Of a DNA stretch of 52,439 bases, positions 1 through 52,439 are shown one piece after another. The position numbers and the translations under genes are program-made. The stretch is taken from assembly GCA_016929065.1 (NCBI GenBank), contig JAFGJO010000048.1, positions 1 through 52,439 of the forward strand, given 5' to 3'. The first letter of the stretch is position 1; the number at the start of each line of letters is the position of its first letter. Under the pieces are notes generated by a model, which saw only the letters and a program-made list of their open reading frames with translations, did not search any database and was not told the origin of the DNA. This stretch comes from Spirochaetales bacterium. GTDB taxonomy: Bacteria > Spirochaetota > Spirochaetia > SZUA-6 > RPPD01.

Positions 1-575
1 ATCTGCGTAATCTGTGTACGCGCGGATAATCGCGCGGGAATCTGTGGTTTATTTTCTTCTCTTTTGGCTGACTTTTCACACAGTCTGAAGGAACGCAAAG
101 TGAAGAGAAAGAGGGTGGCTCCACCCTGTTCATGAATGGTCATCCATGTCTTATCCATAAGCGCAGGCCACCGAGTTGGCATCAGCAGTTTTCCAATTTC
201 CTATTCCGTGACAATGTATTCTTTTTCATCAAGTCTTTTTTAAAAGGTTTTCAACTCTGTATCGGAAACAAGATCCCATGTGCTTTTTGATCGATATACA
301 GAATATGTCTTTTATCGTAGTCCAAATACTGATCGAATCCTTCGCGCTCTTTGCGAGAACCAGTCTGGCTCATGCCTCGTGCATTCGCCAGCCAGTGCAA
401 AAACAAACAGCTCCTTCACAGCTTCCTCACAGGATCATTACTTTATATAAAAATACAATACGCTCCCTCAACCGGTTTTTGCCTTTCTATAAAACCAATC
501 GATGTTGGGCATCCATGCCCAAAACAGGGCGTAGCCCCCTTTTTCCTGGTTTCGTGGTTTATCTTTACCAAAATA
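1..575. other. Intergenic DNA without a recognisable gene
   Basis: I see no supported gene here. Short open frames exist on both strands but have no ribosome binding site and no family resemblance. The first 50 bases carry a phrase of the type ATCTGCGTAATCTGTG, which is common in degenerate intergenic DNA, interrupted by a small GC palindrome (CGCGCG-N6-CGCGCG). On the minus strand around 100-290 one frame is fairly open but broken by two stops. It may be gene debris, but I could not assign it to a family. Confidence 0.5.
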
Positions 576-604
576 TTGATTATTTCAGAATTTAGCGATA
601 TATT
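576..604 (+). promoter_or_regulatory. Probable ssrA promoter
   Basis: A -35-like TTGATT (576-581) and a -10-like TATATT (599-604) are separated by 17 bp. A start near 611 would give a leader of about 33 nt before the mature tmRNA 5' end. That leader contains two copies of the palindrome ATGTACAT (609-616 and 620-627) separated by 3 bp. This could be an operator or a processing site. Confidence 0.55.
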
Positions 605-643
605 AAACATGTACATAATATGTACATTGAATTTTATTTCAAG

Positions 644-993
644 GGGGGTGATACAGGTCTCGACTGGGGATTTGTTGGGTCAAGGGCTGCAAGTGGAGCG
701 CTGACTCCTTAAACCGGCACAAACATAACTGCAAACAATAACGCAGATTACGCAGTAGCTGCTTAGTTCAGCTACCGGGCTTTACATGCACTGTTCCGAG
801 CGTGTAAATGCTTGAAAGAAACCGGGACTTACCGGGAGCATTGGTCATGGTGTTTCAGGGAAATTTTTCATGACCTTGGATGACAATAGGTTGGCTCATG
901 TGCCGGTTGTCGTCTGAAATCAAACCATGAGCTAAGCTTGTAAAGGTTTTTGAAACGCACCTTAGGACGCGGGTTCGATTCCCGCCACCTCCA
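644..993 (+). ncRNA. ssrA: tmRNA (transfer-messenger RNA)
   Basis: This is the trans-translation RNA that rescues stalled ribosomes together with SmpB. The 5' end (GGGGGTG, 644-650) pairs with the 3' acceptor strand CACCTCC (986-992), with a discriminator A at 993. The T stem-loop is at 969-985 (GCGGG/CCCGC around TTCGATT). CCA is not encoded. The tag reading frame starts at the resume codon GCA (731) and ends at TAG (764-766), giving ANNNADYAVAA. This has the alanine-rich end expected for a degradation tag (E. coli: ANDENYALAA). The length of 350 nt is typical of one-piece tmRNA. A terminator follows immediately. Confidence 0.96.
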
Positions 994-994
994 T

Positions 995-1025
995 AAAAAA
1001 ACATCCCTTATGGGATGTTTTTTTT
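995..1025 (+). terminator. Rho-independent terminator of ssrA
   Basis: Stem ACATCCC (1001-1007), loop TTAT and arm GGGATGT (1012-1018) are preceded by an A run and followed by seven T residues. The terminator begins two bases after the tmRNA 3' end. Confidence 0.9.
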
Positions 1026-1080
1026 ATGTTTGTATGAAAGGGAATCGAACCCAAGTTATACTCACAGAAACAAAATCGGC

Positions 1081-1206
1081 TCCTGTAATTCCTTTCAGAA
1101 TTATCATAAATCTAAATATTTTTTGCCCCCAATGCTCGGAGAATGACTCACACTGGGGACGAAAAAAATATTTAGCGTTTTATTGTTGGATGGAGGAATT
1201 ACAGGA
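1081..1206. repeat. 126-bp imperfect palindromic element
   Basis: The outer arms TCCTGTAATTCC (1081-1092) and GGAATTACAGGA (1195-1206) are perfect inverted copies of 12 bp. Inside lies a second perfect pair, CTAAATATTTTTT (1112-1124) with AAAAAATATTTAG (1163-1175). It extends inward through a CCCCA(A/G)TG-type match around 1126-1134 and 1151-1158. The whole could fold into one long hairpin. The terminal inverted repeats and small size suggest a miniature element, but no clear target duplication is visible. Confidence 0.6.
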
Positions 1207-1330
1207 ACCATTTTTTTCTACAGAATATGGATATCCTCAATACTCTAATATTTCCCGGAAAAATCTGGAATTTGTATGTATATTGTTTTCACGTATACCC
1301 ACCACTTCAATGTGGCAATGAGGAGAAACA

Positions 1331-1876
1331 ATGTATAAAAACAATATTCTGATGATATCTACAACGTGTCTGCTGGTTTCAATGGCAGTTTTTAGTATTT
1401 CCGCTGAGGAAAAAAAGGAAAAGAAAATTGTAAAAACAGAACAGACTACCCATCAGGACGAGGAACTGGGAGATATTCCGGACTGGATACACCTTGCTTC
1501 AGATGAACTTGCTGTATCAGGAAAACTTGACAATTACCTGAACAGATTCCCCTCATCTGAATATTACTATTTGAAAGCCAGTAAAAAAGGAAAGTCATTT
1601 GAGGGCCTGACTTTTTGGGTGGTCAATTTCGAGTTCGACAGTGAGATATTTGATCTTGTTGAAAAAGAATACCAAAAAAAACTTGAAGCTGCCGGGATAC
1701 CCAAAAAACGGCTTTCTTCCATGGTGACATTACGCTCCACGCTTCTCGAAAAATACTGGATTGAATATGCTCTCTCTTACGATAACGGTTCACAGGAAAA
1801 ACAGTGGGAATACTTTGTCCTTGGCGTTGTGTCAAAAGCGGATATTGAAAAGGCAGTGAACAGAATAATAAAATAA
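1331..1876 (+). CDS. Secreted/periplasmic protein of unknown function
   Basis: The 181-residue protein begins with a classical signal peptide: a hydrophobic stretch at about residues 6-22, then SISA with probable cleavage before EEKKEKK. After cleavage there is a lysine/glutamate-rich linker (about 26-45), then a mixed region with no motif I recognise. The ATG at 1331 follows a GAGGAG ribosome binding site 6-7 nt upstream. The gene stands alone on this strand and ends one base before the convergent gene at 1877. The palindromic element at 1081-1206 lies upstream of it. No function is proposed. Confidence 0.8.
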   Translation: MYKNNILMISTTCLLVSMAVFSISAEEKKEKKIVKTEQTTHQDEELGDIPDWIHLASDELAVSGKLDNYLNRFPSSEYYYLKASKKGKSFEGLTFWVVNFEFDSEIFDLVEKEYQKKLEAAGIPKKRLSSMVTLRSTLLEKYWIEYALSYDNGSQEKQWEYFVLGVVSKADIEKAVNRIIK

Positions 1877-2236
1877 TTATTTCTTGTCGTTTTCAAAGAG
1901 TTCATCAAACGAAGGCACATAATCCGGATTGCTCATCCGCTGCTTTTTTTCCTGTTCCTCAGCAAGCTTTTTCAGTTCTGCTTCTTCTTCGTTGAGTTTG
2001 ATCACCAGTTCGCGGTAGGCTTCTTCCAGGTTTTTTCCGCCGAAGTATTTTGAGAGGGCCTTGGCTATCTCGATTGCCATGGTTTCACGCTCTTCAAGAT
2101 CAGAGAGTTTCCAGATGCTCCGCAGGGCGGATTCATACAGGGTATCCAGATCCTCGGGATTCCCCGGTATTTTTGCACAGCTGTGCCGCAGCAGATATTT
2201 GTTCAGTTTGTCAATAATTAATTCAAGTTTCCCCAT
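1877..2236 (-). CDS. Small cytoplasmic protein of unknown function, helical
   Basis: I chose the internal ATG at 2236 (MGKLELIIDKL, 119 residues). It has an AAGG-type site upstream, and the longer frame from 2284 would run into the tRNA-Arg gene. The product looks entirely helical. A glutamate/lysine-rich, probably coiled-coil stretch covers about residues 72-105, and the tail contains PSFDELFEND. There is no signal peptide or membrane segment. The gene lies just downstream of tRNA-Arg in the same direction and could be co-transcribed with it. The family was not recognised. Confidence 0.7.
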   Translation of the reverse strand: MGKLELIIDKLNKYLLRHSCAKIPGNPEDLDTLYESALRSIWKLSDLEERETMAIEIAKALSKYFGGKNLEEAYRELVIKLNEEEAELKKLAEEQEKKQRMSNPDYVPSFDELFENDKK

Positions 2237-2259
2237 ATTTGCAACCTTGAAATAAAATA

Positions 2260-2333
<74 letters not shown>

Positions 2334-2335
2334 GT

Positions 2336-2391
2336 TTTGCGACTGAATTATTCCATCTGTAAGACATGAAACAAAATAATTCGGTCGCAAA
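2336..2391. repeat. Inverted repeat directly upstream of tRNA-Arg
   Basis: Two 17-bp arms (2336-2352 and 2375-2391) match at 16 of 17 positions as inverted copies. The arm sequence is TTTGCGAC(T/C)GAATTATT, and the only difference would be a G-U pair in RNA. The spacer is 22 bp. The element begins two bases before the 5' end of the minus-strand tRNA gene, so it lies in or next to its promoter or precursor leader. Confidence 0.7.
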
Positions 2392-2396
2392 TTTGA

Positions 2397-2436
2397 AGTT
2401 TCAATGTGTCCTGTTATAAAGGAATACATTGAAACT
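2397..2436. repeat. Second inverted repeat upstream of tRNA-Arg
   Basis: Perfect 11-bp arms AGTTTCAATGT (2397-2407) and ACATTGAAACT (2426-2436) flank an 18-bp spacer. It sits six bases beyond the neighbouring 2336-2391 repeat, so two unrelated hairpins are arranged in tandem. A weaker GAAATATT/AATATTTC pair follows at 2453-2486. Confidence 0.65.
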
Positions 2437-2598
2437 CCACGTCTTCCATCCAGAAATATTCTATTGTCAATAAAAAGAAATATTTCGGGTTATACATAAG
2501 CAGTTCCAGTACAACAGAGAATAACGCGAACAGAGTGCAAAGTCAATGCGAAATTTATCATTTTCAACAAAAACCGGAATTCATGCCAAAAGTCCTAC

Positions 2599-2626
2599 TT
2601 GACTAATCCCCAATACAGTATATATT
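2599..2626 (+). promoter_or_regulatory. Promoter of the 2638 membrane gene and maf
   Basis: TTGACT (2599-2604) and TATATT (2621-2626) are spaced 16 bp. The predicted start at about 2633 leaves only some 5 nt before the ATG at 2638, so translation may be nearly leaderless. The promoter also argues against the longer reading that would start at 2599. Confidence 0.65.
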
Positions 2627-2637
2627 CTACCAATCTT

Positions 2638-2877
2638 ATGAAGCTGACAAAAAAAAACATTCCATTATTTATCGGGACCCTGTTTCTCGGTATGGTGATC
2701 GGCGGACTGGCATGGGAGATCTTTGAACGCCTGCTTGGCATGATTGGAAGTACCTTCTCCCTCACCCTGAAAGAACCGCTGGGATTTGACTTCTATGTTT
2801 TTGCGTTATTTATACGCCCGAACATCGGCATGGCAATGGGATGTGCTGCAGGCGGTCTTTTGTTCTTCAAACTTTAA
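2638..2877 (+). CDS. Small membrane protein, DUF4321-like
   Basis: The 79-residue protein starts MKLTKKN and has two hydrophobic membrane segments (about 7-25 and 51-78) joined by a loop of about 25 residues containing SFSLTLKEPLGFDFYVF. The pattern of a glycine-rich first helix, a short loop and a second helix ending in GLLFFKL resembles the DUF4321 family. In my recollection that family often sits beside maf, as here (30-bp gap). The ATG at 2638 was chosen because the promoter covers the alternative start, and it lacks a clear ribosome binding site. Its function is unknown. Confidence 0.7.
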   Translation: MKLTKKNIPLFIGTLFLGMVIGGLAWEIFERLLGMIGSTFSLTLKEPLGFDFYVFALFIRPNIGMAMGCAAGGLLFFKL

Positions 2878-2907
2878 AAACGGATATACTCCGGAAAGAG
2901 TAATTAT

Positions 2908-3498
2908 ATGGATACAATCATTCTTGCATCAGGGTCACCCCGTCGGCGTGAACTGCTGCAGAAAGTCAAAATACCCATCAAAATTCTCCCCCCCCAGGTC
3001 AATGAGGAGGCATTCCTCAAGGATGCCACGGCAGAGACTGCCATGGAGATTGCAAAACATAAAGTTGAAACAATCATCAAACTTTTCAAACAGGAATCGC
3101 CCCGCTGGATACTGGGGGCGGACACACTTGTCGAGATCAATGGCTCATTTGTCGGCAAGCCGTCAGGGATCGAGGAGGCGGAATCATTTTTACGGCGGCT
3201 CTCCGGAAAAAAACACAAGGTCCACACCGGCATAGCCCTGCTGGCTGAAAAACAGCAGCCCATTGCCGCCCGGCTCTGCACCACCGAGGTCAAATTCCGG
3301 ACCATGAATGACGATGATATCCGGTTTTATCTGGATTCCGGCGAATGGACCGGGGCCGCAGGCGGTTATCGCATTCAGGAACAGGGCAGTTTCTTTGTTG
3401 AATGGATAAGGGGCTCATACAGTAACGTGGTTGGATTACCCTTGGAGTTGCTCTATGAGATGCTTAAAGAACATCAGTATAACTTTGGCAGAGGGTAG
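2908..3498 (+). CDS. maf: Maf-family nucleoside triphosphate pyrophosphatase
   Basis: Maf proteins hydrolyse non-canonical or modified NTPs, and in some subfamilies dTTP/UTP, to the monophosphate and pyrophosphate. They are linked to house-cleaning and septum control. The N-terminus carries the signature ILASGSPRRREL (residues 5-16), GADTL places the probable catalytic Asp at residue 72, and AAGGYRIQEQG matches the C-terminal substrate region. At 196 residues the length is normal. The gene begins 30 bp after the small membrane protein and probably shares its promoter. I did not resolve which Maf subfamily (YhdE, YceF) applies. Confidence 0.93.
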   Translation: MDTIILASGSPRRRELLQKVKIPIKILPPQVNEEAFLKDATAETAMEIAKHKVETIIKLFKQESPRWILGADTLVEINGSFVGKPSGIEEAESFLRRLSGKKHKVHTGIALLAEKQQPIAARLCTTEVKFRTMNDDDIRFYLDSGEWTGAAGGYRIQEQGSFFVEWIRGSYSNVVGLPLELLYEMLKEHQYNFGRG

Positions 3499-3534
3499 AC
3501 ATACTTTTTCAAACAGTGTATAAATAGAACAAAA

Positions 3535-3617
3535 GTACTGTTCAATAATCCCATACTATAGTATATTACAGTTCCTTTGTGTCACTCACAGTACATGAAC
3601 ATAAAAGGGACTATACT
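3535..3617 (+). promoter_or_regulatory. Structured region upstream of rpsB, probable promoter/leader
   Basis: This AT-rich stretch has a perfect palindrome ATACTATAGTAT (3553-3564). It also has an inverted pair GTACTGT (3535-3541)/ACAGTAC (3588-3594) and two -10-like hexamers, TATATT (3562-3567) and TATACT (3612-3617). No good -35 goes with them. Bacterial rpsB is often autoregulated through its leader, so a structured leader is plausible here but not shown. Confidence 0.35.
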
Positions 3618-3643
3618 ATTTTAATCAAGCAAGGAGGACACGT

Positions 3644-4639
3644 GTGGCAGTTGTCACTATGAAAAACCTTTTAGAATCCGGCGTACATTTCGGTCATCAG
3701 ACCAAGCGCTGGGATCCACGAATGAAACGATTCATTTTTACCGAGAGAAACGGTATCCATATTATTGATCTTCAGAAAACGATCACTTCGATAAAAGACG
3801 CATATGAAGCAGTCAGAAAAGTCGTTCTGGAAAACAAATCAGTGATGTTTGTCGGCACTAAAAAACAGGCCCAGCAGGCAGTTGAACGCGAAGCCAAACG
3901 GTGTAACATGTATTATGTCAACAACCGGTGGCCGGGCGGCATGCTCACCAATTTTACGACAATCAAGAAATCGATCCTTCGCCTGAAGAAAATCGACAAA
4001 ATGGAAGTTGACGGAACATTTGAAAGCCTGACAAAAAAAGAAGTCGCGCGGCTTCTCAAGGAAAAGTCAAAACTGGAAAAAAACCTTGGCGGAATCAAGG
4101 AAATGAAGGATCTGCCGGGAATTCTTTTTATTATTGATACCAAAAAAGAAGAAATTGCTGTCGATGAAGCCCGCAAAATGGGTATTCCTATTGTGGCAGT
4201 TGTTGATACAAATTGTAATCCTGACGGCATTGATTTCCCCATTCCGGGAAATGATGACGCTATTCGTGCAATTACGCTGTTTACGCAAATTATTGCAAAC
4301 GCTGTAGTTGAGGCCGAAAACGAGGCGGGTCTCGAAGTAATCGATTCGTTAAACGAGGAAGATGAAAATTCAATTGAATCAAAAGATACGGTTATTGACA
4401 AGGACGCGCTGGCCGATGAAGATGAAGAATTTTACGAGGAAAAAAAGACCGAAACACCCGTTGTTGAAGCGGAATATTCCGAATATCTCGTAAAGGACGA
4501 AGAAGAAACAGCACCAGAATCCGTGCCAGAGACCAAAGACGAAACTCCGGCAGAGGAAAAAGCATCAGCGCCCGAACAGGTTGCATCGGAAGATGAAGAA
4601 ACAAAGGCTGCTGAAGTAACTCCTGAAGCAACAGAATAA
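3644..4639 (+). CDS. rpsB: 30S ribosomal protein S2 with long acidic C-terminal tail
   Basis: S2 binds late in 30S assembly and helps recruit S1. The start is GTG at 3644 ([19 protein letters not shown]), preceded by AAGGAGG. The S2 core, including [10 protein letters not shown] and the PGILFIIDT segment, covers about residues 1-230. A tail of about 95 residues follows that is very rich in Glu, Asp, Ala, Thr and Pro. Most S2 proteins are about 230-260 residues, so 331 is long. The tail has no Cys or Trp and looks disordered. The gene has its own leader and terminator and precedes tsf, as in most bacteria. Confidence 0.97.
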
Positions 4640-4681
4640 CGTTTTCGACTCACGCATCGACTTTTTTAATACAATAACTAC

Positions 4682-4710
4682 TGCGGCACCATTTTGGTGC
4701 CGCATTTTAT
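4682..4710 (+). terminator. Terminator after rpsB
   Basis: TGCGGCACC (4682-4690), loop ATTTT and GGTGCCGCA (4696-4704) form a perfect 9-bp stem followed by TTTTAT. It lies between rpsB and tsf, so it may attenuate rather than fully separate the two. Confidence 0.8.
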
Positions 4711-4827
4711 ACAGCTGGATGAAACGGAAAAAGCGCATGTGCTCTTGATTGTCAGCATACTGCCGTTTATCCCCGGTCATGACAGGCCGGGTAAATCCAC
4801 AGGAAAAAATCCAACAAGGAGCCTAAT

Positions 4828-5682
4828 ATGGAAATCAAAGCAATTGAAGTGAAGAAGCTGCGCGATAAAACAGGCGCGGGAATGATGGAATGCAAAAAAG
4901 CACTCGTTGATGCTGCTGGCGATTTTGCCAAAGCGGAAAAAATTCTCAAGGAACTCGGACTTGCCGCTGCAGCAAAACGCGCGGGACGTGCAACAAACGA
5001 AGGCCGCATTTTTATCGAAGCATCAGATTCACGCGCGGCAGTTCTTGAGCTCTCCTGTGAAACCGATTTTGTCGCCAAAAACGAGGACTTTCAGAAACTC
5101 GGGAACAAACTCGCAGGAATCGTGCTCCAGGAAAATCCGAAAGAAAAGACAAAGGCAATGGAAGATGAAATCACTTCGACAGTCGGAATCATCAAGGAAA
5201 ACATTCAACTCCGCAGATTTATCACCATGGAAGCGGCTGCAGACGAGTTTTTCAGCAGCTATATTCACGGTGAAGGAAGAATCGGCGTCGTTCTCAAAAT
5301 AAAAGCCGGCAATCCGGATGTAAAAAATATCGATGCAGTGAAAGACCTCGCGTTCAATCTTGCCCTGCACATTGCGGCCTTCAGTCCACTGTATGTCTCC
5401 GAAGACAGGATCGATGCGTCGTATCTGAAGGAACAGGAAGAGATTTTCACAAAACAGGCGTCACAGCTCGGAAAACCGGAAAACGTTCTTGCCGGGATTG
5501 TGAAGGGCAAAATGAAAAAACATTTCGCCGAAATCTGTCTTGTCGACCAGAACTATGTCCGGGATGAGAAATTCCAGGTCAGACAGGTTCTGGAAAATGC
5601 CGGCAAGGAAACCGGCACAACACTTGCCATCGTTGATTTTATCTACTTTAAAGTCGGCGAAGAACTTCCATCAGAAGAATAA
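4828..5682 (+). CDS. tsf: Elongation factor Ts
   Basis: EF-Ts is the guanine nucleotide exchange factor that regenerates EF-Tu-GTP. The N-terminal UBA-like region reads KLRDKTGAGMMECKKAL (about 10-26). The core carries ELSCETDFVAKN (about 73-84), which contains the TDFVA motif that contacts EF-Tu. The length of 284 residues is normal. A ribosome binding site AAGGAG lies 7 nt before the ATG. The gene has terminators on both sides, so it may be transcribed alone or by read-through from rpsB. Confidence 0.97.
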   Translation: MEIKAIEVKKLRDKTGAGMMECKKALVDAAGDFAKAEKILKELGLAAAAKRAGRATNEGRIFIEASDSRAAVLELSCETDFVAKNEDFQKLGNKLAGIVLQENPKEKTKAMEDEITSTVGIIKENIQLRRFITMEAAADEFFSSYIHGEGRIGVVLKIKAGNPDVKNIDAVKDLAFNLALHIAAFSPLYVSEDRIDASYLKEQEEIFTKQASQLGKPENVLAGIVKGKMKKHFAEICLVDQNYVRDEKFQVRQVLENAGKETGTTLAIVDFIYFKVGEELPSEE

Positions 5683-5692
5683 AACCTCTGCA

Positions 5693-5728
5693 GGGAACAA
5701 ATCCGGACGGGTTTGTTCCCTTTTTTTT
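5693..5728 (+). terminator. Terminator after tsf
   Basis: GGGAACAAA (5693-5701) pairs with TTTGTTCCC (5712-5720) around a 10-base loop, and eight T residues follow (5721-5728). This is a strong intrinsic terminator. Confidence 0.92.
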
Positions 5729-5746
5729 GATTATTTCAGAAAACAC

Positions 5747-5775
5747 TTGTGGAATAATCAAAAACCGTCTTTAAT
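5747..5775 (+). promoter_or_regulatory. Possible promoter of the frr operon
   Basis: TTGTGG (5747-5752) and TTTAAT (5770-5775) are 17 bp apart, about 60 bp before frr and just after the tsf terminator. The hexamers are only moderate. A promoter is expected here because the terminator separates frr from tsf. Confidence 0.35.
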
Positions 5776-5835
5776 AAAATCACGAGAAATGATAGTATCG
5801 TAAAGAACTTTCACAGTCCATAACAGGAGGAATAT

Positions 5836-6393
5836 ATGCCGGAACAAGTAAAAAAGAATACCGAAGAAAGGATGCAAAAATCGATTACAGCCCTGAATAC
5901 GGAATTTAACGGACTTCGGACCGGAAGAGCATCTGCAGCGCTTTTCGATGCAGTAAAAGTGGATTATTACGGGCAAAAAACACCTCTCAGTCAGGTTGCG
6001 ACAATTTCAATCCCCGAAGCACGGCTTGTGGTCATTCAGCCGTGGGACAAATCCGTCCTGGGTGAAATTGAAAAGGCAATACAGAAATCAGAACTTTCGA
6101 TTAACCCAAACAATGACGGAAAAGTAATCCGGATCAGTATTCCGCCGCTCACCGAGGAACGCCGCAAGGAACTGGTTAAGATCGCAAAAAACAAAGCGGA
6201 ACAGACACGCGTTTCCATCCGTAATATCCGCCGGGATGCAAACGAAGAAATCAAAAACCTTGAAAAAGCGCATACCATCAGTGAGGATGATCTCAAGAGG
6301 TCAACCGATGAAATCCAGAAAGTGACCGATAAATATATAGAAGAAGTGAATCATGTGCTCGAGGCAAAAGAAAAGGAGATTCTCGAAGTCTGA
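5836..6393 (+). CDS. frr: Ribosome recycling factor
   Basis: RRF splits post-termination ribosomes together with EF-G and IF3. The 185-residue length is standard. LNTEFNGLRTGRASAALFD (about 19-37) matches the conserved start of helix 1, and ISIPPLTEERRKELVKIAK (about 99-117) matches the long-helix signature. The ribosome binding site is AGGAGG, 6 nt upstream. Its stop codon overlaps the uppS start (TGATG), which indicates translational coupling. It is the first gene of a packed run continuing to at least rseP. Confidence 0.97.
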   Translation: MPEQVKKNTEERMQKSITALNTEFNGLRTGRASAALFDAVKVDYYGQKTPLSQVATISIPEARLVVIQPWDKSVLGEIEKAIQKSELSINPNNDGKVIRISIPPLTEERRKELVKIAKNKAEQTRVSIRNIRRDANEEIKNLEKAHTISEDDLKRSTDEIQKVTDKYIEEVNHVLEAKEKEILEV

Positions 6394-7118
6394 TGCCGAA
6401 ACCACAATCTTCCTCTTTCACAATAAGCCGGCGGAACCTCCCGCGTCATGTCGGCATCATCATGGATGGAAACGGACGGTGGGCAGTACAGCGCAACAAG
6501 CCCAGGCACAAAGGCCATATCGAGGGGCTTGAATCCGCAAAACGGGTCGTCAAGGCAGCCGCTGAAACGGGGCTGAAATATGTTTCTTTGTATACATTCT
6601 CGACAGAGAACTGGAAGCGTGCCGAAGAAGAAGTGTCATACCTGATGTTCCTGGTAAAAAAACACCTGAAAAAGGAATATCAGTTTTACCGTGAAAACAA
6701 CATCCGGATTGTTCATTCAGGCGAAACAACCCGCCTGCAGAAAGGCGTGGTAAAATCGATTTCCGAAACAATCGACGAGACAAAAGGGTTTGACGGACTA
6801 ACCGTCAATCTCGCACTCAACTACGGCGGGAGAGACGAAATAATCCGCGCTGTCGGCCGCTGCGTTGAAAAAACAGGCCATGCACCCGGGACCGAAAAAG
6901 AAATGGGCAAATACCTGGATCAGCCGAATTTCCCCGATGCCGATTTGATCATCCGCACCGGCGGAGAGCAGCGCCTGAGCAATTTTCTGCTCTGGCAAAG
7001 CTCTTATGCTGAATTTTATTTCAGCGACAAACTGTGGCCGGACTGGTCTGGAAATGACCTGACCGAGGCAATCCTGGATTTTCAAAAGAGAAAAAGGAGG
7101 TTTGGAAACGCCAAATGA
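6393..7118 (+). CDS. uppS: Undecaprenyl diphosphate synthase (cis-prenyltransferase)
   Basis: This enzyme adds isopentenyl units in cis to farnesyl diphosphate to make the C55 lipid carrier for peptidoglycan and O-antigen. HVGIIMDGNGRWA (residues 19-31) contains the catalytic Asp25 and the diphosphate-binding loop. The downstream segments YTFSTENWKR and RTGGEQRLSNFLLWQSSYAE are the other family signatures. At 241 residues the length is typical. The ATG overlaps the frr stop, and the end overlaps cdsA by four bases (ATGA). Confidence 0.97.
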   Translation: MPKPQSSSFTISRRNLPRHVGIIMDGNGRWAVQRNKPRHKGHIEGLESAKRVVKAAAETGLKYVSLYTFSTENWKRAEEEVSYLMFLVKKHLKKEYQFYRENNIRIVHSGETTRLQKGVVKSISETIDETKGFDGLTVNLALNYGGRDEIIRAVGRCVEKTGHAPGTEKEMGKYLDQPNFPDADLIIRTGGEQRLSNFLLWQSSYAEFYFSDKLWPDWSGNDLTEAILDFQKRKRRFGNAK

Positions 7119-7972
7119 GCAACCTGAAATCCCGATTAATTCTTACCGCCATTTTTATTCCCGGTTTGTTTGTAGCGATCTTCTTTCTTCCCTTTTTAAA
7201 CCACCTCGTCTTTAATCTGATGGTCATCATCGTCATCTTTCTTGCCTCGCAGGAAATTTGCGGAATGTTTCAAGGCAAGGGAATCTCCACCTGGCCGGTT
7301 TTTGCGCCGCTTCTGGCGGCAAGCTACGGCGCCGCCGTGTATGCCGAATCAACCGGGTTTCTTATCCCCAACTTCAGCCTGTACTGGCTGATCGGCATCA
7401 TCACCATCATTTTTATGGCAGGGATCATTGTACGCGACGAAAAAAAAATGAATGAACGGCTTCCCCTGCTCGCTTCGACCATATTTGTTATAGTCTACCC
7501 GGGAATACTGCTCTCATTTATTACAAGAATCTCAACTCTTCAGGAACCCAGTGCAACATTGCTGCTTTTTATTGCAGCCATTTTTGCCAATGATATTGCC
7601 GCGTATCTTGCGGGAAGATTTTTTGGGAGGGGGAAAGCATTAAAGCTTCCCATCAGCCCAAAAAAAACACTCATCGGTTTTATCGCAGGGTTTATCGCAT
7701 CCATTGGCATCGTACTGGCTGCAGCTGCCATTTTTCCCTGGGCAATACCTTTGTCTCTCTGGAAGGCGATCACCCTCGGGGCAATCCTGGGTGTGCTCGG
7801 AATTATCGGGGATCTGTTTGAATCGGCCCTGAAACGGTCATCAGAAGTCAAGGATTCAGGAGTTCTCATGGGGGGCCGGGGCGGCCTGATGGATGCAATT
7901 GATTCACTGCTGCCGGCAGCACCGGTATTTTTCTATCTCTACCCTCTCCTCACTGCCGGTCTTTTTCAATAA
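7115..7972 (+). CDS. cdsA: Phosphatidate cytidylyltransferase with a variant signature
   Basis: CdsA makes CDP-diacylglycerol from CTP and phosphatidate for all phospholipid synthesis. The 285-residue protein has about eight hydrophobic segments. PISPKKTLIGFIAGF (about 188-202) is the S-P-K-K-T motif. The C-terminal family signature is present as SALKRSSEVKDSGVLM followed by GGRGGLMDAIDS. The usual PGHGG...DR reads GGRGG...DA here, so the conserved His and the Arg after the Asp are changed. The KD and final D are kept, and the operon position between uppS and dxr supports an active enzyme. Confidence 0.93.
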   Translation: MSNLKSRLILTAIFIPGLFVAIFFLPFLNHLVFNLMVIIVIFLASQEICGMFQGKGISTWPVFAPLLAASYGAAVYAESTGFLIPNFSLYWLIGIITIIFMAGIIVRDEKKMNERLPLLASTIFVIVYPGILLSFITRISTLQEPSATLLLFIAAIFANDIAAYLAGRFFGRGKALKLPISPKKTLIGFIAGFIASIGIVLAAAAIFPWAIPLSLWKAITLGAILGVLGIIGDLFESALKRSSEVKDSGVLMGGRGGLMDAIDSLLPAAPVFFYLYPLLTAGLFQ

Positions 7973-8006
7973 CATTACTGCAATACAGCAAGGAGCCGTA
8001 TGAGCC

Positions 8007-9146
8007 ATGAAAACCGTGATCGTCCTTGGAAGCACAGGATCAATCGGCACAAGCACACTCGATATTGTCCGCAGGCATCCGGACCTGTTTCGGGTTGTTG
8101 CTCTTTCCGCCCACACCGATATTACTACTCTTGAAAGACAAATAAAAGAATTCCGGCCACTGGCCGCGGCAATGGCCGGCACAGCAGCGATCACCCCACT
8201 ACCCGGCGGCACAACATTTTTTGCAGGTGCAGACGGCTTGCTTTCGATGATTAAAGAAACTGATGCGGATATTGTGGTCAATGGCATCGCCGGTTCGGCC
8301 GGGATGCTGTCATCCTTTGCTGCGATCGAATCGGGCAAGGCACTCGCACTGGCCAATAAAGAGACGATTGTCATGGCAGGGCCCCTTTTACTGCGGGAGG
8401 CCGCAAAAAACAATCTTCCGGTGATCCCGGTTGATTCGGAACATTCAGCCATTTTTCATCTTTTGGGACAAGACCGCAGGCCGGTTCTGGAAGAAATCAT
8501 TCTCACCGCTTCCGGCGGTGCTTTCAGGGACCTCCCGAAGGAAAAACTCGAACATGTGGCCCTGGAAGACGCACTCAACCACCCGAACTGGGATATGGGG
8601 CCGAAAATTACCATTGATTCATCGACCATGGCCAATAAAGCCCTTGAGGTCATCGAGGCAAACCTGTTGTTTCACTTGCCGCTCGAAAAAATTCGCGTGG
8701 TCATACACCCCCAGAGTTTTGTGCATTCTTTAATCCGGACAACCGACGGCTCATTGTACGCCCAGCTTTCCAGGCCGGATATGAGAATTCCCATTCAAAA
8801 CGCCCTCACCTGGCCCGACCTTCTTGATGTCGGATTTGGAAGGCTCGATATTGAACATTGCACTCTTGAGTTCCGCCCTGTTGATTTTATAAAATATCCC
8901 CTTCTGGCATTGGGATATTCAGCCTGCCGCGAAGGCGGTGCCCTCCCCACTGTGTTCAACGCTGCAAACGAAGAAGCAGTCGCGGCGTTTATCAGCCGGG
9001 AAATACGCTACAACGACATCGCAGCTGTCGTCGAGGAGGCACTTTCGGCTTCATGGACAAACTTGAATACCACACTGGATGATGTTATATTAAATGATAC
9101 TCTGGCACGACAAAAAACAAGAGAAATTCTACTCCGAAAGAGGTAA
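8007..9146 (+). CDS. dxr: 1-deoxy-D-xylulose 5-phosphate reductoisomerase
   Basis: Dxr catalyses the second, committed step of the MEP isoprenoid pathway, converting DXP to MEP with NADPH. VLGSTGSIGTSTLDIV (about residues 5-20) is the nucleotide-binding GSTGSIG motif. ALANKETIVMAG, IPVDSEHSAIF and TASGGAFRD are the metal and substrate segments, and NHPNWDMGPKITIDSSTM is the flexible loop region. The 379-residue length is standard. AAGGAG precedes the ATG; an out-of-frame ATG lies 7 bp upstream. Its product feeds the farnesyl diphosphate used by the adjacent uppS. Confidence 0.97.
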   Translation: MKTVIVLGSTGSIGTSTLDIVRRHPDLFRVVALSAHTDITTLERQIKEFRPLAAAMAGTAAITPLPGGTTFFAGADGLLSMIKETDADIVVNGIAGSAGMLSSFAAIESGKALALANKETIVMAGPLLLREAAKNNLPVIPVDSEHSAIFHLLGQDRRPVLEEIILTASGGAFRDLPKEKLEHVALEDALNHPNWDMGPKITIDSSTMANKALEVIEANLLFHLPLEKIRVVIHPQSFVHSLIRTTDGSLYAQLSRPDMRIPIQNALTWPDLLDVGFGRLDIEHCTLEFRPVDFIKYPLLALGYSACREGGALPTVFNAANEEAVAAFISREIRYNDIAAVVEEALSASWTNLNTTLDDVILNDTLARQKTREILLRKR

Positions 9147-9151
9147 TAAAT

Positions 9152-10564
9152 TTGGATATTTTAATCATGATTGGCGAAATCGCCCTGGGCCTTTTCGGCC
9201 TCGGCATAATGGTCTTTATTCATGAAATGGGGCATCTCGTTGCCGCGAAACTTCTCGGCATCAAGGTTGAGACATTTTCGCTGGGATACGGAAAAAAACT
9301 GGTGGGGTTCAAATGGGGGGAGACCACCTATCAGATTGCCGTATTCCCCATCGGCGGATTCTGCAAAATGAAAGGTGAACATTTGTTTGCCCGCGCAGTG
9401 GAAGAAAATCTTGACCGCATTCCGGACGATGAAGAACACTATTATAATTCTCCGCCGTGGAAACGCATCATTGTCTCTCTTGCCGGAGCAGGAGCAAATA
9501 TTCTGTTCGCCTTCATCTTTTTGACCATCTTGTATATCGTCGGCTTTCAGGAACATTCCTATTCAAACAGGATTATTCTTGCGAGCGACTTTTCATTCAT
9601 TTCGGGGGTACCTGCAGATGCTCCGGCAAACCAGGCAGGACTGCAAACCGGCGATAGAATTGTCAATGTCAATGGACGGCTTGTCCAGCATTGGGGCGAT
9701 GTCATCCGGACAATCTCTGATTATCCAAAAGAGACAATCCCGATCGAGGTTGACCGCGGCGGCAGGCAGTTGTCTTTATCCATTACCCCGGACCTTGATA
9801 CCGAACGCATCAAGGGAACCATTGGTATCTACACCTGGATGGAACCGGTGATTGCGTCTGTGGGGGAGGCGATGAAGCAAAAAAACCCGTGGCTTATGCC
9901 CGGCGACCGGATTGTTTCGCTGAATGGAACTCCTGTCCGGCACCAGCTTGATATCAGTAGTCTTCTGCAAAATAAACCTGAATCCGTGACGGCAGTGATT
10001 GACCGCAGCGGAGTCACACTCACGCAGAGAATGATTATTCCCTACAAAACAATCAAAAATGACAAAAATGAAGAGGAGACCGTCCCGAACCTTGACATCC
10101 CCTTTCTGACAGGGGTGTATCATACACCGCAATATTCTGTATTTGGAGCTGCCGGGAAAAGTGTTTCAGAAATTTACCTGACGATCCGAAAAATCGTGCA
10201 GCTGGTGGCCTTGATTCCGTATAAAATCAATGTCCGCAACGCGCTTGGCGGCCCGGTAGCGGCTACAGTGATTATCGGTGTGAGCACTGCAGAAAGTTTT
10301 GAGCGTGGATTCGATCAGGCAGTGGTCAATTTTGTTCTACTGATTTCACTGATATCCACAATCCTTGCATTCATGAACCTTCTGCCGCTGCCCATGCTCG
10401 ACGGGGGCTTTGTTGTTTTGTTTTCCATAGAATGGATACGAAAACGGCCATGGCGGCCCCGGTTTCTGATGAATATTCAGCTCATCGGGATCGCACTCTT
10501 CGGGGTGCTGTTTGTCTTTATTCTGCTGAATGACATTTCATTTCTCGTAAATTTCTTTAATTGA
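9152..10564 (+). CDS. rseP: RseP-type site-2 intramembrane metalloprotease
   Basis: This M50 protease cuts transmembrane substrates such as anti-sigma factors and signal-peptide remnants. HEMGH (residues 24-28) lies in the first membrane helix and supplies two zinc ligands with Glu25. The third is in LPLPMLDGG (Asp417) near the C-terminus. Two PDZ-like regions lie between: NQAGLQTGDRIVNVNGR, and the second containing PGDRIVSLNG. The start is TTG at 9152, supported by AGAGG upstream; ATG at 9167 is the alternative. At 470 residues it is in the family range. It begins 5 bp after dxr. Confidence 0.95.
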   Translation: MDILIMIGEIALGLFGLGIMVFIHEMGHLVAAKLLGIKVETFSLGYGKKLVGFKWGETTYQIAVFPIGGFCKMKGEHLFARAVEENLDRIPDDEEHYYNSPPWKRIIVSLAGAGANILFAFIFLTILYIVGFQEHSYSNRIILASDFSFISGVPADAPANQAGLQTGDRIVNVNGRLVQHWGDVIRTISDYPKETIPIEVDRGGRQLSLSITPDLDTERIKGTIGIYTWMEPVIASVGEAMKQKNPWLMPGDRIVSLNGTPVRHQLDISSLLQNKPESVTAVIDRSGVTLTQRMIIPYKTIKNDKNEEETVPNLDIPFLTGVYHTPQYSVFGAAGKSVSEIYLTIRKIVQLVALIPYKINVRNALGGPVAATVIIGVSTAESFERGFDQAVVNFVLLISLISTILAFMNLLPLPMLDGGFVVLFSIEWIRKRPWRPRFLMNIQLIGIALFGVLFVFILLNDISFLVNFFN

Positions 10565-10572
10565 GGGAGCAT

Positions 10573-11199
10573 ATGATTGAATTGACCTGTTTATGCGAAA
10601 ATAAATTCTCTGCGGATATCCGTACCGAATACGATACCGATGCTTCACCCGGGATTGTGAACGACATCCTTTCCGGGAGATTCATGAGCGTGTCCTGTCC
10701 GTCATGCGGAAAACTGCTCAAGCCGGAATTTCCCACACACATTACCAGTAAAAAAAACAATTGGGATATTCAGTTTGTCCCGGAACTTGAGCGTGTGTCA
10801 TTTTTAAAAAACCTTCCAACCGGGAAAAAAGGCAATAAGCGTATTGTAATCGGCTACCCTGAACTCCTTGAAAAAATTAAAATATTTTCCGACAGGCTGA
10901 ATGACCAGGTTGTTGAATACCTGAAATACAATATCATGTCAAAACTCCTTGAAAAATCCGATGAAAATGAAACTGAAAATGATATCAATGTGTACTATAA
11001 TGAAAGAAAAGAGGATGCACTCCTCTTTCATATCCAGGGCCTTAAAAGCGGTGAGGTGGGTCTTTTTAAAGTACCCATGGGAGCATACGAACAGGCAGTG
11101 CAGGAAATTGATACAAAGATCAATTCTGAACCGTTCAATGAATTTTTGACTCCGCCGTATGTATCGCTGAACCGGCTCTTCACATGGGACGATGTATGA
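10573..11199 (+). CDS. CpXC-domain protein
   Basis: The 208-residue protein starts with a zinc-ribbon-like module: CLC (Cys6 and Cys8) and later CPSCGK (about 42-47). The spacing is that of the CpXC domain, a family of unknown function recurrent in spirochaetes and Firmicutes. The remaining part is soluble and mixed alpha/beta without a recognised motif. I prefer the ATG at 10573, just after GAGGGAG, over the TTG at 10561 that lies inside the rseP stop region. It overlaps the next gene by ATGA, so the secreted WD40 protein is probably co-translated. Confidence 0.82.
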   Translation: MIELTCLCENKFSADIRTEYDTDASPGIVNDILSGRFMSVSCPSCGKLLKPEFPTHITSKKNNWDIQFVPELERVSFLKNLPTGKKGNKRIVIGYPELLEKIKIFSDRLNDQVVEYLKYNIMSKLLEKSDENETENDINVYYNERKEDALLFHIQGLKSGEVGLFKVPMGAYEQAVQEIDTKINSEPFNEFLTPPYVSLNRLFTWDDV

Positions 11200-13271
11200 A
11201 AAAACTTTTCGCAGCGATTATTACCCTGATCATTACCGGGAGTGTTGCATTCAGCGAAGCACGCTATGTAATTAACACCAGCCACTCCGGCGCCATCAGG
11301 GCGATGGAATATCACCAAAATTCCAAAACACTGCTTTCGGGAGGTGAGGACGGCATATTACGGATATGGGATATTGAAACAGGCAAAACGACCCATTCCT
11401 TCCGCATTTCCGACTATCCGATCCACACCATCAAGGTGCATCCGGATAAAAATAATGCCGCAGTATTAAGCGAAAAGAAAAACGGCTTTGTCATCTCGGT
11501 CTGGAATGGGGACACAGAAAAACTGTTATATGAGATGTCCTATGAGAAACGGCCGCTTTTTTTCGATTTTTCTCCGCTCGGCAATTATTTTGTCGTCTGC
11601 GATGAAAACTGGCAGAGTCTCCATTTTTATAATGCGGGGACTGGCGCTTCGATATCCAAATTCAAAACCGGATTCGGCATCGTGACCTATTTTACCTTTT
11701 CCGGTACAGAAAAGAATTTCATGACCTATCAGCCGACAGGAAAAATAACCTATTGGAGCGTTTCCAATCAGCAAAAAATCACCGAATTTCCGACTGAAAC
11801 CACATTTATACCGATCGGGATAACCGCTGACAAAAGGAATATCATTGGATTTGATGAAAATCGCGTGCTTCTGATCGACCTTTCAACCGGGAAGGAAAGC
11901 GCGGTGATCAAACTTGACAGTCTTGTTTTTTCGGTTGCAGATCAGGAGGGAAATTCCATCGTATGCTACACCCGGCCCGCATGGGGGTCCTCCAGGATAT
12001 CCCGTTATAAAATTGACGGATCGAAATTCAGCCCAGGCTGGAGCATCACGGTTGACAAGGACATGCCTGTTACCTCGTTCACGTTTTCGGAAAAAGGCCT
12101 TTTATCGGCAGACAAGAACGGTACCATTTATCGGTATTCCGATTCCGGACGCAGGGAAACCCTTTTCCAAAACACCCTTGCACGTATAAGTGATATTTCA
12201 TTTTCGAATGATACCCTGGCAATCGGCACACAAAACAATATTGTCATCATCAGAAGCAGTTTTCTGGGGCCGCAGGATAAACAGGCCACACTATCCGAAG
12301 ATGAACTGTCAACATTTACCCGCAGGAATCCATTCAGCAATGCAGATATCGGACTCTCATTTTTTCCTGATAAGGGCCTGTATTTATGGCCAAAGGGAGA
12401 CCGTAACGGCGCTCTCTCGCTTATGGACAACGATGAATTCTCGCGCGTGCGCCAATGTACCTCTTTTTCAAAACCACTGATCAACATGATATTCTCCGCG
12501 CCCGCGTATGTCAGCCTGGAAACAAGCGGGGTAGCCCGGGTTCTGCTGCCGGACACCTACCGATCCAGTTTCCAGTACACTGCACAGGGAATCAACACTG
12601 CCGCAATCATCGACAAAGATCTTTTTCTCTGCGGCAGAAACAAATTGAGTGAATTTGACAGCCCGCTGATGCTGATCAATGCAAAATCAGGAGAAACCAC
12701 AATTATCCCCGATTCAGCCGCGGTGATCTTTGATATGAAATACGACACAGATAAAAAGGTGCTCTACACCCTGGGCTTTGAAACCAGGGACAATGATTAC
12801 TGGACAGTGATAAAAAAACGGACAGGCGACATGTTCTCCAGCGAAACAACGATTTATTCCGAAAAAAACGATTCGACATTCTCGACGCTCGCATTGGACC
12901 AGATAAACCATACACTGTATTTCGCACTCGGCAGCAACACGGTGTACTCGTATTCAAATGGTGCCATAACCAAACTGGAAAAATCGCCGCAAATTATTAA
13001 AAAAATTCTTGTCACCGATTCCAAACTGTTCTCCCTGAACTCCGATTCATCGATTACTGTCTGGGATGCGGGATCGACTGATGTTATATTGCACTTTTAC
13101 CTGTTTCAGGATATGTCATGGATTCTTCTTACCAGGGGCGGCAAATATTTCACCCAGGGAAACGGTGAAGACTACCTGAATGTGTTCGAAGGAACCAGAT
13201 TCGGTTCAAATGTGATCGAAAAATACCGGTTGAAGTTCAAGACACTCAATCGTGGGAAGGATTCTGAGTAA
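11196..13271 (+). CDS. Secreted WD40-repeat beta-propeller protein
   Basis: The 691-residue protein has a signal peptide (MKKLFAAIITLIITGSVAFS, probable cleavage after SEA). The first repeats are clear WD40 units: HSGAIRAMEY, then LLSGGEDGILRIWDIETGK (about residues 27-62). Later repeats are more degenerate, for example LSADKNGTIYRYSDSGR near 305 and SLNSDSSITVWDAGS near 620. This suggests two propellers or one large one in the periplasm. The ATG at 11196 overlaps the stop of the CpXC gene. The end overlaps the convergent ComFB-like gene by 26 bp. Partner and function are unknown; WD40 domains usually act as scaffolds. Confidence 0.88.
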   Translation: MKKLFAAIITLIITGSVAFSEARYVINTSHSGAIRAMEYHQNSKTLLSGGEDGILRIWDIETGKTTHSFRISDYPIHTIKVHPDKNNAAVLSEKKNGFVISVWNGDTEKLLYEMSYEKRPLFFDFSPLGNYFVVCDENWQSLHFYNAGTGASISKFKTGFGIVTYFTFSGTEKNFMTYQPTGKITYWSVSNQQKITEFPTETTFIPIGITADKRNIIGFDENRVLLIDLSTGKESAVIKLDSLVFSVADQEGNSIVCYTRPAWGSSRISRYKIDGSKFSPGWSITVDKDMPVTSFTFSEKGLLSADKNGTIYRYSDSGRRETLFQNTLARISDISFSNDTLAIGTQNNIVIIRSSFLGPQDKQATLSEDELSTFTRRNPFSNADIGLSFFPDKGLYLWPKGDRNGALSLMDNDEFSRVRQCTSFSKPLINMIFSAPAYVSLETSGVARVLLPDTYRSSFQYTAQGINTAAIIDKDLFLCGRNKLSEFDSPLMLINAKSGETTIIPDSAAVIFDMKYDTDKKVLYTLGFETRDNDYWTVIKKRTGDMFSSETTIYSEKNDSTFSTLALDQINHTLYFALGSNTVYSYSNGAITKLEKSPQIIKKILVTDSKLFSLNSDSSITVWDAGSTDVILHFYLFQDMSWILLTRGGKYFTQGNGEDYLNVFEGTRFGSNVIEKYRLKFKTLNRGKDSE

Positions 13272-13539
13272 TCTTTTTAACCGCTTCCTTTACGGCTTTT
13301 TGAATTTCTTTGGCAAATGAGGAGTCCTCTTCTTTTGCCTGTGCATACAGCTTTCCAAGCAATGAGACCCGGTAACAGGGCCGGGACTTGTTCAGGGCAT
13401 ATGCCGCCATATCAAGCACGCAATCTTCGCACGTACAGATTCCCTTCTTGTCTGCAAGTTCCTTTTCAAGATATTCCACGACAAGGCGTTCTGTTTCATT
13501 CTCGAGGTTTTCAAAATTGTACTGGTCCCGTAATGACAT
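13246..13539 (-). CDS. ComFB-like late competence domain protein
   Basis: The 97-residue protein carries CTCEDCVLDMAAYALN (about 36-51) followed by PCYRVS. This matches the ComFB (late competence development) family pattern C-x-C-x2-C-x2-D-x2-A-x-ALN. Proteins of this family are small and helical, and in some bacteria they take part in competence or bind cyclic dinucleotides. The three cysteines could bind metal. It follows dnaB by 100 bp on the same strand and may be the last gene of the rpsF operon. A good ribosome binding site (AAGGAGG) precedes the ATG. Confidence 0.8.
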   Translation of the reverse strand: MSLRDQYNFENLENETERLVVEYLEKELADKKGICTCEDCVLDMAAYALNKSRPCYRVSLLGKLYAQAKEEDSSFAKEIQKAVKEAVKKITQNPSHD

Positions 13540-13639
13540 GGCGCATTTCCTCCTTGTGTAAACCTAAGTTGTTTTTCATCCAAAATCAAGCAAAAAAAGC
13601 CTGGTACACACAGGAGAACTTTCAACCAAAGCCGGAAGC

Positions 13640-14977
13640 CTAATACACAGGCACATCACTCGACAGGGCCTCAAACCGGGTGTACTCGGGAATAAATGCC
13701 ACATGCCGGGTCCCGACCGGGCCGTTCCTCTGTTTTGCGATAATGAGTTCAGTGACCACTTCACTGGTTGTGTCATCCGCTTTGCGGTCGCTCTGACGTT
13801 CCCGATGCAGAAAAATCACCACGTCGGCATCCTGCTCAATGGAACCCGATTCACGCAGATCAGCAAGCGTGGGACGCTTTCCTTCTGTCTCCCGTTTTAC
13901 CTGGGAAAGTGCGACAACCGGAATATCCAGTTCGCGCGCGAGTGCCTTGAGGGAACGCGATATTTCCGCGATTTGTTCATGCCGGGGGATATCGGAACTC
14001 TCTGCCTGAATAAGTGTGAGATAATCGATGAAGATAATTTCAATATTTTGCTGGAGCTTCATCCGCCGGGCTAATGCGCGAAGATCAAGCAGTTTCAGAT
14101 TGGGCGAATCCTCGATATAAAGTTCGGCTTCGTATATTTTTCCTGCAGCCTCGGTAATGCTGTGAAAATCAGCAGGGCGAAGGAGTCCGCTCCTCAGTTT
14201 TTTTGAGCCAAGCCGGGCCTCGCTGCTGAGCAAACGCTGGATCAGGGCCATTCCCGACATTTCAAGTGTAAAAAAACCGACCGGTGTTTTTTGCTTCATG
14301 GAGATATTCGCAGCCATACTCAATGCAAAAGCGGTTTTCCCTACCGAAGGACGCGCGCCGATCACAATAAACTCCGAACGCTGGAATCCGCTGGTGAGTT
14401 CATCAAGCACTTCAAAACCAGACGGAATTCCGGTATAGCTTTCTTTGGTGTGATACCCGCGTTCAATTGCCTCGATTGTCTTTGGGACGATATCCTTTGC
14501 CGCGAAATAATTGCTTGAACTCTGCATTTCGGTGAGTTTGAATATCGCCTGCTCGGCTTCTTCGATGATCACGCGGACATCGTATTTGTCTTCGTAGCTT
14601 TGCGCTACCATTTCGGATGCGACACGCGCGAGCTGCCGGCGGATCGAACATTCCTGTACGATTTTGGCATAATATTCGACATTGGCACTGGTCGGAACGC
14701 GGGATGAAAGTTCAGACAGATACGCAGGACCGCCGCTTGATTCAAGCAGGGTCTTCGTTTTCAGTTCCTCGGTGAGGGTAATGAGGTCAACCGCATCGCC
14801 GCGGTTATATAAATCCAGAATTGCCTGGTAAATCCGTTTATTTGCATTTTTATAAAAATCATCAGGGCGGAGAAATCGAATCACAGTCGATATGGCCTCC
14901 GGGTCCAGAAGCATCGCCCCAAGAGTTGCATACTCTGCTTCATCATTATGTGGAGGTATTTTGTCTTTTAATGTCAT
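13640..14977 (-). CDS. dnaB: Replicative DNA helicase DnaB
   Basis: This is the hexameric 5'-3' helicase of the replication fork. I chose the ATG at 14977 (MTLKDKIPPHNDEAE, 445 residues) because the family normally starts just before P-P-x-N-x-E-A-E. The longer frame to 15043 adds an unconserved leader. The N-terminal helical domain contains LGAMLLDPEAI. The RecA-like domain has Walker A GARPSVGKTAF, then FFTLEMS, IFIDYLTLI (Walker B) and ADVVIFLHRE. The gene is linked to rpsF-ssb-rpsR-rplI, a common arrangement. No intein is present. Confidence 0.96.
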   Translation of the reverse strand: MTLKDKIPPHNDEAEYATLGAMLLDPEAISTVIRFLRPDDFYKNANKRIYQAILDLYNRGDAVDLITLTEELKTKTLLESSGGPAYLSELSSRVPTSANVEYYAKIVQECSIRRQLARVASEMVAQSYEDKYDVRVIIEEAEQAIFKLTEMQSSSNYFAAKDIVPKTIEAIERGYHTKESYTGIPSGFEVLDELTSGFQRSEFIVIGARPSVGKTAFALSMAANISMKQKTPVGFFTLEMSGMALIQRLLSSEARLGSKKLRSGLLRPADFHSITEAAGKIYEAELYIEDSPNLKLLDLRALARRMKLQQNIEIIFIDYLTLIQAESSDIPRHEQIAEISRSLKALARELDIPVVALSQVKRETEGKRPTLADLRESGSIEQDADVVIFLHRERQSDRKADDTTSEVVTELIIAKQRNGPVGTRHVAFIPEYTRFEALSSDVPVY

Positions 14978-15132
14978 TCCAAAGCCTTGTGTATAGCGTA
15001 TCAAATAAATCATGACATGAGAATACTGTTCCCAGCAACTCATGTCATAAAATTATTTTCCCAGGAAAATGCTCATACCGAAGTGTACAAGAATGCTCAC
15101 GTCAAAGCTTGTGAAACATTGCTATCAGCAGT

Positions 15133-15783
15133 TTATAAAGATGCTTCTTCTGTGCTTTCTTCGGTTGTTTCTGTTTCTGCCGATTCATTTGTCTCGGCGG
15201 TCATTGTTTCTTCCGCAACAGGAGCGGTTTCTTCAACATCTGATTGTGATTGCTCCGCTGATTGACCAACAGTATCCGCCGCTTTTGCTTTGGCTTTTTT
15301 GGTTTCCTTTGCTGCAAGTTCTGATTCAGCGGCTTTGACACTCACTTTGATCTTTGCGACATTGTCACCATACAATCTGATGTTCACGGTGTATTCGCCG
15401 ACCTGTTTCAGATGATGTTCCGGGACTTCGATCTTTCTCTTTTCGATCGGAAATCCTTTTTTTTGCAGTTCTTCAGCAATATGTCCATTGGTAATCGAGC
15501 CGAAAAGCTTTCCGCTCTCGCCGGACTGCATGGTAAATTCAAGAGACTGCTGCTCAAGCTGCTCCTTTAACCCCTGCGCCTTGACACGCTTTTCTTCACG
15601 ACGTTTTTCAATGGCCGCTTTTTGCTGATGCAAAATGGTCAAATTGTGACTGTTAAACGGTACAGCAAATTTTTGCGGAATCAGATAATTCCGTGCGTAT
15701 CCTGAAGCAACTTCACGGATTTCGCCCTCTTCACCGACGTTTATCACATCCTGACTCATTATTATTTTAACACGCTTTCCCAT
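15133..15783 (-). CDS. rplI: 50S ribosomal protein L9 with acidic C-terminal tail
   Basis: L9 binds 23S rRNA near the L1 stalk and helps keep the reading frame. The N-terminal domain begins MGKRVKIIMSQDVINVGEEG and includes the GYARNYLIPQ motif (about 29-38). The central helix and C-terminal domain run to about residue 150 (LYGDNVAKIKVSV). Another 65 residues follow, first Ala/Lys-rich and then strongly acidic (Glu, Thr, Ser, Ala). Typical L9 is about 150 residues, so this is an added low-complexity tail, similar in composition to that of S2 here. Confidence 0.95.
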   Translation of the reverse strand: MGKRVKIIMSQDVINVGEEGEIREVASGYARNYLIPQKFAVPFNSHNLTILHQQKAAIEKRREEKRVKAQGLKEQLEQQSLEFTMQSGESGKLFGSITNGHIAEELQKKGFPIEKRKIEVPEHHLKQVGEYTVNIRLYGDNVAKIKVSVKAAESELAAKETKKAKAKAADTVGQSAEQSQSDVEETAPVAEETMTAETNESAETETTEESTEEASL

Positions 15784-15825
15784 AATATCTCTCCATAGTC
15801 ATTTTTCTCGATCCGTACATGGTTT

Positions 15826-16137
15826 CTATGAACCCTGTCTGGAGACAAACGGCAGAACCGCAATCACCCGCGCCCGTTTCACTGCCTGTGAAACTTTTCT
15901 CTGATGCTTGGCACATGTTCCGGTAATACGACGGGGCAGTATTTTCCCGCGGTCTGAAACAAATTTACGCAGCGAAACCGCGTCTTTATAATCGACTTTC
16001 ACCTTGCCGGTACAAATTTTGCATACCTTTTTCTTGAAAAAGGGCCGTGAACGCGGCCGGCCACCGAATCCTTTATCGCTGCGGCTGAAATCCTTGCCGT
16101 CACGGTCTTCCATTTTGTCAAAATCTTTATCGGACAT
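15826..16137 (-). CDS. rpsR: 30S ribosomal protein S18 with charged N-terminal extension
   Basis: S18 pairs with S6 on the 30S platform. The conserved core [35 protein letters not shown] and [13 protein letters not shown] covers about residues 31-93. The first 30 residues ([20 protein letters not shown] onward) are a hydrophilic Asp/Arg-rich extension. The Cys pair in CKIC marks this as the zinc-type form of S18 with at least two ligands left. It lies between ssb and rplI in the usual order. Confidence 0.96.
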
Positions 16138-16212
16138 TATATGTTCCTCCTGTCACTCTCTCATTCAGTTATCACTGTATTCTGCCTGGTTGCAGGAACA
16201 GTTTTTGAAACT

Positions 16213-16626
16213 TTAGAATGGAATATCATCCTCAAAGTCGTCTTTTGGTATTGATGTCGGGCTGGACATCTGGTCTGCCCTGGAGCCGTTCGGCGCGCCC
16301 CCTTTACTTCCCAGCAACTGGACATTGCTTGCAATGATTTCCACTTTGCTTCTCGGCTGTCCGTCCTGCTCCCATTTATTCTGCCGGAGCTCCCCTTCAA
16401 TACCAATTTGCTTTCCCTTTACCAGGTACTGTGCGAGGGCTTCTCCCATTTTACCCCAAATTACCACCTCGAAAAAATTTGCTTCTTCGGTCCATTGATC
16501 ATCAACCTTTCTTCTGCGGTTTACTGCAAGCGAAATCTTGCACACGGGTGTTCCGGTGTTTGTATATTTCAGCTCTGCGTCGCGCGTCAAACGTCCGACG
16601 AGTACCACATGGTTAATATCTGCCAT
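16213..16626 (-). CDS. ssb: Single-stranded DNA-binding protein
   Basis: SSB coats single-stranded DNA and recruits replication and repair proteins. The OB fold begins NHVVLVGRLTRDAELKYTNTG and includes FFEVVIWGK and VKGKQIGIEGELRQ (residues 5-90). A short Gly/Asn/Ser-rich linker leads to the acidic tip DDFEDDIPF, the interaction motif for partner proteins. At 137 residues it is slightly short because the linker is short. It lies between rpsF and rpsR, the common bacterial order. Confidence 0.97.
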   Translation of the reverse strand: MADINHVVLVGRLTRDAELKYTNTGTPVCKISLAVNRRRKVDDQWTEEANFFEVVIWGKMGEALAQYLVKGKQIGIEGELRQNKWEQDGQPRSKVEIIASNVQLLGSKGGAPNGSRADQMSSPTSIPKDDFEDDIPF

Positions 16627-16659
16627 TGGATTCCTCCCTGTCTGGAGATTTCAAACCTC

Positions 16660-16938
16660 TCAAGCAACCCGGATAAACAGGTACTTGAGGATCTCTGGTT
16701 GAATTTTCAGATTCTTTTCGATTGCTGAAATACTGTCAGGCGGGGCCTCGAGCTCAAAGTAAAGATAATGTCCCCGATTATTTTTTCTGATCGGATACGA
16801 CAGCTCCTGCTGTCCTTTGTCTTCCTCTTTGAGTACTTTGACATCTGATTTTGAAAATTCCGATTTTAAGACAGTTTTCCCTGCCTCTAACGCTTCTCCT
16901 GAAGGACTCAGGATGAAGGTCGCCTCATATTTGTGCAT
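16660..16938 (-). CDS. rpsF: 30S ribosomal protein S6
   Basis: S6 binds the central domain of 16S rRNA together with S18. The 92-residue sequence starts MHKYEATFILSPSGEA, and contains ELSYPIRKNNRGHYLYFELEA (IRK and GHY are family landmarks) and LKIQPEILKYLFIRV. AAGGAGG lies 6 nt before the ATG. It is the first gene of the rpsF-ssb-rpsR-rplI-dnaB run and has a strong promoter about 75-100 bp upstream. Confidence 0.96.
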   Translation of the reverse strand: MHKYEATFILSPSGEALEAGKTVLKSEFSKSDVKVLKEEDKGQQELSYPIRKNNRGHYLYFELEAPPDSISAIEKNLKIQPEILKYLFIRVA

Positions 16939-17011
16939 AATATCCTCCTTCTGGTCATGCTGATCCGTATTCTGGTTTAATTTCCGCTGATACGGATAAA
17001 GAGGTTTTCAT

Positions 17012-17040
17012 AACATAACGGCAAATACCGTTTGTGTCAA
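17012..17040 (-). promoter_or_regulatory. Promoter of the rpsF-ssb-rpsR-rplI-dnaB operon
   Basis: On the minus strand a consensus -35 TTGACA (17035-17040) and a -10 TATGTT (17012-17017) are separated by 17 bp. The start site would be near 17005, about 65 nt before rpsF. This is the closest match to the sigma-70 consensus in the window. Confidence 0.8.
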
Positions 17041-17071
17041 GTGGTCATACAATTATTCCGATAAACAGACT

Positions 17072-17090
17072 AACAGCATGGAATGCTGTT
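17072..17090. promoter_or_regulatory. Palindrome between the rpsF and 17167 promoters
   Basis: AACAGCAT (17072-17079) and ATGCTGTT (17083-17090) form a perfect 8-bp inverted repeat around GGA. It lies 32 bp beyond the -35 of the leftward rpsF promoter and 18 bp before the -35-like TTGAAT of the rightward gene. This suits an operator acting on either, but TTT follows the right arm, so a small hairpin is also possible. Confidence 0.4.
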
Positions 17091-17107
17091 TTAGGGGCAC
17101 ACTTCAT

Positions 17108-17136
17108 TTGAATGTACTTATGAAATTTACGATATT
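17108..17136 (+). promoter_or_regulatory. Possible promoter of the 17167 gene
   Basis: TTGAAT (17108-17113) and GATATT (17131-17136) are spaced 17 bp. The predicted start leaves a leader of about 24 nt that includes the ribosome binding site GGGAGG. Confidence 0.4.
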
Positions 17137-17166
17137 TTTATATAAAATCAAAATACGGGAGGAAAT

Positions 17167-17631
17167 ATGACCCGGATAATCAATTTTGAAGACGACATTT
17201 TTTTTCTTGCCTATTCGGTTAAAAAACTTGCCGACGGCCTGCTCCTTGAACTGGATCCTTCTATTTTTCTTGATAAAATCGTTGAAGAAATATCTTTTGT
17301 CTCGCGTTCTGTTGATTTTTTTATTAATCAGCTCAAATCGACCAGCCTGAAGGTAAACCGGGTCAATTACCTGAAAAGCATTCACAAACTCAATGCCCAG
17401 TTCACTGACGTCATAAACGGAATTGTCTCGGAAAAGTTCCCCTTTTCGATCCATATGAAACAGCACAAGGGCAACATCGAACCGCTATTAACCCGCCACC
17501 GCGAATATGAGACCGAGATCTCGGATGCGCTCTCCGGTGAAATGAAAGACGGAAGTCATGACAAGGAGATCATTTCGGAAGAAGAATACAAAATCCTTTT
17601 TGCCCCTGATGAAAATGAAGAGCAATCCTGA
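17167..17631 (+). CDS. Hypothetical cytoplasmic protein
   Basis: The 154-residue protein starts MTRIINFEDDIFFLAYSVKK. A strong GGGAGG ribosome binding site lies 6 nt before the ATG. It is predicted helical, with hydrophobic residues at helix spacing through residue 110. The C-terminus is acidic and hydrophilic (EIISEEEYKILFAPDENEEQS). No signal peptide, membrane segment, Cys pair or known motif is visible. It is divergent from rpsF and convergent with nudC (18-bp gap). Family not recognised. Confidence 0.72.
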   Translation: MTRIINFEDDIFFLAYSVKKLADGLLLELDPSIFLDKIVEEISFVSRSVDFFINQLKSTSLKVNRVNYLKSIHKLNAQFTDVINGIVSEKFPFSIHMKQHKGNIEPLLTRHREYETEISDALSGEMKDGSHDKEIISEEEYKILFAPDENEEQS

Positions 17632-17649
17632 TTTCCCTGTCAAGAACAG

Positions 17650-18561
17650 TCATTCTGATGATAAAAACCAATCAATTAATTCCCGGGCAATACTCAGCGA
17701 TCCCGGGAGGTGCAAGGTTTTGATCTCTTCCCGCGAAACCCATTTTGCCTCCTGGAGCTCATTTTCATCAACCACGATGTCACCCTGTTTATACTCTGCA
17801 GTAAAGGCCACCATCAGCTGGGTCGGGAATGGCCACGGCTGACTGCCGAAATACCGGATATTTTTTACCTCAATTGCGGTCTCTTCCTTGACTTCCCTTT
17901 CGACTGCCTGTTCAAGTGTTTCACCCGGCTCGACAAAACCCGCAACAACAGAAAAAATCTGTTTTGTCCAGCGCCGGGACCGGGCCAGAAGAAGCAAATC
18001 CCCTCTCGTTACCGCCGCAATTACCGCAGGGGTCACGCGGGGGTAGTACAGCTCCCCGCACTGCGGGCATTCTTTTGCACGTTCAGTCTTTGCATCGCGG
18101 GTTTTTTCGCCGCAGATACCGCAGAACTGGTGTGTCAAATTCCAATGCAAAATCTGCGAAGCACGGCCAGCCAATGCAAACTCTTCGGGCGGCAGGATAT
18201 CAAATAACGGCCTGAGTTTTTCAAATTTCCTTGAACTGTTTCGCGGGTTTCCCTTCGATAACCGGAGAACAAAGCAGTCGATCCCCTTGTACGCACCCAT
18301 ATACAGCGGCCATCCGTCATATTCAGATGATCCCAATGGACATGCCCCCCTGGGAACAGTTGTCTTTCCCTCCTCATTCTGTGTGATAAGGAGCAAATCA
18401 TCATGAAAACAAAACCAGAAACCGGCACAGTCTGTTGGTTCATGGCGATATCCCGGTGTAAAATCCTGATAAAGGTGTTTATATGCATCGTGAAGATATT
18501 GCTGTTTTGGCTTGTTCGCTTTTTCTGTGTCCATATACCAAAAAACCGTATCACACTCCAT
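17650..18561 (-). CDS. nudC: NAD(H) pyrophosphatase, NudC-type Nudix hydrolase
   Basis: NudC cleaves NADH/NAD to NMN(H) and AMP, and in E. coli removes NAD caps from RNA. A four-Cys zinc ribbon reads CGICGEKT then CPQCGELYYPRVTPAV (about 150-185). The Nudix box is GFVEPGETLEQAVEREVKEE (about 217-236), followed by TAI where most have an x-G-U ending. SQPWPFP, the NudC-specific motif, comes just after and supports NADH specificity rather than a generic Nudix enzyme. The 303-residue length includes a diverged N-terminal domain. The start is uncertain: ATG at 18534 is also possible. Confidence 0.93.
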   Translation of the reverse strand: MECDTVFWYMDTEKANKPKQQYLHDAYKHLYQDFTPGYRHEPTDCAGFWFCFHDDLLLITQNEEGKTTVPRGACPLGSSEYDGWPLYMGAYKGIDCFVLRLSKGNPRNSSRKFEKLRPLFDILPPEEFALAGRASQILHWNLTHQFCGICGEKTRDAKTERAKECPQCGELYYPRVTPAVIAAVTRGDLLLLARSRRWTKQIFSVVAGFVEPGETLEQAVEREVKEETAIEVKNIRYFGSQPWPFPTQLMVAFTAEYKQGDIVVDENELQEAKWVSREEIKTLHLPGSLSIARELIDWFLSSE

Positions 18562-18613
18562 CAGAAAAAATCAAGAGCGGAAAACGCGACAATAAATCGA
18601 TGAAGAAAACTCG

Positions 18614-18642
18614 TTGAAATTTCAATTGGACTGTACTATAAA
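18614..18642 (+). promoter_or_regulatory. Promoter of the paired cyclase-like genes
   Basis: TTGAAA (18614-18619) and TATAAA (18637-18642) are spaced exactly 17 bp. The start near 18649 gives a leader of about 100 nt before the ATG at 18750. Confidence 0.65.
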
Positions 18643-18749
18643 TTAACTATGGTGAATATAAGCAATACCCGCCCCACGGGAACGGGAAAAACATGCAGGT
18701 TTCCGGATGTGAATGAGGGATCTTTCCTTTTTATCTGCGGTGAATCAGT

Positions 18750-19670
18750 ATGAAAATACCATCCCGGCTGCAACGGATCATCATCGATGCGCTCTCCCAG
18801 TCACTTCCGGTTCACACCATGGTCCGTATCGCAAAGAATGTCGACCCTGACTATGATCTGTATGAACGCACCGGTTTCCCTGCCAATATCCCCATTCCGA
18901 ACATCAATGCCGCACGGCAAATCACCACAGACATTATCGCACAGGGTTTGCTTATCGATTTTATTGAAGTGCTGATCGATGTCCATGAAAACGGACTGAT
19001 GGGAAAAACCACAAGTATCCGGTTTCTTCAGCAGATAATAAAGGAGATATCAGCACTCGGATTTACCTATAATGCCGACGAGGGGTCTTTTATTGAGAAA
19101 AGCGACGGGAAAAAAACCCAGAACTGGGGAATTCTGCTTGAAGGAAAAATGTATGACCTCACCTTCATGAGTATCGATATTGTGGATAATACACAGCTTG
19201 TAAGAAAATATAACAGGGAAGTCATACAGGAAGTCTACAGTAATCTCCGTGATATTTTTACCCGGCAGGTTGAAAAAAGGAACGGCCGTATCTGGTGCTG
19301 GGAGGGAGATGGCGGCCTCGCCGCGTTCAATTTTGATGACAAAAACGTCAAAGCAGTATTAAGCGGGATTGACATTCTGCTTGATGTTTTTTTGTATAAT
19401 CTGTTTAAATGCCCGTTAAAACAACCGGTATCCATACGGATTGCTGTACATAACGGATCATGTCAGTTTCAATTCAACGCGACCGACATTCAGTCGGAGA
19501 CTCTGCGCACGCTCGATAAAATAATGAGCAATCACGCCACACCCGACAGTCTTATCATATCACCCGGGGTATACTCTGATTTGGGAAGCAAACTGGAGCT
19601 TTTTTTCAAACCCGTAACGCTCCGCAACGGGAAATACAATTATCAGTACCGGCTCGAGTGGGAGGAATAA
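18750..19670 (+). CDS. Class III nucleotidyl cyclase-like protein, C1-type half
   Basis: The 306-residue soluble protein has an unassigned helical N-terminal region (about 1-125) and a class III cyclase domain (about 135-300). Both metal-binding aspartates look present: Asp143 in FMSIDIVDNTQ and Asp187 in WEGDGGLAAF. The region that should read G-D-x-V-N-x-A-x-R reads IQSETLRTLDKI, so the base-recognition Asp and the Asn/Arg transition-state pair are missing. The next gene shows the opposite loss, which suggests a heterodimer. There is no membrane segment. The ribosome binding site is weak. Cyclase activity is inferred, and the substrate cannot be told. Confidence 0.78.
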   Translation: MKIPSRLQRIIIDALSQSLPVHTMVRIAKNVDPDYDLYERTGFPANIPIPNINAARQITTDIIAQGLLIDFIEVLIDVHENGLMGKTTSIRFLQQIIKEISALGFTYNADEGSFIEKSDGKKTQNWGILLEGKMYDLTFMSIDIVDNTQLVRKYNREVIQEVYSNLRDIFTRQVEKRNGRIWCWEGDGGLAAFNFDDKNVKAVLSGIDILLDVFLYNLFKCPLKQPVSIRIAVHNGSCQFQFNATDIQSETLRTLDKIMSNHATPDSLIISPGVYSDLGSKLELFFKPVTLRNGKYNYQYRLEWEE

Positions 19671-19672
19671 AC

Positions 19673-20647
19673 ATGGATGTAGTCATTTTTACCAACTCAG
19701 TCTCCATTCAGAAACACATGAGAACCAAGGGATTCTACTCTCTCCCAACCTCCGAAATCAGGAAGGCCCTCGCACAGTACAGCGGACCGGTGATTGTCTA
19801 TATTGATATTGAAAGCATTGGAGAGAAATGGGAAAAGACTGTTTCATCCATTGCACGAAGGCAGCATGTTTTCCTGGGGCTGCTTGATCCAAAGAAAAAA
19901 ATAAAGAGACCTCTTGATCTGATACATGCCGGCGTTGTAGATATCGCCATCCACAAGGAAATCGAAGAGGAATTCGGCGTCCGGCGTATCCGGAAAGTGA
20001 CCAATTACCTTAAAAAATTCCGTCTCGATTTTTCAGCCGAAGCCGAGCACGAAAAAAAGATTGCAGCAAAATCCATTGAATATATTCCCGTGGCGGGCGG
20101 ATGGCAGGACATCCATCCCGGTAAAGAATATACATTTTCCATCATGTTTGTCGAAATGGATGATGAACAGGAAATCCTCAAGAAATTCGGAAAACGGAAT
20201 CTGGAAAGCGCGCTGGAGGTATTCCGCCGTTATATCGAGCGGAACATCACTGCATTTGGCGGCCGCATGTGGATGTGGTCCCAGTTCGGCGGGGTTATCC
20301 TGTTCCCGTTTAATGCAAACGAGAGCAATGCCGTGCTTTGCGGGTTCCGCATCATGCTCTATAAATTCATGCACGATGTGGAAGAATCCTATTTTCCCAA
20401 TTTTATCTCATTCAGGGTTGCCCTGCACCTGGGAAATCTCGCTTACCAGGAAGAAAACACCGGTGATGTCATTGCAGATTCCATCAACTCAATCTTTCAT
20501 CTGGGACGAAAATATACCGAGCCGGGCAATTTCGATGTGACCGAAGAAATCTTCAATTATTCACCGGTAAAATTAAAATCTTTTTTTAAACGGGTGGGCG
20601 AATTTGAATCACACTCCATTCTCCGGATGAAACGCCCGGTCCTGTAA
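19673..20647 (+). CDS. Class III cyclase-like protein, C2-type half with receiver-like N-terminus
   Basis: I chose the ATG at 19673, two bases after the previous stop and preceded by GGAGG (324 residues). Residues 1-115 resemble a degenerate receiver domain: alternating strands, with Asp45 in IVYIDIES and LLDPKKK near 71. The cyclase-like domain spans about 150-315. The first metal Asp is Glu161 (FVEMDDEQ), and the second is replaced near Phe205 (WSQFGGVILF). The base/ribose segment is kept as VIADSINSIFHL, with Asp269 and Asn272; the Arg position is His276. Alone it should be inactive. The complementary pattern to the upstream gene fits a C1/C2 pair. Confidence 0.78.
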   Translation: MDVVIFTNSVSIQKHMRTKGFYSLPTSEIRKALAQYSGPVIVYIDIESIGEKWEKTVSSIARRQHVFLGLLDPKKKIKRPLDLIHAGVVDIAIHKEIEEEFGVRRIRKVTNYLKKFRLDFSAEAEHEKKIAAKSIEYIPVAGGWQDIHPGKEYTFSIMFVEMDDEQEILKKFGKRNLESALEVFRRYIERNITAFGGRMWMWSQFGGVILFPFNANESNAVLCGFRIMLYKFMHDVEESYFPNFISFRVALHLGNLAYQEENTGDVIADSINSIFHLGRKYTEPGNFDVTEEIFNYSPVKLKSFFKRVGEFESHSILRMKRPVL

Positions 20648-20654
20648 CCCCTTT

Positions 20655-21029
20655 TTATGAAAGAAAAATAAAAAGCAGTAAAACGCCCTGCCCAAGGGAT
20701 GTCACAAAGGCAGCAATGAAAATCCCCAGTGATAACGGCGTTCGAAACTCCTGGCTCCCCTGGAATATTTGAATCATATGAAACGCGAAGACTGCGACTC
20801 CCAGAATGCTCATGATGCATGCAAAGACCAGGCCCAGCGGTTCATACCTGACGATCAGCAGGAGCCCTGCAAGCGCAAGGAACACCGCGGGAATGTGAAC
20901 AAGCAAAAATACCGGCGCGCCGCCTTTAAAGCCGAATATTTCCCATGCTTTCCAATACGCCGCGTCAATTTCATGAGAAATCAACAAAGATGTATTCATA
21001 ATATATATCCACACAAGCAATTCCTGCAT
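20655..21029 (-). CDS. Small four-helix membrane protein, DUF6713-like
   Basis: The 124-residue protein has four hydrophobic segments. The N-terminal HEIDAAYWKAWEIFGF (about 19-34) resembles the conserved H-E-I-D-x-A-Y-W-K-E-W motif that I associate with the DUF6713 family; I cannot confirm the number. The charged HEID and KAWE residues next to a membrane helix could be functional. The ATG at 21029 is preceded by AAAGGAT 9 nt away; MNTSLL at 20999 is an alternative start. The gene ends 7 bp from the convergent cyclase-like gene. The biochemical role is unknown. Confidence 0.75.
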   Translation of the reverse strand: MQELLVWIYIMNTSLLISHEIDAAYWKAWEIFGFKGGAPVFLLVHIPAVFLALAGLLLIVRYEPLGLVFACIMSILGVAVFAFHMIQIFQGSQEFRTPLSLGIFIAAFVTSLGQGVLLLFIFLS

Positions 21030-21188
21030 ACAGCATTCATCCTTTCTCTGTAATTGGTCACATGCTACGGGTTTTTATTTTTCCTGTCAATGCAGATCAT
21101 CACAAAGTTGTTTTCCGGGAATGACTTTTTTCTGACTGCCTACTTGCTTTTAAAACAGCTTTTTACTATAAAGGGAGAAGAGCACGCA

Positions 21189-21611
21189 ATGAAAGCAGTA
21201 AATATTATCTTTACTTTTTTAAACACCATCAGCATCCTCGGTATTTTATTTCTGTTTACCGTCATGCATTTCTTTCCCGAACACGGCCCCGTGCTGATGA
21301 TTCTTTCGACAGTACTGTTGTTGTTTATCGGTTTTTTATTTATCATTCTGTTTTTTCTCGAAAAACGTAATCTGGAAAAAAAACTCGCTTTCCGTTTTCT
21401 TCGCCAATACTTCACCGTAACGCTTCGCTTCATCATGATTATTTCCAGCGCTATTGAGCTGGTCATCCTTCTTGTTTCCGGGATAATCCGCAGTAACGGG
21501 TATCTTTTCATCAGCGCCGGCTGCATTGTTGCGTTTATCATGGTCATTTTATTGATCGAACTGGTTATCCGCATCCTGCTGCCCTTGTCCGGGGTTCATA
21601 ATCCAACCTGA
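21189..21611 (+). CDS. Integral membrane protein of unknown function
   Basis: I start this at ATG 21189 (MKAVNIIFTFLN, 140 residues), which follows AAGGGAG. The upstream in-frame stretch to 21054 lacks a site and would cross the probable promoter. Four hydrophobic segments (about 4-24, 33-56, 75-96 and 104-128) fill most of the protein. A basic loop EKRNLEKKLAFRFLRQ between segments 2 and 3 points to a cytoplasmic loop. No motif was recognised. It is convergent with the barrel gene, with a 12-bp gap. Confidence 0.7.
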   Translation: MKAVNIIFTFLNTISILGILFLFTVMHFFPEHGPVLMILSTVLLLFIGFLFIILFFLEKRNLEKKLAFRFLRQYFTVTLRFIMIISSAIELVILLVSGIIRSNGYLFISAGCIVAFIMVILLIELVIRILLPLSGVHNPT

Positions 21612-21623
21612 TGTTTAACCATA

Positions 21624-22955
21624 TCACCACCGCAGCGTCACACCCGTTTTCAGCATCAGGCAGTCAAAACAATCGGCAATGCTGTATATCTGCCTGAGTT
21701 CAGACAACGAAATATCATTCCTTGATTCAACACTGAAAAAAAACCTGCCCCAGTCATCACTCACCTCGCAGCGGAGCGAGCCGGAGCATACTGCCTCAGC
21801 ATCGCCAAACTTTCCTTTTATTCCGGCAGAACAACTGAATGTTCCCGTTTTGAATTTAAGCCGTGCAGTATGCTCATGGCGCAACCGGTTGTTTTCTATC
21901 AGGAAGCGTGCTTCTGCCTGAAATGAAAACATCTGCATTACACTGATTTTCGCACCGAGCGAGTATGAAGAAGTATCATGATAAAGCACGAGAGGTTTTT
22001 TTTCTGATATTTCCCCGAACGAAATCCAAAGCTCCACACCCGCAAAATCATCATTAATAAGATCAGCTGAAATCCTGGCAGACAGTTCCTCTGTCCCGCT
22101 GTAAAAAAAATATTCAGGTGCAGTATTTTTCATAAACAACTTTTTATACATTACCCCGAAATACAGAATAGAAAACACATTGAGATCAATTGCTGACTGG
22201 CCTGTGAAGGCATGATCATCCTGCGATCCGTCTGCCTGTATATAAGATTCAGTCTGGCCCGCAGCAGAACACGAAAACCGGACAGACGAAAACACAGTAT
22301 CAACAACCGCTGTCCAGGAAAATCCGGGGGCTGCAGTCTCGCCGCCACTGTAAAATAAATCGAACAGCATTAATATCCCTTTTTTTTTCAGGGCAATTCT
22401 TGAGGCTGCATTCAGCAGCAGGCCGCCCTGGTATGGAAAACTCTGCATATACCACGCCTCATTCTCCCGTGCAGGCGGGTATGAAGCACTCATCAGCAGT
22501 TCGGTACATATATCCTCAAACAGAAAAAACCGAAGAATCGATCCTGCCTGGTACATGTCGTCTCCATGCCTGAATGCAAAAACAGAAAACGTACCGGGTA
22601 AAGGTGAAAACGATATGCCGAGGCTGGCTTTCTCCTCAACCCCGGAGGCAAGCAGTATTTCCGATGCTTCGGTATACTGGGAACTCCGGACACTGTAGCC
22701 CATGGGATGATAGAGCGCACGGACAAGTCCCTTGAGCCGAAGCGTCCCAACAGTGATCCATGCGTGCCCGATTCCGCCTGCCTCGAATTCATTGTTTCGA
22801 ATCCTGAGAAATGCCTGAAAATCCGGAATGACAAATCGGGACTGGATCATGTATGAATCAAAATCGGCTGTTTCGGCGGTCAGTACAAAATCAGAAAAAA
22901 GGGAAGCAATGCAAAAAAGAAAAATACAAGGAAAAGAGAATTTTTTTGTTGTCAT
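21624..22955 (-). CDS. Probable outer-membrane beta-barrel protein
   Basis: The 443-residue protein has an N-terminal hydrophobic signal (KFSFPCIFLFCIASLFSDFV), then a long series of amphipathic strands with alternating hydrophobic residues and aromatic girdles, as in GTFSVFAFRHG and LNVFSILYFGVMY. It ends TGVTLRW, and a terminal aromatic residue is typical of barrel assembly signals. No enzymatic motif is seen. It stands as a single gene, convergent with the membrane protein at 21189. Function is unknown; a porin-like or structural role is possible. Confidence 0.72.
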   Translation of the reverse strand: MTTKKFSFPCIFLFCIASLFSDFVLTAETADFDSYMIQSRFVIPDFQAFLRIRNNEFEAGGIGHAWITVGTLRLKGLVRALYHPMGYSVRSSQYTEASEILLASGVEEKASLGISFSPLPGTFSVFAFRHGDDMYQAGSILRFFLFEDICTELLMSASYPPARENEAWYMQSFPYQGGLLLNAASRIALKKKGILMLFDLFYSGGETAAPGFSWTAVVDTVFSSVRFSCSAAGQTESYIQADGSQDDHAFTGQSAIDLNVFSILYFGVMYKKLFMKNTAPEYFFYSGTEELSARISADLINDDFAGVELWISFGEISEKKPLVLYHDTSSYSLGAKISVMQMFSFQAEARFLIENNRLRHEHTARLKFKTGTFSCSAGIKGKFGDAEAVCSGSLRCEVSDDWGRFFFSVESRNDISLSELRQIYSIADCFDCLMLKTGVTLRW

Positions 22956-23122
22956 CAGAAAGTTCTTCCCTGTAAAATATTTGTGAGGAATAATTTCGTG
23001 AAACTGTCACATTCAGTTTTTTTGACAGAAGAAGAGTGAACAGAGTATATATAGCAAGAACCATGCCGGGAAGAAAGAGTAATTTCAGAAAATATTTACA
23101 ATTATTTACACTTTATACCAAT

Positions 23123-24454
23123 TTATCCGGCAACGATATTTTTCAATCCCGGGCTTTTCTCGCAATCCTGGATAAAAGCCTCATCCCTGAGCTTGTTTCT
23201 GTAATCCGGAGACTGAAACGAGTACGTAAAATTTGTGTGAACATCATACGTCCCGGTCAACAAGGCATGGGTGTCTTCGGTCATGACCATTTCCTCATCA
23301 GTGGGAATCACAAAAATCCGTACTTTTGAGTTCGGAGCTGAAATCTCGGTTTCTGCATTCCGTGTTCGGGACAGGGCATTCTTTTGCGGATCAACGACAA
23401 TCCCCAGGGATTCAAGCCCCTCAAGACTTTTCTGGCGGATTGGCGGATTCATTTCCCCCACTCCGGCGGTGAAGACAAGCGCATCAACACTCCCCAGAGC
23501 AGCGGTATATGCGCCGATATATTTTTTTATTCTGTAGGATTCAATATCAATCGCAAGCCGGGCTTGTGGATCTCCAGTCCGGGCTGCAGACACAACATCG
23601 CGACGGTCGATATACTTTTGGGTGACACCGAGTATTCCGCTTTTTTTGTTGAGAATGGTTTCAACATCCTTTGGCGCAAGCCCGGTTTTGTTCATAATAT
23701 AGAAAGGGATGGCCGGGTCAATATCTCCGCATCGAGTGCCCATAACAAGGCCTTCGAGCGGCGTAAGTCCCATGGAGGTATCAACGGAAATCCCGTTTTT
23801 TACCGCATTCGCGCTCACTCCATTCCCGATATGCAGGGAAATACAGTTTGTTTCCCGGGGCTTTTTTTTCAAGAGAACTGCTGCTCGTTTGGCCACGTAC
23901 AGAAGTGAAGTCCCGTGGAAACCGTATTTTCTCACCCGGTAATCGGTGTACCATTCATAGGGGAGCGGATAGGTGTATGCAAAGTCCGGCATCGTTTGAT
24001 GCCAGGCTGTGTCCATAATTGCACAATGGGGGACATCCGGCAGAACAGCCTGCGCCGCTTCAATGCCCATGATATTGGCAGGATTATGAAGAGGGCTCAA
24101 ATCACTTACTTCGCGGAACATGTCGAGGATGTCCGGTGTAATAATGATCGATTTCGCAAACCGGTCGGCCCCATGGACCACCCGGTGGCCGACAGCCTGA
24201 ATGACGGTAATATCGGATAACGCGCCCACCTGCCGGTCAAGCAGCAGGGATATCATCAGTTGTATTGCCTCTTTATGGGACGGGCATGACTGTGTTCTGG
24301 TTACTTCTTCTTTTCCGCGCGACTGGTGCTCAATGACCGATTCGGCTGTGCCGACCCGTTCAACAAGCCCCTTTGCAATAACCAGTTTTTCCTGCCAGTC
24401 ATACACCTGGTATTTGACTGACGAACTCCCGCAGTTCAGGGTAAGAATGATCAT
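23123..24454 (-). CDS. ackA: Acetate kinase
   Basis: AckA interconverts acetyl phosphate plus ADP with acetate plus ATP, the energy-yielding end of fermentative acetate production. The N-terminal [13 protein letters not shown] (about 7-19) and the later [20 protein letters not shown] and [17 protein letters not shown] are the two family signatures. [10 protein letters not shown] also matches. At 443 residues it is about 40 longer than most; the excess is at the C-terminus (after about 400), rich in charged residues. No pta gene is adjacent. The ATG at 24454 follows GAGG. Confidence 0.96.
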
Positions 24455-24481
24455 ACTCTATTCCTCGCTTTCAAAAATAGG

Positions 24482-24514
24482 AAAAAGGCCTGTGAAGAAT
24501 TCCTCTGCCTTTTT
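24482..24514 (-). terminator. Possible hairpin terminator between prs and ackA
   Basis: AAAAAGGC (24482-24489) and GCCTTTTT (24507-24514) are inverted around 17 bases, with T-rich flanks on both strands. It could end prs transcription or work in both directions. It lies just 30 bp before ackA, so it could equally be part of the ackA leader. Confidence 0.35.
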
Positions 24515-24582
24515 TTCCGGAATTCCCCTGTATCTCTATTGCGTCATCACAATTTTTTAACGAAATGTGCCGTGGGTGCCAA

Positions 24583-25833
24583 TTACTTGCGCTGCTTCTG
24601 TTTGTCGCGCAGCAGCCGTTTGATGATATCCCGGTTATCCAGCAACGGGCTCAGCGACAAATTAAAACTCAATCTAAAAATTGTTTTTGCAAACAGCCGT
24701 GATACATTCGCAGAAAGATACCATTCCCGCAAATGAAGCCGTTCATCATGAAAAACTGCATTGGTCCCAATGATTGTATCAAACAGCTTTTTTCTGTAGG
24801 CCTCTTCATAGTGGTCAATGGCATCTCCGGTAAAAAACGGCAGGCTCACCGCACAGATTATTTTTTTTGCGCCGCGTTCCTTCAATTTTTCCATTGCCTT
24901 TAAAAGCGTCCCGCCGCTTCCCAGGATATCATCCCCCATAAACACGGTTTTGTTTTCAACAGATCCAAGCAGATGGACATTGGTGATATTGCTGTCCTTT
25001 GCGTTCAGCGTCACTTTTGAATAATCACGCTCTTTATAAAGCATCGCGAGCGGCCGGTTTAACGCCGATGCATAAAACTTGTTCCGCTCAACTGAACCGG
25101 TATCAGGAGACACGATCGCCAGACTGTCATCTTTAAGATCGACAACCGTTGAGAGCGCCCGAAGCACCTGATAGGAGGCGTGGAGATTCTCCAGCCGCAG
25201 ATGGTTGAAACAGTTTTCGATTTCCCGGGAATGAATATCCAATGTAATAATCCGGTTGACGCCCATGTATTCCAGGATTTGACCGAATCGTGCAGCAGTG
25301 AGCCCCTCACGGCCCTTCTTCTTGTGCTGTCGTGAATACGGATACGTTGGGACAACAACCGTCACCCGTGCGGCACCCGCCTGCAGGGCAGCATCGACTG
25401 TGGTCAACAGGCAGAAAAAATGGTCGTTGACCGTCAAAAAATGACTGCTTTGGCTGTCGGAAAATGTAATGGGGTAGTGATTGGCAACATCCTGAAAAAT
25501 ATAGATGTCTTTTCCCCGTATTGAACTTTTTATTGCGGTTTTAAATTCACCGTTCGCAAACCTTGTGAACGATGCATGAATCCGGAAATCGGGAATCAGC
25601 TTTGATCCGTTGTGGTGAGGGGAAGCGTCCTGTATGGTAAACAAATCCCTGTTCAGAGAGTATTTCTGCAGCAGATCTTTCTCCGGAATGGAGTATTTTT
25701 TTGAAAGAGATTGAAGCTGTGAACTTACTTTCCGGGATGCAATAGACCGAAGATGCCCGATTACTTCTTCCGCAAAATGAATACCGCCCGGACAGGCAAG
25801 TATTCCAATATCCTGAAGATCAATTTTTCGCAT
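24583..25833 (-). CDS. prs: Ribose-phosphate pyrophosphokinase (long form)
   Basis: This enzyme makes PRPP from ribose 5-phosphate and ATP for nucleotides, His, Trp and NAD. Motifs are FANGEFKTAI, VVPTYPYSRQHKKKGREGLTA (the R-Q-D/H-K flexible loop) and ITLDIHSREIENCF. The PRPP loop is MGDDILGSGGTLLKA. At 416 residues it is about 100 longer than the E. coli enzyme; the extra length is in the N-terminus (first 90 residues) and the C-terminus. It starts 3 bp after a small zinc-ribbon gene. Ribose 5-phosphate is supplied by rpiA, encoded nearby at 29214. Confidence 0.93.
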   Translation of the reverse strand: MRKIDLQDIGILACPGGIHFAEEVIGHLRSIASRKVSSQLQSLSKKYSIPEKDLLQKYSLNRDLFTIQDASPHHNGSKLIPDFRIHASFTRFANGEFKTAIKSSIRGKDIYIFQDVANHYPITFSDSQSSHFLTVNDHFFCLLTTVDAALQAGAARVTVVVPTYPYSRQHKKKGREGLTAARFGQILEYMGVNRIITLDIHSREIENCFNHLRLENLHASYQVLRALSTVVDLKDDSLAIVSPDTGSVERNKFYASALNRPLAMLYKERDYSKVTLNAKDSNITNVHLLGSVENKTVFMGDDILGSGGTLLKAMEKLKERGAKKIICAVSLPFFTGDAIDHYEEAYRKKLFDTIIGTNAVFHDERLHLREWYLSANVSRLFAKTIFRLSFNLSLSPLLDNRDIIKRLLRDKQKQRK

Positions 25834-25836
25834 ACG

Positions 25837-26055
25837 TTACTGTGCCTTAAAAATATCCTGTTTTATATTTCTGAGACTTGATCGAACCTGCATTGTTGCC
25901 GAACAGCATTGCGGTATTTTTTTTATCTCACGGCCGCAGATGTCGCAAAAAAAAGAAGTGCCATCAAACTCCATTTCCTTTCCGCAGCAGACAGGCAGAT
26001 TTTCTTCCCTCTTGCAATGCTCGCAGAAAAGAACCTGTTCACGGAAACAGGCCAT
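25837..26055 (-). CDS. Small zinc-ribbon-like protein
   Basis: The 72-residue protein has eight cysteines in pairs: CEHC (11-14), CC (23-24), CDIC (37-40) and CC (50-51). This pattern suggests one or two structural metal sites. MEFDGTSFFCDICGRE resembles rubredoxin/zinc-ribbon knuckles. The start ATG 26055 is preceded by GAGGGGGGATC. It is 3 bp from prs and surely co-transcribed. The family is not recognised; a regulatory or RNA/DNA-binding role is conjecture. Confidence 0.75.
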   Translation of the reverse strand: MACFREQVLFCEHCKREENLPVCCGKEMEFDGTSFFCDICGREIKKIPQCCSATMQVRSSLRNIKQDIFKAQ

Positions 26056-26203
26056 TGTGATCCCCCCTCAGGTTGATTATTTATTATTGTACAAGGTCAC
26101 TCGCTGCGACATTTCCGGATTTTGAACTTTTATTCGCAACAGGTGTACTGCACTGAACAATTCAACATCACATCTATGGTTATGGATTAAAATAGTATTC
26201 TTT

Positions 26204-26288
26204 TTTGTTCGCGGTAACACTCTCATTGAACAGAAATCATTTCCTGTCCAGTGATTACAGAACTCACAAATTTCAATTACCGAACAAA
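26204..26288. repeat. Imperfect intergenic palindrome
   Basis: TTTGTTCGCGGTAA (26204-26217) and TTACCGAACAAA (26277-26288) are inverted copies apart from a 2-base bulge (CG). The interior contains a second weaker inverted match (AGAAATCA with TGATTACA). It fills the 290-bp gap between the zinc-ribbon gene and argH. Otherwise I see no gene there. Confidence 0.5.
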
Positions 26289-26345
26289 TGACAGGGGAAT
26301 CCTACAATAAAACAGGAAGTCCGTCAAGGCAAGGGCTGGTGATGA

Positions 26346-27722
26346 CTATTCGTCGATTGAAAAAAGAGCAGGACGAAAACCCATCAGGCTGGTGAAACCG
26401 TCTTCGATTCTTTTCTGCTTCTGCACAAAATCCAGTTTCAGGGCTTCGAGCTGTTTTCGCGCACAATCAAGGCCAAGGTTTCCGGTCGCGCCGGTATGCG
26501 TCTTTGCCTGCAGTGCCTCCACCGGATCCATGGACGACAGTGTATCAAGATTCAGGCCGACTTCCTTGTATGCATCCCGAAACGGCATCCCTTGAGCAAC
26601 CAGCTCCAATGCCCTGTCTGTTGCATAAATCTCGGGGATAAACCCTGCTTTCAGTTTTTCTTCATTCACCCCGAGTTTGGTCACTGTCAGCGTCATCACC
26701 CTGATGCAGTCAAGAGCAGTGTGCATGCCCCGCAGAAACGCGCCCTTCGTCTCCTGAAAATCACGGTTATACCCGGACGGCAGCGCCTTGATAATTCCTT
26801 TTATCTGGAGCACGGACGCGGAAACCGTTGCGGATTTTGCCCGGATAAGTTCAAGCCCGCATGGATTTTTCTTTTGCGGCATGATGCTCGAACCCGAACA
26901 GAGCTCTGCCGGGATCACAAAGTAGCGGAACTCCGGCATTGAAAACAGAATCAGGTCCTGCGCCATCTTGCTCAAGGAAAGGACGATCTGTTCCACGGAA
27001 TCCAAAACAATGGATTCGATTTTTCCACGGGTATTGTTGACATACAAAACATTATTCTGCAGCTTTTCAAATCCCAGGGAATCGCTCACCATTTCACGGT
27101 TCAGGGGAATGGGGACACCGTAACTGGCTGCAGAACCCAGCGGACACATATCATTGAGACGATACGCAGCGAAGACAAGGGAAAGATCATCGATGAGTTC
27201 CTCTGCGAATGCGCCGGCCCACAGCCCGACGGATGACGGCATGGCAATCTGCATGTGCGTCCGCCCCGGCATCGGGACATTTTTATTTTTTTCTGCAAAC
27301 GCAATACAGGCTTCAACCAGATTAAATGTCCGGGCAATCAGCTCAAGAAGCAGATCACGTGTATACAGACGCACCGCGGCGATAATCTGGTCGTTTCTGG
27401 AGCGGCCGGTATGAATCTTTTTCCCCGCATCGCCGAGCTTCTCGACAAGGCGGTTTTCAATAGCGGTGTGGCAGTCCTCATCAGAGACAGTAATGGTGAA
27501 GGATTTTTTTCTGTTGTCTTCGATAATATTGAGAAGTTCGTTTTTTAAGGCCGAATATTCGTCGTTGGAGATGATATTGATAGAAGAAAGCATCGCCGCG
27601 TGTGCGATTGAACCGACACAGTCAGCGGCGATGAGATTTTTATCAAGAAGATAGTCCTCCCCCACAGTAAACCGTTCGATGAGAGTATTTAGATCATAAT
27701 CTTTCTGCCACAGTTTGGCCAC
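26346..27722 (-). CDS. argH: Argininosuccinate lyase
   Basis: ArgH splits argininosuccinate into arginine and fumarate, the last step of arginine synthesis. The signature GSSIMPQKKNP (about 275-285) is the fumarase/lyase superfamily loop with the catalytic Ser. Other conserved segments are HTGRSRNDQI (about 98-107) and MPGRTHMQIAMP (about 148-159). The 458-residue length is standard. It starts 3 bp after argG and is clearly in the same operon. Confidence 0.97.
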   Translation of the reverse strand: MAKLWQKDYDLNTLIERFTVGEDYLLDKNLIAADCVGSIAHAAMLSSINIISNDEYSALKNELLNIIEDNRKKSFTITVSDEDCHTAIENRLVEKLGDAGKKIHTGRSRNDQIIAAVRLYTRDLLLELIARTFNLVEACIAFAEKNKNVPMPGRTHMQIAMPSSVGLWAGAFAEELIDDLSLVFAAYRLNDMCPLGSAASYGVPIPLNREMVSDSLGFEKLQNNVLYVNNTRGKIESIVLDSVEQIVLSLSKMAQDLILFSMPEFRYFVIPAELCSGSSIMPQKKNPCGLELIRAKSATVSASVLQIKGIIKALPSGYNRDFQETKGAFLRGMHTALDCIRVMTLTVTKLGVNEEKLKAGFIPEIYATDRALELVAQGMPFRDAYKEVGLNLDTLSSMDPVEALQAKTHTGATGNLGLDCARKQLEALKLDFVQKQKRIEDGFTSLMGFRPALFSIDE

Positions 27723-27725
27723 GTC

Positions 27726-28979
27726 TTATTTTCCGTCCTTCAATTTCTGGTTTCGTTTTGCAAGAATCTCAAACGGCAGCCCGCGGACTTTTGCGGCATT
27801 CGCACACCATCGCTGGTCAAACCCCTCTGCCTTGATTGAACGGATTTCCGGATAAAAAAGCGATGAATGCGGGCGGTCACGGCCGACAATCGTCATGCTT
27901 CCCTTGTACAGCTTCATCTTCACCTTGCCGTATACTGCCTTCTGGCTCTGTTCGATAAAAGCATCAAGGTCAGCTTTGAGCGGGTGGAACCATTCTCCAT
28001 GGTAGACCATGTACGCCCATTTTGCATCGATCATCTTTTTAAACTGGCGTTCTTCCTTTGAAAGACACGCACCTTCGATATCAATTTTGGCCTTGAGCAC
28101 GAGCTGTGCAGCGGGTGCTTCGTAAATTTCCCGGCTCTTTAAATCCATTATACCGTCTTCAAATACATCGATCAATCCGATCCCGTTTCTTCCTGCCATT
28201 TTGTTTAATAAAGGAATACTTTCAGCAAGCTGCATTTTCTTGCCATCTACCGCAGTAAGCACTCCAGCCTCGAACTCAAGTTCGACAATCTCGGCCTTGT
28301 CCCGGGCTTTTTCCGGCGGAATATGCCACATCCAGATACTGTCAGCAATTTCCTGATTCAAATCCACTGCCCCCGAAGCAATCGACCGGCACCACATGGT
28401 TTTGTCGTCTCCGCCGACAATAAATTCATCGACCGGCACACCCCACTCCTTGCAGAGTTCAAGCTCCTGCTGGCGGGTCAAATCAAAATCACGGACAGGA
28501 ACAAGAATTTCCAGTTCCGGAGCAAAATATTTGAATACATTGTGCATTCTGTATTGGTCGTTTCCGCGTCCGGTGGAGCCTTCCAGGATGCTGTCGCACC
28601 CCAGTTCCCGGGCTTTTTTGGCAACAATCCGTGCGATGAGCTGACGGGTCATGGACGTCGACACAGGATAGCCGTTATAGTCTGAATTTGCCCAAATGGC
28701 CTTTTTCAGCCATGTTTCGGTGAACTCTTCACGGGCATCAAGGACAATGGGGTCGAGTTTAAGTTTGATCGCACGATCGCGCCCCATTTTGATTTCTTCT
28801 TCGCCCTGCCCCACGTCAACGTTTATTGCGACAATTTCATCAACATTATAAACACGACGGAGCAGCTCTATGCCAAGAGTGGAGTCGAGCCCCCCGGAAA
28901 ATGCAATGGCACATTTTTTTACTTTGGGAATTGGTGTTTCAGCAATTTTTTTAAGGATATCATCAATTTTCTGGTCCAT
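27726..28979 (-). CDS. argG: Argininosuccinate synthase
   Basis: ArgG joins citrulline and aspartate using ATP. The PP-loop is AFSGGLDSTLGIE (about 27-39), where most homologues have SGGLDTS. EGSTGRGNDQYR (about 128-139) is the aspartate/citrulline loop, a variant of the usual GCTGKGNDQ. The downstream RDRPHSSLFYPEIRS is less typical, so this is a diverged branch of the family. At 417 residues the length is normal. A strong ribosome binding site (AAGGAAGGA) and a TTGACA/TATTCT promoter precede it. No other arg genes are in the window. Confidence 0.93.
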   Translation of the reverse strand: MDQKIDDILKKIAETPIPKVKKCAIAFSGGLDSTLGIELLRRVYNVDEIVAINVDVGQGEEEIKMGRDRAIKLKLDPIVLDAREEFTETWLKKAIWANSDYNGYPVSTSMTRQLIARIVAKKARELGCDSILEGSTGRGNDQYRMHNVFKYFAPELEILVPVRDFDLTRQQELELCKEWGVPVDEFIVGGDDKTMWCRSIASGAVDLNQEIADSIWMWHIPPEKARDKAEIVELEFEAGVLTAVDGKKMQLAESIPLLNKMAGRNGIGLIDVFEDGIMDLKSREIYEAPAAQLVLKAKIDIEGACLSKEERQFKKMIDAKWAYMVYHGEWFHPLKADLDAFIEQSQKAVYGKVKMKLYKGSMTIVGRDRPHSSLFYPEIRSIKAEGFDQRWCANAAKVRGLPFEILAKRNQKLKDGK

Positions 28980-29016
28980 AGCTGCTGTCCTTCCTTATAT
29001 TTTTGAGAGAACAACC

Positions 29017-29046
29017 AGAATAACGTAAAGCCATATATCGTGTCAA
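29017..29046 (-). promoter_or_regulatory. Promoter of argGH
   Basis: On the minus strand TTGACA (29041-29046) and TATTCT (29017-29022) are 18 bp apart. The start near 29010 leaves a leader of about 30 nt. I see no ARG-box-like operator. Confidence 0.7.
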
Positions 29047-29151
29047 TTAAATTATTTAAAAAAATGTCTCAGACGCAGACCGAAGATCTGTTTTCACAAT
29101 GCGTTTTTTCACAAACCGATTGTCTTTTTTTTTGATTTCGAATACAACAAT

Positions 29152-29175
29152 AGTACATTGTCATATAAATGTACT
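29152..29175. promoter_or_regulatory. Operator-like palindrome upstream of rpiA
   Basis: AGTACATT (29152-29159) and AATGTACT (29168-29175) are perfect inverted copies around 8 bp. A -10-like TATAAA (29164-29169) lies inside it, 45 bp before the rpiA ATG. Its position over the probable promoter fits a repressor site. The ssrA leader carries a related ATGTACAT motif. Confidence 0.45.
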
Positions 29176-29213
29176 GAAAATCCCGTAAATGTCACAACAG
29201 CGAGGAAGACGAT

Positions 29214-29912
29214 ATGGATATATCAGAATTAAAGAAGCAGATTGCATATAAAGCGGTTGATACACTTGTCCATGACAACATGAAACTGGGGCTTGGAACC
29301 GGTTCCACAGCAGTCTGGATCGCCCACCGAATTGGCGAACTGCTAACAGCGAAAAAACTGAATAACATCATCGCAGTCCCCACAAGCCTGCAGACACAGC
29401 TTGAGTGCGAAGCAATCGGCATTCCGGTTCGAAGCCTGCGCGACCCGTTTTTACAGGGAAAACTCGATTTGACCATTGACGGTGCAGATGAAATCGATTC
29501 CCGGCGCCGGCTGATCAAAGGCGGAGGCGGCGCTTTACTGCGGGAAAAAATATGCGCGTATGCTTCCCAGGCGTTCGCCATAGTTGCCGATGAATCCAAA
29601 CTGGTTTCAACACTGGGAGCGGTATTCGCGGTTCCAGTCGAGGTGATTCCCGAAGCCCTGTATATTGTCCGGAAAAAGATAGAGAAGCTGGGGGGAAAAC
29701 CGCTTCTCCGCATGGGACAGAAAATTGCAGGCCCTGTCCTGACAGAACATGGCCATATGATCCTGGATGTTGCCTTTGGCGGAATTGATGATCCACGTGC
29801 ACTCGAAGGAAACCTGAAATCAATCCCTGGCGTTGTGGAAAGCGGTATTTTTACCTGCCCGGTCACCTGCATCGTGATTGGCAGAACCAGCGGGGAAATA
29901 GAGGTACTGTAA
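29214..29912 (+). CDS. rpiA: Ribose-5-phosphate isomerase A
   Basis: RpiA interconverts ribulose 5-phosphate and ribose 5-phosphate in the pentose phosphate pathway. Signatures are GLGTGSTAVW (about 26-35), DGADEID (about 90-96) with the catalytic Asp/Glu region, and KGGGGALLREKI (about 102-113). The 232-residue length is normal. The gene is divergent from argG and has a palindrome over its likely promoter. It may supply ribose 5-phosphate to the nearby prs product. Confidence 0.97.
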   Translation: MDISELKKQIAYKAVDTLVHDNMKLGLGTGSTAVWIAHRIGELLTAKKLNNIIAVPTSLQTQLECEAIGIPVRSLRDPFLQGKLDLTIDGADEIDSRRRLIKGGGGALLREKICAYASQAFAIVADESKLVSTLGAVFAVPVEVIPEALYIVRKKIEKLGGKPLLRMGQKIAGPVLTEHGHMILDVAFGGIDDPRALEGNLKSIPGVVESGIFTCPVTCIVIGRTSGEIEVL

Positions 29913-30150
29913 CTGTTCCTCCTTTCATGGTAAAAATGTCCGGGAGCCTAACAACCATACCCAATCTGCTGTCCCTGTTTCCATTTCAGATAATGAATGA
30001 ATATTGTATGGATTTTTCCCAAAACTCTGCTTATACTTGTTACAGTAGATAAAAGCATGTTTTTTTATGAATCTTTTGGTTCATCAGCTTAAAAATATGC
30101 CGATAGTAGTGATAACTGCAGGTTTTTTACAATTCAAGGAAGGAATGATC

Positions 30151-32907
30151 GTGACGGGTCTGTATAAAAAGGCATTACAATTATTGAGCGGCGGAACAGA
30201 GGCTGACGACACGACATACACCGATCTCATCGAAAGCAATGGTGAATCCGGAATTTCCCCGGAAGACCAGAAAGATATTATAAAAAGCATCAACTCCATG
30301 GTTCAAAAAACCAAAATCAAGGTGACCCCGGACCTGTTTAAAATAAAAGCCCGGAAAACCGGCGTGGTTTTTCCGCTCATCATCAATATTGCCGCGGTCA
30401 TCATCCTGATTTGCACGGTTTTCGGCCTGTACCTTTTCTTTCAGAAAAGCGATGCAGAGATGATTTCTTCGAAGGGATCACTCGATACAACCTCCAATAT
30501 CATTATCCAACAGTTAAAAAAACAGGCACAGGACGAATTAAACCGGCTGAATGCGGAAAAGTCGGCAATCGAGCAAAGTCTTGCGTCGGTCAATGAAAAT
30601 TTGCAGAATCTGCAGAACAACATGAATGCCGAAATCGACAACCGCGTCAAGGCGCTGCAGGACCAGATAAATCTTGAAATGGATGCGGAACGCAGACGGC
30701 TTTTGGCTGCTGGGGTCTCACAGGCCGATATCGACCGGCAGCTCGAACAGCTCCGTTCCGAGAAGGACGCCCAGCTTGAAGCCCAAATGGCTGCTATCCG
30801 GCGGGCGGCAGAAGCAGAACGCAAAAAACAGGAAGAACAGCTTCTTGTACAGCGCAGCCAGTTCAACCAGGCCCTTGCCCAGGCGAACAACGACCTTGTT
30901 GCGACCGAAGAAAAATATTCCCTGGAACTCAAGCGTCAGGAACAGACGATTCTCGTGGCCGAACAAAAGATACAGGAATTGTCACAGCAGCGGGAAAAAT
31001 TTGCACTGATCAATGAACAGATCATCGGGTATTACAAACTTGTTCAAAATGATATTGTCGGGAACAAATTTGATATCGCCCAAATTCATCTTGATGAACT
31101 GAACGGATATCTTGCAGGCCCCGCAGTCATGAGCGTCCCCGATATCGCCAGACGCTATGACGTTGAACTGTTTGTCATCAAAAGCCTGAAAGACCTCGTG
31201 ACCAGCCAGAAAAACAAAACATCTCCCCAGACAAATACAATTATAACCCAGGCGGAAGCCATTACAGAAATACGCACCCATGTTCTTGATGCCGAGGCGG
31301 CATTCCGCTCAGGCAATAAAAAAAAGGCCGACGAGGAATATCTGAAAGCCCTGCAGCTGATCCCCGAAATCAATCAGAGCCACACCTATTTTATTGAACA
31401 GTTAAAAGATGTTGAACGGTTCAGGACAACCCAGGTTGACAAACTTCTGGCGACTGCACAGGCCGCCTATAATGCAAAACAATATGCACAGGCACTCACT
31501 ACATACGGACGCGTACTGGGATACCTCCCCTCTTCACAGGCGACAAATGACATTGTCAACCAGATCAGCACTGCCGGATACATGGTTGAATCGGCCTCAG
31601 CAGCCGCTACTTTAAAACCGTCTCCTGAACCGGCAACTGTCTCCACGGCTCCGGTTAATTCCGCGGAAGCCGGCCGCATTATCGCGCAGGCAAACACCCA
31701 GGCAAACAACAAACAGTATGATGCTGCCATTCAGTCATATCTGTCGGTCATCACCGGATATCCACAATCAACCCAGGTGCAGGAAGCAGTAAAAGGGATT
31801 GATGTTGCGCTCCAGGGGAAAAACAAAGAGGCAAGCGAACGGATTGAGGCAACTACTGCTCCTTCTGCTGATTTAAAAGTATATCAACAGGAAATTGCCG
31901 CGTTAAAAAAGCAGGTACAGGAATATGAAACGAGAATATATGATATTGAATCGGGTTCTTCTGCTTCGTCAGAACAGCATGCAGCAGAAATTGCAGCACT
32001 CAGGAGAACAATCAGCGAAAAAGAATCCGAGATATCAGATTTGAAAAAACAATCAACGATGGGCACAGAAGAATTAACCAGTGAAATTGCAGCCCTGAAA
32101 CAGCAGATAAAAACAAAAGAAACCGAAATTGCCACACTCAACGATTCTGCAAAAGTCGAACGGGAAACGCGAACCGTCGAAATTGCCGGGTTAAAAAAGG
32201 ATATCAGCCAGAAAGAAACTGAAATCACAGAGCTTAACCGTGCCAGTGAAAAAAAGATAGAAAAATACGAACAGGAGATTGCCGCCCTGAAAAAAACCCT
32301 TGATGCGGGAAAAGACGAAAAGCAGGCAACCATTAATAACCAGAAAGAAAGAATATCAAAACTGGAAGCGTTTAACGCTGACCTCCAGGAGCAGATCACT
32401 GCATTAAACGCATCAATAACTGCAAACACGGCAGAAATCGGCAAATTGAAGGTCGATGGAGCCTCTCTTCAGGAATTACTGGAAAAAGAACAGGGCCGGC
32501 GTTCAGCAGTCGAGACCGAAATAGAGGAACTTAAAATTGCCTATTCAGATTACATTGCAGTCCGTGAAGCATATTCCGATTATGCCCGCAGGGAGACTGC
32601 AGTGATAAAAACCGGATCACTTGAGGAACTCGCAATTGGAAAATCGTATCTTGATTCATTTTTGGCATCGGAATCCCTTGGGGTGACCTTTCCCGGGCTT
32701 TTGGACCGAATCAAGCGCTATGATAATGCATTTGAACAGGCAGGCAGAACCGCTGCGATCAGCGATATGCTCGATATTATTGAAGCAATGAACAAGATGC
32801 CGGCCATTGCGCAGCGCATACAATACATCGATGCCCGGCTGAAAGAAAATGATGATGAACTGTTCGGGGTTCTGCTGCGAAGCCTTCGGGCACTTGTCCA
32901 GAAATAA
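30151..32907 (+). CDS. Membrane-anchored coiled-coil/TPR protein
   Basis: I prefer the GTG at 30151 (VTGLYKKALQLLSGG, 918 residues), because AAGGAAGG sits at ideal distance and the upstream ATG at 30067 has none. One transmembrane helix (about 74-98, PLIINIAAVIILICTVFGLY) follows a cytoplasmic segment of about 70 residues. Then come a long coiled coil (about 110-300), TPR-like repeats around 405-440, 465-500 and 530-560, and an exact 32-residue coiled-coil repeat unit (see the repeat at 31891). The C-terminus is helical. The topology suggests a periplasmic rod, perhaps linking inner membrane and cell wall or flagella. No enzyme motif is visible. Confidence 0.82.
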   Translation: MTGLYKKALQLLSGGTEADDTTYTDLIESNGESGISPEDQKDIIKSINSMVQKTKIKVTPDLFKIKARKTGVVFPLIINIAAVIILICTVFGLYLFFQKSDAEMISSKGSLDTTSNIIIQQLKKQAQDELNRLNAEKSAIEQSLASVNENLQNLQNNMNAEIDNRVKALQDQINLEMDAERRRLLAAGVSQADIDRQLEQLRSEKDAQLEAQMAAIRRAAEAERKKQEEQLLVQRSQFNQALAQANNDLVATEEKYSLELKRQEQTILVAEQKIQELSQQREKFALINEQIIGYYKLVQNDIVGNKFDIAQIHLDELNGYLAGPAVMSVPDIARRYDVELFVIKSLKDLVTSQKNKTSPQTNTIITQAEAITEIRTHVLDAEAAFRSGNKKKADEEYLKALQLIPEINQSHTYFIEQLKDVERFRTTQVDKLLATAQAAYNAKQYAQALTTYGRVLGYLPSSQATNDIVNQISTAGYMVESASAAATLKPSPEPATVSTAPVNSAEAGRIIAQANTQANNKQYDAAIQSYLSVITGYPQSTQVQEAVKGIDVALQGKNKEASERIEATTAPSADLKVYQQEIAALKKQVQEYETRIYDIESGSSASSEQHAAEIAALRRTISEKESEISDLKKQSTMGTEELTSEIAALKQQIKTKETEIATLNDSAKVERETRTVEIAGLKKDISQKETEITELNRASEKKIEKYEQEIAALKKTLDAGKDEKQATINNQKERISKLEAFNADLQEQITALNASITANTAEIGKLKVDGASLQELLEKEQGRRSAVETEIEELKIAYSDYIAVREAYSDYARRETAVIKTGSLEELAIGKSYLDSFLASESLGVTFPGLLDRIKRYDNAFEQAGRTAAISDMLDIIEAMNKMPAIAQRIQYIDARLKENDDELFGVLLRSLRALVQK
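31891..32370 (+). repeat. Five exact-length 96-bp coding repeats
   Basis: Within the coiled-coil gene the phrase EIA(A/G)L recurs at codons beginning 31891, 31987, 32083, 32179 and 32275, exactly 96 bp (32 residues) apart. The unit reads roughly EIAALKxxIxxKExEIxxL followed by a variable linker. Thirty-two residues equals three heptads plus one hendecad, so the coiled coil would keep register across units. Nucleotide identity is lower than protein identity, so the duplications are old. Confidence 0.85.
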
Positions 32908-32943
32908 CCATTAATTTCAATCCATTTTACAATAACACCACAA

Positions 32944-33078
32944 TCATTTACGAAACAATAAGATAGACAGTAAAACCTCCGAGTTTTGCGGCTCCAGGAA
33001 AGCGATGCCTTTGTCTTCCGGCACACGACCGTTTACTGTACCGGAGTACCGGACAGCCTTATGCTGAAAGAAAACCAT
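32944..33078 (-). CDS. Candidate short ORF coupled to the upstream lipoprotein
   Basis: A 44-codon frame starts MVFFQHKAVRYSG and overlaps the lipoprotein stop as TGATG. The codon pattern in the middle (VPEDKGIAFLEPQNSE) looks more protein-like than chance, with G or C at most third positions. No strong ribosome binding site is present, so expression would depend on coupling. It could also be the remnant of a longer C-terminus lost by a frameshift. Confidence 0.35.
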   Translation of the reverse strand: MVFFQHKAVRYSGTVNGRVPEDKGIAFLEPQNSEVLLSILLFRK

Positions 33079-34118
33079 CATTGCCACCAGTTTTTTACCT
33101 TGAATATTTTTTGTGTTTTTGGATCATAGATATAATAAAAACCGGTGCTGCCGTAATCATACACTACATCGGTAAAACGCCCCTCATAATTTGTCTGCGC
33201 GATGACAATGGAATCCCAGCCAAGCAGATACAAATTCCCATTGTATTTACTTCGAAAAATAATTCCTTCATCAACTGCATGCGCATCCTCCCAGGTATCT
33301 CCCAGTGCAAATACTGGATACACAGGCGTATTGGAAACAAGAAAGGGAATGGAATCAAATTCGTTGTCTCCATTCAACCGAATTGCCCAGCTTCGAAAAT
33401 CATTCCCGTCCCAGTCCTCCCGGTGCAGGATGATTGCAGTGAACGCGTACCCCCCGCCTGCAGCTTTAAAAGACCGGGCAAAAGATACGCGCAGGTTATA
33501 ATAATTAAAATGCATTGTCACTGCGCCGCCTGAAGGAGCAGTAGCAAAATTATCCCAGTAATGATACTCCAGATCGGTCATATCCCAATCCCTGAAAAAA
33601 ACATCCTGCATATCCGGAGCGCCTGCTGGTCCAAAGTTCAATTCCGCGCCGTATCCATTTTGATAATACCCGCCTCCGGGGGGTTGGACAATCTGCATGA
33701 TAGCTGGTGCCGCAAGTAAAATATCAATCGCAAGATTCCCCACAACAAAAAAACCGTCTCTACTCACAAAAAATCTTCTGCCAATACGCTCGATGGTATC
33801 ATCTGGAACACTCAAATTGGCGTCAGAATCCCAATACAGCGAAAGGTCATCACGAAAAATCATGAGACGCTGCCTGCCGGTATATTTCCGCATGACCAGA
33901 AATACATATTCGGCATTTCCATCATACAATGCTCCAAGTGCGTATTCCTGAACCTCATTATCATCGACAAATGATGTACCGGAAGAAAGGTTTTTCATGA
34001 TTTCAACATCATTCAAATATGAGGGAAAAAATGAAAGATTGAACGGATCGCATGAAACAAGAAACAGAGACAGGAAAATAACAGCTATGGAAATTATTAC
34101 TGTATACCACACCCTCAT
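33078..34118 (-). CDS. Lipoprotein, paralogue 1 of 2
   Basis: The 346-residue protein has a lipoprotein signal: hydrophobic residues 7-20, then LVSC with Cys23 as the lipidation site. The mature part begins CDPFNLSFFPSYLNDVEIMKNL. It is rich in Tyr/Phe/Trp and Asp with beta-like patterns, and ends KIFKVKNWWQ. The next gene upstream has a matching plan (CDEAYLDLFPRFIADISQLKDM at the start, TTPWWQ near the end), so the two are tandem paralogues. Both follow an outer-membrane protein gene by a few bases. Surface location or complex formation with the barrel is inferred. Confidence 0.82.
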   Translation of the reverse strand: MRVWYTVIISIAVIFLSLFLVSCDPFNLSFFPSYLNDVEIMKNLSSGTSFVDDNEVQEYALGALYDGNAEYVFLVMRKYTGRQRLMIFRDDLSLYWDSDANLSVPDDTIERIGRRFFVSRDGFFVVGNLAIDILLAAPAIMQIVQPPGGGYYQNGYGAELNFGPAGAPDMQDVFFRDWDMTDLEYHYWDNFATAPSGGAVTMHFNYYNLRVSFARSFKAAGGGYAFTAIILHREDWDGNDFRSWAIRLNGDNEFDSIPFLVSNTPVYPVFALGDTWEDAHAVDEGIIFRSKYNGNLYLLGWDSIVIAQTNYEGRFTDVVYDYGSTGFYYIYDPKTQKIFKVKNWWQ

Positions 34119-34132
34119 ATGCCTCTCCTTTT

Positions 34133-35143
34133 TTATCCGTCATCTTTATGTTGCCACCAGGGAGTGGTCCGATAGATTTGTTTGCCCGATGTATTGAAAA
34201 CGTACATGGAGTTCATGCTGTATCCAAGTTTATAACCGCTGAATTGGGATGCGGGAATTTGGTCGTGCTGCTGATAAATATTCAGCATGGAATACATAAA
34301 ATCATAATACAGGCCATGCGACCGTATGTATCCGTCAGTGTGCTCCAACACCATATCCCCGCCGCCGTAGTTTGTTTTTTGTGCCCCTCCCGGAATAATC
34401 GGGGGGAGAAAATACTGTGTTGAGAGTTCATATGGTTCCACCATGATGATCCCTTCATTTGTGCGGGTATTCCGCAGCAGTACTGCGGGAATGTCAAAGT
34501 CCGGGTCATATGAATAATCAGTGAAATAGAATCCCAGTTCGGCTGCATAATACACACCAGGCTGCCCAAAGTAAAAAGTATTGGTTGCTGTTGCGGGAGG
34601 TCCCGCAAGTGTTGAATAATTATATCTTTCAAATGATGTCTGATTATATCCGAGATCCCATACGGTCCGGTACATGACATATTCACCACTATTCCCGGTA
34701 CGGGCAATGACAAAATCGCCGGTATCGGGGTAGACCCGCGGGGTTATTGTCAGACTGCGTGCAACCATATCATACATGACATAATCCCTGCCGCAGACAA
34801 ACCGCAGAACTGTTGAATCTGACTCATTCATGAGCACCCTGCCGAATCCGGCAGACGATCCGGTAAACAAGACATCGAAATCACCGGTCAACACGACAAG
34901 TTTGTTTTCCTTGTCGGGAATAATCTGAACAATACAAATGCAGGTTTTACCATAGGAATCAAAGACAGAGAGGTCAAAAGATGTTGATGAATCAGGAAAT
35001 TGCGATTCCATATCTTTCAGTTGTGAAATGTCCGCAATAAAACGCGGAAACAGGTCAAGATATGCTTCATCGCACTGGACAAACATTACAGAAAGCAAAA
35101 TTACACAGGTTGAAAAAATGATTTTTTTTTGCAGTTTCATCAC
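34133..35143 (-). CDS. Lipoprotein, paralogue 2 of 2, with a spirochaete-type lipobox
   Basis: The 336-residue protein starts MMKLQKKIIFSTCVILLSVM and has FVQC with Cys24. Gln before the Cys is not accepted by the E. coli lipobox rule but fits the more permissive spirochaetal lipoproteins. The mature part is Tyr/Phe-rich and ends PWWQHKDDG. It shares the opening pattern C-D-x(4)-L-x-x-F-P and the terminal WWQ with the gene 14 bp downstream. It starts 8 bp after the barrel protein gene, giving a three-gene operon. Function is unknown. Confidence 0.8.
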   Translation of the reverse strand: MMKLQKKIIFSTCVILLSVMFVQCDEAYLDLFPRFIADISQLKDMESQFPDSSTSFDLSVFDSYGKTCICIVQIIPDKENKLVVLTGDFDVLFTGSSAGFGRVLMNESDSTVLRFVCGRDYVMYDMVARSLTITPRVYPDTGDFVIARTGNSGEYVMYRTVWDLGYNQTSFERYNYSTLAGPPATATNTFYFGQPGVYYAAELGFYFTDYSYDPDFDIPAVLLRNTRTNEGIIMVEPYELSTQYFLPPIIPGGAQKTNYGGGDMVLEHTDGYIRSHGLYYDFMYSMLNIYQQHDQIPASQFSGYKLGYSMNSMYVFNTSGKQIYRTTPWWQHKDDG

Positions 35144-35151
35144 ACCCTCCT

Positions 35152-36423
35152 TTAAAGCGGGAGTTTTGCTCCAAACGTCAGGATGGGAATCTGACCCCTC
35201 AGAAAAAAGAATTTGTTTCCAAGCAGATTATTGCCGATTCCCAGCCCCATTTTTATTTCTTCCCGGATAAAAAAGATTACACGCCATGCGCGGAATTCAA
35301 CAGAAATATTGAGCAGATTCAGATAAAAATCAGTAAAAAAATATGCTTCGTTGAGCTGAATATAGGTAAGAATCACCCCTGCACCGGCGGATAAATTCAG
35401 CCGAAAGGGAGAATTGGGTTCGCCAAACAAGTACATGCCGCCGAGAACCCGAATGTCATCGTGAAATACCGTATTGTCACCGCCGGAATCGCTGAACTGC
35501 AGAAAAAAGTAGTTCTCGGCTCCGACAAAGAACTGCAATGGCGTAATATAGTATTGATACCCAAGGCCGAATCCCGCAAATTGTCCCAGACTGTAGAGCA
35601 CCAGCCCCTCATGCGTGGTAATTTTTTCCATGGGCCGCAGCCGCAGCTCCATCCATTCCTCATCGAGCACAAACTCTTCCTTGTCCACATAATAGCCGTT
35701 CATCCGTTTTTCAACAGTCATCCTGGTGTTTACTGCAAGCGGCATATACGGAAGGACGAGCTTGCCGTCGGTAATGACACCCGCCAGAATTGTCGAATTG
35801 ACAAAAATCTCCGCTCCTTCATCCCATGAATAGAGAACAATCTGCTGAATAAATCCTTCGCGGACTGTTTTGACTTCCTCTCCCGTATCGGGGTCAATCG
35901 TTGTGGTCGTTGGTTCTGCTTTGGCGAGTTTTCCGGTTCGTGTGGAAAAATCCTGCACAACTTCACTGAGACGCGAGTACATTTCAAGGCTGGAACGGGC
36001 CCTGGTCGACCCCGCGAACACCCGTTTGCCATTGATATTCCAGACATACAGATCAAGGATAAATGAGGTATTTTGTTTGTAATAACTGACCACTGCAACA
36101 AAACTGCTTTTTTCCTGTGTAGCCTTCTCCAACAGAGCAGGAAGATAGGTGGTTTCGATATCCTCCTGTTTTGTATACCGGGAGGCAGTTTCGGCAAAAT
36201 CATACACATTGCCGCCGGGGATGGGATAAAACCCCTTTTGTTCGAATTCAATAAGTACGGCACGGGCAATAAGATCGGTGTATTTCGCATTGTCTGCGCT
36301 CGAAGTGTACACGACATTCCAGAAAAAACTCACCTGGTTGGTCGGAAGGGTTGACTGTGCAGAAAGAGAGACACAGAAAAATGCAAAAAATATAAAAACA
36401 CCCGGGGTAACAAACCTTTTCAT
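35152..36423 (-). CDS. Outer-membrane protein with PEGA-like segment
   Basis: I chose the ATG at 36423 (MKRFVTPGVFIFF, 423 residues), which has GAGGG upstream; the frame could begin 18 bp earlier. A signal peptide ends at SLSAQS. The N-terminal half is a soluble alpha/beta domain: LIARAVLIEFEQKGFYPI, later SSFVAVVSYYKQNTSFILDLYVW. It resembles periplasmic lipoprotein domains of the FlgO/CsgG type, without certainty. A PEGA-like segment (EIFVNSTILAGVITDG to MELRLRP, about 208-270) follows. The last 150 residues are amphipathic strands, ending GAKLPL. It is the first gene of the operon with the two lipoproteins. Confidence 0.72.
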   Translation of the reverse strand: MKRFVTPGVFIFFAFFCVSLSAQSTLPTNQVSFFWNVVYTSSADNAKYTDLIARAVLIEFEQKGFYPIPGGNVYDFAETASRYTKQEDIETTYLPALLEKATQEKSSFVAVVSYYKQNTSFILDLYVWNINGKRVFAGSTRARSSLEMYSRLSEVVQDFSTRTGKLAKAEPTTTTIDPDTGEEVKTVREGFIQQIVLYSWDEGAEIFVNSTILAGVITDGKLVLPYMPLAVNTRMTVEKRMNGYYVDKEEFVLDEEWMELRLRPMEKITTHEGLVLYSLGQFAGFGLGYQYYITPLQFFVGAENYFFLQFSDSGGDNTVFHDDIRVLGGMYLFGEPNSPFRLNLSAGAGVILTYIQLNEAYFFTDFYLNLLNISVEFRAWRVIFFIREEIKMGLGIGNNLLGNKFFFLRGQIPILTFGAKLPL

Positions 36424-36544
36424 CAAATCCCTCACACTCATTGTAATACTTTATCAGCTAAAAAAACAATATTTTGATCGAATATTTCCTTTTTGGCGAT
36501 TTTTAACTTTTTTGACAATCAATTGGTATAACTTTTTCTCTGAA

Positions 36545-38200
36545 TTATTTATGATCCATTTTCCGTACACCTGTCCATTCTGCAGGCGGATTCTGCTCGT
36601 ATTCCACACATTGTGTATACATCATGTTTGCAGCATGGTCATCTTTGAGTATGTTCAGGACATTGCGAAATCCTGCGGCGGCCTTCTGGAATTGACCTGC
36701 ATAATACGGCTCCATTGCATTATTATGAATCTCCCAGGCTTCGCGTTCCAGACTGCTGAGCTCACGCCGGGTGGTAAATATTCTTATCCCGTCGGCACGC
36801 CCCTTTACCGCAACCCTGTCGATTTCGCGGCAATACAACTTGTCCTTGATTTTCCGCTGAAGGCTTTCAGAAAACAATAATTTCTGTTTGTAATCCTTGG
36901 TTAACCCCTCCAGCCGTGAAGCCAGGTTCACCATGTCGCCGATAACCGTATAATCCATCTTTTTTTCTGTGCCGATGTTCCCCACAGTCACAAAGCCGTA
37001 ATTGATGCCCACGCCAATATGGAATGCCGGCATCCCCCGCTTGACCTGGTCGCGGTTAAAATCCAGAACCCGCTCTGTCATTTCAAGTCCTGCCATCACC
37101 GACTGGAGTGCATCATCCTCGTGCCGTACCGGCGCACCAAAAAAGGCCATGATCGCATCGCCGATATATTTATCTACAATTCCCTTGCGGCCAAAGATGA
37201 TATCGACCATAACAGAAAAATACCTGTTCAATGAGTTAACGATCTCGTCGGGAGGAAGCCTTTCCGAGATAGTGGTAAAATCACGGATATCAGAAAACAG
37301 GATTGACAATACCCGGTTGTCACCGACAAGCATTTCACCGGGATTTTCAAAAAATTTGTCGATGAGTTCCTGGGGGACATACCGCTGAAAAATATTTCTA
37401 ATTTTCGATTCGCGTTTCTGGGAAAGTACTGCATCCAGGGCGAATTTGCGAATCTGTCGGTCAGCCTTGCCCAGTTCGCCGACCATCAGATTAAAGGTGT
37501 GCGCAAGCTCTCCGGTCTCGTCCTGAAACTCTACCGGCACCCGCTTGGTAAGATCACTGTCCGTGATGATCTCTTTCATTGTGTTCACCACTGTAGTCAG
37601 CGGTTTTGTCAGTAATTGTGCCACGATATAAAGGATGATGACGGCAAAAATAATCGACACGATCAGGGTCCCTGCGGTCTGATAAGTGATGGTATTTACA
37701 TCCTTGAAAAATTCACTTTTTTGTTCGGTGATCATGATAAACCACCCGAATGGCTCGAAATAAAAACCTCTTCCGACCCGTTCAACCCCGCCGAGCGTTA
37801 TCGTTTTCAGTTCCTGTGACTTTTCATCGAACAGTTTTTTCAATATTTCTTTATCTGACTCAAGCAGTTCAATTTCGTTTGTCCGCATTGTCAATTCAAG
37901 ATTCTTGTCAACAGCAAAAATAAGTTCTGTGGGACTTTCCATCTTGTTGATGGCCTCGGAAGTGACTCCCGCCTGGGCAGCCTTGATCATCTCGGTGTTG
38001 TCCGTGAGGTTGTTGTCCACCAGAAGGCCCCATTGCTTTTCTGTTTCCTCACGGAGGGTTTTGACCTTATAGCTCAAAAAGCTGTTCGCAAGCCGGGTAA
38101 TTCCCGATGTTGCGGAAAAATACGCCCACATCCCGGAAATCCCCAGAAACAAAATCAACACCGGGACAACAACGAGAATTATCTTCGATCGTATCTTCAT
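36545..38200 (-). CDS. Membrane adenylate cyclase with sensor and HAMP domains
   Basis: The 551-residue protein has a transmembrane helix (about 7-28), a periplasmic sensor of about 150 residues, and a second helix (about 183-206). A HAMP domain (about 207-262, ending ETGELAHTFNLMVGEL) precedes a class III cyclase domain (about 290-470). Catalytic residues are complete: FSDIRDFT and YIGDAIMAFFGAP for metals, KKMDYTVIGDMVNLASRLE for the adenine-specific Lys and Asp and the Asn/Arg pair. It should therefore make cAMP. A C-terminal helical region (about 490-540) resembles a TPR. It is the only one of the four cyclase-like proteins here with all residues. Confidence 0.92.
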   Translation of the reverse strand: MKIRSKIILVVVPVLILFLGISGMWAYFSATSGITRLANSFLSYKVKTLREETEKQWGLLVDNNLTDNTEMIKAAQAGVTSEAINKMESPTELIFAVDKNLELTMRTNEIELLESDKEILKKLFDEKSQELKTITLGGVERVGRGFYFEPFGWFIMITEQKSEFFKDVNTITYQTAGTLIVSIIFAVIILYIVAQLLTKPLTTVVNTMKEIITDSDLTKRVPVEFQDETGELAHTFNLMVGELGKADRQIRKFALDAVLSQKRESKIRNIFQRYVPQELIDKFFENPGEMLVGDNRVLSILFSDIRDFTTISERLPPDEIVNSLNRYFSVMVDIIFGRKGIVDKYIGDAIMAFFGAPVRHEDDALQSVMAGLEMTERVLDFNRDQVKRGMPAFHIGVGINYGFVTVGNIGTEKKMDYTVIGDMVNLASRLEGLTKDYKQKLLFSESLQRKIKDKLYCREIDRVAVKGRADGIRIFTTRRELSSLEREAWEIHNNAMEPYYAGQFQKAAAGFRNVLNILKDDHAANMMYTQCVEYEQNPPAEWTGVRKMDHK

Positions 38201-38356
38201 ACTTCCTCAATTCTAATTTATACATCGGCGTTTTTCAATAATGTAAAAAGTATATGTTTTCACACATATAGACCTCTTTAGTGGAGGCCTTTCGGGTACT
38301 ATTATAATTATATGGACTTTCTAATGATTTGTTAGACAATTTTTCATTAAACTATT

Positions 38357-38417
38357 TTTTTAAAAAATCAGGTTCCTGAATCTCCAGACCGAATCTTCCG
38401 GACCGTCTTCAGGAACC
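38357..38417 (-). terminator. Terminator after fabZ
   Basis: The 10-bp arms GGTTCCTGAA (38371-38380) and TTCAGGAACC (38408-38417) pair perfectly around 27 bases. On the minus strand they are followed by TGATTTTTT. The loop is long but the stem is strong. The stretch 38201-38356 contains no gene. Confidence 0.75.
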
Positions 38418-38427
38418 CATACTACGC

Positions 38428-38856
38428 TTATTTCAGGCTGTCTTTGCTGCCGACCATACAGAGCCATTCTGCCTCGGCTGCGACTTTGTCATGTACAAAT
38501 ATTTTTCCTTCCTGTTTTATGGCAATTTTACTGATTTTTATATTTTTTACCACGATCTTCACCTCATCGTTGGGGCGCACCTGCTGGCGGAATTTGGCCT
38601 TGTCAACGGTGGCAAGAAAAAACAGGGCATCCTTGAGCGCACCAAGTTTTGCAACCCCTGCTCCTCCGCATTGCGCCATGGTTTCAACAAGAATCACGCC
38701 GGGAACAACCGGATATTCCGGGAAATGTCCTGCAAAAAAATATTCCTCATCGGTAAATTTTTTATACCCGATAATCTCCTCCCCGGTTGCAGATTCAATC
38801 CTGTCTACATATAAAAACGGTTTCCGATGCGGGAGTAATGATTCAACTTCACTCAT
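38428..38856 (-). CDS. fabZ: 3-hydroxyacyl-ACP dehydratase FabZ
   Basis: FabZ dehydrates 3-hydroxyacyl-ACP in type II fatty-acid elongation. LLPHRKPFLYVDRI (about 7-20) is the family opening. AGHFPEYPVVPGVILVETMAQ (about 42-62) contains the catalytic His and Glu in the hot-dog fold. At 142 residues the length is normal. It follows three radical SAM genes at a 105-bp gap and has its own promoter candidate, so co-transcription is possible but not proven. No other fab genes are in the window, which makes this location unusual. Confidence 0.93.
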   Translation of the reverse strand: MSEVESLLPHRKPFLYVDRIESATGEEIIGYKKFTDEEYFFAGHFPEYPVVPGVILVETMAQCGGAGVAKLGALKDALFFLATVDKAKFRQQVRPNDEVKIVVKNIKISKIAIKQEGKIFVHDKVAAEAEWLCMVGSKDSLK

Positions 38857-38918
38857 ATTGCTTCCTTTCGTTCCATAAACTCTTTTGCCTGCTTCGAGCA
38901 GGAGTACATAGTTGCCGT

Positions 38919-38947
38919 ATTGTATCGAATGTCAAACTGAAAGTAAA
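38919..38947 (-). promoter_or_regulatory. Possible fabZ promoter
   Basis: On the minus strand TTTACT (38942-38947) and TACAAT (38919-38924) are 17 bp apart, with a start about 55 nt before fabZ. A small palindrome CCTGCT-N3-AGCAGG follows within the leader. Confidence 0.45.
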
Positions 38948-38961
38948 GCAGAAAACGTGTC

Positions 38962-40125
38962 CTACCGCTGCCCGTACCGCTGAAATATGTCTTCAGAAAT
39001 AATATCGGTCTCATCAGCATAGCGGTTCCGGTATGCGTCGATCCACGCGTGGTGATAGTGCATGCAGCGAAGTTTCTCTCCCCGGGCCGCAAGCCGTTTT
39101 TTTTCCCGGCGGAGGGAATTCAAAAACGGGTCATTGAAAAAAATATCAGGTAAAGACCGGGTATAAATCGAGGCCCGGGAATGTGCGGCAGGAACGGCAA
39201 AACACGGGCCGATTTGGCCGTTATGGTATACGCAAAAGGTATAGGTCCCTGCAGGGCAGGCAGTGAATTGCTCCTCTGTCCCCAAAAGATCAAACGCGAG
39301 TATATTTTTTATCTGTTTGTTCAGCCGAAGTGTGATGTCAAACAAACTGCTGTATTCCTTTCCTGACAAAACATTTTCCCGGTCATTCGGATCCACCGCG
39401 CCATAGGGTAAAAACACAGCGAGGGAAACTCCCTGTTCTTGTAAAAATTTCAGATATCCGGCAGTGGTCACTTCTTTCCAATTCTGCCGGCTGACCATAG
39501 TCGAGGTTCCGAACAGCATGCGTTCTTTCCGCATAGCGTGCATCACGCTCAGCTGTGTTTCAGCCGCATTGGTTCCCTTGCGGGCATCGGTCGCTGCCGG
39601 CATCCCGTCAACACTGATCATGGGGATAATGTTCCCCGCCCGCTTCATGCTGCCTGCGTTTTCTGCCGATATTTTGAGTCCGTCGGTGAACAAGAGAAAC
39701 AATTGATGCCGCTGCCGGCCAAGAACCTTGATTAATGTATCAATATCTTCACGATAAAAGGGATCAGCACCAAGCATATATATTGTCGAAATATTCATGG
39801 ATGCAGCCTCTTTACACAGCAATGCAAGACGCGGCAGCGGTATCCGCTTTTTCTGGTCATGATAGGTTCTTAAAAAGCACCCTTTACACGATGCGCCGCA
39901 ATCCACAGAATCGATTATTTGAAGCGAAGTGGGAAAAGAAATGCCTCGAAATATTTTTTTTGACAAAGACCGGATATTTTTTTTCAGCCGGAGCAGGATC
40001 ACCCTGATAAATGCCCGGCGTTCAGCTTTGTGCACAATAAACAGCGCCCTTAAAGAGAAGCGAAACCACTGCGGGAAAAAACGGACAAGATAGTACAAAT
40101 TTGATGTCTGATTTCCAAAAAGCAT
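38962..40125 (-). CDS. Radical SAM protein 1 with variant SAM motif
   Basis: Radical SAM enzymes use a [4Fe-4S] cluster and SAM to make a 5'-deoxyadenosyl radical. The cluster motif is DCGASCKGCF (Cys76, Cys80, Cys83), in a basic, mostly helical protein of 387 residues whose first 60 residues are Arg/Phe-rich and may touch the membrane. The usual GGEP is replaced by LGADPF. Later cysteines (FTACPAGTYTFCV, QIGPCFA) could bind a second cluster. Its reaction is unknown. It is the third of a row of three different radical SAM genes, 22 bp after the second. Confidence 0.88.
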   Translation of the reverse strand: MLFGNQTSNLYYLVRFFPQWFRFSLRALFIVHKAERRAFIRVILLRLKKNIRSLSKKIFRGISFPTSLQIIDSVDCGASCKGCFLRTYHDQKKRIPLPRLALLCKEAASMNISTIYMLGADPFYREDIDTLIKVLGRQRHQLFLLFTDGLKISAENAGSMKRAGNIIPMISVDGMPAATDARKGTNAAETQLSVMHAMRKERMLFGTSTMVSRQNWKEVTTAGYLKFLQEQGVSLAVFLPYGAVDPNDRENVLSGKEYSSLFDITLRLNKQIKNILAFDLLGTEEQFTACPAGTYTFCVYHNGQIGPCFAVPAAHSRASIYTRSLPDIFFNDPFLNSLRREKKRLAARGEKLRCMHYHHAWIDAYRNRYADETDIISEDIFQRYGQR

Positions 40126-40147
40126 TTATTCCTCTATAATAGATCAG

Positions 40148-41503
40148 CTACACTTCGCCGCGTGCACGCTCGCTCATTCTTGACGCATGGTATTCTTTTC
40201 CTCTGCTGTTGTAAATACAGGCACAGACATCCTCATCCTTAAGCGACTGCAGTGTCGGGCAGAAGTCTGTTTTTTCAATATCCTGAAACCGGGCGCTCTC
40301 ATAGCTTTCAACCGCAAGAACAAACATCGCAATTTTTTGCTTTCTGCGGAAAACAAGACCCTGTATTGCGATACTGATCAGCTGAATGACTGCACGATAC
40401 CGGAGCCCGCGGATGACCGCCAATAAAGGTTTGATATACCGGTTCTGTATTGTTCTGCCGGGTGCAATCGACTGCAAAGCCTTCCATACATCCGGCACAC
40501 GCAGCAGATCTTTCATTGTATGGGTTTTCTTCGCAGTATTCACCACAACATTGACCACTGTACAATCAGGATGCATATACAGCCCCCAGGGCTGTATTCC
40601 GGGAAACGGCCAAAAATCATTCACGTGCATCGTGGTATGAAATATTGCTGCGCTGCAGATCCCGGCGAGTATAGTCTCGCGGTCGATAATCTCGAAATCA
40701 TCGATGCCGAACCGTCCCGAATTCACCGCTCCCTGAATCATAACCCGCTTTAACAGCGGCCCCAACCCGGCAAGATATTCAAGGAGACCGGGAAGCTCAT
40801 CTGCATTCGATCGGATCACCGTTGTCACAATGCCCAGGCGTATCCCTGCCCTGACAATATTCCGAAGTGCCCGTTTTTTCAAGGACAAAGGCCGGTCACC
40901 GCGCAGCAGTCTGTGTACAGCCGGATCAAGAGTATCAAACTGAATATCCACCTCCCATACACCTGCCCGTTTTACTTTTTTTGCGAACCCCGGGTCTCTT
41001 CCCAGACGATACCCGTTTGTCACGAGAATCGCCCGCATTCCCGTTTTCTTTATAATCCGTATAATTCCGAGGATATCCGGATGCAGGGTCGGCTCCCCTC
41101 CGAACAGGGAAACGGTTTTTATACCCCGGCTTTTCAGTCGTTTCAGTCTGACAACCAGTTGTTCAGCGGATAAAAACTGCGGGTGCTCCTGATACACGGC
41201 ATTTGCAAAGCAGATACTGCAGCCGGCATCACAGTGAAAGGTCAAATTCAAAAAGGTCGCATACGGTTTTTTATAAATTTTTTGTACAGGCCGATTCCTG
41301 TCAATATATGAAAAAAAGGACCTGTTTCTGTTTTGTATAAAAAAGTCTGCATTCGCCGAAAGCAGATATTCCTGCTTTTGCACCGGGCAGTCAAGTACTC
41401 CATAGATACAGTTTTCTCTCCTGACAATGCGTGCGTCATGCATGACCTGGCATTCCCGGCAGTAGGCAGATGTCCTTGAAATAATATGCACTGTCTGCAT
41501 CAC
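40148..41503 (-). CDS. Radical SAM protein 2 with N-terminal Cys cluster (Tes/MJ0619-like)
   Basis: The 451-residue protein has the cluster motif FHCDAGCSICF (Cys91, Cys95, Cys98) and SLFGGEPTLHPDI. Its N-terminus carries four further cysteines (CRECQ at 15-19, then Cys32 and DCP at Cys39), with the pattern C-x2-C...CP. This resembles the MJ0619/tetraether-synthase-type radical SAM family, which couples lipid chains. The match is by eye and partial. A C-terminal region adds a hydrophobic stretch (RYRAVIQLISIAIQGLVF, about 371-388). It starts 14 bp after radical SAM 3. Confidence 0.85.
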   Translation of the reverse strand: MMQTVHIISRTSAYCRECQVMHDARIVRRENCIYGVLDCPVQKQEYLLSANADFFIQNRNRSFFSYIDRNRPVQKIYKKPYATFLNLTFHCDAGCSICFANAVYQEHPQFLSAEQLVVRLKRLKSRGIKTVSLFGGEPTLHPDILGIIRIIKKTGMRAILVTNGYRLGRDPGFAKKVKRAGVWEVDIQFDTLDPAVHRLLRGDRPLSLKKRALRNIVRAGIRLGIVTTVIRSNADELPGLLEYLAGLGPLLKRVMIQGAVNSGRFGIDDFEIIDRETILAGICSAAIFHTTMHVNDFWPFPGIQPWGLYMHPDCTVVNVVVNTAKKTHTMKDLLRVPDVWKALQSIAPGRTIQNRYIKPLLAVIRGLRYRAVIQLISIAIQGLVFRRKQKIAMFVLAVESYESARFQDIEKTDFCPTLQSLKDEDVCACIYNSRGKEYHASRMSERARGEV

Positions 41504-41517
41504 TCCCGTCAGCCGGA

Positions 41518-42603
41518 TTAATACAGGATTTTGGGCTGATATACCCGAAACCCCTTCTCGCGCAGCGGCCTGATAATATCAGAGAGATAATTGTTGGCAT
41601 CAACCCTGTTTTTTCTTTTGTACGCTACCAGGGCCGGATTTTTCAAAATTGTTTGCAGTGGTGTTTCAAGCACGTTTCCATACGTCGGCGTGTATTCAAA
41701 ACGGTCTGTTCTGACATTGCCCTCGGGATCGATGCATACCTGGTGGTTTTCCCGGGGGACAATTCCATGGGGCGTCATTTTTCCAAAATACCCTTCATTA
41801 AAAAAAATCGGGTACTTGCGTACCAGCATTTGAAGATGCTTTAAAAACCGCAAACGGTCGATTTCCGGAAGAACAATCCTGTGATTTTTCACCTGGAAAT
41901 GAGAATAAATAACAACAACGCCCCTATCAACGACCGATTTGATAAAATCGGAATCAAGTTGTTGCAACCAGTCATCTGCCCGTGTTGTCAGTGAAATAGC
42001 GACCGATACATCCGCATCGACAAGCCGCTGTATTCCCGCCATTGCAGTATCAAAAACTCCCTTTCCCCGGACTTCGTCGGTCATGGATTTTGGACCGTCA
42101 ACACTCACCGCAAATGCAACATTCCTCCGTCCCCTGACCGCATGAACCAGGCGGTCGGTAATTAATGTTCCGTTTGTGCAAAAAGTGAAAAAGGCATTCG
42201 AATATTTTTTTATAAACGGGGCAATCATCGAGAATGATTTTTCGACCGTCGGCTCGCCGCCCATAAACACCAGCCGGCTGATCCCCAGCGCCATGGCCTC
42301 CCGGATAATCTTTTCAAGACATTGCGCGGTCATGAAGATGTTTTTATTCGGAGCATAACACTCCTTGCAGGCAATATTGCATTTCATTGTCGGCTCAATA
42401 ATGATCTGTTTCGGAAGAAACATCTTTGAGCCGTGAATCTGGCGGCTGACTGCATTGACCACACGCCCGCGGATGATCTGTGTATATAAAAACGGTACAA
42501 GGCGGGTAATCGGCTTGCTCAGCACATTCAGCCACAGATTCCCGCTGATATGCGTGCCGCCCGCACTGCCCAATGTGTCATGCCATAATCGATAAAATCC
42601 CAT
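41518..42603 (-). CDS. Radical SAM protein 3
   Basis: The 361-residue protein has the cluster motif KCNIACKECY (Cys75, Cys79, Cys82) and VFMGGEPTVEKS, then TFCTNGTLIT and AFAVSVDGP. These are the typical barrel strands of MoaA/PqqE-like radical SAM enzymes. The first 60 residues are hydrophobic/basic and unusual for that group. Only one cysteine (HQVCIDPEGNV) remains where a SPASM domain would have several, so it may lack auxiliary clusters. It is the first of the three tandem genes, with AAGGAG before the ATG. Substrate unknown. Confidence 0.88.
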   Translation of the reverse strand: MGFYRLWHDTLGSAGGTHISGNLWLNVLSKPITRLVPFLYTQIIRGRVVNAVSRQIHGSKMFLPKQIIIEPTMKCNIACKECYAPNKNIFMTAQCLEKIIREAMALGISRLVFMGGEPTVEKSFSMIAPFIKKYSNAFFTFCTNGTLITDRLVHAVRGRRNVAFAVSVDGPKSMTDEVRGKGVFDTAMAGIQRLVDADVSVAISLTTRADDWLQQLDSDFIKSVVDRGVVVIYSHFQVKNHRIVLPEIDRLRFLKHLQMLVRKYPIFFNEGYFGKMTPHGIVPRENHQVCIDPEGNVRTDRFEYTPTYGNVLETPLQTILKNPALVAYKRKNRVDANNYLSDIIRPLREKGFRVYQPKILY

Positions 42604-42779
42604 AAGATTCTCCTTATAGTTGCACAGCTGTCTTCTGACAAGATGTATTGTGTAAATTAATATACAGCACCAGACAGACTATGTCATTAATAAGCAGTTA
42701 CTCCATCCTTATTTTTATAGAGGGCATACCCTTTTCAATGCTTCCCTGATCCTGAATCCCGGTTCCACATCGGGTACTT

Positions 42780-43553
42780 TTACTCGCCCCACTGCTCTTT
42801 TTCGAATTTCGCGACAGCCTTGAGCGGGATGCCCGCGGGAATGCCCACCATGCTTTTATCCGGGATAACGCGGTTTTTCCGTATTATCGTATCAACGCCG
42901 ATAGAACAGCGGTCGCCGATCGTCACATTCGGGAAAATATAAGCCCGTGCCCCGATAACCGAGCTTTTGCCGATTTTGATTCTGCCGAGTGTAAGCCGGC
43001 CTCCTTCAAAGGTATGGCAGGTGATATCTGCACCTCCCCCGATCACTGAATCGTCACCTATTTCCAGGAACTTTGCATCATTAAGGCTCGGCGAATTAAT
43101 ATAGACATTTTTTCCGATTTTACAGCCGAGCAGCCGGAAAAACAGTTTGCAGAAAAACGACATCACGGTGATGGGGAGAATTGTCCGGACAACAATCGTA
43201 AAAATGCCCGAATAAATGATCCAGCGGAGTGTTGTCAGAGATACAGCAGGGTACGTCCCCGGTTTCATCCCTATCGAAAGGATTCGTATTAACAGTCCCA
43301 TAAAAAAAGAACCCCACATCATATACAGATAAAACGCCACCCCGCAGCTCAATGCAAAGTAGAGAATCTGCAGCCCCAGATAAAGGTAATCAGCCGGCAG
43401 ATTCAGTAAAAACTGATGAACACCCCATACAATAACAGCAATTGAGGGAGCAAGGCTGGCACCCAAAACCGCGGCATAGAATGCATATATTACGATATTG
43501 ACAATAAACTGAACCGGAGAAGAGCTTGCGATAAACATGAGAACCTTTTTCAT
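42780..43553 (-). CDS. Membrane protein with hexapeptide-repeat (left-handed beta-helix) transferase domain
   Basis: I start this at ATG 43553 (MKKVLMFIASSSP, 257 residues), which has AAGGAG upstream; the frame is open further but has no site. The first 155 residues contain about four hydrophobic helices. After residue 155 the hexapeptide pattern begins: IGDDSVIGGGADI, then LGRIKIGKSSVIGARAYIFPNVTIGDRCSIG, ending VPAG-like GIPAGIPLKAVAKF. Such proteins transfer acetyl or longer acyl groups. The membrane part plus beta-helix resembles the C-terminal region of PosA/Pls-type synthetases. It lies 176 bp before the radical SAM genes on the same strand. Confidence 0.82.
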   Translation of the reverse strand: MKKVLMFIASSSPVQFIVNIVIYAFYAAVLGASLAPSIAVIVWGVHQFLLNLPADYLYLGLQILYFALSCGVAFYLYMMWGSFFMGLLIRILSIGMKPGTYPAVSLTTLRWIIYSGIFTIVVRTILPITVMSFFCKLFFRLLGCKIGKNVYINSPSLNDAKFLEIGDDSVIGGGADITCHTFEGGRLTLGRIKIGKSSVIGARAYIFPNVTIGDRCSIGVDTIIRKNRVIPDKSMVGIPAGIPLKAVAKFEKEQWGE

Positions 43554-43755
43554 GAAGTACTCCTTTTGGTTTATAAAACAGATACTGCACCCTGCTGTAC
43601 AGAATAATTGTAGTTTAAAATGATGGTTTTGTAAAACATGATACGGATAAAAGGGATGACAGGAAAAAGAATTAATAATGAAAGCAGGAAGGCAGGAAAA
43701 CAGGGAAAAAAAGAGGCTACGCCCTTGGCTTGAACGATAAGTCGAACAGCCTGTG

Positions 43756-46686
43756 TCACCGGCGGATCCTTGGCCTGGCCGGATTCTGAACATTCCGTGC
43801 ATAAAAGAAACTGTCCAGATTGACAAAAAAATAGGGCCGAAGGTCATAATAAATATTGAAGCTCTGGATAGTATCCAGATTGAGCCGCGCACTTATTCCA
43901 GCACCAAACGGAACAGTCAATGCTCCTATGCCGGCAAGAAAGGTAAACTCAAGGCCGACATACAGTGTATGTTCAAATTCGAACAGGGGGGAGCCGATGT
44001 TCCAGTCCGCGAGCATTTCAGCATGCAGGCCCATACCAATGCCGTTTACATGCACTCCGCCGAATAATGCCGCATCCAGAGTAGCAAGGGGAAACAGATA
44101 ATCCAGCGAGAGCAGAAATTCCCCGTTCTCTGTCTGATTCATCAGCCCGAACATTCCCCTTGGTGTAATCCAGCTGGTCCCGGTGAGTTCATCAGTCGCG
44201 TATGCTGCCTTGACGCCGACCTTCACTGCATGCAGGTCGGCGAATCCCGGCAGGGTGTAGCTGAACAGCCCAAGCAGAACCATTCCGGTGTCGGTTTCAT
44301 CGAATACCGGAAGCGGAACCAGAAAATCGATTGCCGAAACAAGCGACCATATGGGGAACATTTCCGCATAGCTTCCAAACCGGTAGTGGAGATACATGAC
44401 TCCCCCCATCGCCGACAATACATTTCTTTCTGCAAGCAATGACGGCTTAAATCCATTAAAAAAACTGAATGCGTTTGCATCATCTATCAGGTAACTGTGC
44501 CTGATCCCCCCGTAGATTTGCAGAAAATCAAGCAGGTTGTGTTCCTGACGCTCAACAAGCGGAACGGAAACAAGAAACGATTCCGACAATGCCTCCCGGT
44601 AAAAGGGGGAGGCAGCATTTATCCACGAAAATGTATGGGAGATACCGGTAATAAAATCCACCGGACCGGCACTGGTGCGGAAATTAAAAAGGAACTCTGG
44701 CTGAAGAAAGAACAACTGCGATCCAATACTCAAATCCCATGCATTGGAATCCAGAAGTGAATTGTTATACAGGGTGATGCCAAAAAACGGGTTCACCGAA
44801 TTATTTTCGCCGATGAAAAATCCGGCATTCGGGAGCCAGAACTGGAACATGGGCCAGTCGATAAAGTTTTGTGATTCAACCGGCATCCATGGATATGCGG
44901 GCGGGATTGGCTGCACAGCAGGAAGAGCAACCGGTTCGGATAACAGCATATGATTGTCCATCAGCCTGATGCAGTCACCCCGGGAAGTCATACTGGTATA
45001 GACTACAGCATTCCCATTTTCAAACGCACCGGTAACCCCGACAGGGTCAGCGTGGACAAGCAACAATATTTTGGATGTCAGGTTTATAGAATACAGCGCA
45101 AGGGTGCCGTTCCGGTCCGAGGTAAACAAAACAGTATCATCTCCGGCAAACCGGGGGAAATAATCCCCGCTGTTGTCCGGCCCCAGTACATATGAAACGT
45201 AATCGGGGAGCCCCTGGACCGGTGATACAGCAATTTCGGGAACAACCGCAGGCAGTTTTGACAAATCCATAATGCAAATATCCTGAAAGCCGCGTGTATT
45301 CACGCTCAACACAATCTTTTTTCCATCCGGAGAAAACACAGGATTAAACATATTTGTTTCCAGCAGCTGCAATAAAGGTTTTTCACCACCGGCAGTCAAA
45401 TCAATACGCACCAGTCGGCTGTAGGAGCCGCTGCTTTTCACGGCAATACATTGGGTGCCGTCAGGGGAAACAGCAGGGTGCCAGAGCCGTCCGCCGGATG
45501 TCAGCCGTTTCACGGCAACCCGGGTTGCATGCAAGGCATCTTTCGCACCTGAATAGGAGATGTCCATACGGTACAATTCCGAAATGGTTTTTGCGTCGTT
45601 ATTGCTGCCTTGCTGCAGCAAGGCAGAGAATACCATCAGTTTCCCGTCTGCAGAGACACCGAACGAACTGCTGTCATACAGGCTGGTTTCAAACAGCACC
45701 TGCACCTCTTTGAAACTGCTGTCCAGCAGCACAAATGCAGGCGCTTTGGTCAATGAAGTACGCCAGGTGATGTACCCGCCCGGGACGGGAGCTGGGAGTG
45801 CATAATCTGCGTATTCATCCGGCGAAACGAGATCCCCTTGCGGGAGTGTAAAATCATCTGCCCAGATTTCATTCAACTCATCATACATTTCCGCAAGCAG
45901 GACATCCTGATGTTTGCCGGTCGCGGCAACAAGGGCACCCCATGGACCAAAAAAGGGAAAATCGAGATAGGAGTCACGGACCCGTTGATAGATATCATCG
46001 CCGTAATGACGGCGCAGATAATTGATTAAAAAATAACCATATAAATAAAATCTTCCGGAGGGCGGATACACTGATGAATATTCCAGCTGTCCCAGATTGA
46101 ACTGTTTATGGTCTTTTGCCATTGCCCGTGCGGTCATTTCAAAAAAGGCATTGCGGCCGCGGCCGCCTTTTGAAAAATCTGTTTCCAGGTTCACGGCAAT
46201 CCCTTCGATCAGCCACATAGGCCAGAATCCCGCAGAACCTGCCCGCACCCCCTCCCCCATAAAAAGCGACAGGGTATAAAAAAAGCCCTTGTTGCTGACA
46301 AGATCGATATAGTGAGCGAGCTCGTGCGTTAAAAGAAGCTTCAGCCATTGCTCGCTTCGTGCTCCAAGCCAGGGACCGGTCGGCGAGCGGACAAACAATT
46401 CCAGGTGATCGGGCATTGGGGAATAACTGCCGTTTGCATAATCGACCTGTCCGCGGATAACACACCGGACAGTGGCCGGAGAACTGTTGAAAAACTCCGA
46501 TACGTTTCTATACACATCTTCGCACACGCTTGCCAGCTCGGCGGCAGCCTGTTTATCCTGCTGTTGAAAGACAAACACGAAGTGTTCTGTTTTTGTCTCT
46601 TTCCAGACAAGTGCGTCGTCTGCAAATAATGAAACACAGACAACAGTTATGAATATAACTATGACACTAAATTTGATATTCAGCAT
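43756..46686 (-). CDS. Large secreted peptidase-like protein with beta-propeller and barrel regions
   Basis: The 976-residue protein starts with a signal peptide (MLNIKFSVIVIFITVVCVSL, cleavage near FADD). A metallopeptidase MA-like domain has HELAH (121-125) and WLIEGIA with Glu161 as a possible third zinc ligand. The middle (about 290-610) has PD40/TolB-type propeller blades such as AVSPDGTQCIAV, FSPDGKKIVLSVN and FTSDRNGTLALYSINL. The C-terminal 350 residues are amphipathic strands, probably a surface barrel ending RNVQNPARPRIRR. Proteolysis is inferred from the motif alone. The upstream stretch 43554-43755 contains no gene that I can support. Confidence 0.82.
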   Translation of the reverse strand: MLNIKFSVIVIFITVVCVSLFADDALVWKETKTEHFVFVFQQQDKQAAAELASVCEDVYRNVSEFFNSSPATVRCVIRGQVDYANGSYSPMPDHLELFVRSPTGPWLGARSEQWLKLLLTHELAHYIDLVSNKGFFYTLSLFMGEGVRAGSAGFWPMWLIEGIAVNLETDFSKGGRGRNAFFEMTARAMAKDHKQFNLGQLEYSSVYPPSGRFYLYGYFLINYLRRHYGDDIYQRVRDSYLDFPFFGPWGALVAATGKHQDVLLAEMYDELNEIWADDFTLPQGDLVSPDEYADYALPAPVPGGYITWRTSLTKAPAFVLLDSSFKEVQVLFETSLYDSSSFGVSADGKLMVFSALLQQGSNNDAKTISELYRMDISYSGAKDALHATRVAVKRLTSGGRLWHPAVSPDGTQCIAVKSSGSYSRLVRIDLTAGGEKPLLQLLETNMFNPVFSPDGKKIVLSVNTRGFQDICIMDLSKLPAVVPEIAVSPVQGLPDYVSYVLGPDNSGDYFPRFAGDDTVLFTSDRNGTLALYSINLTSKILLLVHADPVGVTGAFENGNAVVYTSMTSRGDCIRLMDNHMLLSEPVALPAVQPIPPAYPWMPVESQNFIDWPMFQFWLPNAGFFIGENNSVNPFFGITLYNNSLLDSNAWDLSIGSQLFFLQPEFLFNFRTSAGPVDFITGISHTFSWINAASPFYREALSESFLVSVPLVERQEHNLLDFLQIYGGIRHSYLIDDANAFSFFNGFKPSLLAERNVLSAMGGVMYLHYRFGSYAEMFPIWSLVSAIDFLVPLPVFDETDTGMVLLGLFSYTLPGFADLHAVKVGVKAAYATDELTGTSWITPRGMFGLMNQTENGEFLLSLDYLFPLATLDAALFGGVHVNGIGMGLHAEMLADWNIGSPLFEFEHTLYVGLEFTFLAGIGALTVPFGAGISARLNLDTIQSFNIYYDLRPYFFVNLDSFFYARNVQNPARPRIRR

Positions 46687-46804
46687 GATTAATCCTTTAC
46701 ATGATTATCTTTTTATTTTCCTGTAAAGGTGATGATAAGTCAACTGCATCCATGAAATAAGGAATCATCAGCGCAGAGCGAAAATCGCCCCACATTCTCT
46801 TCTA

Positions 46805-47587
46805 TTATTCCAGCTCCAGCTCAAGTGCCCGTTGTGCCGCGGCATTCACCGCTTCCATGACAATGGCAGTAAACGCGCCGTCCTCGAGTGTACGGATCCC
46901 TTCAATAGTAGTCCCGGCCGGTGAGGCAACACGGCTTACCAGTTCCGATGGATGTATTTTTTGAGCGCGGAGTATATTCACCGCTCCCTCGACTGTATCA
47001 AGGGCAATATTCAGGGAATCAGGATATTTAATCCCGGCTTCGACCCCGCCCATTGCCAGTGCATTGATAAATTCAAATACATAAGCAATTCCGGAACCCG
47101 AGAGTCCGGTGAAGGCGGCCATCAGCTTTTCAGGGATTTCATAGGGTGTTCCGATTGCTTCGGCAATAGAGAGTGCTTCTTTTGAATATTTTTCGCCGCA
47201 ATCAGGATGACAGGATACAGCGACCGGTGAGGCAGCCACTGAAGCGGCCAGGTTCTGCATGAAGCGAATGACATTTTTTGTATTCAATGCCTTTGCCATT
47301 GCATCGATCGATACGCCGGCCATCATGCTGACAATGCCCTTCCCCTCGGTGTGTTTTCCGATGAGCGGATACAGAGCTGCAACTTCCTGCGGTTTGACTG
47401 CAAGAACAATGATATCGGCCGTTTTTGCCGCTTCGTCCGCTTCCATGACAACAAGGTTGTATTCCTTTTCTGCAATCTCCCTGCGCGGCAGATGTTTTTC
47501 AACAACGACCGGTTTTATATTTTTTTTTATCAGCCCCTCACAGAGCGCAGTGCCCATATTCCCAAATCCGATTATCCCGTATTTCAT
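46805..47587 (-). CDS. proC: Pyrroline-5-carboxylate reductase
   Basis: ProC reduces 1-pyrroline-5-carboxylate to proline with NAD(P)H. The Rossmann motif IIGFGNMGTALCEGL (about 4-18) opens the protein. GLSGSGIAYVFEFINALAMGGVEAGI (about 165-190) is the catalytic/dimer segment, and SPAGTTIEGIRTLE (about 224-237) is the family signature. At 260 residues the length is normal. It overlaps the upstream pseudo-cyclase gene by four bases (ATGA), an unusual partner; otherwise it looks ordinary. Confidence 0.96.
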   Translation of the reverse strand: MKYGIIGFGNMGTALCEGLIKKNIKPVVVEKHLPRREIAEKEYNLVVMEADEAAKTADIIVLAVKPQEVAALYPLIGKHTEGKGIVSMMAGVSIDAMAKALNTKNVIRFMQNLAASVAASPVAVSCHPDCGEKYSKEALSIAEAIGTPYEIPEKLMAAFTGLSGSGIAYVFEFINALAMGGVEAGIKYPDSLNIALDTVEGAVNILRAQKIHPSELVSRVASPAGTTIEGIRTLEDGAFTAIVMEAVNAAAQRALELELE

Positions 47588-48954
47588 ACGACAAGTTCCT
47601 TTCGTGCTGCAATCTTTTCAAAATTTCTTTTTTCCCGTTTGTTTTGCGGTGAATCAGGATATAATGCATACACCCCAACCGTCTCGGGACGGTCTTTGAT
47701 GCGGGCACGGCCAAGCCTGCGGAATTCCAGATTTGATTCCTGTTCGCGGTAGGACACATCCGAGACAATCACCGGTGCACGCACGATCTTTGTAATTTTT
47801 AATATAGCCCCTGATGTGTCGACGGTTTTTCCAAAGACAGCACAATCAATGCTTTCATCTGTACCAATCGGATGGAATATTACCCATCCGGTATGAATGC
47901 CGATGCCCACTTCCGCTTTGGGTTCCCGGGAGCGGACACGGTTCAGGTTAAAGCCGTCGCAGTACTGCGCGATGGCCAGAGCCGCGTTCACCGCACCGGT
48001 CGCATCGCCTCCGGTGTTAAATGATTCTCCGAATACCGCGACCACCTTGCCGGCCTGCTGGGAAGCGATGATCCCATTGCCCAGAAAAACCGCACGCCGA
48101 ATCTCCCGGTAAACCCCCTCAAGCAGCTGCGCAAGCACTGCTGCAGAGAGTTCCTGTGCCAGACGCCCATAGTTGGTAATCACTGCAGTGACCACCGTCG
48201 CCTTTGTCCGTGTCCCTTCGATGGGAAGTTTTTCCTTATTCTGGAGTATCCGGCCGGTACCAATGTCACCGGCAATTCTGCCGAGCCGGTCCACGATAAC
48301 GGTTCTGAAAATATTTTTATGACTGCGGAAGATCAGGTAAAACGAAAAAACAATGCAGGCGACAAAGAGTCCCGCCGGAAGATAGATTCTGAAATCTGTA
48401 AAACTGGTCAGGCTATAATAGGACCACATGAGTCCCGGGACAAGCAGGGTCAGACCCGCGAACATTCCAAGGAAAAAAAGAACAGTATAAATCCCTGCAT
48501 AGAGACTGCCTCTCGCAGTATTCAAAAAAATATAGAGCACCCCAAAAAGGCAGAAATAGAGAATAAAAGCAGGAACAAATTCATTGTTAAACGGCAGGCT
48601 CCTCATCGCGGTGTAAATGACATAGCTGATACAGACAACATCCAGTGTAATCGCAAAATATTTCAGTGATGAACTGAAAAACCGGTATAATTTTTTAAAC
48701 ATGCCGCGTGACAACACAAAACTGTAAACAAGGAGAAAAAAAGAAACAAACAGCCCGCCCAGACGGAACATGACATCGACAGTGACCAGTTTCAAAGTCA
48801 GCGGCTGCTGTTCTGCAATAATTTGCCAGGCCGCCAAGCCGCACAGGGCAACAAAGCAGAGTAACCGGATAAAGCTGATAAACACTTCTGCCCGAATCCC
48901 CTCCCGGATGATCTGTTTTTCTGCCTGCGGCTGCTCACCGATAATATTTTTCAT
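47584..48954 (-). CDS. Membrane-bound degenerate cyclase domain protein
   Basis: The 456-residue protein has about six transmembrane helices (residues 24-215) and a C-terminal class III cyclase-like domain (about 255-430). All key residues are changed: the first Asp is Val (VVTAVITNYGRLA), the second is Gly in AGKVVAVFGES, and the N/R segment reads FGKTVDTSGAILK. It is probably a pseudo-enzyme that binds nucleotides or a partner, not a cyclase. GIHTGWVIFHPIG keeps the fold's glycine strand. It overlaps proC by four bases and so drives its translation. GAAAGAGAG precedes the ATG. Confidence 0.82.
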   Translation of the reverse strand: MKNIIGEQPQAEKQIIREGIRAEVFISFIRLLCFVALCGLAAWQIIAEQQPLTLKLVTVDVMFRLGGLFVSFFLLVYSFVLSRGMFKKLYRFFSSSLKYFAITLDVVCISYVIYTAMRSLPFNNEFVPAFILYFCLFGVLYIFLNTARGSLYAGIYTVLFFLGMFAGLTLLVPGLMWSYYSLTSFTDFRIYLPAGLFVACIVFSFYLIFRSHKNIFRTVIVDRLGRIAGDIGTGRILQNKEKLPIEGTRTKATVVTAVITNYGRLAQELSAAVLAQLLEGVYREIRRAVFLGNGIIASQQAGKVVAVFGESFNTGGDATGAVNAALAIAQYCDGFNLNRVRSREPKAEVGIGIHTGWVIFHPIGTDESIDCAVFGKTVDTSGAILKITKIVRAPVIVSDVSYREQESNLEFRRLGRARIKDRPETVGVYALYPDSPQNKREKRNFEKIAARKELVV

Positions 48955-49189
48955 TTTTTGCTCTCTCTTTCAATGAAATATCTCGGGACCTGCAATGCAG
49001 ATATATTCCGGTAATACACTCTATCCCTTTCATAAAGGATATCCCCTGCATTGTGAATCCGCGTTCGATATAGTATTATTATCGGTAAATAAAGACGGGA
49101 GTAAACAATTGAAATATATTGAAAACAAGACGATTTCATCATTTTTTTCCTTTTTTTTTAATTTCCTGTTATATTATTTATATTGAAAT

Positions 49190-49957
49190 ATGAGATTTAT
49201 AATAGATAAAAAGGATTCGGGCGGCATTCCTGTTCTGGATGTGTATCAGGCGCAAGCCGGCCGGAAACTGCCGGTGATCCTGTTTTTGCATGGATTCGGC
49301 AGTAAAAAAGAAAGAAAACTCACTCATTCGTTTTATCTTGCAGAGGCCGGATACTTTGTCTGTGCATTTGATGCCTTTGATCACGGCGAGAGGCTCTCTG
49401 ATGAGTATGACGCCCTCTCATCGGTTGAACAGCAGTCCTGTCTTTTTGACATCATTCTCGACACTTCACAAACCATCAACAGCATCATCGATGTATACAG
49501 CTCCCACCCGGCTGCCGACACATCCCGGGTGGGGCTTATTGGGACTTCCATGGGGGCGATGACGGTGTTTCATTACATTACCCATTTCAGGGCTCCCTGT
49601 GTAAAAGTTGCAATGCCGATCATCGGGACTCCGGTATGGGAATCAAACATAAAAAGCAAAATCCTCGAGGACCTTCGTTTTGCTCCGTATTTTGACAATA
49701 AAAAACTGAAAAAAATCGCCCGTGAAGAGCCTGCCCGGTTTTTGGATGCGATTGCAGATTTCCCCCTGCTCGTGCAGAATGGCGTTGATGACGAGCTTAT
49801 GCCCATCGAAGATCTGCGTGATTTTGCCGGGAAAGCTCAATTAATTTATACGAAAAAAGAATGCTTTGCATTTCACGATTATTATGATATTGGCCATGAA
49901 GCAACAGACGCCATGATCGAAACGGCAATCGAATGGTGCAAAAAGTATTTGTTATGA
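49190..49957 (+). CDS. Alpha/beta hydrolase, YitV-type esterase
   Basis: The 255-residue protein has the oxyanion-loop motif LFLHGFGSKKER (about 33-44) and the nucleophile elbow GLIGTSMGAMT (about 117-127). An Asp in NGVDDELMPIEDL and a His in IGHEATDAM complete the triad. The family includes esterases and dienelactone hydrolase-like proteins with small ester or peptide substrates. No ribosome binding site is visible before the ATG, and AT-rich -10-like sequence sits just upstream, so the message could be leaderless. It is followed 12 bp later by pepF, and the pair is probably an operon. Confidence 0.85.
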   Translation: MRFIIDKKDSGGIPVLDVYQAQAGRKLPVILFLHGFGSKKERKLTHSFYLAEAGYFVCAFDAFDHGERLSDEYDALSSVEQQSCLFDIILDTSQTINSIIDVYSSHPAADTSRVGLIGTSMGAMTVFHYITHFRAPCVKVAMPIIGTPVWESNIKSKILEDLRFAPYFDNKKLKKIAREEPARFLDAIADFPLLVQNGVDDELMPIEDLRDFAGKAQLIYTKKECFAFHDYYDIGHEATDAMIETAIEWCKKYLL

Positions 49958-49969
49958 AAGGATAGTAAC

Positions 49970-51772
49970 ATGAAAAATACCGTCACGATCCCGACACGGG
50001 ATGCGATTCCAAAGGATGACACATGGGACCTCTCCAGGCTTTACCCCGATGATACCAGCTGGGATAAAGATTTTTCCCGGATCGATATCATGGTCAATGA
50101 TTTTTTGGGGTTCAAAGGCACTCTGGCAAATAATCCGCAACAGCTGGCGGATGCGTGCAGCGCACTTAATGAAATCTACAAGATCCTGGAACGGCTGGGG
50201 AACTATGCTCACCTGAAAACCAGCGAGGATGAAGGCAATCAGGTCAACCAGGCCCGAATGGGAAAATACTATAGTCTTGTCACCCGGGAAGAAGCTGCGG
50301 TCAGTTTTTTTCACCCCGAGCTGATGCAGATTCCCGACGATATCATCCATGAATGGCTTTCGATGGATATTCTGAACGATTTCAAAATCCGGATTGAAAA
50401 AGATCTGCATATGAAGCCGTACACCTTGAGCGAGAAGGAAGAAAAAATATTCGCCTTGCAAATCGAGGCAGGAGCAGTTTCATCGAAAGCTTTTTCCGCG
50501 CTTACCAATGTCGATATGGACTTTGGCAATATTGAAACACCAGAGGGCCCCCGCCCGCTCTCGCAGGGCACTTTTTCTTCATTTTTAATCAGCCAAAACG
50601 CAGAATTGCGCAAAAAGGCATATCATCAGTTTTACTCTGAATTTGACGCACACAAACACACACTCTCTGCCCTGCTTGCGGGCAGCATTCATAAAGGAGT
50701 GAGCCAGGCAAAAATCCGGGGATTCAACAGTACCCGGCACATGGCGCTCTTTGGCAAAAAAGTAGATGAATCGGTATATGACAACTTGATACAGGCAGTA
50801 CATTCACGGCTGAAACCGCTCCACCGGTATTACCGGCTCCGTAAAAAAATCATGGGGCTGCCCTCTCTTTGCCACTGGGATACCTATGTACCCCTTGTAA
50901 AAGACATTGAAAAAAAGACTTCCTATGATGATGCGCAGGAACTGGTGCTCGCCGCTCTTGCACCGTTGGGAAAGGAATACATATCGATTCTTGACAAAGG
51001 CCTTCGCGGCCGTTGGGTCGACAAGTATGAAAACAAAGGCAAGCGCTCGGGTGCTTTTTCCGCAGGGAGTTATTTTGGTGATCCATACATCCTGTTGAAT
51101 TACAAGGAAGATGATTTCAGGAATGTCTTTACCCTCGCCCACGAGGCAGGCCATTCGATGCATTCGTATTTCTGCGTACAAAATAATCCTTTTCAGCATT
51201 ATGATTACACCATTTTCGAGGCAGAAGTTGCCTCCACGTTTAATGAGGAACTTTTGCTGCATCATTTGATCAGCAAAACCGATGACAAAGCGTTTCAGGC
51301 ATATCTGTTAAACCGCGAAATCGACAACATTATTGCCACCATCTTTCGCCAGACCATGTTTGCCGAGTTTGAATACAAAACACACACCATGGCCGAAAAA
51401 GGCGAACCGCTCACACTCGATTCCCTGCGAAAGGTTTACCGTTCGCTCATGGAAACGTACTTTGGCGGCGAGGTTGAACTGGATGAAAAAAGCGACCTTG
51501 AATGCCTGCGCATTCCGCATTTTTACCGGGCCTTTTATGTGTACCAGTATGCAACCGGCCTCTCTGCGGCAATCGCCCTCTCCCGCCGTGTCCTTGAGGG
51601 GGGTGATGCACAACGCAACGACTATCTGCGTTTTTTGAAAACAGGCGGGTCGAAATATCCGATTGAATCGCTTACCGCAGGCGGAGTGGACATGTCATCA
51701 CCCGCGCCTGTTGAGGCAGCTTTGGACACCTTCGAAGAGTATGTGGTCAGACTTGAGAAGGCACCGGGATAG
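49970..51772 (+). CDS. pepF: Oligoendopeptidase F
   Basis: This M3-family zinc endopeptidase degrades short peptides in the cytoplasm. HEAGHSMHSYF (about 389-399) is the HExxH zinc site, with EAEVASTFNEELL supplying the third ligand and following residues. The N-terminal domain (TWDLSRLYPDDTSWDKDF) is typical. At 600 residues the length is normal for the family. The ribosome binding site is AAAGGA. The C-terminal ALDTFEEYVVRLEK closes it properly, so the gene looks intact. Confidence 0.96.
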   Translation: MKNTVTIPTRDAIPKDDTWDLSRLYPDDTSWDKDFSRIDIMVNDFLGFKGTLANNPQQLADACSALNEIYKILERLGNYAHLKTSEDEGNQVNQARMGKYYSLVTREEAAVSFFHPELMQIPDDIIHEWLSMDILNDFKIRIEKDLHMKPYTLSEKEEKIFALQIEAGAVSSKAFSALTNVDMDFGNIETPEGPRPLSQGTFSSFLISQNAELRKKAYHQFYSEFDAHKHTLSALLAGSIHKGVSQAKIRGFNSTRHMALFGKKVDESVYDNLIQAVHSRLKPLHRYYRLRKKIMGLPSLCHWDTYVPLVKDIEKKTSYDDAQELVLAALAPLGKEYISILDKGLRGRWVDKYENKGKRSGAFSAGSYFGDPYILLNYKEDDFRNVFTLAHEAGHSMHSYFCVQNNPFQHYDYTIFEAEVASTFNEELLLHHLISKTDDKAFQAYLLNREIDNIIATIFRQTMFAEFEYKTHTMAEKGEPLTLDSLRKVYRSLMETYFGGEVELDEKSDLECLRIPHFYRAFYVYQYATGLSAAIALSRRVLEGGDAQRNDYLRFLKTGGSKYPIESLTAGGVDMSSPAPVEAALDTFEEYVVRLEKAPG

Positions 51773-51974
51773 ATTCAGGAAATTGCTCACAACGGACAAG
51801 AAGGAAAAAAGAGAACAGGATTTACCTGATCACTTTGGAATAGTGGCCAGGCAGGCAGGATAAACAGGATGAAAAATAAGGGATGAGTACTTTTTTTTGA
51901 TGCATTACCCAACTTCTCTTTCCTGTCTGTTCTTCTTCATCTGCGTGCTTCGCGATCTTTACGAGAACTCTTCT
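51773..51974. other. Intergenic stretch with degenerate repeat phrases
   Basis: No gene is supported here. It contains short phrases such as ACAGGATTTACCTGATCAC (51818-51836) and CAGGATAAACAGGATGAAA (51857-51875), then CTTCGCGATCTTTACGAGAAC (51950-51970). The last resembles TTCGCGCTCTTTGCGAGAAC near 341-360. Such phrases recur between genes in many bacterial genomes and look like decayed copies of a repeat. Confidence 0.45.
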
Positions 51975-52193
51975 TTAACTCCGTAAAACAAAAAGCCTGC
52001 TTCGCACAATGCAGGTAATCAAAGAACCCAGCAGACAGATTATCGTACTTATTGGGGTAAAGGAACAATGCGCATAATACCCCAGGAGACACAATTTGCT
52101 GGCCATTGCGGGAATTATGGTAACAATAGCGGCAAGAGTAAATAACATCGTTAAAATCAATAGCGGGAGATATCCTTTTTTTCGTGTTTTCAT
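51975..52193 (-). CDS. Small membrane protein
   Basis: The 72-residue protein starts MKTRKKGYLPLLILTML and has two hydrophobic segments (about 9-28 and 46-63). KLCLLGYYAHCSFTPIST lies between them and its Cys/His residues could be functional. A strong GGAGG ribosome binding site is 6 nt before the ATG, and the basic start gives a clear orientation. I have seen this L-G-Y-x-A-H-C-S-F-T-P pattern in unannotated small membrane proteins, but no function is known to me. Confidence 0.72.
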   Translation of the reverse strand: MKTRKKGYLPLLILTMLFTLAAIVTIIPAMASKLCLLGYYAHCSFTPISTIICLLGSLITCIVRSRLFVLRS

Positions 52194-52439
52194 ACATCCT
52201 CCACCAAGAAGTGTAGCACAGAACCAGCGTGCTGAACATTATTTTTTTCCTGATACAAAGAAACAGGGAAACGATTCTGCTCATTCAGGGTCACCCTGCG
52301 TTTTTCGAAAAGTGTACATGATGTTAAAATCGATAAAATGGTTCAACTACAAAAGTATACGAAAGTACCAAAAGGGTTTCCGTAAAGGCCGGCTGCACTC
52401 TTTGTATAACCGGCCTCGCAAACAGCCTATAATTTCTAC
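52194..52439. other. Terminal intergenic stretch with a GC-rich inverted repeat
   Basis: No gene is supported. AGGCCGG (52386-52392) and CCGGCCT (52410-52416) are perfect inverted copies around 17 bp. The window ends 23 bp later, so whether a T run or a gene follows cannot be seen. Confidence 0.4.

Follow-up and report, generated by a model that had tools for sequence, protein, structure and literature searches.

In mammalian adenylyl cyclase (AC), the metal aspartates belong to the first cyclase domain (C1), and the base-recognising Asp, the Asn, and the Arg belong to the second (C2). A similar division is known in soluble guanylyl cyclase (sGC), whose alpha and beta subunits are homologous products of separate genes that share out the key residues and leave a pseudo-symmetric second cavity; this division is what makes the human homodimers inactive (PMC3591389). 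The heterodimeric rhodopsin-cyclases of fungi represent a further eukaryotic case (PMC8815786), and heterodimerisation has been described as a eukaryotic invention that arose via duplication and fusion. According to a 2022 review, class III ACs in bacteria are monomeric proteins that assemble into homodimers, and fused dimeric bacterial species are unknown (PMC9552081). The homodimeric enzymes Rv1625c, CyaC, and Ma1120 carry a full residue set in each monomer and have two equivalent sites. The nearest bacterial case to the locus described here is a class III AC-like ATP-binding protein of Pseudomonas aeruginosa (PDB 6yii), in which two degenerate cyclase domains are joined in one chain and for which no cyclase activity is reported.

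The window analysed here, a stretch of 52,439 nucleotides from a Spirochaetales bacterium (contig JAFGJO010000048.1), contains two adjacent forward-strand genes, A and B, whose products divide such residues between them. Gene A (18750..19670) is an open reading frame of 306 aa composed of an all-helical N-terminal domain (residues 1-124; 18750..19121) and a class III cyclase domain, and would be the C1-like, metal-supplying subunit. Gene B (19673..20647) is an open reading frame of 324 aa with a receiver-like N-terminus (approximately residues 1-118; 19673..20026) and a class III cyclase domain, and would be the C2-like subunit supplying Asp, Asn, and His. A ends with TAA at 19668-19670 and B starts with ATG at 19673 in a different reading frame. 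The original prediction of two adjacent genes separated by 2 bp was correct in strand, coordinates, and gap; its statement that the pair lies under one promoter was not shown, the scan upstream of A having detected nothing exceeding chance.

Comparison with the described systems shows both likenesses and differences. The order of roles, A and then B, matches that of mammalian C1/C2 and of the tandem domains of human soluble AC (sAC), but the mammalian domains are fused in one chain whereas A and B are two proteins, and the Lys and Arg of C2 correspond to Met and His in B. With sGC the pair has in common homologous subunits encoded by separate genes; however, sGC is eukaryotic, has haem/PAS regulatory domains, and possesses a guanine-specific pocket, whereas A-B is bacterial, is encoded in one bicistron, has helical and receiver-like N-termini, uses His for Arg, and has a base pocket of neither the AC nor the guanylyl cyclase (GC) type. 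Rv1625c, CyaC, and Ma1120 resemble A-B in the class III fold of each half, and 6yii differs in being a single chain, while A-B consists of two genes with complementary conserved half-sites. The original prediction knew of no bacterial heterodimer of this kind encoded in an operon, and no bacterial heterodimeric class III cyclase was found in the open-access literature searched. As far as that literature goes, the two-gene heterodimeric organisation, known from animals and fungi, appears to be undescribed in bacteria.

The residues of the two proteins were examined in 94 A and 92 B sequences, 88 of the B rows being readable. Both metal aspartates of A, Asp143 (19176..19178) and Asp187 (19308..19310, within the motif GRxWxWEGDGG), are invariant (94/94). 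The Asn and Arg/His positions of A (residues 253-257; 19506..19520) are lost, reading R253 and K257 in variable columns, and the base-recognition position is occupied by Glu250, with D or E present in 75 of the 94 relatives. In B, Glu161 (20153..20155) replaces the first metal aspartate and Phe205 (20285..20287) the second; Asp occurs at these positions in only two and eight of 87 pairs, respectively. B retains Asp269 at the base-recognition position (20477..20479; D or E in 84/88), Asn272 as the ribose/transition-state Asn (20486..20488; 88/88), and His276 at the position of the transition-state Arg (20498..20500; 87/88). Almost every residue assignment of the original prediction was thereby upheld: A keeps both metal aspartates and lacks the Asn/Arg pair, and B lacks both metal aspartates and keeps Asp269 and Asn272, with His276 for Arg. 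The exception is the claim that A lacks the base-recognition Asp, which is not cleanly lost given the acidic residue found there in most of the family. Within each protein, D143 and D187 of A and N272 and H276 of B are among the most conserved columns, and conservation is around the median or worse at F205 of B and at the positions where A has lost Asn and Arg. E161 of B is fairly conserved (64/92), more than pure decay of the metal site would require.

A scan of GTDB with one genome per species yielded 159 relatives of A, the best 80 of which, all bearing spirochaete titles, were kept for locus analysis. In 78 of these 80 independent loci, the gene immediately after A is B; in the other two, A is followed by a contig edge (L150) or a run of N (L146). 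The nearest in-frame start of B falls within 30 nt of the stop of A in 75 of the 78 loci, A and B occur together throughout the 61 relatives searched, and the frames are intact in nearly all loci. Complementarity could be assessed in 87 fully readable pairs, none of which has a full site in A alone or in B alone: no B has both metal aspartates, and no A has Asn together with His or Arg. Jointly, A and B hold all four catalytic positions in 86 of the 87 pairs and would rebuild the site with His for Arg; Arg itself is absent, and the dimer is inferred. The sole exception (L154) has Asn in place of His, and its draft genome (record prefix JAFGTF01) also bears another pair (L139). Divergent pairs from other spirochaete families (L184-L190, L193, L194, and L199-L201) display the same residue split. 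A cultured relative, Gracilinema caldarium, also has a pair (L180). The split between A and B is thus fixed across spirochaetes and is not a local decay. The predicted complementary losses therefore held, and conservation of the pair in relatives, which had been proposed as support, was strongly met in adjacency, in complementarity, and in the divergent pairs.

Several variants of this arrangement were observed. In one divergent group (L189, L190, L193, and L194), B has lost only the first metal Asp and retains the second, which perhaps represents an earlier stage of loss. One genome (G003) carries a distant A-like/B-like pair arranged head to head (L087) in which the half-sites are still complementary, and another (G022) carries A-like and B-like genes on different contigs (L088 and L089), with the metal residues in one and Asn/His in the other; the B-like open frames of these variant loci are longer (434-478 aa). 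A second A-B pair is present in the window's own genome (G000, contig C64, locus L069, 4664-6574). Its A is approximately 33% and its B approximately 24% identical to the counterpart in the first pair, the complementary residues are the same, and B follows the stop of A in frame. Chromosome CP070841 has a second B (L195, 1618-2595), in which His276 is replaced by Asn, about 64 kb from its second A (L146). In genome G019 (contig C147, 1000-2821), A is interrupted by stops and a split frame next to an intact B, which may reflect a draft error or a recent loss. At E 1e-20, 60 of 198 sampled Spirochaetota genomes matched the A profile and 53 matched that of B, some of these matches being single genes of the C type described below.

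Both proteins belong to the class III cyclase fold superfamily, as shown by profile matches and a predicted model, despite their sub-threshold Pfam scores. With PF00211, A scored 13.3 bits, below the gathering score of 21.9, and B gave no match. The profile of the A family matched class III cyclases of the PDB with an E-value of 5e-7, and that of the B family matched the class III cyclase 3mr7 (E 4e-4), with D269 and N272 aligned to the corresponding D and N of 3mr7. An AlphaFold2 (AF2) model of an orthologous A-B chain (pLDDT 91.6) has the class III fold in both halves, whose best TM-scores against class III targets in the PDB were 0.77-0.83. The original prediction had proposed structure prediction of the heterodimer versus each homodimer, which was only approximated here by linked chains, namely two natural loci (L120 and L127) in which A, its stop, and B are in frame and were read through the stop, modelled in monomer mode with no linker between A and the receiver. 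The linked models (pTM 0.77 for L120 and 0.62 for L127) align in order to sAC and AC9, with scores worth one superposed domain, and Foldseek comparison with sAC gave a TM-score of about 0.28 with an rmsd of 23-24 Å. The canonical dimer was not seen: within the limits of monomer mode without a linker, these models do not dock A on B canonically and give no support for a heterodimer, without being decisive against one.

The origin of the pair may be sought in C, a single-gene paralogue that has the A-type N-terminal domain, which B lacks, and all four catalytic residues (D143, D187, N254, and H258 invariant in 16 sequences). A and C can be aligned from about residue 12 onward, and one C paralogue (L072) passes the PF00211 gathering score with 23.6 bits. 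Loci of the C family include L072-L086, L091, L191, L192, L196, L197, L202, and L203, with metal aspartates, Asn, and His, the last replaced by Arg in L202; as this Arg occupies the column holding His in B and C (H276 and H258, respectively), the His is identified as the counterpart of the transition-state Arg. In the phylogenetic tree, one clade (support 100/100) unites A, B, and C and excludes the canonical cyclases of the window's genome, B forms one clade (97/96), C sequences lie at the base, and A falls into two groups. This topology places the origin of A and B within C-like sequences; a single origin of the losses in A is neither excluded nor shown. C, whose His at the transition-state position is unusual, is likely to be the homodimeric parent, homodimerisation being inferred. 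Homologues found alone with full catalytic sets had been named as a possible refutation of the heterodimer; such genes do exist in the form of C, but they constitute a separate paralogous lineage and look like the homodimeric parent rather than like full-site versions of A or B.

Taken together, the most probable interpretation is that A and B are obligate partners in a heterodimeric class III nucleotidyl cyclase whose one complete site is composed from both. What has been shown comprises the residues and their complementary conservation, the adjacency of the genes, the class III fold that both proteins share, and the phylogeny, whereas dimerisation, catalysis, and regulation are inferred; the proposal that a heterodimer rebuilds one C1/C2-type site is well supported, on evolutionary evidence. 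In this scenario, a homodimeric C-like cyclase would have been duplicated, each copy then losing a complementary half of the site. The cyclase domains of A and B would pair head to tail, as do sGC alpha/beta and mammalian C1/C2, with A giving the two metal-holding aspartates and B giving Asp269, Asn272, and His276 in place of the usual Arg, which would leave the dimer with a single complete active site and a degenerate pseudo-site that may be regulatory. The base pocket would be located on B, and the helical domain of A and the receiver-like domain of B may serve as regulatory inputs. Homodimers of either protein are expected to be inactive: A-A lacks Asn/His and B-B lacks metal residues, and therefore neither could be an enzyme. 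A caveat is that the replacements in B (His for the usual Arg and Met/Ile for Lys) are uncommon, and it remains possible that they mean weak or absent catalysis.

The nature of the product is uncertain. B has Met or Ile in place of the adenine-reading Lys and keeps the base Asp269, a combination that meets neither the Lys/Asp (or Thr) base-reading pair of adenylyl cyclases nor the Glu/Cys pair of guanylyl cyclases. The Met/Asp pair matches no known code, and assignment of a product from the base pocket was therefore rejected. In a bolder reading, for which the case is no stronger than the case against it, all of the following would hold jointly: A-B would be an ancient two-gene family of obligate heterodimeric cyclases that is widespread in Spirochaetota and may be the first in bacteria, derived from a homodimer by complementary loss of half-sites, with His for Arg and a pocket that is neither AC nor GC, and maybe making an unexpected cyclic nucleotide under pseudo-receiver control. 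If the heterodimer reading is true, the step regarded as a eukaryotic invention also appears in a bacterial phylum, and the amount or the modification of either subunit could control cyclase activity. Since full-site C paralogues are alive beside the split pair, the evolution of the C1/C2 division of labour would become testable. This reading also explains a conserved two-gene unit that is barely recognised by domain databases.

Alternative explanations should be considered. The A-B heterodimer might bind a nucleotide at the composite site without cyclising it, acting as a sensor or scaffold. The existence of a bacterial tandem class III-like ATP-binding protein (6yii) and the His for Arg and Met/Ile for Lys of B speak for this possibility; however, selection has kept exactly the catalytic residues (metal aspartates and Asn/His) across very divergent pairs, and the homodimer-like C family has the same His together with a full set, so that a purely sensory role is considered unlikely. 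It has less in its favour to suppose that A and B are separate homodimers, or have other partners, and that the adjacency and the losses are unrelated. Isolated sGC catalytic domains do readily homodimerise (PMC3591389), and the linked-chain models lack canonical A-B docking, but the half-sites are almost perfectly conserved in genes that stay together in nearly all loci, and each homodimer would be missing half of the site, which makes this explanation very improbable.

A similarly remote possibility is that B is a regulator or inhibitor and that A borrows Asn/Arg from the canonical cyclases of the genome. At least ten strong canonical class III matches are available there, and class III interfaces can be promiscuous (PMC3591389); yet this view leaves the retention of N272 and H276 in B and the co-occurrence of A and B across the phylum unexplained, and A is far from the canonical cyclases in the tree. 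Ordinary decay, with both genes being degenerate cyclases under weak constraint, is compatible with the position of both proteins below the Pfam cut-off, but it is contradicted by conservation, as the catalytic halves are among the most conserved columns and the frames are nearly always intact, and it can practically be ruled out.

Beyond the cyclase domains, the N-terminal regions of the two proteins are poorly recognised. The helical domain of A, for which helices H5-18 to H93-102 were predicted in the AF2 model of the orthologue, had no convincing match in a Pfam search. A receiver-like N-terminus had been predicted for B, and this held only in part: the REC profile matches are weak (the best, such as 8svz, with E 0.002), and the predicted order of strands and helices is alternating. 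The phospho-receiver set (acidic pair, acceptor Asp, Thr/Ser, and Lys) is not met, with only the beta-3 Asp (D45, conservation rank 14 of 315 columns) being kept and beta-1 reading TNS in place of the acidic pair. Because the phosphorylation pocket is missing, a true phospho-switch was rejected, and regulation of the pair by this domain is still a guess.

A Pycsar identity was also considered. A matches the PycC profiles of PADLOC (E 2e-10); however, PycC proteins form homodimers in which each chain has both metal aspartates, and they have a cognate cyclic-pyrimidine receptor/effector (PMC11224242); this identity was rejected for A-B, which has no conserved effector neighbour and whose B matches no PADLOC model. 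More generally, no neighbour of the A-B loci is widely conserved beyond the pair itself. Apart from the pair, the gene most often seen at a constant position encodes a membrane protein of some 700 aa that contains a PDZ-like stretch; it is the second gene after A in 10 loci (L111 and nine others).

The genome containing the window is rich in cyclic-nucleotide signalling, as indicated by eleven PF00211 matches, ten of them strong, and 23 matches to cyclic-nucleotide-binding domains. Within the window, the reverse strand encodes a HAMP-linked class III cyclase of canonical type in which every catalytic residue is present (36545-38200). It also encodes a membrane protein (47584-48954) whose class III domain is degenerate, scoring 21.5 bits with PF00211, just below the cut-off, and lacking a recognisable GD motif of the usual kind. 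The same strand also encodes three consecutive radical-SAM-like proteins with CxxxCxxC-type motifs (38962-42603).
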